DNA of 64,000 bases from Aptenodytes patagonicus (Eukaryota; Chordata; Aves; Sphenisciformes; Spheniscidae): assembly GCF_965638725.1 (NCBI RefSeq), contig NC_134975.1, forward strand, positions 935,179 through 999,178. The letters are read 5' to 3'. A model generated the notes under the pieces. That model did no database searches, was not told where the DNA came from, and saw only the letters and a program-made list of their open reading frames with translations. This document shows, in pieces, positions 1 to 64,000 of this stretch. Made by a program: the position numbers and the translations under genes. Every line of letters starts with the position of its first letter. Positions within the stretch are counted from its first letter, which is position 1.

Positions 1-486
1 TCCCACCACCCCATCCTACGTCCCACCACCCCACCCCGTGACCCACCACCCATCCTACGTCCCACCACCCCATCCCACGACCCACCCACCCCATCCTACG
101 TTCCCACCACCCCACCCCGTTGCTCCCCACCCATCCCACAACCCACCACCCCATCCCACGACCCACCCACCCCATCCCACAACCCACCACCCCATCCCAC
201 AACCCACCCACCCCATCCTACATCCCACCACCCCATCCCGTTGCTCCCCACCCATCCCACAACCCACCACCCCATCCCACGACCCACCCACCCCATCCTA
301 CGTCCCACCACCCCACCCCGTGACCCACCACCCCATCCTACGTCCCACCACCCCACCCCGTGACCCACCACCCCATCCTACGTCCCACCACCCCATCCCA
401 CGACCCACCCACCCCATCCTACGTTCCCACCACCCCACCCCGTTGCTCCCCACCCATCCCACAACCCACCACCCCATCCCTGGGCT
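1..486. repeat. C-rich minisatellite, cut by window edge
   Basis: Tandem array built from CCCACCACCCCATCC-type units with short variants ending in TACGT, CACGAC, CCGTGAC or CCGTTGCTC. Open frames on both strands across it follow from the repetition and have no protein-family features. The array begins before the window. Confidence 0.93.
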
Positions 487-1555
487 CGTCAACCCCCACC
501 TTCTCTCCACCCCCGACACGCTGTTGGGGATGGGGAGTCCGGGGGGGGGGACAACGGGAGAAAAAAATATCCCGGTTTAGGTGGAAACCCTTAAGGAGAA
601 GGGGAAAAAATTAAAACCGTGGGAAAAGATGAAGACCTCGCAGGCGGGGCGCTGCTCGTCCCTGCGGCGATGCTCCTTTCAAGACCTTCGTTAGGAGAAC
701 AAAGGAATGGCAGAAAATATTGGGAGAAAAGACGCCGGATTGATTCTCTCCCCCCCCCCCCCCAGCCTTTTGTCGCAGGTTCACGGTGCGGGGGGGGGAG
801 CTTTGTGCCTATAAATCACTGCTCCTCACTCGGCTGCTGCAATTGGGGCCCCTAACGAAGCTTCCCCCGTGCCAGCACCCCGACACCCGGCCGTGGGCAC
901 CCGATGGCACCCAAAACCGGGTCTGGTCCACGGAAGGGGGGGGGGATATTTATAAGTGGGCAGATTCTGCGGGGGCAATTTTCGGGCTCTGCGGGGTTCC
1001 CCGCTGCAGGATTTGGGGGGGGTGTGTGTGTGAATGGAAAAAGGGGGGGTCACGGCAAGGCTAAGGGAAGGACCCGACTCGTCCCCAAATGGCTTTGCCC
1101 GGAGCAGACGACCTTTCCCGGCTCTGCCTCCCCCTCCCTCCCTCCTCGCTTTTTTTTTTTCCCCCCATCTTTTTTTATGTTCTGCCGCTCGCCGCTGCGG
1201 GGATATTATTTTCCGTAGCATCGTGGTGCAGTGCAGAGAGCAGCTGAGGAAGAAAGAGCCGAGCCCTCGCCCCCCCCGCCCTCCGCCGCCCCCCACGCTC
1301 TGCAGAGCAGCACTGGCAAAGGGATCCCCCCCAAAACCCCCTTTTTTTCCCCCCAAAAAATAAGGGGAGCCCGGTTCTGCTGAGCTGCGGTTGGGGAAAA
1401 ATACCGTTTTTCGGCTTGCCTGGGAGCGGAGCTGGGGTGAGCGTCGCGTGGGCCCCCCACGTGCGCCCCCGCAGCGGGTGAGCTGCTGGGAGGAGGAGGA
1501 GGAGGAGGACGAGGAGGCATAAATTGTAAGGGCAGACGTGGTTGCACCACCGCCT
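487..1555. other. Intergenic, GC-rich, no gene seen
   Basis: Unique but low-complexity DNA with many G and C runs, a CACGTG near 1,459 and a GGA-rich run near 1,490-1,515. No open frame here resembles a protein family, and no RNA gene was recognised. Confidence 0.6.
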
Positions 1556-2165
1556 GCGTTCACACGCATGTGCACACGGGCACACGCGCACAGACCCAAC
1601 CCGGGCATGCCCACGCGTGCACGCTCACCTGCCTGCACGCGCGCCCACACGTTCGTACGTGCGCACGCACGCGTGCTTGCGCATTGCGCACGCTCACACG
1701 CACGCAGGTGCCTGTGCACACACGTACATACGCGCGCACACGCATGCACGTGTATATAAGCGCACCCGTGCCTGCCTACGCCCAGCCAGCGCACGCCCGT
1801 GCACGCAACTCATGGACATGCGCCTGCCTGCACGCTCGCACGCGCACGCACGCTCCCCAAGCGCACGCCGACGCTCAGATGCACGCTTGCACACGCACAC
1901 CCACGTGTACGCTCGCGTGCACGTACACGAGCGCCTGTGCCGGCATACACACGCAAGCACATACGTGCACACGGACACACAAGGATACACACGCGCGCGT
2001 GTCCGCGCGACGCCCACACGTGCCCGCGCACACACGCACGCATGCACACACACACACAGATGCATGCACACGCACATTCACGCGCACACGCAGGCACATA
2101 CACGCGCGCGCGCGCACACGCACACAGATGCACGCAGACACCCACACGCACCCACACGCACCCAC
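1556..2165. repeat. CA/CG alternating purine-pyrimidine block
   Basis: About 600 bp of imperfect CACACGCA/CACGTGCA alternation with almost no interruption. The composition is typical of Z-DNA-prone sequence. Open frames in several registers translate to His/Thr/Arg/Ala repeats and are artefacts. Confidence 0.9.
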
Positions 2166-2510
2166 GCCCCCCCCCACCCCCCGCCTTCTCCGCCCCCCCC
2201 CCGGCCTCCCCAGCCCCGCCGCGCCCGCGGGGTCCCCGGGCTGGTCCCGGCGCAGCTCCCGGGGCCGCCGGCGCCGGCGACGGGCGGTGACTCACCCGCT
2301 GCCCGGCCCGCATCGATCCCCCCATCAATCTCCTCGGGGGCCGCCCGCATCTCCGCTCCCGCCGCTCCGCCGCGCTGGCCCCCGCGCCGGCTCCGCGGTC
2401 GCCCCGGCAACCGTCGCCATGGAACCCGCAGCATCCCCCGGGCCCCGCTGGACCCCCGGGACCCCGGCCGGGCCCCCCCCCCCCCCGCACCGGGGGTCGC
2501 AGTCGCATGG
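2166..2510 (-). promoter_or_regulatory. CpG-rich island, possible minus-strand first exon
   Basis: Dense CpG stretch between two repeat blocks. On the minus strand, an ATG at 2350-2348 opens a short frame reading MRAAPEEIDGGIDAGRAA that runs into a good donor-like GGTGAGT, with the exon ending at 2296. A CpG island plus a donor could be the 5' exon of a gene transcribed away from HOXC13; in mammals the neighbour on that side is CALCOCO1, also transcribed away from the cluster. I see no CALCOCO1 coding sequence, so the assignment is speculative and the island may be only GC-rich DNA. Confidence 0.25.
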
Positions 2511-3776
2511 CGGGGTGTGTGTGTGTTACAGTCGCGTGGGGGGATCACACTCACACAGGGGGGTCACACTCACTTGGGGGTGTCACACTCGCATGGGGGG
2601 GGGTCACGCTTGCATGGGGGGGATCACGTTTGCACGGGGGGTATCACACTCGCACGGGGCGTATCACACTCATACAGGGGAGAATCACACTCGCACGGGG
2701 GTATCACACTTATACGGGGGGATCGCACTCACACAGGGGATCACATTTGCACGGGGGGTATCACACTCGCACGGGGTTATCACACTTATACGCGGGGTCA
2801 CACTCGCACAGGGGTACCACGCTTGCATGGGGGGATCACACACAGGGGATGACATTTGCACGGGGGGTATCACACTCGCACAGGGGTGTCACACTCGTAC
2901 AGGGGAGAACCACACTCGCACGGGGGTATCACACTTATACGGGGGGATCGCACTCACACAGGGGATCACATTTGCACGGCGGGCACGCTCGCATGGGGTT
3001 ATCACACTTACATGGGGGGTCACACTCGCATAGGGGTCCCACGGGGGGATCACGCTCACACGGGATCACATTTGCACGGGGGGTATCACACGCGCGTGGG
3101 GGTATCACACTCGTACAGGGGAGAACCACACTCGTATGGGGGTATCATGCTTATACGGGGGGATCACACTTGCATGGGGGGGTCACACTCACACGGGGGA
3201 TCACATTTGCACGGGGGGTATCACACTCGCACGGGGTTATCACACTTCTATGCGGGGTCACGCTCGCAGAGGGGTATCACGCTTGCGCGGGGGGATCACA
3301 CACAGGGGATCACATTTGCACGGGGGGTATCACACTCACACGGGGGACTCACACTCGTACAGGGGAGAATCACACTCACGTGGGGGTATCACACTTATAC
3401 GGGGGGATTGCACTCACATGGGGGGATCGCACTCACATGGGGGTGTCACACTCATATGGGGGGGGTCACGCTTGCATGGGGGGGTCACGCTTGCATGGGG
3501 GGATCACGCTCACACGGGGGATCCCATTTGCATGGGGGGTATCACACTCGCGCAGAGGTATCACACTCATACAGGGGAGAACCACACTCGCACGGGGGTA
3601 TCACACTTATACGGGGGGATCGCACTCGCACGGGGGGATGACACTTGCACAGGGAGATGACACTTGTATGGAGGTGGTCACGCTCGCACAGGGGGATGAC
3701 ACTTGCACGGGGGTTATCACACTCGCATGGGACGGGAACACGCTCGCACGGAGGGGCATCACGCTTGCACGGGGGA
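2511..3776. repeat. Minisatellite with ~110/220-bp higher-order repeat
   Basis: About 1.27 kb of units near 20 bp (GGGGGTATCACACTCGCACG and variants). A marker phrase, ATCACATTTGCACGG, recurs near 2,630, 2,737, 2,848, 2,958, 3,065, 3,199 and 3,310, so a half-period of about 110 bp is overlaid, with two alternating versions. Long open frames in several registers (up to 542 codons) result from periodicity and do not encode a recognisable protein. Confidence 0.92.
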
Positions 3777-4539
3777 AAAAGGGAGAGAGGGAAACGGAGG
3801 AAAAAGGAAAGAGGAAAATGGGGGGAAAAAGGCAAGAAAAAGGGAAAGGGAGGAAGGGGAGAAACAAATTCTGCTACATTTTTAGTGAAGAAAAGCAGCA
3901 AATCCCCATTTCTCTCCACGACAGGGTCCGGCCCTGGGCTCGTGTGACGAGCTGGCCGGTCTCAGCCTCCCGTCCCGCTGCCGGCACAGCGGGTGTTTGG
4001 GGTGGAGACCGGGGGTTTTGCCCCAACTTGAGGGGGTTTAGCCCCAGATCTAGCCCTGCTTCCTTGGCGCAGCTGAGAAAGCGGGGTTTTCCGCTTGGAG
4101 CCTGGGGTTATTGTCCCAATACTGGTAGTTTTTAACCCAAAATTCAGCCTGGCTTTCCTGGTGCTGCTGGGAACGAGGTGGGTGTTTGGGCTTGGAGATG
4201 GCCCGGTTTTAGGGGGGGGTTGTCCCCAAATTTCCCCCTGTGCCCCCAGGGCTCTCCCAGCCTCAGGGTGGGCAGCTCTGGCTGGGATTGGGCAGGGCAG
4301 AGCGAAGTGCCGAGGCTGGATTGGCCCAGAAGCCAAATAACCTTCTTAGAATTGGTCTGCTGACATCACCGGCTTGCTAAGAAAACTGATGACATCACCG
4401 AGGCAAGCAGTGACATCACCTCTTCTACCCCATGGCTGCAGCTCTGGGCCAGACACCCCGGTGATGGGCATTTGCTGCTTGCTTTGCTGGCCAGGTGGCC
4501 TGAGCAGAAGGGGAAAGGCCGATCCGCCCCTGCCTTTGC
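3777..4539. other. Unique intergenic DNA with TGACATCACC triplet
   Basis: It begins with a purine-rich stretch, then unique sequence. Three exact TGACATCACC copies lie at 4361-4370, 4390-4399 and 4411-4420. The core TGACATCA is one base from a cAMP response element. No coding signal was found. Confidence 0.5.
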
Positions 4540-4770
4540 AGCAACATTAAAATCCGCCCCCCCAGGAATATTTGTGCTCAAATGCAGCAAATAAAGAGGA
4601 CGCGGGGGGTCCCCGGGGGGTCCCCGGGACTGCGGAGCCGGCGGTGGCGGTGACCTGCCTCCCACGCAGGGGAAATCTCCTTCGTTAGCGGTGGAAAATA
4701 GCGGCGCGGGCATGAAAAGGCAGCGATAATATTTTATTTGTGTCTTTTTACGAGGCGGGCTCTTGAAAGC
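4540..4770. promoter_or_regulatory. Candidate regulatory element with HOX13 site
   Basis: AT-rich, complex sequence standing out from GC-rich surroundings. It contains CAAATAAAG near 4590, a TATTTTATTT block and TTTTACGAG at 4746-4754. The reverse complement of the last, CTCGTAAAA, is one of the two preferred sites of HOX13 proteins. Conservation was not tested. Confidence 0.35.
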
Positions 4771-4969
4771 CGCCCTGGCACAAGGAGGGGAGCGTGATAT
4801 ATTGGTGGCTGCTGGAGAGGTGGAGCGTGACGGTGCCGGAGGAGAAACGCGTGGCCGGTCCGTCCCCCCCAGCCCCATCACTGTGAATCCTGCTGGTGTC
4901 CCCAGCTGTGAGACGTCGTCCTCAAACGTGTGTCCCCAAAGGGTTGGAGGCACCAGCCCTCGGCCCCAG

Positions 4970-5585
4970 CGTGTCCCCAGGTGTGAGGTATTGTCCCCGT
5001 TCTGAGGCAGTGTTCCTCACCCAAGGCATGTCCCCAGGTCTGAGACACTGTCCTCAGGTCTGAGACACTGTCCCCAACCTGAGACACCATCCCCAGGTCC
5101 AAGACACTGTCACTTGACCCCAGACATGACCCCAGGTCCAAGACACTGTGCCAAGACACTCTTCGAAGGTCCAAGACACCGTCCCTCAACCCAAGACACC
5201 GTCCCCCATCCCCAGATGTCATTCCCAGGTCTAAGACCCCATCCCTTGACCCAAGACCCCATCCCCCAAGCCAAGACATGTCCCCAGGTCCAAGACCTTG
5301 TCCCCTACCAGAGACACCATCCTCCGGTCCAAGGCTCTCCCAAGACACTCTCCCCAGGTCTGAGACACTGTCCCTCGACCCAAGACAAGTCCCCAGCTCC
5401 AAGACACCATCCCAAGACACCAACCCCAGGTCTAAGACATGGTCCTCAACCTGAGAGACCATTCCCAGGTCCAAGACATGGTCTCCAAGCCATGTCCCCG
5501 GGTGCAAGAGACCATCCCCGACCCTGGACACGTCTCCAAGTCCTAGATGCTGTCCCCAGCCCAAGGCATGTCCCCAGGCAGGAGA
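4970..5585. repeat. ~20-bp minisatellite (CCCCAGGTCCAAGACAC)
   Basis: About 30 degenerate copies of a 19-22 bp unit resembling CCCCAGGTCCAAGACACTGT, with insertions. An open frame across it is a repeat artefact. Confidence 0.9.
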
Positions 5586-5840
5586 CACCGGAGAGCTGAG
5601 GGGCAGGTAGGGAAGCAGGAAAGCAGCAGGCAGGGGTCTGGAGAGCAGAGAGGAGCTGCAGGGCGACATGGAAAAGCCAAACCTCTCGCTTTCAAACAGC
5701 AAAACCCCTCCAGAAAGCAGCACGGTCACCCCAGCACAGCCCCATATCTGCTGCCTGAGAATCCCCACCGGGTCAGCATGGGCCAAGCCAGCCCAGGCTC
5801 TCATCACCTTCCTGACAACCCTTCTCAGGGGGACTAAAAC
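5586..5840. other. Unique intergenic spacer
   Basis: Short unique stretch after the minisatellite. It holds nothing I can name. Confidence 0.4.
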
Positions 5841-5844
5841 AAGC

Positions 5845-6075
5845 CCCAAGCCCCCAATAAATCGCTGTCCTCTGCCTGTGGCGCATCCTGCGGCACCGGC
5901 GTCCCGGCCGGACAGACGATATCTATAATCCTGCCGCGCTGTCGGAGTAAATCTCGCGGCTCTCCCAGCATCGCCGAGACCCCAATAAATATCTCCATTT
6001 CCTGCTGTCCTGGAGGGAAGATCTGATCAGCTTTTAAATGTCAAATGTAAAGTAAAGTTTGTCATAAAAAAGCCT
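5845..6075. promoter_or_regulatory. Candidate element with two CCAATAAA sites
   Basis: Two exact CCAATAAA motifs at 5854-5861 and 5982-5989, each in a CCCCAATAAAT context, plus GTCATAAAA near 6061. CCAATAAA is the canonical HOX13 monomer site and also resembles CDX sites. The block from about 5,995 is AT-rich and non-repetitive, as expected of a conserved element. This is inference; no alignment was run. Confidence 0.4.
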
Positions 6076-6520
6076 GTAAAAAAAAAAAAAAAAAAGAAAA
6101 TACCCCGTCGAGGCGGGCCGGGAGCCGGAGTGAAGCGTGGCAGCATCTGAAGGCGCTGGGGGATGTTTCAGGTACCCCATCCCCATCGTTGAGGGGTGGG
6201 GGGGGACCCATTTTAACCCCCCCCCTACCCCAAAAGGCTCCGCCAAGCCCCTGCTCCCGGGATGAGAGGGGACGGGGACGGCTCGGGTGCGTGGCGGGGG
6301 GAGTTTAAGGGTGTTTTTGCAGTGTGATTTGGTTGGCACCCCAAATCCCGGGGGGATAAATTGGGCGCGTCCCAACCTTTCACCGGCATCACCAGGGAGG
6401 CAAAAAAACCCCCGAATTCCCCCCCAAAGATCCCCCCCCCAGTTTTTTCTCCCCGCCTGGCTCGCCAGCCGCTAATTCCCCTCCATTTTAATGCCTCCCA
6501 TGACGCCATCCCATTTGGGC
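6076..6520. other. Intergenic, no gene seen
   Basis: Contains an A17-18 run and several C/G homopolymers, otherwise unique. No coding feature was recognised. Confidence 0.5.
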
Positions 6521-6521
6521 T

Positions 6522-6605
6522 CTTCTGAATCATGTCGTTTCATGTACTAATTAAGCAATAAGACACAACAGGGCATGGATTTATGGGGCCGTATTTCACG
6601 CGTAG
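6522..6605. promoter_or_regulatory. Candidate conserved noncoding element
   Basis: Short island of complex AT-rich sequence in GC-rich DNA, containing ACTAATTAAGCAATAAGAC and GGATTTATGGGG. The TAATTA core and CAATAA/TTTATGG motifs are homeodomain- and CDX/posterior-HOX-like. Selected by eye on composition and motif content. Confidence 0.3.
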
Positions 6606-6678
6606 GTGTGCGGTGGCACCGCGCGGCCGCGAGCGCTTCCCCGCGGCCGCAGCACCCTCCTTCGTGTGGCTGCGGCAC

Positions 6679-6745
6679 CCAGGGGGTCCCGACTGCCACC
6701 CCGGGGGTCCCGGCTGCCGGCCCGGGGGTCCCGGCTGCCAGCCCG
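6679..6745. repeat. ~23-bp tandem repeat
   Basis: About three copies of GGGGGTCCCGGCTGCC-containing units separated by variable GCCCC. Confidence 0.8.
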
Positions 6746-6989
6746 GAGCTGGTCGTGCCCCATGGTGCAAATGGAGGTGGGGAAAGTCCCCCCGAGCACC
6801 GCGGGGGAGGCAGGAGGTGGGGGATGCAAAGGGAGGCGGTGAGCACCCAAGGGTGCTCCTCTGCTGGCAGAGGGTGGGGGTCTCAGGTGCTTTGTGGGGG
6901 TGGAGGGTGCTCGGGGCGGGGGGGGGGGTGAGCACTCCCGCTCTGCTCCTATGCAGTATCCGTCTGGCTCGGTACATGCCGTGTCCCCC

Positions 6990-7081
6990 CGCCTGGATGC
7001 CACCCTGGGGACACCAGCTGGGAATTCAGCCTGGATGCCACCCTGGGGACACCAGCTGGGCCCCCTGCCTGGATGCCACCC
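6990..7081. repeat. ~41-bp tandem repeat
   Basis: Two and a partial third copy of a unit beginning CCTGGATGCCACCCTGGGG and continuing ACACCAGCTGGG. Confidence 0.85.
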
Positions 7082-7138
7082 AAATCTGGGGAAAGCAGAG
7101 CCGGGCTGGGTGCGGGTCCACGCAAACACACCATGTAG

Positions 7139-7215
7139 CGTCACCCGCAGCCCAATGTCACCCACAGCCCAGTGTCACCCGCTGTCTGGTGTCACCCGCT
7201 GTCCGGTGTCACCTG
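7139..7215. repeat. 18-bp tandem repeat
   Basis: Four copies of a GTCACCCGCTGTCCGGT-like unit. Confidence 0.8.
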
Positions 7216-7427
7216 CCGTCCAGAAATGGGCCCGGTCCCGGCATGGCTGGACCGCCACTGCCCTCTACCCTCCCACGGCAAAACGGCAGCCGGCCCCTGG
7301 CACCCCAGCAGAGCCACCCCGCTGCACCCCGACACCCCAGGCCAGGACCTGGGGACAGGGGGACCGGCGAGGGAGAGGTCCCCGGGGCTGGGGTGGGAGG
7401 TGGGAGCCGGGGGTGGTGATCCCCGAG

Positions 7428-7580
7428 ATCCAGCTGTGGGTGTGACGGTGACCCCCACGACCCAGCTGTGGGTGTAATGGTGATCCCCATGATCCAGCTG
7501 TGGGTGTGACGGTGATCCCTGCGATCCAGCTGTGGGTGTGACAGGGTGTGACCCGAACCCCCCCCCGATCCAGCTGTGCG
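7428..7580. repeat. ~34-bp tandem repeat
   Basis: Four to five copies of a GATCCAGCTGTGGGTGTGAC unit followed by GGTGATCCCC. Confidence 0.85.
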
Positions 7581-7782
7581 GGTGTGGCAGGGCCGGGCGG
7601 TGCGGGGGGTGCCTGTGCTCACACCCGCGGGGGTGAGCGGTTGTGCCCAGCCTGTGTGACTGTCCCCCCGCCGCACGTCACCGGCCCTACGGGCGCAGGG
7701 GGGGATCCCCCCGGCCCCCCCACCCCCCGGCCTCTCGGGGGGCTCCGTCGGGGCGCGGAGGCGGTGGGAGGCAGCCCGGCCC

Positions 7783-7850
7783 CATCCCCATTCCCATCCC
7801 CGTTCCCACCCCTGTCCCCATCCCTGTCCCCGTCCCCGTCCCCGTCCCCC
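7783..7850. repeat. 6-bp C-rich repeat
   Basis: CCCCAT/CCCCGT hexamers repeated roughly ten times. Confidence 0.85.
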
Positions 7851-7943
7851 GGGGTCTCCGCGGGGCCGGTCCCGCTCCCGCCGCCGCCGCCGCCTCATTA
7901 GGATGCAGCGCGGGCGGCGACTGCGCCAGCGCCGGGACGGGAG

Positions 7944-8081
7944 CGGGGCCGGGGACCGGGAGCGGGGACAGGGACGGGAGAGGGGCCGGGGACCGGGAGC
8001 GGGGACAGGGACGGGAGAGGGGCCGGGGACCGGGAGCGGGGACAGGGACGGGAGAGGGGCCGGGGACCGGGAGCGGGGCTA
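7944..8081. repeat. ~37-bp GC-rich minisatellite
   Basis: Nearly four perfect copies of a unit starting GGGGCCGGGGACCGGGAGCG and continuing GGGACAGGGACGGGAGA. The regular G-runs could form G-quadruplexes. Confidence 0.92.
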
Positions 8082-8590
8082 GGCTGGGGGCAGCAGCACC
8101 CGGTGTCGTCGTCCCCCCCCCCGGTGCCCCCCACCCCGCGGGCACCCGGTAACCCCCGGCCCCCCCCGGCCCCGGCAGCCCCCGTGCCCACCCCCATCCC
8201 CCTTGAACCCCCTTACGCACCCGTAAGCCCCCCCATGTGCCACCCACTGACCCCCCCATCCTCTATACACCCGTTTCCCCCCCCGTGAGCCCCGCAGGGG
8301 AGGGGGCACCCCACGGCAGCCGCCCGGACCCCGAAGACGCCCCCCCAGCCATGCACACGCACAGGCACACGCGTGTCCAGGCACACGTGTGTGTGTGTGT
8401 CCCCCCAACACCCACCCGCACCCCCACTCCCACCTCCAGCCCCCCATCACCCTCCCCCCCCAACTTACAGCATCCCCCCCAAGTCCCCACCATTCCCCAC
8501 TCGTGCCTCAGTTTCCCCACCCTCCCCACCCCAAACCCCCCCCAAAAAGCAGGACAACCCCCCCACCCCCCCCCCTGAGCGGCGGCCGCC
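8082..8590. other. C-rich intergenic, no gene seen
   Basis: C-homopolymer-rich DNA with a short GTGT run near 8,385-8,400. Open frames are low complexity. Confidence 0.55.
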
Positions 8591-8595
8591 GTCAC

Positions 8596-8682
8596 GCCGC
8601 GGCGGCTTTGCAAATCCCGCTATTAATCGCAAGGTCAAAGCCATTACGGTGATATTAAAACCATCAGAGCCCACGGGGGGGG
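8596..8682. promoter_or_regulatory. Candidate conserved noncoding element at gap edge
   Basis: Complex AT-rich block containing TTTGCAAATC (octamer-like), CTATTAATCG, CGCAAGGTCAAAG (an AAGGTCA nuclear-receptor extended half-site) and GTGATATTAAAACC. It is flanked by homopolymer-rich DNA and lies 120 bp left of the gap. Identified by eye. Confidence 0.35.
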
Positions 8683-8800
8683 ATGGTGGGGGGGTGGAAA
8701 GACGGGGGGGGGGTGGGGGGTGGGGGGTGGGCCCCCCTTCGACCCACCCCCCCCCCCTCCTCCCGGCGCGGCGGCTTTGGAGGCGCGCACAGAACATTGC

Positions 8801-9000
8801 NNNNNNNNNNNNNNNNNNNNNNNNNNNNNNNNNNNNNNNNNNNNNNNNNNNNNNNNNNNNNNNNNNNNNNNNNNNNNNNNNNNNNNNNNNNNNNNNNNNN
8901 NNNNNNNNNNNNNNNNNNNNNNNNNNNNNNNNNNNNNNNNNNNNNNNNNNNNNNNNNNNNNNNNNNNNNNNNNNNNNNNNNNNNNNNNNNNNNNNNNNNN
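8801..9000. other. Assembly gap (200 N)
   Basis: Exactly 200 ambiguous bases, probably a nominal gap size. The flanks are extremely GC-rich and homopolymeric, which explains the break. Confidence 0.99.
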
Positions 9001-12000
9001 GAGGGGGAAAAGGGGCCTGCGGGATTTTGGGAGCCCCCCGACGAGCTGCCACGTCCCCCGCGTTGTCACCCCTGGGGTGACGGGTCAGATGAGTGGGACC
9101 AAGAGGTGTTTATCCCTTTCCTCTTCTCCTCCTCAACTTTAGCACGGGGGGGGGGGTTTTGGGGGAAAAAAAGGATAAAACACGGTAATAAAGCCACGGG
9201 GTTGGAGACAGCGAGGTTTGGCTTTGCAAATCCACCTCTGGCCCTGCCTTGGGGCGAGAGGGAGGGATTTTTTGTACGTATATATTTATTTTTTCCCCCT
9301 TTCTGGAGAGCAAAACGCTACAAGGAACATCCTCAAGATTTAGCAACACCCCCCGCCCCAAGCTGGGGGGCTGCTGGGGGGTCCGGGGGCCAGGCTGGGC
9401 TGGCCTTGTCGACGGCAGCTAAAAACACCCAAGAAAAAGGCTGAAACCAAACCAAACCAACAAAAAAAAAAAAAGCCTCGGGGTGGATCCACTCCAAACA
9501 GGTTGCAGGAATCTGACAGGTTAGGAAGGAGAAAAGCCGGATCGTCTCGGGTCAGGCTCAATTCCCCGTCTGACACCACCCGAGACGGTTTGATCCAGCC
9601 CGGGGAGGGGGGCGAGGAGAGGAGGGGGGGGAGAGAAACCTGATATTGTGTTTCCATCCTCGGTGGCATCTTTCCTCCTCGCTCCCTCTCTCTTAAAAGC
9701 TTTTTAAAATTAAAGATTAGGTAGGGGGGGGGGGGGGGTGTATTTGATTTTTTTTTTTTTTTAATACCCTGTATAAACATCTCCAGTGCCGGGGGGGGGG
9801 TGGTGAAGAATCGGTGATAATCCCAACGGCTGGGACAAATGTAAGTCTGATGTAAAACTCTCCCTTTTCTTTTTTTTTTTCCACCCTTTTTTTGGGTGCA
9901 TTTTTTATTATTATTATTATTCCTTTTTGGGTGCAGTGCGTCAAGGCGGAGGAGACTGTATTTAATCTGCTTTCCTGCGCTATTTCGGGCATCGCTTTTG
10001 CAAGAATGCTGCGAAGCCTTGGCCACAGCCTCCAGCCTCCCTGGTTGTATTAATTCAGCAATGAGCTGAACCAGGGATGTTAGGATTTATTTTTCTCTCT
10101 CTCTCAAAAAAAAAAAAAAAAAAAAAAAAAGGCACGCAGTTTGGGAAAAAAAAAGTCGGCTTTGGCTTTTATTTATCCAAAGCACATTTTGAACAAAGCC
10201 TGGGAAAGCTTTCCTTGGATTCCTCTGCAAGAATATGAGATTTAGTGGAATAGTTTCTTCACTAAATTGGTACTCCAGTGGGAAACTTGTGTCTTGATCT
10301 CAGACTTTCTCATACCACGGGCTCTAATTTCCCTGAGGGCTCAAAAGCTAAAATTCCCCTCCTTTATTCCCCCCCCCCAAAAAAAAAAAAAAAAAAAGCA
10401 ATGGAAAAGCAAGTTTTCTTTCCAAACCTAGGTAGGGATTTTTCTGTGCGGGTGCAGCGTGGTTTAGAGGCACTGCCAGCGGCTGGAGCCGATTTTCCTT
10501 CAATAAAACTCATACCTTGGCCACCTTTCCCTTTGTATGCGAGATGTCTGGAGGTGGGAAGAAACGTAAATGCGGTTTTCCTTCAGAAAAACGGGTGTCG
10601 AGGGGGGATTTCCAAATCTTTCGGGCAACAAGGGGGGGGGGGGGGGGAAGGGCGAAAAACAAAGGTAAAGAGGAAAATTTAAAAAGGAAAAGAAAAATAC
10701 CCATGTGCCGCAGATTTGCGGTGAATTATTTTCGTCTGTTCCCTAACTGAAATAAAGGATTCGCCTTTTTTCTTTACTCGCACCCAGCCCATTTTGATTT
10801 TTTTTTCCCCCCCTCCGGGATGTGGGGATAATAAAAAGGGATTTTATCATCAAATTCCGCAGCTGATGGATTTTCTTTTGGGTGAGATTTCCCCGGCCTG
10901 GAGAAGCAGCTCTTGACTTCGAGCCACGTTAGACGTGCACGAATGTGCTCTCTAGGTGCTCGGCCACAGACGCACCGGTATCTTCAGGGCACCAGTTACC
11001 GTCACACGTTTGGGGCCGAAATCCCTCTTTTTGAGAGTTTGCCTCGAATAGCTACAGGTCAAATGAGCTTTTTAACAAACGCAATACATTGACAACCTCA
11101 GCGTCTCCGGCTGCAAACACGCGTTCACCTGCAAAACTCTGTTCAGCCCGAAATTTCCGCCGTTTATTTTTTAAAGGGGAGAGTGGCGGTAAAGAAAATG
11201 GCTAATTTAAAGGAGAGAGGGTAGAAAACTGCCTTAAAAACCAGCAGCTAAAGTGTTGGAGATAAGGTAATGAGAAACAACTTGCAGTTTGCTGGACACC
11301 GCAAGGATATATGTCTTTTTTTATTTATTTTTCCCCCCCCCTGGACTCGGAGATGAATCTGTTTCCCTCTTCCTTTCCAGCAGGGATGAAAATAAAGAAA
11401 TAAATACACCTAATTTCTCCCAGGGTCTGTCTCCAAGACGGCAGAGAAAGGGAAGGGGAACCAGGCAAACCCATACTTGTCTTCAGAAGAAGGAAATTCA
11501 GCTTCTTTCTCCTCGGAGCCCGCTGGTAGAGGGAGAGGGAACCGCTCCCTGCAGAAATATCCACGTAAAAGCTTTTCCGGAGCAATCTGCAAGCCTAGAG
11601 CCGGCACGAGGATGAGGAAGAGGAATTTATAAGGCAATATTATTAGATATTGGTCAATTTTCCCTCTTATTTCCCTAATTTAAAAAATAATCCGGAAAGC
11701 GTGATGCTGCGGGGATGGCGTGTGAGCGATGCGGACTCTTCCAGCCTTTTTCTATAAGGGCACAGGCAGAGGAATATTATACTTTAAAAAGAGCTTGGGG
11801 GAAAAAAAATGCTATTTAAAAAAAAAAACAACCAACCCACCCAAACCCTAACCTATCGGACGGGTCTCGCATCTGCTCTTATTTCTAATTGCTCCTTCTC
11901 CTCTTCCAATTTTTTATTTATGGGTACCACTCTCCTAAGCGGTTCCACATTTTGGTAAGTGTAAACATCCCCGAGCTGGTTTGGGTTCATTAACCCACCC

Positions 12001-12208
12001 GCCATCGCGGGGAGAGCCGCCCTCAGAAGCTAAGAAATGAGAAGAAACGGTAAACCGGGAGCGTTTTCGAAATGAAATCCTGAATTTCGGAGCTGGGGGT
12101 TGTTTTGCACACCGACCCTCCTCCTCCCTCCCCAGCCACGGACCCTTCCCCAGGAAACCACCGGTTTAAATGTGATTTTTCTCTTCCGTTACCTCCAGAA
12201 AAAAGACC
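9001..12208. other. Intergenic upstream of HOXC13, no gene seen
   Basis: Mostly unique sequence with homopolymers (G17 near 9,725, A27 near 10,106, G17 near 10,632). The stretch 10,900-11,160 is complex, non-repetitive and free of homopolymers, and may include conserved regulatory DNA. No coding frame resembles a known protein. Confidence 0.5.
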
Positions 12209-12472
12209 TTTTTCTCTTGTTTTCTTCTCTTTTTCTGTTTTCTTCTCTTTTTCTCTTGTTTCCTTCTCTTTTTCTTCTCGTTTTCTTCTCTTTTTCTCTT
12301 GTTCTTTTATCTTTTTCTCTTGTTTTTTTTTCTTTTTCGCTTGTTTTTATTTTTCTCTTGTTCTTTTCTCTTTTTCTCTTGTTTTCGTCTATTTTTCTCT
12401 TGGATTTTTTCTCTTTTTCTCTTGTTCTCTTCTATTTTTCCCTCGTTTTCTTCTCTTTTTCCCTCGTTTTCA
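12209..12472. repeat. Polypyrimidine tandem repeat
   Basis: Almost pure T/C on the + strand, made of TCTTTTTCTCTTGTTT-like units. The Ser/Phe/Leu open frames are artefacts. Confidence 0.9.
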
Positions 12473-13130
12473 CCCTCTCCCCTAATTTTCGGCGTGCAAC
12501 CCGCACTAACCCCCCGCATTACAAAATCCAGTGTTTCCTCAAACCGCTTATTTCCCCGGGAGACGAAGTGGAAATGCCCTTCCCCAGACCTGCCCAGCGC
12601 CCTTCCCTCTTCTTCGTGCAATTTCTCCCGGTGCCTGCCTTCCTCAGGGCTCCCACCTTAACCCCGAGCGCCCCGACACCGAGCCCTGCCCGCTGCCTGC
12701 CCGCTGCCTGCCCGCTGCCTGCCCGCTCCGCGCGGCCCCCCCCCCCGTTCCGCCCCTATTACCCTCACCGTAAATCTTTACATTTTTAACATTTAATCCC
12801 CTTCCCACGCCGCGCGGATGGGACATATGCTGCGAAACGTTAACTGCTTCATAAAAATTAAAGGCGCAAAAAAAATAAATGAAGGGTTGCTGGGGGGAGG
12901 GAAGGGGGGGGGGGGTTTGTTCGGCTCCCCCCGACGTGGCGGACACCCGGCTTTAATTTACGTATCGTTTCTTGCTCGGCTTCTTCCCTCACCCCTCCGA
13001 GCCATGTGGTTCTTGGGATGGGGGGGGGGATGTTCCTCCCGGGTGATTTCTGGATGGACTCACAGCAGTTTGTGGAATTCAAAGGGCGCGGGCACGGCTT
13101 TTTTAATTATTATCATTTTTAATTTTTTTA
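12473..13130. other. Intergenic, no gene seen
   Basis: Unique sequence with a small CCCGCTGCCTG triplet repeat near 12,690-12,725 and several G/C runs. Confidence 0.5.
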
Positions 13131-13325
13131 ATATATTTTAATTGTTATTCTTATTCCTATTCTTATTCTTATTCCTATTCTTATTTTTATTCCTATTCTT
13201 ATTTATTTTTATTCTTATTTTTATTTTTATTCTTATTTTATTTTTATTCTTATTTTATTTTTCATTTTGTTATTTTCATTTCGTTCCATTTCATTGCTTT
13301 ATGTCATTATTTTCTTATTTTCATT
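13131..13325. repeat. TTATTC/TTATTT simple repeat
   Basis: Low-complexity array of TTATTC, TTATTT and TTCCTA hexamers about 190 bp long. Confidence 0.9.
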
Positions 13326-14755
13326 TCCCCCCCGCCCCACCCCCGCCCGCCGCAGCCTTCTCCAATCCCACTTCCAAACCCAGGTCGAAGCCCTTGGAAG
13401 GTGCCCCCCGAGGCCGCATCCCCGCAAAACCCGTCCCCGAGGCTCAGGGGGACCCGCTTGGGCTCCTTCGCCTTGAACTTGGACTTCGACGGCTCTTTAG
13501 GACGCCGAAAATCCCCCCCTCGACAGCTCGGAGCGGGGCAGGTTAATTGAGAACTCGCCTTCGCCCTTTTACGGGCTCCCTTCGCAGGGTGGGAACCCCC
13601 CGCCTCCAGGATTTGGGGGGTTTTGTGGGTTTTTTCCTTATTTCCAGCTTTTTTTCTTTTTTTTTTTTTGCTATTGGGAAGAGTTGGAAGAGGATGAGCC
13701 GAGAGGGGAAGGGCCCCGCGAGGGGGGTGTCACCCCCAAACCCAGCAGCACCGAGGGGTGGGGGTGGGGGGGGTTAGGATTCAAGGGGTCACACGCAGCG
13801 GGGAGGGGTGTCCTGCGTGGGTACGCACCCCACAGTGGGGGGGGGGGGCGACAGGGACAGGCGGGGACCATCTGGAGGTTCCCTCGGAGGACTCCACTCT
13901 CCACGGCCCCCCCCCCCCCCCCCCCCAGGAAAATCTGGGGGGCAAATGCAGCGCGGGCGGAGCTCGCCTCCCTTCTCGTAGGCTAAGGCACTAAAATCCT
14001 AAAAAAAATAGAGTTTTTTTCCACTTTTTCCTCCCCTTGCCCCCCCCCCACTCCCCCCGCATCGCCGCTGAAATATTTATCACCGAACTATTAAACATCA
14101 ATAACCGCCCCCCCCCCCCCCCCCTCCCCCGCGTGCTGAATGGCCGAAAATCAAATTATTTCGGAGCCTGGCAGGAAAATTGAGGTGGGAGGGGGGCGTT
14201 TGGGCAAAGGTTTTGCTTTTTTATTATTTTTTCGGGGGGGGGGGGGGGGGAAGCACCTTGCGGAGGAAAAAATAGTCAACGGGTGTGTCCCCCCCCCAAA
14301 AAAAAAAAGGGGTGGGGTGGGGTGATTGTTGGCCGCCCCCTCGAAGCATCGTGGGGTGGTTGTCCGTGGTTTCCCCTTGAAATATCGCGGGGGGGTGGTC
14401 ATCCTTGTGCCCCCCCCCCCCCGCATATATCGCTTAGAGCATCCTTCCCCCACGCCGAAACACGGGGGGGGGGGGCCTTCAAGGGAGAGCATCTGTGTCC
14501 CGCGTCCCGCCCCCACACACACCCCCCCCCGCGGTGTTTTGGGGTGCGCGTGAGGACACGGGGGGGGGGGGGCGAGGACACACGGGTCGTCCCGCCGCAG
14601 CCGACACGCGTGGGCGGGGAGCCGCCCCCCCCACGCGCGGCCACGCGCGGCTCTTTGTGCCGGCCGCCCCCCCCTCCTCCCTCCCCCCCCCCCCCCCCCG
14701 CCAACCCCCGACGGGGCGGGCGCGGGGCGGGGGGGGGAGGTGGGGGGGCGGGAAG
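13326..14755. other. GC-rich upstream region of HOXC13
   Basis: Homopolymer-rich DNA approaching the HOXC13 CpG island. One complex block at about 14,060-14,108, containing ATATTTATCACC and ATTAAACATCAATAACC, may be a conserved element. The 508-codon minus-strand frame overlapping this area and exon 1 is antisense GC-rich noise. Confidence 0.45.
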
Positions 14756-15011
14756 GGGGGAGCCGCCGACCAATGAACGTCGCGGCGGGATCACGTGGGC
14801 GGGAACAACGTCGGGGCGGGGGGGGGCCGGGTGGGCGTGGCCGCGGCGGATTTCTTAATGGAGCGGCGGCGGCGGGGCGGCGGCGCATGCGCGCGCGGCG
14901 CCGATATGTTGGGGGGGTCGCGGGGCGGCGGGGCGCGGCGCGGAGCTTCCCCCGACGGCGGCGGCGGCCGAGGAGGAGGAGGAGGAGGAGGAAGAGGAGG
15001 AAGAGGAGGAA

Positions 15012-15042
<31 letters not shown>

Positions 15043-15065
15043 GAGCGGGAGCAGCGCGGCATGAC
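14756..15065 (+). promoter_or_regulatory. HOXC13 proximal promoter and 5' leader
   Basis: CpG-island sequence directly upstream of the HOXC13 start. A CCAAT box lies at 14770-14774 and a TCACGTGGG E-box at 14791-14799, merging into GGGCGGG GC-box sequence. There is no TATA box. The final 60 bases are GGC/GGA repeats. The leader ends ATGACATGA, in which a two-codon upstream ORF (15061-15069) overlaps the main ATG at 15066. The transcription start is not known. Confidence 0.6.
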
Positions 15066-15699
15066 ATGACGGCACCGCTCGGCCTCCCCCCGCGCTGGCC
15101 CGACGGCCTCGCCTGCCGCTGCGAGGACGCCCCGCGGGAGAAGAACCGCATGGAGGGGCTGGGGCACTGCCGGGAGATGATGCCCCACGCGGGACTCGCC
15201 GTGCCCACCGCCCCACCGCCCCCACCGCCGCCACAGGGAGCCGCGTACGCCGAACTGGCGGCTGCCGAGCCCCCCCGGCAGTGCCCGTCGGGGGCGGCTT
15301 CCAGCGCGGCGCTGAGCTACGGTTACCCCTTCGGTGGGGGCTACTACGGCTGCAGGTTGTCCCACTCCCACGGAGTCAACTTGCAGCAGAAACCCTGCGC
15401 TTACCACCCCGGGGAGAAGTACCCCGAGGCCGGCGGGCCCCTGCCCGGCGAGGAGCTGCCGTCGAGGGCCAAAGAATTCGCCTTTTACCCCGGTTTTCCC
15501 AGCTCCTACCAGGCGGTCCCTGGCTATTTGGACGTGTCGGTGGTACCGGGGCTCGGTGGTCACCCGGAACCGAGACACGACGCTTTGCTTCCCATGGAAG
15601 GTTACCAACACTGGGCTCTTTCTAACGGCTGGGACGGGCAAGTGTACTGCTCCAAAGAGCAATCGCAGTCCGCGCACCTCTGGAAATCACCTTTCCCAG
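15066..15699 (+). CDS. HOXC13: HOXC13 exon 1 (homeobox C13)
   Basis: N-terminal 211 codons plus one base of HOXC13, a nuclear Abd-B-class homeodomain transcription factor; in mammals it controls hair, nail and keratin genes. The start MTAPLGLPPRWPD matches the conserved HOXC13 N-terminus. Further on come a seven-proline run (residues 50-56), YGYPFGGGYYGCRLSH (about 85-100), the QQKPCAYHPGEKYPE and AKEFAFYPGF blocks, HPEPRHDAL, and EGYQHWALSNGW near the end, all diagnostic of group 13 and closest to the C paralogue. It ends at CCCAG|GTAGG in phase 1, so the split codon is Asp212. Joined to 18042-18298 it gives 296 residues; mammalian HOXC13 is about 330, mainly because the Gly-rich stretch after the N-terminus is absent here. 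Confidence 0.97.
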
Positions 15700-16190
15700 G
15701 TAGGCTGCTCCGGGAACCGGCGTGCTCCCCCGCTTCCCAACCGCCAGCTCCAACCGGAGGTGCGGATGTGCGTGTGTGCGGATGAGTGTGCATATATATA
15801 TATATATATACACACACACACGCATACACAGATAGATACGTGTATGCCCGTATATGTAATTAAAGGGAAAGAAATGGCTCTGGAATGCCTGCTGTGCAAG
15901 GCAATGTGTATGAACATGTATGGGAAAGAAGGTGAAGCAATCATTTCTGAATCAAAATACACGCCGTGAGCTTGCTTGGAAAGTAACTTTGCCGTTTAAT
16001 TCTTCCCTTTCTTCTCTCCTCCCTCTTGTTGCCTCGCCTAAAGAGCGTCTCTCGGTGCCTTTCGCTTCATTTTCCCCTCCGCTTGCCGCTTCTCTAAGTG
16101 CAGAAAGCTTAAAAAGGCAAAAAAAACCCCAAAATTTTAAAAACCCTTCTCTAGTGGTTCAGTCGAATGAGAAGTGTCGGGGGCTGGGAC

Positions 16191-16256
16191 AGTAAATCAT
16201 ATCACAATTACACACAATTACAGGAATAGGTGTCAAGTGACAAATTAATCTGTTTG
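16191..16256. promoter_or_regulatory. Candidate intronic element in HOXC13
   Basis: Complex AT-rich island with two CACAATTACA-type homeodomain cores about 10 bp apart, then AGGTGTCAAGTGACA (NKX2-like TCAAGTG inside an imperfect TGTCA/TGACA palindrome) and AAATTAATC. Selected by motif density. Confidence 0.3.
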
Positions 16257-17637
16257 GAGAGGAAGGAGGGAGGCGAGGGGTGGGGGGGGAGGACCGGCGG
16301 GGCTTCTCCTCCGGGGCAGGCGGGCACCCTGCCCGACTGACAGCCCGCAGGCAGCCGGGAAGGCAAAACCCCTCCTTGGAGCATCTTTTAGCCCAGCAAA
16401 TCCCTCGCTCCCTTCCCCTCCTGGTCCCACCGGGCCCGGCCGGCTCCGTGACCCGACGGCAGCGGGGGGAGGAAGGTGATGGTAGGTGCTGCCTCCCGGT
16501 CCCTCTCCCCAGGCTCCTTCCAGCCTCCCCCCCGTCCCCCGTCCCAGCGCTGGGTGGGGTAGGACGCAGGAGCCGGCGGGGGGGGGGGGGATGAAATAAC
16601 CACGGTAAAGGGGGGGGGGGGGGGGGGGGGCACCCTACAGCATCTTGGATGGAGAGAAGGGACGGGTCGCGTTAGTCCTTTTGGGGGGGCAATGGAGGGG
16701 GGGCACACATCGGTTTATGTGTTTTCCTTCTTCGGGACAAAGAGGGACGGAGGAATGGGTTTTCCCGAGAGCTTTTTGGGGAGAGGGGGGGGAATTTGGC
16801 GATGCATTGTTGGCTGCGTGATGGGTGTGGGGGGGGGGTTTGGGGGGGGGTCCTCGCATTCAAGCCGTATTTGGAGGAACTGCCGCCCCCACCGCTTCCT
16901 CTCCCCATCGCCCGCGGCTCTGGTGAACCCCCCTGAAGGAGATTCCTGCCCCCCACCACCACCACCACCGGCCTTTGCGGCACCCTCAGCACCCCCAATT
17001 TCCCCCGCAAAGAGCCGATCGCCCCCAAAGCTCCCCCAGGGGCTCCCCAATTCACTCCTGTCAGCCATAATTGGGGCCGCGCTGCCTGCCGAGGAGAGCT
17101 CGCCTCCATCTTCCTGCTCCAGCCAGCTGGGTCACACCTTTGCGGCGAGGAGCTCCGTCGCCCAGGTCACCCCCACCACCACCCTGACAGGGGGCTGGGA
17201 AGGGGCTGGGGCTGCCCGAAAGCTCGGGGGGAGCTTTGCCCCCTCCACACACACCCCCCCCCCCCAGTACCGACAGAGCAGGGGTGAAGATGCTCCCCGT
17301 ATCCCTGCTGAACCCATTCCCAATAGCCCCTTTGCAAAGCACAGAGCATCTCCCCCTCCCCACCCCCCGCAAAAGTCACGGGGGGGGGGGCGGGGGGGGG
17401 CTGGGGTTATTCTGGCTGGGTTTGCTCCCCCACCCCCCGCTCTCCGAGGGGCTCCCTGGGCTGCACCAAGCCGGCGGGAGGGGCTTGGGGTGCGGGGGAT
17501 GCACTTGTCTCTGCACCGGGCTCGGTGTTCGGGGGTGCGCGTCTGCGGGGATCCCCGGGAAGATTTGCTGCTGGGTGGAAAAAAAAAGAGAAAGGAGGGG
17601 GGAAGGAAAAGGAAGAAGGAAATAGGGGAGAAGCTCT

Positions 17638-17850
17638 AGATATTGCCTAAAATCTGTCCGTTCGGAAGGTCCCTTTGATTATCCGCGCACATTAGTCTGC
17701 GGGTTGACTTGATGCTCCTTGTTTATCAGCGTGGACAGTGTCGCCAAGAAAAACAGGCTTTCACCACGTGAATTATGAATATTATGTTATTATTCCTCTT
17801 ATTATAGTATTATTCCCCTCGCTGGATGCATTTTCTGCCTGCCTGGTCTC
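17638..17850. promoter_or_regulatory. Candidate intronic element in HOXC13
   Basis: About 200 bp of non-repetitive sequence between GC-rich and pyrimidine-rich DNA. It contains TTGATTATCCGCGC, ACATTAGTC, TTGTTTATCAG (FOX-like), CCACGTGAATTATG and TTATTATAGTATTATTCC. This resembles conserved noncoding DNA; it was not aligned. Confidence 0.35.
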
Positions 17851-18041
17851 TTTTCCCCTCTCTTTCTCGCCCTTTCTCTTCACTCGCATTCCTCTACTCT
17901 TTATCCTCCTTTTTTTCCCCCCTTTCTTTCCCTCCCCGACGTGCAGAAATCCCCACCCCACGCCTCGGGATGCAGTAACACACCCCCCCCCTTCCCCTCT
18001 TCCTCATGTTTGGTTTGTTGGTTTGTTTGTTTTTGATCCAG

Positions 18042-18298
18042 ACGTGGTCCCCTTACAACCCGAAGTCAGCAGCTACCGGAGGGGACGGAAAAAAAGGGTC
18101 CCTTACACCAAAATCCAGCTGAAGGAGTTGGAAAAGGAGTACGCGGCCAGCAAATTCATCACCAAAGAGAAGAGGAGGAGGATTTCGGCCACCACCAACC
18201 TGTCCGAGCGCCAAGTGACTATCTGGTTCCAGAACCGGAGGGTCAAGGAGAAGAAGGTGGTGAGCAAATCCAAGACAGCGCATCTCCACGCCACCTGA
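18042..18298 (+). CDS. HOXC13: HOXC13 exon 2 (homeodomain)
   Basis: Encodes residues 212-296 and the [17 protein letters not shown] leads into the homeodomain (residues 226-285, [10 protein letters not shown] start), with the group 13 recognition helix [12 protein letters not shown]: Trp at homeodomain position 48 and Asn at 51 (residues 273 and 276). The tail [13 protein letters not shown] is HOXC13-type rather than HOXA13, HOXB13 or HOXD13. There is no YPWM hexapeptide, as usual for this group. Confidence 0.98.
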
Positions 18299-19200
18299 CA
18301 GAGGACGACTTTGGAGGAGAAGGGGCACGGGAAAAGAAGCGAGAGGCGTAAATATTTATCTGGTGGTTTGTATGATAACATCATCGGGACTCTGCTGATT
18401 CCAATTCATTATTTAAAAAAAAAAAAAAAATATTCGACATTCACAAATGCCCACGCGCGTCCCCCCCCCCCCCAAAAAAAAAAAAAAAAGAAAAAAAAAA
18501 ACCACCGAGCGCATCTTTGATTTATCCCCCTGCCCCGCTCTGACTGTGAAAACCCCGGGTTTGCTCTGAGAAATTCATCGATAAGGTTAAACTGTGTATA
18601 TTTTTAAAAGAAAATACTAATAAGCTAAGAGTGTAGTTCCGCTAAAGGAGGGATGAACTCCCGATGTCGCCCTGTAACGCTGTGTAGTCCGACCCCCGCG
18701 CCAGTCTTTCGTATCTCGGGCCATTTCACCCACCGGTGTATAAATGTATGGAGAACCTATGGCAAAGGTGCATCAGCTTCGTATTTTCTCGGCACTAGGG
18801 ACCGAAAATAAGAAATAAGGCTGCTATTGTGGGAAGAAAACCGTTGCTCCGTATCGCTTAAATATCCCAACCACTGATTTTAGGTCCCAGATGGAAGCGA
18901 GTTGCTGTACGAGACTATTTTGGGCATGTTCTCGTGAGGGTTTCTGTATCTCTGCCATGAAACTGGAATGTCTGTTCTCCGCTGACAAGATGGAAAATGC
19001 ACAATATTGTCTTTGGGGTTTGTTTCTTTCCCTCTCTAAACCAGCTAATTATCGACAGTGTTCTTTGGATATGTAAAAGCATCTTTTTTTTTTTTTTTTT
19101 TTAATGTCTTGTATATGTATATAATATTGTGGTGTCCAGATGATATGTACCGACTGCAGATGACATTTCTTAAAAATAAATATCTTTTTTTGTTGTCGTT
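18299..19200 (+). other. HOXC13 3' UTR
   Basis: Non-coding stretch after the stop with A-rich homopolymers at about 18,413-18,500 and otherwise complex sequence, ending at the poly(A) signal below. The extent is inferred. Confidence 0.65.
19175..19180 (+). terminator. HOXC13 poly(A) signal AATAAA
   Basis: AATAAA in CTTAAAAATAAATATC, followed about 10 bp later by T/GT-rich sequence (TTTTTTTGTTGTCGTTTTG), a typical cleavage context about 0.88 kb after the stop. Confidence 0.65.
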
Positions 19201-20080
19201 TTGCCTTGAGGAGAGGCTCTTTGTGCACCTCTTTTGTAGCCCTTGTGCCTCTCCCATCCCTCCCTCCAGCCGCCTCCGCTCCCCACCGCCGCAAATACAG
19301 CCCGGGCGGGAGCCTCCGCAGGGAAAAGATGAAAAAAAAAGGGGGGAAACCCGGCAAATTTGGGCAGAAACCGCTTAATGAGGGCTTTCCCCGGAAGATG
19401 CGAGGGGCAGATGCGTGTCCCCAAGGAGGGTTGTTCCCAGGGGGAGTAAAAAGCGGAGAAAATAAATTGAGCCAACGGAGCGCTTTTTAATTTTTTTTCT
19501 TTTTTTTTTTTTCTTTTTTTTCCTTATTTTGTCCTTAGTTTCCTCCCCCCCCCCCAGCAATTACCCCGGCTGAAAACGCGATGACTTTCCGCAGACGCTC
19601 CTAATCTCTTTAAATCTCCCTCCCAAAGGACGCGTTTTCGCTAAACCTGTTTGACTCCAGCTCCGGCCCCAGATAAAAATCTCCCAACCTGCCCTCGCCC
19701 CGCCGAGCAGCGCCGCGGCCCTCCCCGCTCCGCGCCCGCGGAACTTACGCGGCCCCGAGCCGGCCGGCCAGCTCGGAAAGAAATACGAGAGAGGAAATTG
19801 TTTCCATAGGCGGATTACAATCTACCTTAATATCTGCTCGATTTAATCACCTCGTTAAATGATCGGAAGGGGAGGGGAAGGGGGGGGGGGGGGGGGAAGG
19901 CTTTTAAAGGGATGTGACCTAAAACAATGTTATTGCGGGTTAAATTTGCATCGAGCGCGTGCATGTATTTATGTGCGGGGGCAGACAGAGCGGGCACAAG
20001 CTATATAAAGCTGTACGAAAAGCAAGATCAGCATTGGCGCCCACCGAAACGCGCGCCCGGCTACGCCGGGTGTTCAGGCT
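19201..20080. other. Intergenic HOXC13-HOXC12, no gene seen
   Basis: Unique sequence, GC-rich at 19,660-19,780, with an A/T-rich block at 19,790-19,870 (TTACAATCTACCTTAATATC, TTTAATCACC) and an octamer ATTTGCAT at 19,944-19,951. The 19,790-19,960 part could be regulatory. Confidence 0.45.
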
Positions 20081-20600
20081 GACATGCCTAAGTGCATATA
20101 TATATAATATATATCCACATTTGTACAAGGGTAGATGCTGGCGTGTGCGTATGACCGTGCACGTCCGTTTCTTTTGATGATCTGGGCGTCGGGGTGCGTG
20201 TATATATATTTTATATATAACGTTTATACACACGTTACACGGACGTGTGCGGGGCTGGACGCTGTGCGTGTAATTTATATAAGTCTGGGTCTTCAGGCGA
20301 TCTGGGGACCTCTGGATATAGGTCCCGTGTCCTATACCGCATATAACAACGTGTCTACACTCTCTATATAAATTTATATATATCTCTCTCTATGCAAGTG
20401 CACCCCTCTACATTATGATGCGAAATGGTGGGTAGATAATACGTACGTTATATATATAAATTTATATATACATATGCAAGTGCAACCCTCTATATTCTCC
20501 TACCAAGCGGTGTGGAGAGCTCGCTGAGGGTCTGTACCGGTGTGTGCGTATGGATGCACATATAGCTACATAAGTGCGTCTAAAGGGTAGATACATGGGG
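20081..20600. repeat. TATA/GTGT-rich stretch with duplicated palindrome
   Basis: Region of (TA)n and GTGTGTA simple sequence. A roughly 48-bp block is duplicated at 20,362-20,414 and 20,450-20,496. Each copy has an ATATAAATTTATATA palindrome followed by TATGCAAGTGCA and CCCTCTA. Confidence 0.75.
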
Positions 20601-21152
20601 GGGGTACGTATAGCGTCTCTCCGCGGGCTCAGCGCGGTGACAGAGGGTGCCCTATGGAGCCCATACCACCACCAGAAATGCCGGGAAAGCCCCATATGGA
20701 TTTGGATGCTTCCCCAAATCTCCGGAAAGGCGGGACGCGGCTTCGTCTAATAGCGGGAATGGGGCGAACCGGGGGCTGGATCCTCTCCTCCCAGCTCCCC
20801 ATCCCTTCGGGGGGGGGGGGGGGGGCGCGGGTGAAAAAAAGGGGGTCCCTGATTTCTTCCCCCCCCCGCCCCCCCCAGTCCCTGATTTCTCCGAGTGCGC
20901 AGCTGATGAGCGGGGAAACCCGGGGTCGATCTGACGGTGTTTTCTGCATTTATTTTGGAGAACTTGGGTGGTTTGGAAGGACCGGCAGAGCTTTAATTCT
21001 TATTATTTTAATTTGTTGTTGTTGTTTTTAAAGACGCTCAGCTAGGAAATATCGCAATACCTCGAGAAGCCCATCGCCGCTGCCATAGCGGGATTAAATC
21101 GTTGGTAAAACCTGCCCTGACGCACGAAAGCCACGAGAACCTGTGTTTTGGG

Positions 21153-21191
<39 letters not shown>

Positions 21192-21976
21192 AGCTCTTCC
21201 TCTTAAAAAAAAAAAAACACCTTGCTGTGTGTGCAGACACTGCAACGCCCGGGAGCAACTCCAGACAAGCCCAAATCCGACATCCCGACAGCGAGTGTGC
21301 TCTTCGCTGTGGCTCCACTCTTCCCCATTGTACCTGAATTTCACCAATTCCGGGGGGAAAAAAAATTGGTGAAAGTGAGGTTATTGAGCGAGGGTTATTG
21401 GCGGGAATGAGGGGATATGGATAAATACCTTTTTTTTTTTCCCCCCTCTCTTTACGGATGTGGGTAATTGAGCCCAAGTTATTCACGGAGTTTCCAATTC
21501 TGGAAGTTTTTGTCAATTGTGTTTTCAATTTTGTTGGAGGGGAAGAGGGCTGTCTGTGTGTCGGTTTGTGTGTCAGTCGCTCTTTCAACTCGTGTGGGAA
21601 GAATTAAAAGGGGGTGGGGGGTGGGTGGGGGGAAGAAAACAAACGCCAAAACAGAGAAGAAACAAGAAATTCATTCATCGCACTTCAGGGCATGAAGGGT
21701 TTTTGACGGTCTTGGTTGGCAGATATTGGCGAGACCGTGAAACCGGGCGATCTCCTGCCATTGCCCACGTTTCCCACGATATTTTTAAATATCCTGATTT
21801 TTCTGTGCCGCTCGACCCCTCCGTCCTCCCCTCGGGGCTGGACCACCGCCCGAGAGCCGGGAAGGCGCACGGATGCGGGCGGGCGATGCTGAGGTGCCGG
21901 CTGGGATTTGGGGCGGGGGGGATGTAGACCCCAGGGAAGGGGGGAGCCCGTCCTCGACGTGCTCAGGACCTCGGGC
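20601..21976. other. Intergenic, no gene seen
   Basis: Unique sequence with G, C and A homopolymers (A-rich tract at 21,157-21,220). No coding or RNA gene was recognised. Confidence 0.5.
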
Positions 21977-22034
21977 TTCAGCCCCCCCCCAAAGCGGGGC
22001 TGAGTTATTCAGCCCCCCCAAAGCGGGGCTGAGT
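21977..22034. repeat. Tandem GC hairpin repeat
   Basis: Two adjacent copies of TTCAGCCCC(C)nAAAGCGGGGCTGAGT. Each is itself an inverted repeat (CAGCCCC against GGGGCTG). Confidence 0.75.
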
Positions 22035-22620
22035 CTTCCCCCGCCGTCGGGGTTGGAGTCGGGTCGGGGTGGCGGCGGGGCGAGGTCAGGATTGGACCCC
22101 CGGGGGCAGAGAGGGAACCCGGGAGCTCCCGACGGACAAACCTTCCCCTTCCCCTCCGCGCACATCCGCGGGCGCTCGGTCCTCCCTTTAATCCCGCCGG
22201 TTTGGGTGAAAAGAAATAAGTTTTCGGGGCCGGTCGGCGAAAAATAATACCGCCACTGAATTTTTGAGATAAACCCTTCCTGCCGATCCTCGATACGGTG
22301 GGTTCGGGTTGTTTTTCCCAGAAGACGGGTAAAATACACTCTACACCTCAAGAAATTTGCTCATCCTCTTCCAAGAGCTTTGGAGGAGGCACTTGCCTGG
22401 AGGAGAAGGAATTAAAATAAAAATTGCGCGCGCGCACCCAAAACCCGAGGAACAGCTCGTTATTTCCCTGCTGAAGTTCCGCGGGCGCGGAAGCCGAGCT
22501 CCCCCGGAGCGTGACCCCCCCCCCAGGAACACAAATCCAATGAATTTCTACCTTTTCCCACTTATTTCTTCACACCCCCGTTAGGAAATGGCAGTGGGAA
22601 TCGCTTGTTTCTCTTCTCCT
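22035..22620. other. Intergenic, no gene seen
   Basis: Unique GC-rich to mixed sequence without coding features. Confidence 0.5.
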
Positions 22621-22905
22621 TGCTCGTTTATCCATTAACGCCCTGCCCGCAGCTCGCTGGGTATTAGGTCAGCAGGCCGTGACGTCACTCCTGTATTACC
22701 CTTGACCGTGACTAGGCGTTGTTTGACCTTGACATCACGAGCTGCGGGGATAATAAGCGAGGGGACCCTCACCCTTGATCTTCCCCTCACCAGCCAGCCC
22801 CAAGCAGCTCCCGCTCCTGTTTACAGATAAACAAGGTGTTATTTGAAGTCTAGACAGGCGGGCTAATGGCCAACAATAAAGCCCTGGAAAGGAAGTTTCC
22901 CAAGT
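22621..22905. promoter_or_regulatory. Candidate enhancer: CRE, NR half-site, Smad palindrome
   Basis: Homopolymer-free block containing TGACGTCA at 22680-22687 (perfect cAMP response element), TGACCTTGA at 22724-22732 (reverse of TCAAGGTCA, the NR5A/ERR site), GGGATAATAAGCG, TTTACAGATAAACA, GTCTAGAC at 22848-22855 (palindromic Smad element) and ACAATAAAG at 22874-22881 (posterior-HOX/CDX-like). The motif density and contrast with its flanks suggest a cis-regulatory module. Function is inferred only. Confidence 0.45.
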
Positions 22906-24980
22906 TTAGCCTTTTCTTTCCTTTGTATCGAGGACTTTGAATAACTTCCCAACCGCAGCCTTTACGGTAAAATCCCGGAGGAGGGATTTCCCTCGCCCTT
23001 CTCTTTTTTTTTTCCCCTGCCATTTTCTTCCCTTTTTTTTTCCCTTTTGTTTTTTTTTTTTCCTTTGTTTTTCTTACCTCGTTCACATTTGCTTTTTTTT
23101 TTTTCCCCCCTAATGCATTTTTAAAGAATCACTTCCTAATCTGGAGGGGGAATTCTGCTCTCGCAGCCCCGTGCTCAGTGCAGTGGTGAGTATAACTCTT
23201 GCTGCTTAACTTTCTATTTGTTATGGAAGCGCCTGGTCTTAAAAAGAGACGAATTTTTTTGTTTGTTTTGTTAGCAGCAAAAGAGAAGAGACTTCTGCAG
23301 GCTTTGCCAAGAAATTATTTCTTAAGACACTGACAGCCCACACGGTGTGTGTGTGTGTACACACAGCCCACAAACTCCTACAGCAAGCACTGCTGGTTCC
23401 TCGCTTATAAACTGCCTTGCCTACGTGGTTCAGCACAGTTCGGGAAACCCTCGGGTTTACGGGTGTTTAAGAATCACATCCAGCAAAATGTCGTGTCTCC
23501 TGTCGCCTCCACTTCGGGGGGAAGCTGCCGCCTGGCAGGGAGCTCAGCTGGCTCAGCCCGCAGTTGGACCAGCCGTGGGTTTAATAAACTCCCTTCCCTC
23601 CCCACCACTTTCTCTTCCTTTACAAGGAACATTAAGTAAGTGAGATCACGCTTTTCGGGCTCTCCAGTTGCGATTTGCTCGCGAGTCGTGAATTCTAGAC
23701 CATTAACTGGTTTGTTGTTACAGTTGTTGGGGGGTTTCAGCCCTCCAAGGGAATTACAGTATGAAACGCCACTTCTCGCCCAAAACAGAGCTGGCGGACA
23801 GAGCGAACTTCCCTAAAGTTGGGACTAAACCTTTGCCTTACAAAGGATGCAGGCATCAGTTTACATTAACCTAATAGGAGGAGAAGATCCTCTGCTGGTA
23901 AAGCTGGGGAAAAATATAATGATATTCCAGGCATTTAACTATTCCCTGCACCGAGGCTGGGACCTGCCTTCGTCCAAACTGAAAGCTGCCCCAGATGATT
24001 CGTGCATTGGATGAGCTGAAGCGTCGTAGACATTTTTATTCGCATCCATTTACCGCTTTTCCAGGGTTTGATTTGGGCTTTGGGTTGTTTTTTTTTTTGC
24101 CCAGCTCCTACGTATCCCGTTTTACTACCCTCTTATAGAGATACACAGAAGGTGCCTTGTGCACTTATCTATCTCTAAGGTGTCTATAGACGTGCATTTC
24201 CCACATCAGAAGTAGCCGGGGGCAGGTTTCAATGATATATAGCTACCCCGAAATAAGTTCTGCGGGCTTTCCAAAGCCTGTCTATATTTCATTCCCCGTG
24301 TCATGTATCTATATATTTATTCTCAATACTTCCTTTTTGACCCTGGCAGCTAACTTCTTGTTCGAGTCACCGCAACTCCTTGCAACTCCCGACCAATTTG
24401 GGGCGAAATTCGGTTGAGCAGGAAAGCTGAGCCATGGCGGGATCTGTTTTTCCAACCTGCGCACGCACAAGGAGACCTTTTAATTTGCTTTTTCCCCCCC
24501 TCCCTTTTCCAGGCAGAAAGATGCAATGTACATGTTGCGGGCTGGTTTTGCCCTATGAGGGTTAAATTTCACGGTCTTTTCTGGGAGTAAACTGAAAGTG
24601 GGGCTAAGCCTTTCCCATCCGAAACGCAAATATTTTGCCGTGGCCATTAGGCTGGGGCCATTTTATTTGATTTTGGGGTTTGGGTTTTTTTTTTATTTTT
24701 ATTTTTGATTTCTTGAAGAGACGAGGCTGGAGGGGTGGGGGAGAAAAGAGCCTGTTCAAGTGGGAGCCGCCAGCCGAGCTCAGCCCCGCGGGCTGCGCAG
24801 GGGGAAGATGAAATGCGGGAGGAGGGGAAGGGGAAATTTTATTTCTCACGCTTGGTAGAGAGGGGTTGCGATGGCGCAAAGCGGGAAGAGGAGGAAGGGA
24901 GGAGCGCGGGGATAAATCCCCCAAAGAGGGGGAAAAAGGGCAAAGCACGGAAAAGTCAACCCAAAACTTGGGGTTGTTGT
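22906..24980. other. Intergenic, no gene seen
   Basis: T-rich tract at about 23,000-23,110, then mostly unique sequence. Complex AT-rich parts at 23,820-24,420 could include regulatory DNA. No coding frame of interest. Confidence 0.45.
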
Positions 24981-24984
24981 TTTC

Positions 24985-25090
24985 CCCGTGCAGAGAGTGA
25001 TGCTCATCCGAGACAGTCATTAGCATAAGATGTCGATCCTATTTACTACACTAGACAGTGACCTTGAACTGAGACGTTGCAATCTTGCTT
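24985..25090. promoter_or_regulatory. Candidate element: CTAGACA + TGACCTTGA
   Basis: Contains GTCATTAGCATAAGATG and ACTAGACAG directly abutting TGACCTTGA at 25059-25067. It combines an AGAC Smad half-site with an NR5A/ERR site, the same vocabulary as the 22.6-22.9 kb element. Confidence 0.35.
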
Positions 25091-27785
25091 TTCCAGCGTC
25101 TTTTTCTCTCCCTCTTTTTCTTTCGGGCGCTGGTTTTTTTTCCCGGCTCCCGTGGGCCGGGAGCTTCTCCCGGCTTCTTCCCACCAGCATTTCCCGAAGG
25201 CTGCCTCTGTAACTTGCGGAGGTGGGAAAAAAATAAACCCTTCCCGAGGATTATTAAATATCGGCGTCGAAAAGGTCTCTCTACCTGAAAACTGGGATTC
25301 CAGCAAATGGGGAAAAGCTCAGAGGTTTTCTTTTTGCTGGGCTGGGCAACTTTTTTGGGGGGAAGGAACGCCGCGGGGGAAAAAAAAGGTCAAAGCATTA
25401 TAGGGTAGAAATCGGGATGTATTTTTGGAGAGCCGGCGCTCGGGGTGGGTTGTGCGCGAAGGAGGCTGCCTAAGCCAGCGGTGCCAGTGCCCCAAGCAGG
25501 AGGACTCGGCTCAGGCTTTCATTTTTAAGCACCGCTCAGCCTGCGCTCAGCATTAGAAAAGCCCGAGCGCTCAACCTGAACTGGGAAATGCATTTTTTTT
25601 AACGGGGAAGAAATTCCCGGGGAAACGCGGCAGCTTTGCTTGAGGGCCCTTAGGATTTCTATTTTTTTCTTCCCCTTCCTTGGACCTGCTGCCTGCTTGC
25701 AGCGGGAGCAGCGCTGAGCTGGGGAGCCCCATTCCAGGCCACCAAAGAGCCGGGAGTTGCTCTCCACGCTGTGCATGGCTTAATATATTTCTGAGCACGG
25801 CTGTAGCATTTCCCAGCTCTGGGGAAGAAAAAAAAAAAGAATAAATAAGGGAACCGGGGGTGCTTTTCTCCCTCTCCCTTGCTGTGATTCCCATGCTGAC
25901 ATTATCCCTCCCCGCAGGACTCCAGCGCCCGGTTTGTGCTTCACTTGCTCCTCAGCTCAGCCCTGCCGCTGCCTCCCCAAATGTTTCCTCGGAGGTAAAC
26001 GTGAAACGTTATTAATTTCTCTTTTGTTTCGCCCTGCGAAAAATCGAACTGAAGAAAGAGGGAAAGCCCCAAATACCCCGCGACTCCTCGGAAGCAAAAA
26101 TGTACATTGCCAAGGTCCGGCGGAAAACAAAGCCGTGCGGCACCCGGGCACGTCTTATATGGGGAATTTTGCAAAGAAAAGAGCAAGGTAGAGGAAGGGT
26201 TTTCTTTAAAAAAAACCAGCAAACAAAGCCAATTCAGATGGCAACCTCCGGGGATCACGTGCTCATTTTTATATAAACTATTCCCCTCCACGCTTGCCCA
26301 GCGTTGCGAGCGCTTCTTCTGCAGCGAGAAGACACTCCTGGAGAAATCGCGAGCAGCTTTCTCACTTATACCTGCAGGGAGAAAAATTCCTTGGCAAGGT
26401 TTTAAAAAAAAAGAAAAAAAAAAAAAAAAAAGAGTGCTAAACTTTCATTCTAGCAAAATATTTCTGGCAGTCGTATTTCTTCCTTCGCAGGCAAAGCGTG
26501 TAGGAAGGTATGCACGTATCTCTGCAAGGTATGTACGTAGCGTATCCACAGAGGTGCCAGGGAGAGAGAGGGATGGGAAATACGGAAAATAGGTTTTCCA
26601 CCTTCAGGAGCTGTCCATGGAAGACGAAAAAAACACCTAAATGAGTTGTTTTATTGGCGCCGGATTTTTCTTGCGGGGCTGGGAGGGGGCTTAGCTGCAG
26701 CCCCAGTGTTTTGCCAGGCGAGGAAAAAACGATTCTGTGTTTGAGAAATAGATAAAATATTGCAGAGGGAGGTTGGCCGCTGGCTGGAAAGGCAGCGGTT
26801 GGGGAGGTGCGGCTGCACCCGCCCGGCTCAGCCTCCGCGGAGCGCCTCCGCCCCCGCGCAGGGGTTTTACCTCTACAGGAATATTTACGGTACTTTGCAG
26901 AGTCAACCTGGCAAGGGGAGCGCTTGGGAGTTGCTTAAGGCAGGGAGGAATGCAAAGCCATGCAAAAATCCAGCAAACGAGGTGGGCATTTTGGCTTCTT
27001 ACAAAATAAAAAAAAAAAAGGGGGGGGGGGGAGGAGCAAGGGGAAAAAAAAAGAGAGGAAAAAACCACCCCAGAAAAATAATCTAACATAAAACACCTTG
27101 AAATGTCTCTGCGTGTTCCCGGTTTCCATACAATGCACCTTTTCCAGTTGTGTGGGTTTTTTTTTTTCCTTCCCCCAACGTATTTATTTTGCACTGAAAG
27201 AAGCCAATATTGATTTTTTTTTTTTCCCCCCGTCCCTTGTATTCCTTTGCAGCGGCTCTTCTCAGTGTGACCAGGAGAAGACGATGGGTGGGAGGGAAGA
27301 AGAGCTCTGTAGTATTACGAGGGCAGAATATATTGCTATAAGGTGGCGAGGAACCAGCTCCGCGCGTGTGTGCGTGTGTGTGTGTGTGTGTGTGTATACA
27401 CCTCTGTTTCCAGCGGTGGGGACCAAAGAAATGGGGGGGGAGGACATCGATTTGTATTCTTTCCCAGAAAGGAAGCAAAAAAAAAAAGGTTTGAACACTT
27501 ATTCTATATGTGTGTGCGCGCCTTGGCGCATATGGAATATATACCGGGTAAATTAAGGCTATATATAGCCGTGTTCTTCTGGCTGCTTTATTCGACACAG
27601 ATCATTAATAAAAGCAATTGAGGATAGTTAAAAAAAATCTTCCATCCCTTCTTGGGAGAGTGGCAAGGGCCTGGGAAGAGGCTGCACTTCCCCAGCCCAC
27701 GACAAAGCCACCTAGTCCCAGAGGAGGGGGAAAAAGCGATGATAATAATAATAATAATTAAAAAAAAGAGTAGAAAAGGTCGCAA
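25091..27785. other. Intergenic upstream of HOXC12, no gene seen
   Basis: Unique sequence interrupted by A-, G- and T-runs and a (GT)n tract at about 27,366-27,395. A TCACGTG at 26255-26261 is followed by ATATAAAC. No protein or RNA gene was identified. Confidence 0.45.
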
Positions 27786-27965
27786 ATAGCCTCCAAGTCT
27801 CCCATCCCGCCGCGCGTAAATATGAGCCTGTTGCGGGCACCATCATTCGTCTCCTTAAAAAGCCCGTAAACTTTATATGACACAATATCTAATAGTAATT
27901 TATTGGGGAGATATTGTAAATTCGAACTGTTTTAGTTAATAAAGGAGCTAATTAATGAGAACCAG
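27786..27965. promoter_or_regulatory. Candidate conserved element upstream of HOXC12
   Basis: AT-rich complex sequence with GCGTAAATATGAG, TATATGACACAATATCTA (27874-27891), AGTAATTTATTGGGG, TTAGTTAATAAAGG and GCTAATTAATGAG. The second motif recurs, two bases shorter, upstream of HOXC11. Its location about 0.5 kb before the HOXC12 start suggests a promoter-proximal enhancer. Confidence 0.4.
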
Positions 27966-28319
27966 CCTCGCTTTTGCAGATGGTGGAGGGCCCCGAAGTG
28001 TTGCCGGGGGAGGGGCGCGCAGCGGTTTTGGGGCAAAACCCTCGCCTATCGATTATTTTATGCTAAATATGACATTTCAGGGCGCTTCGCGGTTCTCAAG
28101 CCAGCGCCGGGAGCCGTCGCTTTTTTTTTTTTTTTTTTTTTTTTTAATAAAATGCTTTATGGGATTTTTTTATGATTTTTTATGATTGGGAGGGGGGTGA
28201 AGAAGGCCCCGGGGGGGGGGGGGGGGGGAGAAAAGGCGTAAAAAGGCGGAACTTGCTGTTGTGTTTTGTCTCGGCTGCCAGGGGAGGGGAGGGCCCCCCC
28301 CCCCTCCCAGCGCAATTTG

Positions 28320-28422
28320 GGGCTCACGTGACCCCCCCGGACCAATGGGGCCGAGCCGTCGGTTTAACTATGTTTAATGTCAGATAGCAATAAAGTAGAA
28401 GCTTTCGGTCAGGCCCGCGGAA
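28320..28422 (+). promoter_or_regulatory. HOXC12 proximal promoter and leader
   Basis: TCACGTGAC E-box at 28324-28332 and a CCAAT box (ACCAATGGGG) at 28342-28346, then TTTAACTATGTTTAATG and GCAATAAAG. No TATA box. Upstream ATGs at 28370 (six codons with stop, to 28387) and 28377 (overlapping the main start, ending 28445) would matter if transcription starts before them. Confidence 0.6.
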
Positions 28423-28987
28423 ATGGGCGAGCACAACCTCCTTAATCCCGGCTTTGTGGGACCTCTGGTGAACATCCACACGGGAGACACTTTCTACTTC
28501 CCTAATTTCCGCGCCTCCGGAGGGCAGCTGCCCGGTTTGCCTTCCCTCTCCTACCCCCGACGGGATAACGTCTGCTCCCTGCCCTGGGCATCCTCGGAAC
28601 CCTGCAACGGGTACCCTCAACCCTACCTGAGCAGCCCCGTCTCCATTAACCCTTCCTTCGGTAGAGCCTGCGACCTCGCCCGGGTGGAGGAAAGCAAATG
28701 TTATTACCGGGAAACCTGCTCCGAAACCGCCGGGCTGAAGAGGGAGGAGAGGGGCAGGGACAGTGCCTTGCTGCCCCTCGAATCCAGCCTCCCCAATGGC
28801 ATGGGGGGCAATTTCAGCAAATATGACTATCCGACCAGCGAGGCGGTGCCCCACGACCCTCCGTCCTGCCAGTCCTTGGAGTCAGACTCCAGCTCTTCCT
28901 TGCTCAACGAAGGGAATAAAGGCACGGCCGGAGAAGCGGGGGGTTTGGTGTCCCCCCTGAACCAAGGCGGCACTTTAGGCACCGGTG
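28423..28987 (+). CDS. HOXC12: HOXC12 exon 1 (homeobox C12)
   Basis: First 188 codons plus one base of HOXC12, a nuclear Abd-B-class homeodomain factor of paralogue group 12. The N-terminus [20 protein letters not shown] is nearly invariant in HOXC12, so this start is secure. [39 protein letters not shown] and the [16 protein letters not shown] serine/acidic region follow. The exon ends GGTG|GTAAGA in phase 1, with split codon Gly189. Joined to 29830-30068 the protein has 267 residues, against about 282 in mammals; the difference is mostly shorter Gly/Ala-rich linkers before the LESDSSSS block. Confidence 0.97.
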
Positions 28988-29248
28988 GTAAGACCCGGGA
29001 AAGGGGGTGGGGGGTGGGGGGGTGTCTCGGGGCTGGATCCGGTCGTGTTGGGGGGGTGGGTGTGTGTGGGGGGTTTGCTTGGAAACTTGCCGGCTTGGGG
29101 TTCCTCCGTGGTGTAATTCATGGGCTCGGCGATGGGAAGCGGCGTGTCTATGTGTGCCGAGACCACTAGGGGTAGCACCGAAATCCCTAATGTTTTATTA
29201 GGTGGTGCTTCTTTTAAAAGAAAAGGCTATAAACATGTAAATATCCCA

Positions 29249-29292
<44 letters not shown>

Positions 29293-29829
29293 AGGGAAGT
29301 GGTTGCGCATCCCTGCCCGGCGCGGAGGGCTGGCGGAGCGTCCAGGAGCTTTTTGGGGACATCGCAGAGGTGTGTCTGCCCGAGGGAATGGGGGGAGAAG
29401 AGGGGGGGGGAGGATGCTTAAAAAAAAGAAAACAACCCGCAGCCTTCAGAGGTGGCATTGGGGTGGAGGTTTCTCGCTCTTAGCAGGGCCGGAGAGGCGG
29501 TGGAGCCCTGCCCGGGGGGGGTCCCAGGCTTGTCGCCCGTTCCCTGCCCGGCCTTTGCTCCGTGCCCCGGTTATAACGCGCCTACCTTTCCCTTCCTCTG
29601 CCTCCTGTGCCCGCCCCACGCAACACCCGTGGCCCTGGGAGGCAGCTGGGAGCATCCCTAAGCACCCACGGCCAGAACAGCGGGGGACCCTGGGGACAGG
29701 GGGGCCACCAGAGAGCTGCAGAGAGGGGTGCTGGGGGCGCCCCTTTTTTTAAAGAGGAGGGCTTTTTTTTTATTATTATTATTATTTCTCCCCTTGCCAA
29801 GTGCTCAACTCTCGCTCCCCCTTTGCCAG
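28988..29829 (+). other. HOXC12 intron
   Basis: 842-bp intron from GTAAGA to TTTGCCAG. It includes a (GA)n run at about 29,258-29,284 and an (ATT)n tract before the acceptor. Nothing else was recognised. Confidence 0.94.
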
Positions 29830-30068
29830 GTGCTCCTTGGTACCCGATGCACACACGGTCCCGGAAAAAACGAAAACCCTATTCCAAGCTGCAGCTGGCA
29901 GAGCTGGAAGGGGAGTTTATGGTCAATGAATTCATTACTCGCCAAAGAAGGAGGGAGCTCTCAGACCGATTAAACCTGAGCGACCAGCAGGTGAAGATCT
30001 GGTTCCAGAACCGGCGCATGAAAAAGAAAAGACTCCTTCTGAGAGAGCAAGCCCTTTCTTTCTTTTAA
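29830..30068 (+). CDS. HOXC12: HOXC12 exon 2 (homeodomain)
   Basis: Encodes residues 189-267 and the [12 protein letters not shown] precedes a homeodomain at residues 199-258 ([13 protein letters not shown] start), with group 12 features [19 protein letters not shown] and helix 3 [14 protein letters not shown]; Trp48 and Asn51 are residues 246 and 249. The C-terminus [11 protein letters not shown] is the HOXC12 signature. Confidence 0.98.
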
Positions 30069-30219
30069 AGTTTTAAAAGCGTCCGTGTCGGGTGTTAAAA
30101 AACAAACAAACAAACAAAAAACCAACAAAAAAAAACCCACATAGACTCTCTAGCGTTCACCCGAGGACTTTACCTGATCACTCTTAACCCCCCCACCCCT
30201 CCCTACCCAGAAATCAATG

Positions 30220-30225
30220 AATAAA
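30220..30225 (+). terminator. Possible near HOXC12 poly(A) signal
   Basis: AATAAA in CAATGAATAAAGAAATAA, 152 bp after the stop. No clear GT-rich element follows, so it may not be used. Confidence 0.3.
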
Positions 30226-32128
30226 GAAATAATATTATTAAATAACCAGTTTCCCTTAAAATATGAAACCCGACAGCGAGAAAAAAAAAAACAAAATATA
30301 ATAACGATGCATCTTCTCCGCCGGGACCGCGGGGGGACAGACGGCTTCCAGAGATGCTCGGCGGGCTGAAGGGGAGGTTTTGAGCGCGACTTTAGCCGCT
30401 TTTCCTTTGCCAGCAGCACAGGTAGGGTCTCCGTGCAGCGCCGGGCACCGTCGGGGCCGTCGGGGGCCGCCGCTCCCGCTCCCCCCCCCCCCCCCCGCCC
30501 TCCACCCCCGCCCGGCTTCGGCTGGCGGCGAGACCGGGGTTGGGGGCGATGCGGGTGGATCCTGGACCCTCTCCCGGGCTGCCACGCAGGGTTTGGGGCT
30601 GGTTTGGTGTTTAGCGGGAAGGCGGGAGGGGAAAAAATAGCAAAAAGAAAGGAATAGGGGAAAAAAATTAGGGACGGGGATGGGGTACGTCGTCTTAAAG
30701 GACCGGCCCCGCATCCTTATGGAAGATGCTTTTTTTTTCGGTGCACGGTGTGACCCAAGATGTGTTTTTCTCAGTCTAAATTGAGGCTTTGCGGCTGATC
30801 GGTATCTCTAGGCTGAACCAGGATCTCTAGGAAGAGGCGAGAGACAAAGGCTGTGTATATATCCGGTGTATATGGTATATATCTATATAATATATGAGGT
30901 ATGTGTATCACACTATGTCCCTATAGATACGAGGCGGTGGTGTTGTCCTCAACGCCAGAATGTCACAAGGAGAAGGAAAACGCGCGCGCACACCCCCCTA
31001 GAAAACCCTCCCAGGAAAAAAAAAAATCTGAATTTCCTTCTATGTAAACTGAGCCTTTCGGAGATTTTTTTTTTTTTCTCTCTCTCTGAATTCACAGAGT
31101 TTCTCTGCACTACCCCAAAATTATACCCTTCCTCTTAAAAAAAAAGAAAAAAAAGAAAAAAAAGAAAAAAAAAAGAGATGTTTCTTTGCAACAGCTCTGC
31201 TGACGGAGTATGTGTGCTGTTTTGCTGCGTTTATTGATGACAAGGTAGGAAAACAGGTAGAAAAAAATCCTTTTTTTGTACCCTCCGGTGATAACAGCCT
31301 GTTGGAGTCTGAGCGAGGCGCATCTCTCCTCCCTGGGGTAACGCGGGTGATGCGCTTTGTCGCCTGGGTGCGATTTTCTCAATTAAAAAGGGGAGATGGT
31401 GGGGTTTTTAAGAGGAAAGAGATCTCCTTCACCCCGTTTCTCCCTTCCCCAGCTGCCCATCAGGGTAAAAACCTGCAGGTTTCTAGCGGGGGCGACGCTT
31501 TCTTTACCTCCCTAAAAAGTCCTGCCGGCTGCAAACGGAGACAGCCCCGTCTTCAAGAAGAGGTTTCGGTCTTTGTGGAGGGGGGGGGGGTCCCCCCCTA
31601 AAACCCTGCCTGGCTTTTTCCCTTTCAGGGCAGTAGAGAGGGGCCTGGTAGGATGCGACACGTTTTCTTTGTACGTGCGCCCGGATTTCCTGGAGAAAAC
31701 CCACCAATTTTTGTGATTCCTTGTCGGGTCCGTGTTCGAGGCACTTTTAGGTCGGGGGGAAGCGAGGCGAGGGTCGGGGCGGGGGGGGGGGTGTTAGGAC
31801 GGGGGGAGCAGCAGGTTTAGGGCCCCGGGGAGCTTTGCCTGCATGGGAAATCGTAATTCAGGAGAAAAAGGAAAAAAAAAATAGGCATTTTTAATTCAGG
31901 CTGAAGGGGAAGAGGGGGGCGGCGGTGCTGCAGCCCGGTGCTTTGCCACGCCGCGCTTTGCTCCATTCGTTTTATATCGGAGGGGGGATTAATTTTATGG
32001 CAAAGCAGCGTTTTCTGGGAAGTCTGGATGCTCACCACGTGCTCCCGCTTCCCCGCGTTCATGGTCATGACCAGCAGCGCCGAGGAATGCTTTTATTTAC
32101 GAGCTGCAAAGGATGGAGCCGACTCCTT

Positions 32129-32159
<31 letters not shown>

Positions 32160-33380
32160 GCCTGGGCTGAAATGAGCCTTTTCCTTCAGCTTTATTTCTG
32201 CGGGAGCATCCAGCAGACCCTCCTCCCTTCATCCCCATCCCTTCCCCGGCTGCTTCCCCTTCTTCCCCCCCCCCTTTTTTTTTTTTTTTTTTAAATTCCC
32301 AACCCGTGAAATGTCACAGCTTTATTTCCTTCCACTTGTTTTTGCAAAGAAAGACCCCCCATCTCCTCCTTCAATGCTGGCTTCTGGGCGAGGGTCCCCT
32401 TTTGCCCCCTCCTCCCACACAAAAGAGCCGCCGCGGAGGGTATCGCCTGTCGCGATGCTGTGCAATAAAGCCTAGGATGTGTTAAAACACACATATATAG
32501 AGATATATCTCCAGGTGCTCCGGCTCAACCATGTGCAATTAAAAGAGGAAGGCGATGTGGAGGAACGCAATGTCTTGGGGAGTTTTGGGGGGCGGTTGTG
32601 GGGGGAGATTTGGGGGGGGGGGGGGAGTTGTAGCTTTGGGTGCTTTCAGAGCACCTCGTGTCGCTGTGTCGCAGGGCCGAGCTGCCTCTGCGGAGGGTGA
32701 CTTCGGGCTGTGCAGTGTCGTGGGGACCAGGGGGGTGGTAATTCCACGGGGAAAAAAAGGACCAAATCCACGCGGGTTTTGCTGAGCTGAGCTCCCAGTC
32801 GCGCCCCCCCCCCCCCCCCCGGCTCTCCCCCCCCCCCCCCCCCCCGCAATGAGGCAGCGGTGGGGACGGAGGCTGGATTTGGAGGAAGGTAGAAATGAGG
32901 GTGAGTTACGGTGAGATGTCAGAAATGTTGTGTTGGATTTCAATCCCGCCATCCCCAAAAAACAAATCGATCCGTTTCGTTATTCTTCACCCACCGAGGG
33001 GCACTTGGATCCCCCGAAAAAAAAAAACCAACCCACCACCAACCCACCGTCCTCCCCAACACAAAGGCCAAGACACCAGCAGCAACCCCCCGAGAAAATA
33101 CCGAAGAAAAATGAAAATATATGCAATATTCTCTTCCAGATTGCTTTAAAAAGGCGGCTCGGTGAGATTTCTGTTTGTTCTGTGTTTGTTCTCCGTGTAC
33201 GTGGTATCGTTTTTTCTGCTTGTATCCCCTAGTCGAGGTTATCGCGGTTGTTAATATGCATCCTTCGCAGTATAGTCCATATGTAATGTTTCTTACCTCA
33301 AGCTATTCTATGTAGGGGCTATGCAAATGTCTGTTATAGCACGTTCTGGCTTTATATAGTCATGTAAAAAGTCGCTTCAC

Positions 33381-33419
<39 letters not shown>

Positions 33420-33443
33420 TGTATTATTATGTGATTTCTTGAT

Positions 33444-33453
33444 AATAAATAAA
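33444..33453 (+). terminator. Possible distal HOXC12 poly(A) signal
   Basis: Overlapping AATAAATAAA after a conserved-looking AT-rich stretch about 3.4 kb past the stop. Whether the HOXC12 transcript reaches here cannot be decided from sequence. Confidence 0.3.
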
Positions 33454-33460
33454 ATTGACC

Positions 33461-36400
33461 AAACATCTACTCGGTGATTTACTGTTTACTATTTAAAATT
33501 AGTATTAACTTGCAAGGTTAATAAAAGAATAACAGCAACAACAACAACAACAACAAAAAGCCAGCCTCGCCTTCTGTGGCTTGCAGATCATCTTTTGGTA
33601 AAAAAAAAAAATATATAAAATAATTAAATGAATGTGTAAAACGCGCTGTAAAAGGAGAGAAATATCGCTTGCTGCATCGCTCTAAATATAATTAGAAAAA
33701 TCCTGGGGAAACAAGAAGCCTCAGTTAATCTCCAAATCGCTGCTTTAATGAGTTATACTCGTGCGCGGAGCATTAATTGGAAGCAAAACTCAACCGAGAG
33801 GCTATTTTTTGGGGGGGGAAAGAAGCTCGAATACGGGCTAATTGGATTCTTTTGTCTCTGGTGGAGGGTACAGGGGGACTACACCTCTCCTGGAAGCAGC
33901 GCCCTGCCCAAGGGGCTCCCACGGTCCCTATGTACATATGGGAATGCCGGGTGTGGATGGGCTTCCTTATAGATACAGGAGCCAGAGGAACGCCAGAGAA
34001 ATCCTGGCTCTGACTTTAAGATGGGAACGAGACGTGGAAGCGCGGCTCTTAAATTGGGAATATATTAGGCTGGGTTTAGATGCGGGCACGTTGATGCTCA
34101 TTGTTATGGTTATGGTTATGAGGACCAGCGTTATTGCGTTTCTTCGGCGTAAATTCGCAGCAAATTCATTTAACAAGAGGAAAAAATAACCCCGTCAGGC
34201 CAATTTAAATAAATTAGATTATGATTTCCTCGATCTCTCTCCAAGCGGATATTTATAGATAATGGATTTTCTGCTTTTTCCTTTCGGGGTGAGATGCCGT
34301 AGGCTTCGCAGAGGCCGGGGGGGGGGGGGGGGGGGGGGGAAGCGTGTAGAAGATCGGTAAGGGGATTTTTATTAAAGAAATGCCGAAGAAAACCACGGTG
34401 GGGGCTGTGGTCCTTCCCCCAGTCCCGGCCGCATCCAGCCCCAAGCCCCGGAGCCCCCAGCTCAGCCCACCGTCCAGCCTGGGCACACTGGGAGCCGCTG
34501 CCCCGAGCCTCAGCCTGATGGAGCCAATTCTGCGAAAAACACACAATTAAGATAAATCCATACATTTCTCCCCGCTTCCTCAGGCGGGATTCCCCAACGC
34601 AGGGTGGGTGCTCTTGGGGGCTTCCAAAATTACACCAGGATTGATCCAGTCCTGAGCAGTTTCATTTATTTTTATTTTTTTTTTTTCCCAGGAGCCGCTT
34701 GATTTGGACAGGAGAGGAGGAAGGAGGAAAGCAAATATTTCTGTAGGAACGGGCCCCACTTCTGCTCCTTCCAGCAGCAAACCCCGACCCACCCCTCCGG
34801 AGGGATTTAAGTTTGGGGATATGAAGAAGCGGTAGTTGGGGAAATCCGCAGGGCTTGGGGTTTCTGCAGGGTGAAAACTCACGTTTTTCCTGTCGTAGCT
34901 CCTTTTTCTTTTTTTTTTTTTTAACTTTGTCTTTCATTTTGTTTGACAGGGGCGCACACGCTTTCCCTCTGTTTCTCCTGCTCCAGGAGAATATATGTGT
35001 ACGTATCTTGTGCAAGCAAACTCAAGGTTTGACTTTTATACACTTTTATTTCCTTCCTCCTCTGTCCCTGCGCCAATCTGGCAGGAAAATGGGCAAGAGG
35101 AGGAATTATGCCTAACGGGTCTGAGTGCTACAGGGTGACATAAATTGTATATATTGTAAGTCGGTTCACCTTGAACAGGAATAGTTGGATTTCAAAGACA
35201 TTCAAACACTCACGAAAATAGATAAAACTTATTTATTGCCAGCGAGCGGATAGAACAAATTGTTGCTTCGCCATAAAATCCGTATTATTTCTGGGCCGGT
35301 TTCTTTTATTCAGCAGCGTATTTCATTGCTCCGGCCTTAAAATGAATTCGTTAGCGAGGGGAGAAAACCCTCATCTCTTTAATTGGGAGGAATATTTCTA
35401 CCCTTAATGACAGAGACCGAGGTGCTATTTCACAGCTACCGCAAAAATCGTAGAAAATATTAATGCGCGAGGGTCAATTTTGGGGATTTATTCCCGCTTC
35501 GGTACTTTCAGCGTATACTTAATATGGGAAATATAATGTGCGGAGCTGGAATACAAAAAGGGTATTTTTTTTTCCTGAGCCAGGAGATAGGTCCTTGACA
35601 CCTTTGTGCTGTAGAAATCTCTGATTTCTTTGAACTCCCTCCGCAAGACCCGACCCGACTTAGCGCTGGGCTCATTTCAAAGCCATTAAGAGCCGCTTTA
35701 AGCGGAGTTTAATCGGGCAGTCCGCGAGCAGCACCGAAAAGTCAAGGCAGGCAGCCAAAATCCTCTTCTCCCGCTCCTCATTTTCTCACCGCCCCCTTCT
35801 TCTGAGCCACATCGGGGTTTTTTTTACACCCAAATCCGGGCGGCCCCGGCGGTGGTTGAGCAGAAGGAAAAATAGGAAGAATTAAAAGTGCAGGAGGAAA
35901 TAAACCCGGCCACGCTGCTGACACCCAGGTTGGTGCTTTTGCCTGGAGGGGAGGGACCTGGAAACTCTTTATTTTTTCTCCTAGAGGCCCCCCAAAATAA
36001 AGAGTAAAGGCGTAGCCTATATAGCACTCCGTGCTATAGGCTGTGGGTGCATATAGGTGTCCCCGGGTGTGCGTGGGCTTTGTGCGGGCTCCAGCCCTTC
36101 GGACCTGGCCAAAAAGGAGCTGCACAAAGAGAGAGGTGAAAGGAGCGTGGGTGCCGGGGGCGGCTGGGGGGGAGTGGGGGGTGGTGGTCGGAGGGTGGGG
36201 GGCACCTTGGACTGCTGGGCCTTGCCGTGGGGCCGCGGTGCTGGTGGGGTCAGACACGGGCGACGTGGGCATCACACGCAGGGGGCGAGGACGATTCGGG
36301 CTTCAGTCCAAGCATCTGAGAGATGCCCGCGTCCACGCGTGGAAATATTTCGCGTTCCCGCCTCAACCCACCCCTCTAAGTCCCCCAAACCGGACAAAAG

Positions 36401-36780
36401 CGCCGCGGTTTAGAGGGCTGCAGCTTAAAGCGTTACGGCCGTTAACAATAAATATAATAATTCCCATTAAAGCGAGGAGAATGGACCGGTTTTCCTTCTC
36501 CCGGTCTGCGTGTGGCTCAGGCTCCGTCCTTTGGCTAATTCCGTGATATATTAACTGTTTGCTTTCCTCCCCCGTGCTGTTATAGGGGCTGTTTTCAGGC
36601 CCATGCCCCCCCCCCCCCCCCCCCCCTTATCATTAATATGCCAGCGCGCTGTTGCCGAAGAATGCCTTGGTTTGGTTCCGAGTGGGGGTTCATAAATATA
36701 AAATAAACACAAAGTGGGAATAATTAGCGGCATTTATCAGCATATGGCCACCCACCCCACTTTGAAACCTTCCAGACCCC
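33461..36780. other. Intergenic HOXC12-HOXC11, left part
   Basis: No gene seen. Complex AT-rich stretches at about 35,120-35,570 (ATTTATTGCCAGCG, TTTATTCAGCAGCG, AATTCGTTAGCGAGG) and 36,425-36,480 (GTTAACAATAAATATAATAA) look like regulatory DNA. G/C runs occur at 34,319-34,339 and 36,607-36,626. A 27-nt hairpin lies at 36,015-36,041. Confidence 0.45.
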
Positions 36781-37215
36781 GCGAGAGGAAAATGAAGTAC
36801 GTTGCAAGTAATTAGTTTTAAGCAAATCATTTCAAATGGAAACTTATAGGTAAAGCCTAATGAAGTGCAGAGGGGGGGAAAAAAAAAGCCTCTTTTTTAT
36901 TGCTTGGTAGGTAGCAAGTAGACACAGCAATATTTTACTGTTGAGAGAATAAATTAATTAATATATCTGTAGCTAGCAACTACAATGGCTCCATGGATGA
37001 CTGCATTTAAAGGAGATATATGTATCCAGTCTCATTGGTGTTGTTAACAAGAGTGATAATAAAGATGAAAAGGATAAGAAAGATAAAAAGATCAGCCGGC
37101 TCGTACTCCTTACTGCGGCTAAATTGCGCGGATTTTCTAATGGCTGCGTCTTGTTGACTCTCCACAAACTCCTTTTTTTTTTTTTAGAGTCAGACTTCAT
37201 TAAGTGACTTTATTT
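36730..37215. promoter_or_regulatory. Broader conserved-looking block around HOTAIR element
   Basis: About 480 bp of mostly homopolymer-poor AT-rich sequence, with GCAAGTAATTAG, TTAAGCAAATCATTTC, AAGCCTAATGAAG and AATTAATTAATATATC as homeodomain-type sites. Likely the full extent of an enhancer-like element containing the HOTAIR-matching core. Confidence 0.45.
36918..37080 (-). other. HOTAIR-orthologous conserved element
   Basis: Read on the minus strand, 37080-37041 aligns without gaps to a 40-nt stretch of the human lncRNA HOTAIR as I recall it (about 33 identities, ending in the palindrome TTGTTAACAA). The block 36960-36918, starting TAATTAATT and containing GTAAAATAT and GTCTAC, aligns to the next conserved HOTAIR stretch. 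The spacer is 80 nt here and 81 nt in HOTAIR. Order, strand and position (antisense, between HOXC12 and HOXC11, about 7 kb past HOXC12) all match the large terminal HOTAIR exon. Established knowledge: a vertebrate conserved noncoding element underlies part of HOTAIR, with a HOXD paralogue. Transcription and splicing here are not shown, and I did not recognise the 5' PRC2-binding exons. Confidence 0.75.
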
Positions 37216-39220
37216 TCATGCTGCTCAAATAGGAAATAAAGATAGGCGCCCCTCGCCCCCCAATAAATCTCGTATTAACTATCCTTCTCTGCAGCTTCAA
37301 GGGAGGGGGGGTGTCTCCCTTCTCCCTATTTCAGATTAAAAAAAAAAAAAAAAAAAGGCTATTTTTGAAAAGAAAGTATTTTGCCTGCTTTTGTCAGTGC
37401 GGAAAATCCAATATTTTTTCCCCTATGCTTTCCTGGTACCAGAAAAATGCAGAAATCTTATACCTCCCCCGGTCAGAATAAATCACGTTTAGCCCGTGTT
37501 TTGGTCTAGCTGGAATACGAGCTCCTGTGCCTCAAATCCGCGTTAAAAATCTACCTGTAATTTTTTAAGAGAGTTTGTGCTTTAATTTTAGGCTTGGGTT
37601 AGCCGAACACTGCCACAGAGAACACATAAACCGTCGGGATATCTCATTATAAAAACGTTTGCCAAAATTCATTTATTTCAAAGGGAAAGCGTATTAATAT
37701 TCATCTTTGCAGCCAGCGCACTCCTGCGCCTCCCAAACCTACACGTCGGGTGGAGAAGTGTCGATAATTACAGAGAGTGTGGAAATTCATTTTATTTTTA
37801 TGATTAACCAGTAAACTATTATGAGGTGAGACGAGACGCTGCTAAAGGAGAAAGCATTTAAGAAATTAGGTATGGAAAAGTACAGTGTGAGACCCAAGGT
37901 AGCGATGAGGAATGTCGGGCAGGCTTCGGGTCCAGTAAAATGAAGGGGAAAAAAAAGGAAAAGCAAAAAAAATAACGGGCCGTACATACCTCGAATCAAA
38001 ATATCTTAAGGTAGAAATAATGTAAAAAATGATATTTTCATAGGCGGTGTGGGCCAGGGCTTTTTTTCTTCGCTGAAAAATAAATCCCGGGGGGGTGGGA
38101 TGGGGTTGCGGGGATCTGCGAGAGTAAATGCGGGGGGTGTGGGGGATGTGGGTGGATGTGGGCACCCCGCGGAGTGGAAATACGCGTGCAGAGCTCCGGT
38201 GCGTAACCGTGGAGCAAGGTATGAGTACAGCACAGCTCACCCTCCGCACCCGCGGGCACCCCGCTGCCAGGGGGGCACCCCAAGCAATATCGAGATGATT
38301 TTTTTAGCTCGGCCGTGCTCGGTTTTGGGGGGCTGCCGGGGCCGCAGGGCTTTTCCTTTGGATTTTCCCCCCGCCGTGGCTCTTTACACCTCATTCCCCC
38401 CCCAAAAAAACCCCATCCCTCATTTCCAACTTCCAGCCAGAACCCGAACACTGACTTTATGGGTATTTAAACCAACCATCTTCATCCGTAATTGTGGATG
38501 AAGAGTATTTATTGCTCCGGTGGATAACTAGATATATAATTATCTCTTTATAGAGAGACTGTGAAATAAAGCATCTGTCTCCCCCCCCCCCCCCCCGACA
38601 CACACAAAGGCGGGTGAACACCGACAAAGTTACACATCTGCACAGGCACTTCTTTTCTGGGCTTTTTTTCACCCAAAATGTATTCATCAAAGTCCGAGGA
38701 ACCTCTCCTCACACTTTAAAAAAATCCTCCTAACCCAAGGAAACGGCTCTGCCGCGGATTATTTTTTTCTTTCTTTCTTTTTCCTTTCCTGAAAGGGGCT
38801 AAAGAAAAATACCTATTTGCAAAGAGGAGCCGCGCTGGCTGCCGCGGTTCCGCGTTGTCCCTTTTTATAGGGGAAAAGGGATTTTGGGGTGGATTTCGGC
38901 GGGGGGGAGGAGGAAAGGTGGTCGGGGAAAAAATGTGCTGCGGGATTTTTCGGTGCCTCTTTAGAGGACGGGAGGGGGGGGGGGTCGTGGGGAAGGGGAT
39001 GCGGTAGGGTGAAATTCTCGGGGTGAGGACAGAGGGAGACGAAAGGCTCTGCTCGACTATAATCGAGATTTTATTTTTTTTGTTTGTTTAGGCAGCGGAT
39101 AAAACTTGCCTTCACCACCCTCCCCCCCCTCCAAGATTGCAAATAAATTTGGGAAATTTGGGGCGGGGGGGGTCCGGGCCAGGAGCTGCCCCGCACTCAC
39201 CCTCACACCCCCCATCCCCT
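37216..39220. other. Intergenic HOXC12-HOXC11, middle part
   Basis: No gene seen. It holds CCAATAAA at 37260-37267 in CCCCAATAAATCTCGTATTAA (posterior-HOX type) and complex AT-rich DNA at 37,550-37,880 (TATTAATATTCATC, TCGATAATTACAG). GC-rich from about 38,050 onward. Confidence 0.45.
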
Positions 39221-39288
39221 ATTTTTATTTTATTTTATTTTATTTTATTTTATTTTATTTTATTTTATTTTATTTTATTTTATTTTAA
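39221..39288. repeat. (TTTTA)n microsatellite
   Basis: About thirteen perfect TATTT pentamers. Confidence 0.97.
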
Positions 39289-41369
39289 TGTTATTCTTTC
39301 CCTCGACTCCCGCGGCTGCGGAGGGCTGCCCGCGCTGCCCTGCCCGCGCTGCCCGCTCTGCCTGCGGGAGGAGCCGCCTGGGCTGCCCGTCTGGGTGGGC
39401 GGGGGCCGCCCTCGCAAAGTGAAGGTCAAGTTAAGCCTCCCGCCTCCCTTCCGCGGCCCGTCCGCGCCGCTCCGCCGCGGCCCCGCGGGCAATGCCATTG
39501 CCGGCGACCTGCCCGCTCAATACCGCTACCCTTATTTTTATTAAACCCCCTTTCCCCCCCCCCCCCCTCGAGCCGGTGAGGGGCAGAGAGATGAGCCAAG
39601 TGCTGAAATAGCAAAAGGGGGGGGGGGGGGGTCGGTTTTATGGAGACTTTTTCTCTTAATCCTGATTTTTTTCATCCTTTCTCCCCCCGCCAAGCTGGAC
39701 TGCAGACTTCAAACAAGGTCTTTCCCCCCCTTCTCCTTTTTCTTCTTCGTTTTTTTTTTCCCCCTCCTCTTTTCCCAGCAAGATGCAAACCCGTCTGCCG
39801 TGGAGGAAATTAAACATCATAAAGAAAAGTCCAATTAAGGTTTAATGTCTGAACGTTACCATTTCCTCCAGAAAACAATGAAGTTCGCTCGGTAAGGAGA
39901 GAGGCAGAAAGAAAGGAAAAAGGGGGTGGAGGGAGGGAGAGGGGCAGAATTTTTTTGTCTCGGAGAGGGGGAATATTGGGCATGGAGGGGTAATCATTAA
40001 ATAAAAAAGGGGGGGGGGGATTAGCTGGGTGTAGGAGGTATTTGGGGTTGAGCCAAGCTCGTCTGCTGTCGGTGCTCGGAGATGGGGATAAACTGAATAA
40101 AATAATGCGGATTTTAATGCGTGGGCAAAGCTGGTTTCTGCTCATATTTGACTCCTGGAAAAGGCCTGAGCAGGGGCTGGTCCGGGGCGGAGCGGGGGGG
40201 GGGGGGGGGGGGGAGGCGTTAATAATAAATAAATAAGCAATAACCCCGGGAAAGGGGTGAAAAGGGGGGGTGTGTGTGTGTTTCAAAATCCCTGAGTCTC
40301 TTTACCCCTTGCCTTGCAATAAGTGGTGCTGTCCTTCCCCGTCTCCCTTTCTCCTCACTCCACCCGGAGCTGATTTCACCCTGAGCCTTTGCATTCCAGA
40401 AAAAAAAAGCCCAAAACAACCAAATGGGGGGTGGGAAGGGGGGCTAAAAAAAAAAAAATCGAGGGGGGAGAAGCCAACCCCACGCACCCGGGACGGCAAA
40501 AATCACCCAAACCCGCCGCGCTTGGGCCGTGGGAAAACGGCAGAGAGAGGAAAAAGCTTGGCCGGGAGGGGACTTTCGCCAGGTCCAGGTTTGCGTCTTT
40601 GCACCCCACTTTCCCCCCACACCCAACCCCAAAATCCCCCGGCCCCTCTCCCACCTCCCCTGCGAGCGGCGGGGGCTGCCTCTGCCGAGCCGAGCCCCGA
40701 GTGGGGCCGACAGCCGCCAAACCGCGGATATTCCCCGTTTGGGGGATTTTTGCTCTTTCTTTCTCTTCTAACAGGCAGATGTCTGGTGGGGGGCGATGGG
40801 GTGGACGTGTCCCCCCCCTCCCCCCTCCCCGGTCACGGAGAGGGCTCCGTAGATGTGACAATGACCGTCTGAAAAGCCCCGTAACCCTGCGAGGGGACCG
40901 AGCATCGCCTGATGCTGCAGCCCGGCTTCCCCGGACGCCCCAGCTCCCCGCAGCCCCCCAAAACACCGAGAGGAGGAAAAAAGGCTCCACTTTTCTTTAT
41001 TTTTCCCTTCCGCGAGAAGAAATAGCATTAAATGTTCCCCCTGGTTTCGGCCTCTGCCTCGGAGTCTACTCAAAGGGAAAAAGAAATAGTGCGTTGAATG
41101 CCCGGCCCTGGGAAGGGTGGAAGGAGATTAGCGCAATGGAGAAGCCAATTTTGCGTATACCAGCCTTCATTTCATCTGAAGAGATAATTATATATCTACC
41201 TAGGTAAATCTCTGCTGTACGGAATAGAAATCCATAGGAACAGTCAATCGGAATGAGTGTAATACAGCAGTGAACAAAGATCTATGCGCGTTTATGGTGT
41301 AAGAGCAAATAACTTAATATTTCTGCACAGAGTTGCCCGTGCTGTAGACTCACAATTTTCTAATAAATA
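39289..41369. other. Intergenic, GC-rich then mixed, no gene seen
   Basis: Purine- and G-rich sequence with G20 near 40,195. Open frames of up to 272 codons are low-complexity and have no family match. Confidence 0.5.
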
Positions 41370-41715
41370 TGGACAGAGAGAGAGAGGGAAAAAAAGATAA
41401 AGAAGAGGAGAGAGAGAGAAAAAAAAAGAGAGAAAGAAAGAGAAGAAGAGAAGAGAAGAGAAGAGAAGAGAAGAGAAGAGAAGAGAAGAGAAGAGAAGAG
41501 AAAAGAAAAGAAAAGAAAAGAAAAGAAAAGAAAAGAAGAGAAAAGAAGAGAAAAGAAGAGAAAAGAAGAGAAAAGAAGAGAAAAGAAGAGAAGAGAAAAG
41601 AAAAGAAAATAAAAGAAAAAAAAAGAAAAGAAAAGAAAAGAAAAGAGAAAAGAGAAAAGAGAAAAGAAAAGAAAAGATAAAAGAAAAGAAAAGATAAAAG
41701 AAAAGAAAAAGAAAA
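41370..41715. repeat. Long polypurine (AAGAG/AAAAG)n tract
   Basis: About 345 bp of nearly pure A/G on the + strand. 41,399-41,609 contains no pyrimidine. Sub-blocks are (AAGAG)n, (AAAAG)n and (AAAAGAAGAG)n. Lys/Arg/Glu open frames through it are artefacts. Confidence 0.96.
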
Positions 41716-44700
41716 TATTCGGGAGGGACCAGAAGGAGGGCTTACATAAGAGTCCGATCATTGGACCGATTTTTAATTCATAATTTATCTGCTCTCAATA
41801 CACGAGGTATTTTAAAGCCGGTACCTTATTAAAGGAGAACGCCAGCTGCATTAATTTTTATATAGATCTATATGCATTTCAACTGAATGTGGCACCAACA
41901 AAATGCTCGACCCTCATCCCCGATGAAGAAGAAGAGGCGAATATCACTTTTTTATTCTGCGGGGGAGCTTGAGGAGCCGCGCTGCTCGCGGAGGGCATAG
42001 AGCAACTTCTTGGCAAGAGATTTTTTTTTTTTGCGCCCCGGTCCCTCTGCTTCTCCGGCCGAAAATAAGCGATGGGCGCGCTTTACGCGCGCAGGGGCGC
42101 AGTTCACAGGCGAAGGGCCGTGAGCGCACGGGGAAAGGCAGGTACCTACATCAGCTCCGTAGGTAGATGGAGGGGGGGGTGGGCACAGGCGTTTTCCACC
42201 TTCCCCTCCTCCGCCGGCACCGTTTCTCTTCTACAAGCCGGACATAGGTTTGGAAAACGTCACCCCCGTGAAGCAGCTGAAGGATTTTCTTGCGTTTTAT
42301 TCTGATTAACGCGGGGATGGAAGAGAGAGCCCAGCGCCGCCGCGCCCTCGGTTGCCAATTGCTGAAGTTTATCCCCGTCAACTGTTGAGATTCGCCTTTG
42401 ATCGACGGTTATCTGAGGGAAAGGCATCCAGGTGCTAGCTGCTGTGGAAAAAGAATACTTAAAAAATAAATAAAAAAGAAGGGGGGGGGGGGGGATGCGG
42501 GAGGCAAAGTATTAAAGCGCAATACTTGGAAACGTTTTCCTGAGTATTTAAGGATTAAATACCACGCATGCAGGCGTGTGTGCGGTTTTAATAAGGCTGG
42601 GGAGGATTAGCCGCCCACCTTCTATTCTGAACTTTGCATTTCGGGGCTATTCGGCGAAGAAATGGGTCACCCGACAGAAAACACCTTTTCCCTGCCACAA
42701 TTTCCGACTTTTTACACGGTTTTGCACATTTTAGTGGCGCTGCTAAAGTTATCAAGAGGGAATGCCTGGCGAATAAAGGACATTTTTTTTTTTTTAAAAG
42801 GTTTGGGTGTGTTTTATATGTCTTCCTTTGTGTTTAAAACAGTATTTTTAGAGGGTGGGGGGGTGGGGGAGAGGGAGGCTGTGGAATAGAAATAGGTGTT
42901 GCTTAACGAGCTCCTCTGGGTTTCCTGTCTCCTCTAGGCTGAATTTCGCAGCGGCTCTAGGAGCGCCTTTAGCACGCTGGGAAGTTTTGCTCGAATTCCC
43001 CAAACCTCGCCTTTTCACACGCTTCAGCAGCTCCCCGCAACCGAGCTGCGCGGAGGAAAAGAAAGTAAATAAAGAGAGGGAAGCACAGAGGCATCGAAGT
43101 TCCCCCGGCCTCAGCTCTCCCTGCGGAGAAGGTGGGGAAGGACCCGTGGCCGATGAGAAAAGAAAAATAAGTGGGAAGGCCGACTGGCAAAGTGTTAGTT
43201 ATATTGGTTATTATTAAGCCCAACTCCTCTTAGCGCCTCTTCGCCATCACTTCTATTTGAATCCGACACCCGCCGCACATTTTTATCCCAGACAGTCCCA
43301 GCCTTGCCTGCGGTTGGGAAGCATAGTTCAATCTGCTTTTATCTTGATTAAGTCCACATGATTTTGAACTTGCAGCTCAGGTCTAGAGAGATCTAAGTCA
43401 TTTTTTTCCCCTTTGAATTGTTCACAGCTTATATAGTTTTCTTTCGCAGCCTGGCGTCCATCCAATTAAATTTATCTTTGCCATTTGGGGACAATAATAT
43501 TTTCCGAGCGCTTCCCACTTGTAGCTATTGTCTCTCCCTTCAGACTTCCTATACACATACGCGGTGTCTAGTAATCTGTTTACTGGCCTGGCTTTCCTCT
43601 CTTTCTCTCTTTTTTTTTTTTTTCCCCCTGTGAAGTCCATCTGAGGAAGCAATTGCCGCACCGTGGTGGAAGGGAGGGAAAAATCACTTTGAGAACATCT
43701 GATAGGCCAAAGTCATTAGACATCAGGAGTTGGAGCCTATTTAGCAAAAGCAAAGCGCATCTCTGCAGCTGCTGGGAGATGCAGCTGCTAAAGAAGTGCT
43801 TTTTGCACCCACTCGCAATGCATTTGCAGCCCCGAGCGAGCCCAGGTTAGCGATGCAGGTTGGAAAAACTCCTTTATTTTTTCCCCAAAAGCAGGGGGCA
43901 GAGCAAACTCTGATCGACTGTCTGAAATAGGGAAAGATTCAGGGACTAAATAATGCACCAGGTATCTTGAGAGCACAGTAAGCAGCAATGGGTAACGGGG
44001 TAAGCCAGGTTGGTATAAATATCTGTTCTCTTCTATTTTTGTTTATTTTCTTCTCTTTTTCTTTTTTCCCTTCCCCTTTTTCTTCCCCCAGTCAATAGGT
44101 TCCTTACTGTACGGGCTCGGACAAAGGCTTCTCTATGGCAATACTTACAAAAAAGTTTTTGACCCAAGTTGGGAGGTGGCTAACGAACTTACATCGCGTT
44201 CAGATAACTCCAGCTTTCGGGGGGAAGGAAAGAAAATAATCTCTTCTCTCCTCCATGGGAGAAGGGGAAAAAAAAAAGAGGAATGATTTATTGAGAAGAG
44301 TTCAAGTACAGGATTAACCTAAATCAAAATATAACTTCAGATGTTTACACAGATCAGCTAAAGCCAACTTTCACAACTCCAAGTTTTTGATTTTGGTACA
44401 ATTGCTACAATGTTTTTTGGTCACGAAATGCCTCTGACATCCCCTTAAAATTCATGTTAGTAACGCAAAACACATCTTGCAAGCCTTGAGCCTATTTGCC
44501 TGCTGAAAACGCTGTTAAATGTGTTAAGTGTTTGCATTATATCAGGCAAATGAGTGCGGACTCCGGAGCAAGGGCGGGTGGGGGCGGTTTGGGGGGGTGT
44601 GTGTGGAATTTTTCCCCCCCTTGCGCTTTGCTTTTTCTGCTGGACGGAGAGAAGTCTCCGGCTGAGATGCCAGGATAAAGCCGGGTAGTTATATATATAA

Positions 44701-47575
44701 TTGCAAAGGAGGCACAAGGAGCGACGGGCTCGGGGCTGCCGCCTCTTTTCCCTGCCCTCTGGCTGAGAAATAACTGCATAAAGGGGGGGAAAAATCTTCT
44801 AGACGGGGCAGTTTCATCTTATACACACAGTCATATCAAAATGAACAAAATCAGACCTTTCCTCCCCCCTCCTCAAGTTCCCCTAGGTATTTTTTTTTTG
44901 CCTTTAAGGAGCACAAATACAGCTTTTCTTTAATTTCCCCCTCCACGCTCTAACCTTTCCCACTCGCTAGGAAATGAAGCAGGTTTAAAAACCGAAGGGG
45001 TCGAAATGCTCTGGATGCTTTAAGGCTACGCCTTAAAGTTATTTGCCTTTTTTTTTTTTTTTTTTTTTTTAAGGGCAGCCAAAAGGAATGCGAGCCGCCA
45101 GCCCTCATTCCGTTTTATGGTGGTCACTTTGGTGGTCAAATTCAAGTGCTGTGATTCCACAGCTGCCTCTTCTCCGCTTCCTCGCAGGAAGCAGGCAAAT
45201 CCTATCCTTTAAACCGGGTTTAAAAACCAAAACGCCACCAGGGCTTGGTTTAGATGTATTTACCTACGAAGAGCAATAAATTATTCACGCACCTAGAGGA
45301 GAGACGGCGAGTTTTATGCCACAGGGATTTTTGTTGTTTGCTGTTGTGTTAGGGGTTGTTTTTTTTTTTTTTTTTTTTTTTGAGGGCTGTATGTGCTTTG
45401 TTTGGGGTTTAAAAAGCTGCTCGGATGTTGTTGTTTTTCAACAACACGCTCTAATTCCTCCCCTGGATGCAAAGCTTCACGCCTGCAGCCTTCCTATGGG
45501 ATCTAGGTTGGAACAAATATAACAAACAAATTTCTATTTTAGAGCCTTTCCCCTTTCAGTCGGAGGGAGAAGATCCTCCACGCAGGTTGCAAACAGGAGG
45601 GAATTGGGGGGAAAAAATAATTACACTCGTAAACAATAGCTTAACGTTATTAGTTTGTAGTTAGTATTAATATTGGTCCATAAAAAGCCAAGTTAAAAGA
45701 TCGCTGACACTTTAATTAAAAGTTTTGCCCAAAACGACGTCCAAGTCATAAAATAGGGCAGATTACAAACCTGAAGAAATCCATCTCTGCAGCCAGAGTC
45801 CTTGCCCCTAGATATATATATAGGGAGAGATAGATATATGTATATATTCATCAGCCAAGCGGTGCAATGGAGAGGAAAACACAGCTCATTTTGGAATTAC
45901 AGACATATTTATATGTGTGTATATCTCTATCCCCACACACACGCATTCAGAGAGACTCACACGCCCCGATCCCTTATAAAAAGGGTTTTATGAGAACGGC
46001 TCTTTCAATGGAAAATCCAAAGCTAGAGAAGGGAGGTGGGGGGGGGGGGGGGGGAACCCAGAAATTAATGAGAACAAATGATCAGGAGTGCGTTGTTGCA
46101 TTAGGGGGGTGAAGAAGGCTCAAAGTGAGGAAGAGCACACAACCTTAGCATGTGAAGCCGCCATGTTTCCCTTCAAGATTTCCTAATAAATAGATAAAAA
46201 TCCGGGCAGACCGCCTAATAAGCACTACAGTTTGGAAAGCTCTATTGAAATACCCACTATTTTTTGCTCGGGCATCTTGAAATCCTTCGCTCTCCGCTCG
46301 GCTGCAAGGTACGGACCTGCGAGACTGTTTTCTTCCATGAAAATCAACTTTTTCCCCCCCTTTTTTTCCCCCGCATCGCTGCAGAATTGCAGGATAATTC
46401 TATTTTTAGCAGAGGCTGCAACCTCTGCCCGGTTGCTCGAGGTGCGTTTTCCTCCCCATTTCTCTACACCTCGCCCGGGAATTAAGCAAACACACACACA
46501 CACACCCCCCTCCGCGACCCCGGCTCAAATGCAAACAGCAGGTTGGGTGCTAGGAAATTAAATAAAATGAAATAGAGAAAAGCGAAGTGAAAAAGGAGCC
46601 GCCCAGGGATGTCCAGCTCCAAGGGGGGACATCCCCGAGCTGGGCTGGGACCCTCTGATGCTCCTTCTTGGTGAATTGGTTATTTTCGGGTGGGTTTATG
46701 CATTATTTTTTTCGGGGAGCAAAGCGAAGACGCGGCAGCCTTCGCGGCTTTTTCTGCTCCTGAGGCTCAGGGCTCTCAGGCTGAGATTTGCCTTTTTGCC
46801 TTCTTGTTGCTTGAATTTACTGCGACTCGATTTGACAAGATCCTCTCCATAAAAGCCTCTGGCTCTCGCCTGGTGCCTCAGTTTTGTTCGGGGTACTCAG
46901 CCCACCACCCAAGGGATCCCACGATGGGGTTTAATTCGGGTTTACGTGTGGACAGCTCAGTATTTTCATTTATTCTTCCTTTTACTGGGCGTTTTAAAAG
47001 GGATAATTGGGGGGGGGGGGGGGAATGCCATCCTGTAAAGAAAAAAAAGTGGCATCCTGTAAAGAAAAGGATAAAAAAGGGGGGGATGCGCTGCAATATT
47101 TTCACACGTGGATGAAAGCAGCCGCCTCTGCTCGGCAGAGGAATATTTTCCGCCTCGGGCAGATGATTTCTAGTCCAGGTGAAAACCCGATCCGCGCCCA
47201 ATTGTTGCAGGCAATTTTGCTCCTTCAAGGCTATTTAAAGGCGGTGGGGTAACCCCTCGGAGCCTGGTGCCGCGGAAGTTACGCGTCCTTCAGGTGCACC
47301 TTTCCCGAGGGTTTGCAGAAGAGGTTTGGTTTGGTTGTTTTTTTTTTTTTCCCCCCAGATAATTTTTTTTCCCGCCTTATAATTCTTCGCAAAACTCGCA
47401 AAATATCCGGCAACACTTCGGTATCCCGGTTTTTTCGTATGAAAATGCAGAAGGACGGGGAAAGAGGAGGCTCCCGGGCCACGGGAGAGAAGACAAATGA
47501 CTTTAATAAGAATATCTTTTTTAATTCAGCTGGAAGACTAAATGACGAGAGTCTTGCTGAAAGTACATTCATTGA
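41716..47575. other. Intergenic HOXC12-HOXC11, right part
   Basis: No gene seen. Mostly unique AT-rich sequence with occasional G, A and T runs. It contains CTCGTAAA at 45626-45633 (HOX13 type) and a direct repeat GCATCCTGTAAAGAAAA near 47,030-47,070. Complex parts such as 43,220-43,560, 43,690-43,850 and 45,640-45,780 may be regulatory. Confidence 0.45.
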
Positions 47576-47577
47576 TT

Positions 47578-47960
47578 GACAATAAACAATTGCATTAAAT
47601 ATTCAATACGCCACTCTTACGTAATAAATATTTAACCAAACACTAAAGGAGGTTTTCGAATATTTATTAGGCATTGACTTAATTCATTTGTTCTATTCCT
47701 TGATATATCACTAATTCGATATCAAAAGTCATTAAGCCCAGGCCTGCTTTAACTTTAAAGTTGGAAACTTTACAGATCCCCCGCACACTGTCACTGCTTA
47801 AATGGTATATTGTCCATAAAGCACGCCAACTTGGTTGATGTATAGTTGATGTGCACACAGAGATCAACGTAATTAGCGTATGTTAGGAGCTTGTTAATTA
47901 GCACCAACCCCCTCACTCCCAGATAGAGCCATAGATAGAGATTTACTTATAATTTCGCAG
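47578..47960. promoter_or_regulatory. Candidate conserved element upstream of HOXC11
   Basis: About 380 bp with no homopolymer longer than five, unlike its surroundings. It has many homeodomain-type cores: ATTGCATTAAATATTC, ACGTAATAAATATTTAACC, ATTTATTAGGC, CACTAATTCG, GTCATTAAGCCC, CGTAATTAGCG and GTTAATTAGCACC. It lies about 0.7-1.1 kb before the HOXC11 start. Confidence 0.45.
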
Positions 47961-48519
47961 CCCAGCTGTAGGAAGAGCGGGGCGTTCCCGCCTGCAGCGA
48001 GGGTTGGAGAAATGTTGGAAAACTTACTTCTGCACCTCCGGCTATTTCACCGAGCTACCTAAAGTCTACTCAGGAACACCTCTAAGGATAGAAATAGCGG
48101 TAACAATAAATTAGAATAATCAGCGCAATTAAAATATTGGGAAAAAAAGGTGGAAAAACACCGTTCGAGCTCCCTAAGACCCTCCCTCCCCCCCCCCCCC
48201 AGCCCAAATCGCCCCCACCCCGTCTCCAAACCCCGCTGAAAAGCAGCAAGCAGAATCCAAATAGGAAGGAGAGGAGGGGGGGGGGGGGGGGGGGAGAAAG
48301 AAAGGGAAAAAAAAAAAAGAGGGGGGGGGGGAAACCCCAGCAACTTCACAAGCCGCCCCTTGTACTTGTTCTGCTGTGAATGCTGACGAGGGGTGTGCCT
48401 TCGGGAAAATGAATACAAATCTGCAATTGATTTTCATAATGTTTCTGCGGTGTTTGCAAACCAATCGTTTGAACCTCTGAGATCTTACCTAAGTGAACCA
48501 CTCCTACGCATCTAAGTGC

Positions 48520-48669
48520 TCCAAACTGATATATGACAATATCTACTTTGGATCACGTGTCCTCCGGAGCGACTAAGACGGATAGCGCGTCATCTCGCCT
48601 TCCCAAATTTTTTCCCCTCCGCACATCGGATCCAAAACATCTAGCTATAGGAGCAAGAAAAGGAGAAAG
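48520..48669 (+). promoter_or_regulatory. HOXC11 proximal promoter and leader
   Basis: TATATGACAATATCTA at 48530-48545, then a TCACGTG E-box at 48553-48559, 111 bp before the ATG. No TATA box, and no CCAAT box close to the E-box. The sequence just before the start codon is GGAGAAAGATG. The exact transcription start is unknown. Confidence 0.55.
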
Positions 48670-49345
48670 ATGTTTAACTCGGTGAACCTGGGCAACTTCT
48701 GCTCCCAGTCGCGTAAGGAGAGGAGCGCTGAGTTTGGAGAAAGGGCAGGTTGCGCTTCTAACCTCTACCTCCCCAGCTGTACCTATTACGTCCCTGAATT
48801 TTCAACTGTGTCATCTTTCTTGCCACAGGCCCCCTCTCGCCAAATCTCCTACCCTTACTCCACCAACCTCTCGCAAGTGCAGCCCGTGCGAGAGGTCTCC
48901 TATGGTCTAGACCCCTCGAGTAAATGGCACCACCGAAGCAATTACGCCTCGTGTTATTCCGCAGAAGATCTGATGCATAGAGAGTGCATCCCGCCTTCCA
49001 CCATGACCGAAATGCTAATGAAAAACGAGAGCGTGTACAGCCACCACCACCCCAGCTCCAACCACCCGGCATCGACGGGATTCTACACCAGCATGAACAA
49101 AAACACTGTCTTGCCCCAAGGTTTCGACCGCTTCTTCGAAAACGCCTATTGCGGGGCGGAAAATCCGACCGAGACCTGCCTGCAGAAGGGTGAGGGCAAA
49201 GTGGAGGCAGAGTCCCAACCCCACGCACTGTCATCCCGCGGAGAGCAAGGTATAGACCCGGAAGATGAGGAGGAAAACACAAACCCAGGGTCTTCAGCCT
49301 CGTCCTCTTCTGTCACCAAGGAAGGAAGCAAAAGCAGCAATTCGA
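48670..49345 (+). CDS. HOXC11: HOXC11 exon 1 (homeobox C11)
   Basis: First 225 codons plus one base of HOXC11, a group 11 Abd-B-class transcription factor active in the nucleus of posterior axial, limb and intestinal tissue. [12 protein letters not shown] is the group 11 N-terminus, followed by [57 protein letters not shown] and [11 protein letters not shown], all group 11. The end is acidic and serine-rich ([14 protein letters not shown]). The donor used must be TCGA|GTAGGT (phase 1, split codon Ser226) to stay in frame; an overlapping GTAGAG donor lies four bases on. Joined to 50654-50886 it gives 302 residues, close to the 304 of mammals. Confidence 0.96.
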
Positions 49346-50653
49346 GTAGGTAGAGCAGTAAATGGAAAGGTTAAGGGACTAGCCCGTGTGTTTTGTCGGT
49401 CAAATTTTATGTGGAGTTTTATAAGCATTCAAAGGATTTTATTATAACCTACAAAGCTCTTTCTTCCAACGAGAAGAATTTTTACGATGGGAAAAGCTCT
49501 TTGAAAAAAATGGAGATGTTAGGCGCAGACACAGTATCTTAGAGTCTGTGAAATTTTAAAAGCACACCATCGTGACAAATATTAACTTTGATCATGAAGT
49601 TACATGAGCATTTTAAAAGGATTTGGTCCCGGGTTGCTGAGGGTAAAAGGCAATTGGGCAGAACACTACTTTAGCTGCCTGTGCTTTCTTTTAGGCATTA
49701 AGATGCATGCAAAATGTTTGGGGCTGCCTTTTTTTTTTTTTCTCCTCTCTTTTTAATTAAAACTGTATGTTGAGTCTTTTCTCTTCGTGGGGGTGCAGTG
49801 CTAAGGGGGAAATCTGCCGAATTTGCAGGCAAAGCTGAGCATTTTCTTCGACTTTTCTGTTTAAAGTGGCATTTCTCCTCCTCCAAGCCTAGTGGAGCGT
49901 CTAGCTTTTGTCAGGAAGGGCTTTTACTTACGTGGTTGTTCGCTTGGGTCTTCTGGGGTCGGGTGGGTTTTTTTTTTTGCATGCACTCACATTTTCTGGG
50001 CAGTCTTAGAGGAGCGTTTTTAAAGGCTGAATCCAGGCAACTTTGCAAGTTAGCGTTCAGCGAGGGGCTCTTTTGGGAAGAGGGGAGGGTTGTTTTGTTT
50101 TCCTATTTGCTTTCGTGATGCAAGTCCCCTTTTGCAGCTCAGATGCTAAGTTCCCTTTTACTTTGATTCCTTTTTGCGTGTGTGGCGAGGACTGGAGTTA
50201 ATAAAAAACTTATGCGGAACATAATATCTAGTTCCTCTAATTCCAACCTTGCTCATGCTGTTTCTATACAGATAACAGATTTGCAGCTGAGCGTGGGGTT
50301 TGGGTGGGTTGTTTTTTTTTTTCCCCAGCCTCTCTAAACCCCGCTCCAGCAGCCCTGCTGCCTCCGGTCCCAGGCTTTATTGAAAAAAAAAAACCCCTAT
50401 CTGCACCGAAAATGTCTGCGTGTGCCTGCGTTAAGCTCCGTGCAGTGGGAAAATAATTACACCACGGTCCTTAAGACCCTGTGTAACCTCACCTCTGCTA
50501 CCCCCCAACAATAGGCGAGCTGCTGGAAGATATCTCCCCCTGCGTTAATAACCGGAGTTATTAAGCTGCTCCTATCTATGTGGTCGGCCGTGAAGATGAG
50601 TCTGTGTCTTGCATTTCCTTAGGATATTTACCCTGCCTTCTGGTTCTTTTAAG
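49346..50653 (+). other. HOXC11 intron
   Basis: 1,308-bp intron from GTAGGT to TTCTTTTAAG. Unique AT-rich sequence with T runs; no additional exon was recognised. Confidence 0.92.
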
Positions 50654-50886
50654 GTGCTCCCAGAACGAGGAAGAAGAGGTGCCCCTATTCGAAATTCCAG
50701 ATCAGAGAGCTAGAGAGAGAATTTTTCTTCAATGTCTATATAAACAAAGAAAAAAGGCTCCAGTTGTCTAGGATGTTAAATCTTACTGACCGACAGGTTA
50801 AAATTTGGTTTCAGAACAGAAGAATGAAAGAAAAAAAATTAAGCAGAGACCGCCTGCAGTATTTCTCTGGAAATCCCTTGTTGTGA
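50654..50886 (+). CDS. HOXC11: HOXC11 exon 2 (homeodomain)
   Basis: Encodes residues 226-302 and the TGA. APR precedes the homeodomain (residues 230-289, [13 protein letters not shown] start), with [12 protein letters not shown], the group 11 helix 2 [13 protein letters not shown] and helix 3 [14 protein letters not shown]; Trp48 and Asn51 are residues 277 and 280. The tail [12 protein letters not shown] identifies HOXC11. This frame is not the longest open one here, because another register stays open across the acceptor. Confidence 0.97.
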
Positions 50887-51162
50887 ACATCTTTTGAAAT
50901 CCCCTCTGCTGGCGAAGTGTATGTGTATTGAGGAGGAACAGTTGCGAGCATGGGTTTGCCCTTTGAGTCGACAAAGCAACCTCAAAGTTTAAGCCTTTTC
51001 GTTACTTATATTTGTATGTCTGGGACAGTGCTGAGTAACAAAAGGAGTGAGATTTTCTTTCAGTTCCCGCTTCAAGGACTTGGATTCCATGAACATTTTA
51101 TTTAACTTTTTTTTTTCTTTTTTTTTTTTTTTTCTTTTTTGCCTGAACAGGTTGGGATTCCC

Positions 51163-51195
<33 letters not shown>

Positions 51196-51357
51196 TTTAT
51201 TTTTATTATTATTTTTATTGTTATTATTATTTAGGCACCCTGTCCAGTTGAATAAATCGCAGTGCTGTGTGTTACTACCCCGGTGATTTCAGTATGCAGC
51301 TGTGTTATCACAAGAGCGGCCAAAGTCTCCCTGTAGGATCAAATCACTTCATCTGGG

Positions 51358-51399
<42 letters not shown>

Positions 51400-51890
51400 A
51401 CACACAGACATGTGTGTCCATCTATGTGTGTGTGTGTGTGTGCACATCCACAACCGCCACGCTCATCTCTGCTCTCCACGCGGAAGGAAGGTCATTATTT
51501 CCACCTCCTCCATCCACCCTTTCTGTCTCAAAATATATATATGCGTATATATATGGGAGCGTGTGCCTATATATCCATATATATATTCTCTGCAGTATCA
51601 TTTCTACGTTTGGAGTCGGGAGGGGGGGAAATCCGGGCGAAAATACATTTGCAATAACTGTCTCTGAAATGGTTTGTAAATAAATTTCGTAGTGGTTGTT
51701 TTTTTGGTTTTTGGTTTTTGTTTGTTTTTTTTTTTTTTTTCTCCTGGAAATGGGAGACGAAGAACAAGAGGGGAAAAAAAAAATCCTGAAAAAAATAATA
51801 ATTAAAAAAAAATAAATCTTTGTGTATGTAAAGTCAGTCCCCGGGATACTCTGTGAAATTCTGTGGCAAATAAAGACGTTGCAAGCTGTT
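50887..51890 (+). other. HOXC11 3' UTR
   Basis: About 1 kb of AT-rich non-coding sequence with T runs at about 51,107-51,140, (TTA)n at 51,167-51,231 and (GT)n at 51,361-51,394 and 51,425-51,441. Intermediate AATAAA motifs occur at 51,251 and 51,679; the best end is at 51,869. Confidence 0.6.
51869..51874 (+). terminator. HOXC11 poly(A) signal AATAAA
   Basis: AATAAA in TGTGGCAAATAAAGACG, followed by GCAAGCTGTTC and T-rich sequence. This gives a 3' UTR near 1 kb. Confidence 0.55.
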
Positions 51891-53410
51891 CTACATTATG
51901 ATTTTATTTGACCATTTTATTAGAATTTCCCCTCTTAAAAGCCTCTTTGCGGTCATTGTGGTGTGGGTTTCTTCTATCGGGGTTTAAATACCTGAATGCA
52001 TATCAGAAATATCATCATCCATATTCATGGGACTCACTGCAATCTGCTCTAATAGGACCGGGATTAATATGAACCCTCCACCTTGGAATACACGTTTGGT
52101 GTGGAGTTCATTGTATTCATCAGCGAACTGAAATTTATAGGATTTTTCTTGGCCCAGTAATCCTACTCTGAATTTGGCTCCAGATGTCTTTCGCTGTTTT
52201 CCGGTTGTAGTTAATCTTTTTGCATTTTCATGAGGACAGTGTATTAGCCTGCTTTTTTTTTTTTAAAAAAAAAAAAGGAAAATACAAAAGCGAATGAAAC
52301 TCTGATCACACCGAGGAACGAGCTGCATTTCCGTAAGTCAAGGATACCTCGTACCTACAAAGCACAAATGCAAAGTCAAGTCCTTAAATTCCTGCTTAAG
52401 GAAAACAAGTTCAACTCCCAGGCACAGGGCATAAAAGTGATTTCTTCCCCCCCCCCCCCCCCCGCCCCCCCCGTTTGCACAATGACTTTTTTTCTCGCAG
52501 TTGTCCGAAAGCAACACACCGTTTTCGAGGACAAAGAAATCCCGAGGATGCCGTTGGTGACGTGGTGCATGTATTTGGTGTAAATACAACAATTCGGAAG
52601 GGGTTTGGGGTTGGCTTTTTTTTTTTTGGGGGGGGGGGGGGGGTACGTTTGAGGTTTCCGATCTGGATGCTCTCCTGCTTTCTGATGTGGAGCGATGGGA
52701 TTGTGCATATGGGCGAGGGCGGGGTGGGGTGGGGGGGCAAGGAAGGGGGGGGGGGAATAAAACCCCCAGCAGCCAAGAAACAGCAGATTATTTTCCCATC
52801 CATTGAGCGTGTTCTTGTAAAATTCTCATACTCGCTTTTAAATACAACCCTGTTGAATGAAAACCCCTTTGATGGTGTCTTCTGATTTTATTTGACAACG
52901 GCGGGGGGGTGGGGGGGGAAAAGGATAAACCCGCAAAAACGCTCTTCGTTTGCACCCGTCCAAACACCCCCCCGCACCCCCCCGCACCCCCCCCGCGCCA
53001 TTAAATGCGAACCAACTCCAAGCTTTCGTGATAGACCCGTCCTAGTTACGCCGCGATATGATCTTGAAAGGATGTTCAGAGGCATGTTTCTCATTAAAAG
53101 AGTGGGAAAGGGAAGAAAAAGGGGCTCGGTGGATGGCAAAACGCTTCTTTATTTCCTCCCATTTCTTTTTGCAGAGCCTGCGAGCTGAGAGGACGCTTGT
53201 CCCCGGCCTAAAATCTCGCCTAAGCTTTACGTTGAATAAACTAGGCGTAAAGGAAGGGTTTTTTTTGGGGGGGGGGTTGGTTTGTTTTTGTTTTTTTTTT
53301 TTTTGCGGGCTGCAAAGTAAAATAGACAAAATAGGAGCCATCTTCCCGGCAGATGTAGCTGCGCGCCGGGACCGGCCCGAGGAGGGGGCTGACCCTCCCC
53401 CGGCGCGCAC
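51891..53410. other. Intergenic HOXC11-HOXC10, no gene seen
   Basis: The 51,900-52,250 part is complex and AT-rich and may contain regulatory DNA. After that, C, G, T and A runs dominate. Confidence 0.45.
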
Positions 53411-53504
53411 CAAAAAAAAAAAAAAGCAAAAAAAAAAGGCAAAAAAAAAAAAAGCAAAAAAAAAAAAGGCAAAAAAAAAAAGGGCAAAAAAAAAAAAAAA
53501 GCAC
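53411..53504. repeat. A-tract/GGC interspersed repeat
   Basis: Seven A-runs of 10-16 separated by GC, GGC or GGGC, spaced 13-18 bp apart. Confidence 0.9.
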
Positions 53505-53579
53505 CTTTCTTTAATGAGTGTTTGCCAAACCTTCCCAAGGTTAGGAAAACTAAAGAGAGGTGCAATAAGGTGAATATCG

Positions 53580-53970
53580 GGAGGTCAGAAGCGGCAGTTA
53601 ATGCTCCGTAACAGCAGCGGCTGTCCGGACAAAAGCGGCTAGTCTAGACATTGTAATAAAGACTGCGGCACTAAACAGCTTAATTTTTCTTAATTACCCC
53701 GTCTGGCTAAAGGAAAAGACTTCCGCAGTAAATAGTAAACAAATAAGGGAGTCTTGCCCAGGGAATTTATTTTTTTTCCCCTCTTCTCTCTCCCCCTCCC
53801 TCCCTTCCCTCCCCCCCCCCCCCCCCCCTTTTCCAAGGCTCCAGTTCAACTGCAGCACAATGAAACTGTAGGCCTAGTTCAAAGTTTTCGCGAGCTAAAA
53901 TGGAATGCCAGTTGTAAAATCCAAGTTTATAGACCATGTGGGAGTTTACAGCAGCATTAAGCATCAGTGC
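53580..53970. promoter_or_regulatory. Candidate element with Smad palindrome
   Basis: Complex sequence with GCAGTTAATGC, AGTCTAGACA (palindromic Smad element GTCTAGAC at 53642-53649), TTGTAATAAAGAC, CTTAATTTTTCTTAATTACC and AGTAAATAGTAAACAAATAAG, then after a C run GTTTATAGACC and TTTACAGCAGCATTAAGC. AGTCTAGACA followed by AATAAAG repeats the arrangement at 22.85 kb. Confidence 0.4.
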
Positions 53971-56054
53971 CATGTAGGAAAAGGGCTGTTAATGTTCTGG
54001 GGAGGGCGGGGGGGGGGGGGGGGGAGAAGGGGCTGGCGGAGGGGGGGGGGGGGGGGTCACTGAAGATGCTTTGGGTACCACGACGGGGGAGCGTACAAGC
54101 AGAACAGGGTTGAGACATACGTATCTCGCCGGCCTAGTCGTGCGGGCACCTATATGGAGGGTGACATAGGCGGCGGGGCGAGGGGAGGGTCCGGCGCCGG
54201 GTTTTTGGGGCCGGCTCCCATTTAACAGCAGAAAGCCAAAAATTGCCACGGCGAGGGGTTTTCCGAGGCGGGTCGGGGGATGCGGGGGGTGGGAGTGAGA
54301 CCCACAGGAAGAAAAATGTGAAGATATGATGTCTTTGAACTTCAATAAAGTCAAGTCCATCACCTTTAACCCTTTTGTAATAAAGCGGCATCAGAGAGGG
54401 TCGCGGCTCCCCGGCCGCCCCGCCTCCAGGGAGCCGGGGGGGTGGGTCGGGGTGGGGGGACACCCACATCCCCCCCCCCCCCAAAAAAAAACCCAACCCC
54501 AAACTCTAATTTTGAACCCCGCGTGGCGTTTATGACGCTTAATATTTAACTCAGCCGCCCAGCACTTAATGCATTTCGAAGCAGGTTTAACACGCGCGGC
54601 ACACACTCTTTATTATTGTTATAAACCTTTTGATATCTTAACGCATGAAAAGTTTTTATAACTTTGTTTGGCGTAAAAGTTTTACAAGTTTTTCCTTCTT
54701 TCCCCCCCCCCCCTTTTTTTTTTTTTTTTTTAAATTCCCAGCACGCATTTAGGCTTTTCCCGTCAACTTTATTCCTACCTCGGATGTCCATCACAATAAA
54801 GCCTCCCTCATAGGCTGGGGAGCTCGCTCTGGGCTCCACGTTAATGACACCCAGACTAATTACGAAGGCCCTTTCCATGTGACGTACAAACACACCGACC
54901 CAACCTGTTTCCCATTGCTCCCCGGATTTCATACACAACATGTTGGAAGCAGCTCTGGGTGACTTTGTTGGGAAATAGTGCAGAGAGGGAAGGAGGCGAG
55001 GGGGCCGGCTTCTAATTGGCTTCTTGCGGGATAATGATGTTCACTTATGTTGGCTTCCATACCAAGCAAATTAATTCCATTTTTTGGGGGGAACCCCCCC
55101 CCCCAAAAAAAAAAAAGGGGGGAAAAAGGAAGGAAAAAAGAAAGGAAAAAAAAGAAAAGAAAGGAAAAAGGAAAATAAAGGAAACAAGGAAAAAAGGAAA
55201 AAGAAAAACAAGGAAAAAAGAAAGAAGAAAAAAAAGACGCGTGACTGGGGAGGGGGGATCTGTAAGAGCTGCAAATGCTGGATTAGGGTGTCCAGAGACT
55301 CTCGTTGCGTTGGACGGGGCTGCGCACCCCCACGCACACGCACCCACTTGCACCCACACCGCCCCACGACCCCACGCAGCCTCTCCCGAAGGTGCCAGGG
55401 CAGGAGCACGTAAACTTGACTGTGTGATAAGGCGAAACCTCCTTGGTGGCATGTAAATAAACAACTTCAGCTGAACAACTCAGCAAGAGCGGCACACAAT
55501 AGCCACGAGGGGAAAAAAAAAATCCAGCTTTTTGACCATTTCCACTTTTCCTCACGGGTTTGACGTTGGTTTGCAACTTGGCCAGAGCTGGGATTTCGCA
55601 AAAGCCAAGAAGAAAGCCAGTGGTTTTGGCAAGTGGACTCGAATCGACCATCAATTGAGCTAATCCTCGCCTGTGGATCCCAGGGTGAATTCATTTATTT
55701 GTGTACGAGGAACTTTTACAGGAGCAAGAGCTGTTCCCGACGGAGGGGCAGGGCTGGGGCCAGGCAAGCGGGCAGCAATCCCCAAGTCCTGGCGCCCTCT
55801 CCCAGGGACCCCGGTGGCCCATAACCTTGGCGAAAGGCGATTAAATTGGTTCTCCTGAAGCGCCGCTCTGCCCAGGGGGGGGACCGGCGGCGAATTCGCT
55901 GCTGAAATATTGTAAAGCCACCGGCAAAAGGGGGAGGGAGGGGAAGGGAGGGAGGCGGGGAGAGGGATCAAACTTTGGGGAAGGAATTGCGGATTTGAGG
56001 CAAAGCGTTTGCAGGCTTGCGGTTTAGTTTTTAAACACCACCACCCCCCCCCCG
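53971..56054. other. Intergenic, no gene seen
   Basis: G/C and A homopolymers throughout, and an A/G-rich tract at about 55,110-55,235. A complex portion at 54,760-54,930 was not classifiable. Confidence 0.45.
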
Positions 56055-56208
56055 AAATATAAATAGCCCCTTAAAAATAAATAGCCGCCCCCCCCCCAAA
56101 TAAATAGACCTCAAAAAATAAATAGACCTCAAAAAATAAATAGCTCCCCCCGAACAAATAACCCCCTAAAAATAAATAGCCCTCTAAAAATAAATAATAG
56201 CCCCCCAA
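56055..56208. repeat. AAATAAATAG minisatellite
   Basis: Eight units of an AAAAATAAATAG core followed by C-rich spacers of 3-12 bp, period about 16-24 bp. Confidence 0.88.
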
Positions 56209-57165
56209 AAAGGGAGACGCGGCGGAGGGGGGGGGGGGGGGGCTCAGGGCTGCGCTGCCCCTCCGCTCTCCGGGAATATATTAAAAATATGACTTCTTTA
56301 TATTATTTTGCCCCAAAATGGCGGCTCATTAAGGCCTGGCTTATCTGCCTTTCATAAAGTTGGGGGATGCAGGGATGCACAGCACATGTTAGATGGAAGC
56401 ACGTTTCTCTGCTTTTGATAACTTCTAAATTACAACATGAAACCACGAGAATGTGGTTTGCAACCTCATAAGGGCTTTTTTTTTTTCTTTTTTTCTTTTT
56501 TTCTTTTTTTTTTTTAATCTGGAGTTGAGGAATTAGGCTGGAGCGTATTGCTGATGGAGCCCATGAAAAACTTTATTCATTTTGGAAAAAAAAAAAAAAA
56601 AAGAAGGGGGGGGGGAAGACTTAATGAAAACATTGCAATTGTTTATGTGCTACAAGTAGCAAAGTAAATTCGTTCGTTTTAATTGTTAAAAAGCGGCCTA
56701 ATTCCTCTCTTTGAATGAAGTGATACATGCTCAAGAAAATCTGCAGTCCTCTGCTTTAAAGATGTGCTTGATATAAACCGTATGTGACCGTACAAATGAC
56801 GGTTAAAATAGCCGAAACTCCTCGGGGTTTGCGAAGAGCCTGTGATTAAGCAAGCGGGAGATACTCGAGGTTCTCTCTCAGGCTGAGGGCTGCAGGTATG
56901 GAAAAAATACCTAAAAAATTTAAAAAAAAGAGAATTACCGTGTTTTTTTTAAATAAAACTCTCTCCCCGCACACGTGCTTCTCGGTGCTCTCCACCTCTG
57001 CGGCGGTGTCTGTGTTTGGAAGGTAGAGACCCTCAAATTTAGGCAAATACAGCAAAACCACCCCGTCAGGCTTTAGCTCCGCTGCCTCATTTCCATGCTG
57101 TAGGTGTGAAATTTGCATTTATTCGGATTTTTCTTTTCCCCAACCGCTTCTTTTTCAAGGAGAAA
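56209..57165. other. Intergenic, no gene seen
   Basis: Contains T- and A-runs near 56,478-56,515 and 56,585-56,602. AT-rich complex pieces at 56,270-56,460 and 56,640-56,830 could be regulatory. An octamer ATTTGCAT is at 57,111-57,118. Confidence 0.45.
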
Positions 57166-57365
57166 CGTGAGTGTTAATCGCCCGTCCTCGCGGTGCTCTC
57201 CATATTCTGTTAAAATTGTAATTGAAACAATAATGTTTATTTTGAAGCGCTCAGCAGACCGGCGTTGCCGCCTCAGAGACGCCTGTTAAATTATCAGCGT
57301 TTTAACAAAGTTTGAAAGAAATCATTTTCCTATCGTCGTATGTGAAAAATAGGAATTCTTTGAGG
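57166..57365. promoter_or_regulatory. Candidate conserved noncoding element
   Basis: Homopolymer-poor AT-rich block with GTGTTAATCGCC, AATTGTAATTGAAACAATAATG, TGTTTATTTTGAAG and GTTAAATTATCAGCG. Selected by composition and density of homeodomain and FOX-like cores. Confidence 0.35.
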
Positions 57366-58015
57366 TTTGCTCTTAACTCGCAGGGCAGACCCACATTTTA
57401 GCACGTCCTTCATTGTTGTCAATTTTTACCTTTCATCGTTGTTCTTCGCCTCGTTCAACTTCACTTTTTTTTTTCCCTTTCTTTTTTTTTTTTTTAACTT
57501 TATAAAAGGGGCTCTCCAGAATCCACATCGCCATCAACCGCGGGGTTATTTTGCCGCTTAAAAACCGCAGGGCAGCCACCAGCATTTCCCAGACCAAAAA
57601 AAAAAAAAAACCAAAACAACCAACCAACCCCCCAAAACAACAAACCACCTTTAATTTTCCAAACGTGCAATAAGCCACATTTCCAGAACTCCCACCCGGA
57701 TTTCCCCACCTCTGCTAGAAATAATTCTCTTTTTTTTGTTGTTTTTTGTCCCCTCTTTTTTTTTTTTTCCTTGGGCGGGGGGAAGGGGGGCAATATTTAA
57801 GTTTGTTAACGCGGTTGGAAAGCTGAAGGCAACATTTCAGCACTGAATAAACCCCTCCAAAATCCCCGCGTCACGTCGCTGCGCTCTGTCACCCTGCTTG
57901 TTCTTGCCTATATATGAATTACGCTTTCCAAATTTCGCCTTCGTGATCAAAGGGAAAGGAGAAGGGTCCAAACTCCATCCAGCGCCCGGGTGCTATGTTG
58001 GGGGTAGAAAAGCCT
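57366..58015. other. Intergenic, no gene seen
   Basis: T- and A-runs with unique sequence between them. The short open frames are not protein-like. Confidence 0.45.
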
Positions 58016-58440
58016 GAACGCGGTTTTCAATACCACCTCAAGGAACATAATATCATTCCATAATTCTTTGACTTAAGTTACTCAGAAAGAAGGAAGCAGG
58101 GTAAGAGGGATTGTAAAGTTTGATAGATTTCTTGTGGTGATAGTTTACAGTTTCTAAGCCAACATATAAAGGCGTGGGTTTTATTTTTGCATCGCTGTTA
58201 TTGTACTCCAGTGTACTTTGTCATAAATCAGAATTATTTCCGCTACAACATGGGGCATAATACCGGGCAGAAATACAAATTTAAGGTAATCATTAAAGTG
58301 TTGCTACCAAATACTTCCTCGAAGCGAAAATGAATGTTTGTCATAAAAACGTAAGAAAACTTGGTAAAAAATACAATGGGCATAAGAAGCGCTTTCTACA
58401 CATAACTCACGGTTAAATAATTAGATTGAAAAGGGGACAG
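58016..58440. promoter_or_regulatory. Candidate conserved noncoding element
   Basis: About 420 bp of continuous complex AT-rich sequence with no homopolymer over six: ATAATATCATTCC, GTTTGATAGATTTC, GTGATAGTTTACAG, GTCATAAATCAG, AAGGTAATCATTAAAG and GTCATAAAAACG. TCATAAA repeats resemble CDX/posterior-HOX sites. Confidence 0.4.
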
Positions 58441-59860
58441 GTAAAATATTCCGGGGAAGCCTGAGACATGCTTTGTCTTGGAAATTGTAGACATTTACAC
58501 ACTCCTCGGGGTGATGGGCAGAAGAGGGGGTTTTCTGGCATCTTCCCCCCCCCCCCCCCCATCCCCTCGTCCCTGCCTAGCAGGGTCCCCGGCTTCCCTG
58601 GCATCCCGAGCGCCGATTTGGGGACGGTTTAGGACAATTGCTCTGTCTGTGGCGCTGGGGACAATGGGAGGACGCGGGGACAGACGGCGTCGTGTCCGTG
58701 TCCCGTCCCCCCCCCCCCCCGGGAGAAAGGGACCCGTGAAAGGAAGGGCGAAACCCCGCTTTTTTTTTTTTTTTTTGGTGTGCCTCGGAGTTTGTTGGGT
58801 AAAACCCCCTGAACCGGCCCAAAAAAGCCAGGTTGAGCCCCGGGGGATGGAAACGCGGGGGGGTGGCAGCCCGACGGCGGCGGGGGATGAACATCGGACG
58901 TCTATATGGTTCCCCTAAAAGTGTGTAAAATTCAAAGTAGGTTATTAAAGCCCTTACCACGGGTAGACTCTCTCCTTTTAAGTTTTAATAGCATTTGTTC
59001 GTATTTATTTTCTGTAATTAGAGCAAAGCATTTTTCCCAACGGGGGTTCCACTTAGGCTGATGAATTTTATTTCTCTTTCCATTAATGACCCATGTTTAT
59101 CATACTTCTAATTATTTTTAACTTTAAACAATATTCGGTCTCCTGGAGACGCCTCTGTGCTGCTTCCCAACGTCAACTTTCTTTCTCCGTGGCCAAAAAA
59201 AAACCATCACGGTGAAGTTTCGAGATATACCCAGGTCGTATTTTTATGAACAATCTGATTTTATATTTACTCAGCCCCCTTCGGTCCCGAAGATGGTGAT
59301 TAGCAACTCGCGGAACAGGCTTGAAACCCTTCAAACATTTACATCGGTACCTTCTGCTGGCAAAAACTGGTAAACAAAACGCCTGCGAACGGCGTAAATC
59401 TTTATTTTACACGCACAACATTTACACATTCATAAAAGATGGGGGTTCCAGCACCGGTTTTTTTTCTCTCTCCAGCAACCTGGATGGGGAGGTTTGCTCG
59501 AGATGCTCTTGCGAAGCGCCTGGTTCTGCGGAGAAGCAAATTCAAATTATTTAGCGTCACGTTCGATGTGCTCCGTGCAACTCCTTCACATCTCCTTCGA
59601 CAAAAGCACACACCAGAATGCAGGGCGAGAAAAATCAGGAAAACATATTTAATCTTTAGGCAGACAATACAGGAAACTATGAGGTCAAATTTTTTGTGTC
59701 CCCAAAAATGCACATGTGTAACTGTTTGACTGAGCAGCATAAAATTATCGGCCAGCCACATCAGCTGCAAAAATAAAGTAGAAGAGGGGGGAAAAAAAAA
59801 ATCAAACCGGGGGGAAAAAAAAAAAAAAAAAAAGCAATATAATACAAAATTGCATCGGTC
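58441..59860. other. Intergenic, no gene seen
   Basis: C- and T-homopolymers at 58,540-58,790. Complex AT-rich DNA at about 58,920-59,340 (TTAATAGCATTTG, AATTTTATTTC, CATTAATGACC) may be regulatory. No coding gene was recognised. Confidence 0.45.
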
Positions 59861-60260
59861 TTTAATTTCGTCACCTATAAATGAGAAAATATTGGCTCCC
59901 GTACTAAAGTTTTATTCTTTGCTTATAAATATTATGTGGAATTTTCGTTGGATATCATAAAACTGAACGATTTCTATCAAACTGTTTTAAAAAGACCTAT
60001 GCAGATAACACAAATAGAGGCAATAAAGTCGCAAATAGCTTTCCAGGGGAACCAAATGGCGTCTGAAGCCTACGAAAGCTTTTACTGTGCTGGGGAAGGG
60101 GGCACACGAAATAGGATTATGCACTTTTAGGCTTTTTCGGCCTAAGATATTGAATCTTGTCCCACTTGATGCGGCGAGAAGACCCGCAAGGCTCTTGAAA
60201 GTTAAGTCGAGGGGAATTTTACAGCCCCGCTTTTGAAAATCTTTGGGAAAACAGGTTTGC
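59861..60260. promoter_or_regulatory. Candidate conserved noncoding element
   Basis: Complex AT-rich sequence with CCTATAAATGAG, TTTTATTCTTTGC, TTATAAATATTATG, GATATCATAAAACTG, GAGGCAATAAAGTCGC and an imperfect inverted repeat TTAGGC/GCCTAA near 60,127-60,145. About 2.2-2.5 kb before HOXC10. Confidence 0.35.
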
Positions 60261-62220
60261 AGACGTGAGAATATTTAAGCAGGACTTTGCTCTAAACCGT
60301 TACAAATCACCCCAAACGGTCAAGTTCCACTTTCTCTGCTCCAATGTACTTCTTTTTTTTTTTTTTTGTTCCACGCTTTTGCTCCCTTTCCTTTTTTTCC
60401 CCCTCTTCTTTTTCTTTCCCCCCCTTCTTTTTCTTCCCCCCGTTCTTTTTCTTTTTTCCCCCTCCTTTTTCTTTTTTTCTTCCCCCCTCTTTTTTTTTTT
60501 TTTAATGAAAGGTGGCGTTTTCTTTTTGTTTCCCTTGAAAAGTGACTCTGAACCCGTCTCTTTCTAATCGTAATGATCTTGAAACTCCGGGCTATCTCCC
60601 TTTTTATTTATTTATTCGCCATTGCCCTGATCCGCCGCTTCACCTAAAATCAGAGTTCAGCCACCAGCACTGCAACACGCCGGGGAAAATGATGAAAAAA
60701 ACCCCACAAACCCTACAGGGCTTAATTACTACACGATTTAGAAAATCATAAAGAACATGAAGCTGGGGGGGAGGACACGATAACCACGAAGGTTTCAATT
60801 CCGTCGTATTTAAGGCGTCAAATCTTGCTCGGAGATTTAAAATTTAAAAGAAAACAACAACTTGAGCTGCCACCGCAGCGAATTGCGCCACGGAAGAGGA
60901 GAGAGGAAATATTGGAGAGAAAAGTAACTTTCCTCGTGAAATCACCCCAGGAAAAAATGAAAATCAAATAAACCCCGACCAAACCGGGACAGTTTCAGTT
61001 CGCAAAGCTTTCTGCGTGATATTTAGTGTGTCCCAGGTTGGATATTTCCCCCCCCCCCCCCGTAGATATTTCCCGGAGAGAAAGAGGGAGCAGACGGAGA
61101 GACAGACAGACAGACAGGAGGAGAAAAAAAAAACCCACCACACCACCGCACTGTTGCAGTTCACCATCTGAAAGTCGCTCCCTTTTCACAAATTCGACCC
61201 CTTTTTTCCTCTCCACGAGGAATTTTTGTCCTTTCTCCCCCTGCACAACACCACACGTGCCATTTTAGCCCAGAAACTTAAGACAGTTCGGGAATGAAAG
61301 TGGATAATTAAAAAAAGCTGTCTTCGCAGAGTCGGGGAAGGCAAAGCGGCTTTCCTGCGGGGGGAAAAAAAAAGGGGGGGGGGGGAAATAAAGCAAAACT
61401 AGGTTTTCACCGTCTTTTTCTTCATTAAAAAAGCTGCTTGGGAAATATCCAACCTGCTCCAAGGAGCTTCGGGGTTTCGGGGAAATGCCTGGACGAAGGG
61501 TCCCTGAATTATTCCCCAATTTCTCCCCCCCCCCCCCCCCCCCTTCTCTTCCCACATCTCTCTCGCGGCAGCAAAAGCAAAGCGGCGCCCGGCGCATCAC
61601 CCCGCCGCGCCCCCAAGCCCCATCCAGCACCCACCCCCCCCCCCCAAAAAAAAAAAACCCAAATAATTGTAATAAGCATAAAAATCGCGCCAAGAAGCAG
61701 CAGCGCAGCAGCCGGCTGAGCCCGGAGGGGCTCGCCCGTGCCCAGCCTTGCCGGGGAGGGGGAGGAAGGCGCAGCCGAGCGGAGGAAGGAGAAGCGGGGT
61801 TGGGGGGGGGCGGGAGGGGGGGGGGGGGTGTCGCTGCTTGGGAGGCAACAATTAAAAATCTCAGCCGGTTTTGGGGGCGCAAAAAGACAATTCCGAGGGG
61901 GAAATGGGGGGGGGGGGGGAATACGGGGGGGGTGGGTGTTGAGATTGTTTAATTTAAATTTTCCCCGCCGCCCCGCTCCCCCCTAAATTAAAAATAAAAT
62001 AAAATAAAATAAAAGAATTAAATTTTTTTTTTTTAAAGTCGTGTCCCCCGTCCCCCCCCCCCCCTCCCCCTTTGCCCCCTTCCCACGCGTGGCTCCGTTG
62101 GTAAACAAACGGGCGGGCGGGGAGCGGGGCGGCGGGGCTCGGCCTTTGTTCAACGTGAAGGTCCCGGCCCGGTGCTGGCAGATGTCGCTGTTGCTCCACG
62201 GTGCCGCTCCCGGTCCCGAC
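60261..62220. other. Spacer upstream of HOXC10, no gene seen
   Basis: T/C-rich tract at 60,350-60,503, otherwise unique sequence with G/C runs. GC content rises toward HOXC10. No gene was recognised. Confidence 0.45.
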
Positions 62221-62221
62221 A

Positions 62222-62416
62222 ACTTGACCCCCGTGACGTCGTCCCCGTCTGAATCATCAAGGCCATTTTCAATCCTCATTGGCCTGGGCATCACGTGGGG
62301 GGGTGGAGGGGGGGAGAGCGATGCGTGGATAATTATGGTGCTTGATATTTTTTCCCCCTAAAAAAAAGATGTCAGCCCCTGGCTGGAGTATTCCTCCTTA
62401 AAAACCCTCTCTGAAA
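62222..62416 (+). promoter_or_regulatory. HOXC10 proximal promoter and leader
   Basis: CRE-like GTGACGTCG at about 62,233-62,241, an inverted CCAAT box (ATTGG at 62278-62282) and a TCACGTGGGG E-box at 62291-62300, 120 bp before the ATG. GATAATTATGG follows. An 11-codon upstream ORF (62369-62401, MSAPGWSIPP) ends 15 bp before the start codon. Confidence 0.55.
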
Positions 62417-63191
62417 ATGTCATGTCCCAACAATGTGACTTCTAACTCGTTTTTGATGGACTCGTTGGCCGGTACCTGTAGAGGGGAGAATTATTCCTCC
62501 AGCCAAGGGATGTACATGCAGCCTGGGAGCGATTTCAGCTGCGGAGTCATGAGGAACTGTGGAATCATCCCGTCTCTTTCCAAAAGGGACGAGGTGAATA
62601 GCGCTACCTTGTCTCTCAGCACCTATCCATCTTACCTTTCTCAGCTAGACACTTGGTGTGACCCCAAAAATACGTACAGGATCGAGCAACCTGTTGCAAG
62701 ACAGCTCCCATCCTGCTCCTTCCCAACCAATGTCAAGGAAGAGAATGTTTGCTGTATGTATAACGCTGATAAAAGAGCAAAAAATGCCACAGAGACAGCC
62801 CTCTACCCCAACCAAATGCCTGAGTCTTGCCTAAATGACCATGAAGTCCCCGTTCCTAGCTACTACCGAGCAAGCCAAGGTTACCCCTCCATGGAGAAGA
62901 CGTCAAACTGCAGCAATCCAAATGAGTTTGAGGCAAGTTTTGAATCCAGGGCGAGCCTGAACCCAAGGAATGAGCATCTGGAACCAGCACCGCCACCTCC
63001 GCCGCCGCCCCCGGTGGCTAAAGTGAGTTTCCCCGAAAACACAAAAACAGATAATACTCAGAACACATCCACGAACGAAATTAAAACAGAAAAAAGCGCC
63101 CCAGCACCCAAAATAAGTCCTTCGGAAGCAGAGAAAGACCCGAATAAAAACACTGACACCAGCACTGACAATTCTGACAATGAAGCAAAAG
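62417..63191 (+). CDS. HOXC10: HOXC10 exon 1 (homeobox C10), partial gene
   Basis: First 258 codons plus one base of HOXC10, a group 10 Abd-B-class transcription factor involved in lumbar and hindlimb patterning. MSCPNNVTSNSF corresponds to the family N-terminus. Diagnostic blocks are GMYMQPGSDFSCGVMRNCG, LSLSTYPSYLSQLD, VKEENVCCMYNADKRAK, HEVPVPSYYRASQGYP, ASLNPRNEHLE and the acidic end DTSTDNSDNEAK. A run of about eight prolines (near residues 194-201) replaces a short linker in mammals. The exon ends AAAG|GTAAGG in phase 1. The homeodomain exon lies beyond the right edge. Codon use is markedly more AT-ending than in HOXC13. Confidence 0.96.
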
Positions 63192-64000
63192 GTAAGGGAA
63201 TCATTCATTACCAGTAGCTAATTTCAGCAATTAGTAATCATCCATAGCTAATAAGAGCAAAGGTAATGCGAATGTGCAGTAATGTGCTCTCTACCCTGCC
63301 AACTTCTCCTCCAGAAATTGGCACAATAATGTTCGGTATCGTTGCCGTCTTTTGGGAAAAAATATTCTTCCTAGAAATGTTGGTTGTTTTGCCGGTTGGT
63401 TTTGGTTTTGGTTTGGTTTGGTTTTTTTTTTTTTTTAATATATATGTTAGAGCTGAGAAAAAGGAGCAGAGAGCTGTTTGAGAACTCGTCCTCTCGCTGT
63501 TTCTGTGGAGAAAATGTGCAGTGCATGTGCTTATGCAAAAAAAAAAATGTTGGTCCTTGCAATCACCGCTGCAGAATGCAATAAGGCGCGGGGGCTTTGC
63601 TCTGAAATCGCGGAGACTTGGGGTTTGTTTGTTTGGGGAGGGTTGTTTTAGGGGGGGGGTCGTGTTTTTTAAGGCGGATGAACCCTGATTTTTGTTGTTC
63701 CCCTTCCTATCGCTTCCTCTGCGAACGCTTTATTTCCGTGTGCTAAGCGAATTTGTCTTCTTTGGCTTTGCTCGGTGTTGAAGTGGGGTAAAAAATTAAA
63801 CTGCGTAGAGTCTGATTTGCAGTTACAAACGTCTCAGGCTGGAGTTGTGCACTGTGCTTCATTTCATGGCTTGGGAGCTCGTTGGGAGACTCAGAGAGGA
63901 AAAAGCTTCTTTCTTTTTTTTTTTTCCTTTCTTTTTTTTTTTTTTTTTTTCCTTTCCTGGCGAATTGAGGTCTTGTTTGCGAAGGCAAAAAAATGTTTCT
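63192..64000 (+). other. HOXC10 intron, 5' part
   Basis: Begins with a strong donor, GTAAGGG. Contains GCTAATTTCAGCAATTAGTAATC just inside, a (GGTTT)n tract at about 63,389-63,437 and T-runs near 63,909-63,950. No other feature was recognised. The intron continues past the window. Confidence 0.9.

What the first reader, a model, noticed from the sequence alone, without database searches (positions are those of the whole stretch)
36918..37080. HOTAIR-orthologous element between HOXC12 and HOXC11
Seen: on the minus strand two blocks (37080-37041 and 36960-36918) match human HOTAIR, recalled from memory, in the same order, with an 80 versus 81 nt spacer. The first block is ungapped with about 33 of 40 identities. 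Known: HOTAIR is antisense in this same spacer in mammals, is usually described as mammal-restricted as an RNA, and overlaps an older vertebrate conserved element with a HOXD counterpart. Inference: this avian-type genome keeps the ancestral element, so it could be a cis-regulatory element, an unannotated antisense RNA, or both.
Basis: partly seen in the sequence, partly recalled or inferred. Interest (0 to 1): 0.85.

Follow-up and report, generated by a model that had tools for sequence, protein, structure and literature searches.

The report
Bird copy of HOTAIR's ancestral DNA
A bird's HOXC gene cluster still carries short pieces of DNA that match the mammalian HOTAIR RNA gene, and nearby a piece shared with the HOXD cluster, which suggests that the DNA is older than the RNA made from it in mammals.

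Summary
Window 37013-37078 is the best-scoring match to Rfam HOTAIR_2 among the places scored in its own 1.35-Gb genome, though below Rfam's gathering score. It lies between HOXC12 and HOXC11, and the HOTAIR strand is the minus strand. A second block, HOTAIR_1 at 36931-36962, sits beside it: clear against local shuffles, not seen genome-wide. The genome is a bird's (feather keratins). The 36.8-37.25 kb stretch has no credible HOXD counterpart. The element shared with HOXD is 31 nt at 39403-39433. Its 19-nt core, one base left free, occurs without mismatch at three places in the genome: the HOXD12-11 spacer, this spacer and an inverted assembly copy of HOXC. It fits the 32-nt HOTAIR element of Nepal et al. 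[quoted passage not shown] I read both as ancestral cis-regulatory DNA, later transcribed in mammals. No clear RNA-structure signal; bird transcription untested. New member of a known kind. Boldest open reading: the 39.4-kb core is a direct NR6A1-type switch for posterior Hox timing.

The parts
37013..37078 (-).
   Evidence: the model itself reads on the + strand, HOTAIR RNA would read on the minus strand; below gathering score
36918..36962 (-).
   Evidence: for; against, genome-wide
39403..39433 (.). 31-nt element shared with the HOXD12-HOXD11 spacer, 26 of 31 identical; core CAAAGTGAAGGTCAAGTTA at 39415-39433; most likely the 32-nt HOTAIR/HOXD element of Nepal et al. 2020
29829..30068 (+). 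HOXC12 exon 2 (homeodomain), 5' end approximate; flanking gene
48670..49353 (+). HOXC11 exon 1 reading frame (ATG at 48670, exon end approximate); flanking gene

Best explanation
The finding marks the bird counterpart of DNA that in mammals lies inside the HOTAIR gene. Two elements of the HOXC12-HOXC11 spacer are kept: the HOTAIR_1/HOTAIR_2 block at 36918-37080 and, 2.3 kb away, the HOXC/HOXD paralogous element at 39403-39433. They most likely work as cis-regulatory DNA, enhancer- or silencer-like sites bound by transcription factors that help set HOXC11/HOXC12 expression in the posterior trunk, hindlimb and tail bud. Mammals later transcribed this DNA as HOTAIR. Shown here: homology of the main block, position, its top rank in the genome search, a core shared only with HOXD at exact match, no clear RNA-structure signal. 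Inferred: factor binding, enhancer activity, target genes and the order of events.
For: HOTAIR_2 match and genome-wide rank. Distances: 6973 nt from the HOXC12 stop, 11629 nt to the HOXC11 ATG. The 19-nt core with one free base occurs without mismatch at three places, all in HOXC or HOXD 12-11 spacers, where about 0.04 chance hits are expected at equal base frequencies. Letters shared with the Rfam consensus are motif-like: the GTTAAC palindrome, a YMATAAA-type site (TAATAAA here, TCATAAA in Rfam) and GATAAG; TNAAGGTCA lies in the 39.4-kb core. Motif names are recalled. The Rfam models carry no base pairs. Folding of three minus-strand stretches gives z 0.56, -1.43 and -1.06. Nepal et al. report enhancer chromatin at the element in human and mouse, bidirectional transcription in human, and cite forelimb activity of the mouse HoxD region (main text parts 1-4 of 6 read).
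Against: Both Rfam matches are under the curated thresholds. HOTAIR_1 does not stand out genome-wide. The HOXC/HOXD spacer alignment alone is reached by 8 of 300 shuffles. With one mismatch allowed the core pattern gives 7 places and its reversed control also 7; the control's exact hits are not shown apart. No bird chromatin, expression or reporter data. Nepal et al. cite that deleting the mouse HoxD element gave no phenotype. He et al. 2011 searched a chicken assembly with models of the HOTAIR exons and found no orthologue (section 11). Only one bird genome was seen here.
Confidence: 0.7

Rival explanations
1. A true HOTAIR gene: this bird transcribes a spliced antisense RNA through the element and the RNA acts, in cis or on HOXD in trans.
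For: Right spacer and strand. The minus strand of the 39.4-kb element and the sense strand of the HOXD copy form a strong duplex, -41.4 kcal/mol against a minimum of -28.6 in 500 shuffles; Nepal et al. propose such pairing.
Against: The duplex follows from homologous DNA read on opposite strands. No other HOTAIR-named Rfam family is among the 36 matches up to E 10 in the spacer. No clear structure signal. He et al. 2011 found HOTAIR exon orthologues in placental mammals and not in chicken, platypus or zebrafish (section 11). Mouse HoxC deletion had little effect on HoxD genes (Schorderet and Duboule, passages).
Confidence: 0.12
2. Both: an enhancer that also makes an unspliced antisense or bidirectional enhancer RNA, with no function of the RNA letters.
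For: Nepal et al. report bidirectional transcription around the human element.
Against: Not testable here; no bird RNA data.
Confidence: 0.15
3. Chance similarity of A+T-rich DNA to a short model.
For: Matches below gathering scores; HOTAIR_1 fails genome-wide; the genome search with HOTAIR_2 also rings, below cut-off, in 8 of 14 prokaryote controls.
Against: HOTAIR_2 gives the top-ranked hits of the genome search, at the expected place, and exceeds all 200 shuffles by a wide margin.
Confidence: 0.03

Closest known systems
HOTAIR-overlapping 32-nt CNE and its HOXD11-HOXD12 paralogue (Nepal et al. 2020, PMC7139118)
   Same: Same spacers of HOXC and HOXD, about the same length, one copy in each spacer; a bird HOXC copy is what that paper lacked.
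   Different: The main-text parts I read give no letters for it, and supplements were not available.
Rfam HOTAIR_1 and HOTAIR_2 (RF01904, RF01905)
   Same: Both match side by side between HOXC12 and HOXC11.
   Different: Scores below gathering (46.5 of 60; 21.2 of 44).
HOTAIR lncRNA of mammals
   Same: Spacer, and strand of the homologous letters.
   Different: No evidence of a transcript; no other HOTAIR-named Rfam family among the spacer's matches.
HOXA-cluster lncRNAs reported in birds (HOTAIRM1, HOXA11-AS1, HOTTIP; Gardner et al. 2015, PMC4378963, passages)
   Same: Mammalian Hox antisense RNA loci with conserved pieces in birds.
   Different: Those are HOXA. In that main text 'HOXC' has 0 occurrences, and the six 'HOTAIR' strings that I saw are all HOTAIRM1.

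Membership tests
HOTAIR CNE (Nepal et al. 2020) | About 32 nt, one copy between HoxC11 and HoxC12 and one between HoxD11 and HoxD12 | tested here: met
   39403-39433 against HOXD L011 (reverse complement) 4531-4561, 26 of 31; core at exact match only in these two spacers and the inverted HOXC copy. The spacer alignment alone is reached by 8 of 300 shuffles
HOTAIR CNE (Nepal et al. 2020) | Same letters as the published element | not testable with these tools
   No letters in the main-text parts read; supplement look-ups are capped at 0
HOTAIR CNE (Nepal et al. 2020) | Enhancer chromatin and transcription | not testable with these tools
   No bird functional data held
Rfam HOTAIR_2 | Score at or above gathering (60 bits) | tested here: not met
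   46.5 bits, E 2.2e-8; 0 matches at gathering. Homology is well supported but it is not a member by the curated threshold
Rfam HOTAIR_1 | Score at or above gathering (44 bits) | tested here: not met
   21.2 bits; not in the genome-wide list of 40
HOTAIR lncRNA gene | Homologous DNA between HOXC12 and HOXC11, antisense orientation | tested here: met
HOTAIR lncRNA gene | Other conserved exons present | tested here: inconclusive
   No other HOTAIR-named Rfam family among 36 matches up to E 10 in the spacer; exons without Rfam models were not tested
HOTAIR lncRNA gene | Spliced antisense transcript | not testable with these tools
   No RNA data
HOTAIR lncRNA gene | PRC2/LSD1-related function on HOXD | not testable with these tools
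   No functional data

The most novel reading that the evidence does not exclude
The ancestral unit is DNA, not RNA: a duplicated nuclear-receptor-type response element (TNAAGGTCA followed by an imperfect direct repeat, AGGTCA-AGTTA) kept in the HOXC12-11 and HOXD12-11 spacers. It is bound directly by NR6A1/GCNF or a relative and holds group 11-12 genes silent until the trunk-to-tail transition. HOTAIR in mammals would then be a by-product of transcribing this silencer/enhancer.
Probability: 0.08. Interest if true: 0.75.

Novelty: new member of a known kind. Interest (0 to 1): 0.42.

Why it matters
He et al. [quoted passage not shown] Nepal et al. 2020 found the paralogous element in jawed vertebrates but not in bird HoxC, and suspected missing assembly. 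A bird HOXC cluster carrying both elements indicates that the DNA predates the split of mammals and birds. That makes the dispute over cis versus trans HOTAIR action testable in an animal where the DNA is present and the RNA can be checked. The shared core offers a concrete candidate site for direct control of posterior Hox genes by NR6A1, which a 2024 review calls currently unclear.

Tried and rejected
One search gives only purine-rich or weak matches (two at E 0.013); in the spacer-to-spacer comparison the second-best match, 31.9 bits, opposite strand, A-rich, touches the block's edge at 37068-37090. A 148-N gap in the HOXD spacer is a caveat. Rejected: conserved RNA structure (137, 19 and 28 of 200 shuffles fold at least as well). 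Rejected as evidence: the strong HOTAIR-strand/HOXD-strand duplex, since homologous DNA read on opposite strands pairs anyway. Led nowhere: searching papers for sequence letters (0 papers; 10 papers, none on Hox by title); Amandio et al. 2016 (find only: one reference, nothing useful); the Hoxd RVIII literature (listings; passages of PMC3091776), where the passages seen do not place RVIII in the 12-11 spacer.

Not done: no other bird or reptile genome was searched; viral, metagenome, GTDB, phage and plasmid collections were not scanned; supplements of papers were not available. That a bird HOXC copy is not in print rests only on the listings (5 of 5 listed; 14 of 14; 3 of 3; 15 of 113) and on the passages cited, in one open-licence library.

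Full report
What the window is. The window carries HOXC13, HOXC12, HOXC11 and HOXC10 reading frames on the + strand. Pfam supports four of the six frames given; the first exons of HOXC12 and HOXC10 have no Pfam hit and are named by my own recognition. The window is G000:C27:935179-999178 of a 1.352-Gb assembly in 618 contigs. The organism is a bird: a search for Pfam PF02422 returned 150 keratin places, all over the cut-off, with 150 of 380 candidates scored. Of the three loci fetched I translated two (L043, L044), and they read a classic feather keratin, a recognition from memory.

The observation. At Rfam's gathering thresholds the window gives no match. With E-values, HOTAIR_2 matches 37013-37078 with 46.5 bits and E 2.2e-8 in the 18.5-kb spacer (gathering 60), and HOTAIR_1 matches 36931-36962 with 21.2 bits and E 4.3 (gathering 44). 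In a 301-base search E is 3.6e-10 and 0.07. These E-values count all 4227 families. Local alignment of the printed consensus letters puts the best place of the 64-kb window for each model at these coordinates. Scores are 51 and 35, against maxima of 32 and 28 in 200 dinucleotide shuffles of the spacer. Over the whole genome HOTAIR_2 ranks this place and its inverted duplicate first (31.3 bits each, E 2.4e-4), then 22.3 bits (62 of 159463 candidates scored; 8 of 14 prokaryote controls ring at E up to 10, none over the cut-off). HOTAIR_1 gives 40 listed places genome-wide and the window is not among them (81 of 1308379 candidates scored), so block 2 stands on its place beside block 1. The gap of 80 nt is confirmed for the window.

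Strand. A HOTAIR siRNA, found in five papers (listing) and read in one of them (PMC6461983, passages), reads in the direction of the window's minus strand if, as is usual, the RNA-sense strand is printed.

The HOXD question. HOXD lies on C6. The HOXD12-HOXD11 spacer was fetched. Comparing the two spacers, the best match between the genes is 39403-39433 against HOXD L011 (reverse complement) 4531-4561, 26 of 31 identical on the same strand. Alone this is modest: 8 of 300 shuffles reach its score. The 19-base core with one free base occurs without mismatch at three places in the genome: the HOXD spacer, this HOXC spacer and the inverted HOXC copy. About 0.04 chance hits are expected at equal base frequencies. 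Four more places appear at one mismatch; the reversed control pattern gives seven places with up to one mismatch, its exact hits not shown apart. The pattern was made from the pair, so this supports paralogy but is not a blind test. The HOXD copy begins two bases after a 148-N gap, which hides its upstream flank.

Comparison with print. Nepal et al. 2020 (PMC7139118; main text parts 1-4 of 6 and passages) describe a 32-nt element, in an intron of Ensembl HOTAIR transcripts or an exon of an intron-retained one, eight bases from a splice site. Paralogues lie between HoxC11-HoxC12 and HoxD11-HoxD12 in the jawed vertebrates examined, except in teleosts and birds. For birds they suspect an unassembled HoxC cluster. 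On the minus strand CCGCCCACCCAG follows the element (39402 to 39391, letters), which could be a splice acceptor; this is only suggestive. He et al. [quoted passage not shown] with a later kangaroo search they propose origin in marsupials. Their chicken result goes against mine unless their assembly lacked the region, which the passages do not say. Yu et al. 2012 (PMC3541083, section 9 and passages) find exons 4-6 in a kangaroo. Gardner et al. 2015 (PMC4378963, passages) report HOXA lncRNAs in birds and blame many losses on the assembly of microchromosomes.

Mechanism. The letters shared with the Rfam consensus look like transcription-factor sites: the palindrome TTGTTAACAA, a YMATAAA-type HOX/CDX site at 37057 and GATAAG at 37073-37078 (motif names recalled). 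A GATA-type site at 37054 is in the window only. TNAAGGTCA occurs once in each spacer, at 39420 here, in both cases inside the shared element. RNA folding of the minus strand is not unusual. I therefore favour cis-regulatory DNA that was later transcribed in mammals. Nr6a1 binds a direct repeat of AGGTCA with no spacing or an extended half site, its loss activates posterior Hox genes early, and whether it acts on them directly is unclear (PMC10909835, passages). Loss of Nr6a1 shifts Hoxd11 rostrally and raises Hoxc12 (PMC9755267, passages). The repeat here is imperfect, so this is a lead only.

A caution on the assembly. Within C27:806000-1018999 the HOXC region is present twice as inverted arms, 807021-873694 and 946641-1013269, 98.1-99.2% identical in three aligned pieces, with N runs at several arm ends. 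A falsely placed second haplotype is my likelier cause (inference).

Verdict. The element is a new bird member of a known conserved system, with an untested but direct route to questions on the origin of HOTAIR.

Noticed in passing
window 49404-49454; HOXD11 at G000:C6:50794402-50794451: A 51-nt stretch in the first intron of HOXC11 (or just after exon 1) is 88% identical to the same place in HOXD11. The genome search returned three matches only: this place, the inverted HOXC copy and HOXD11.
   Followed up: partly
G000:C27:807021-873694 and 946641-1013269 (the window lies on the right arm): The HOXC region is duplicated as inverted arms at 98.1-99.2% identity, with N runs at several arm ends. 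Likely a misplaced second haplotype, but a true palindrome is not excluded.
   Followed up: partly
RF01904 and RF01905 against the window's + strand, 36931-37078: The Rfam HOTAIR_1 and HOTAIR_2 models appear to run on the strand opposite to HOTAIR RNA.
   Followed up: partly
window 2-480, 2538-3775, 7934-8078, 12208-12471, 41392-41715: Minisatellite and microsatellite arrays, most on the HOXC13 side and one inside the HOXC12-HOXC11 spacer.
   Followed up: no
window 39391-39402, minus strand: A splice-acceptor-like CCGCCCACCCAG directly after the shared element, roughly at the published distance of eight bases to a HOTAIR splice site.
   Followed up: no
G000:C20, C26, C2, C124, C157, C548, C559: Very regular arrays of keratin genes (for example every 4112 bases at the start of C2), a sign of recent tandem amplification or of assembly repeats.
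   Followed up: no
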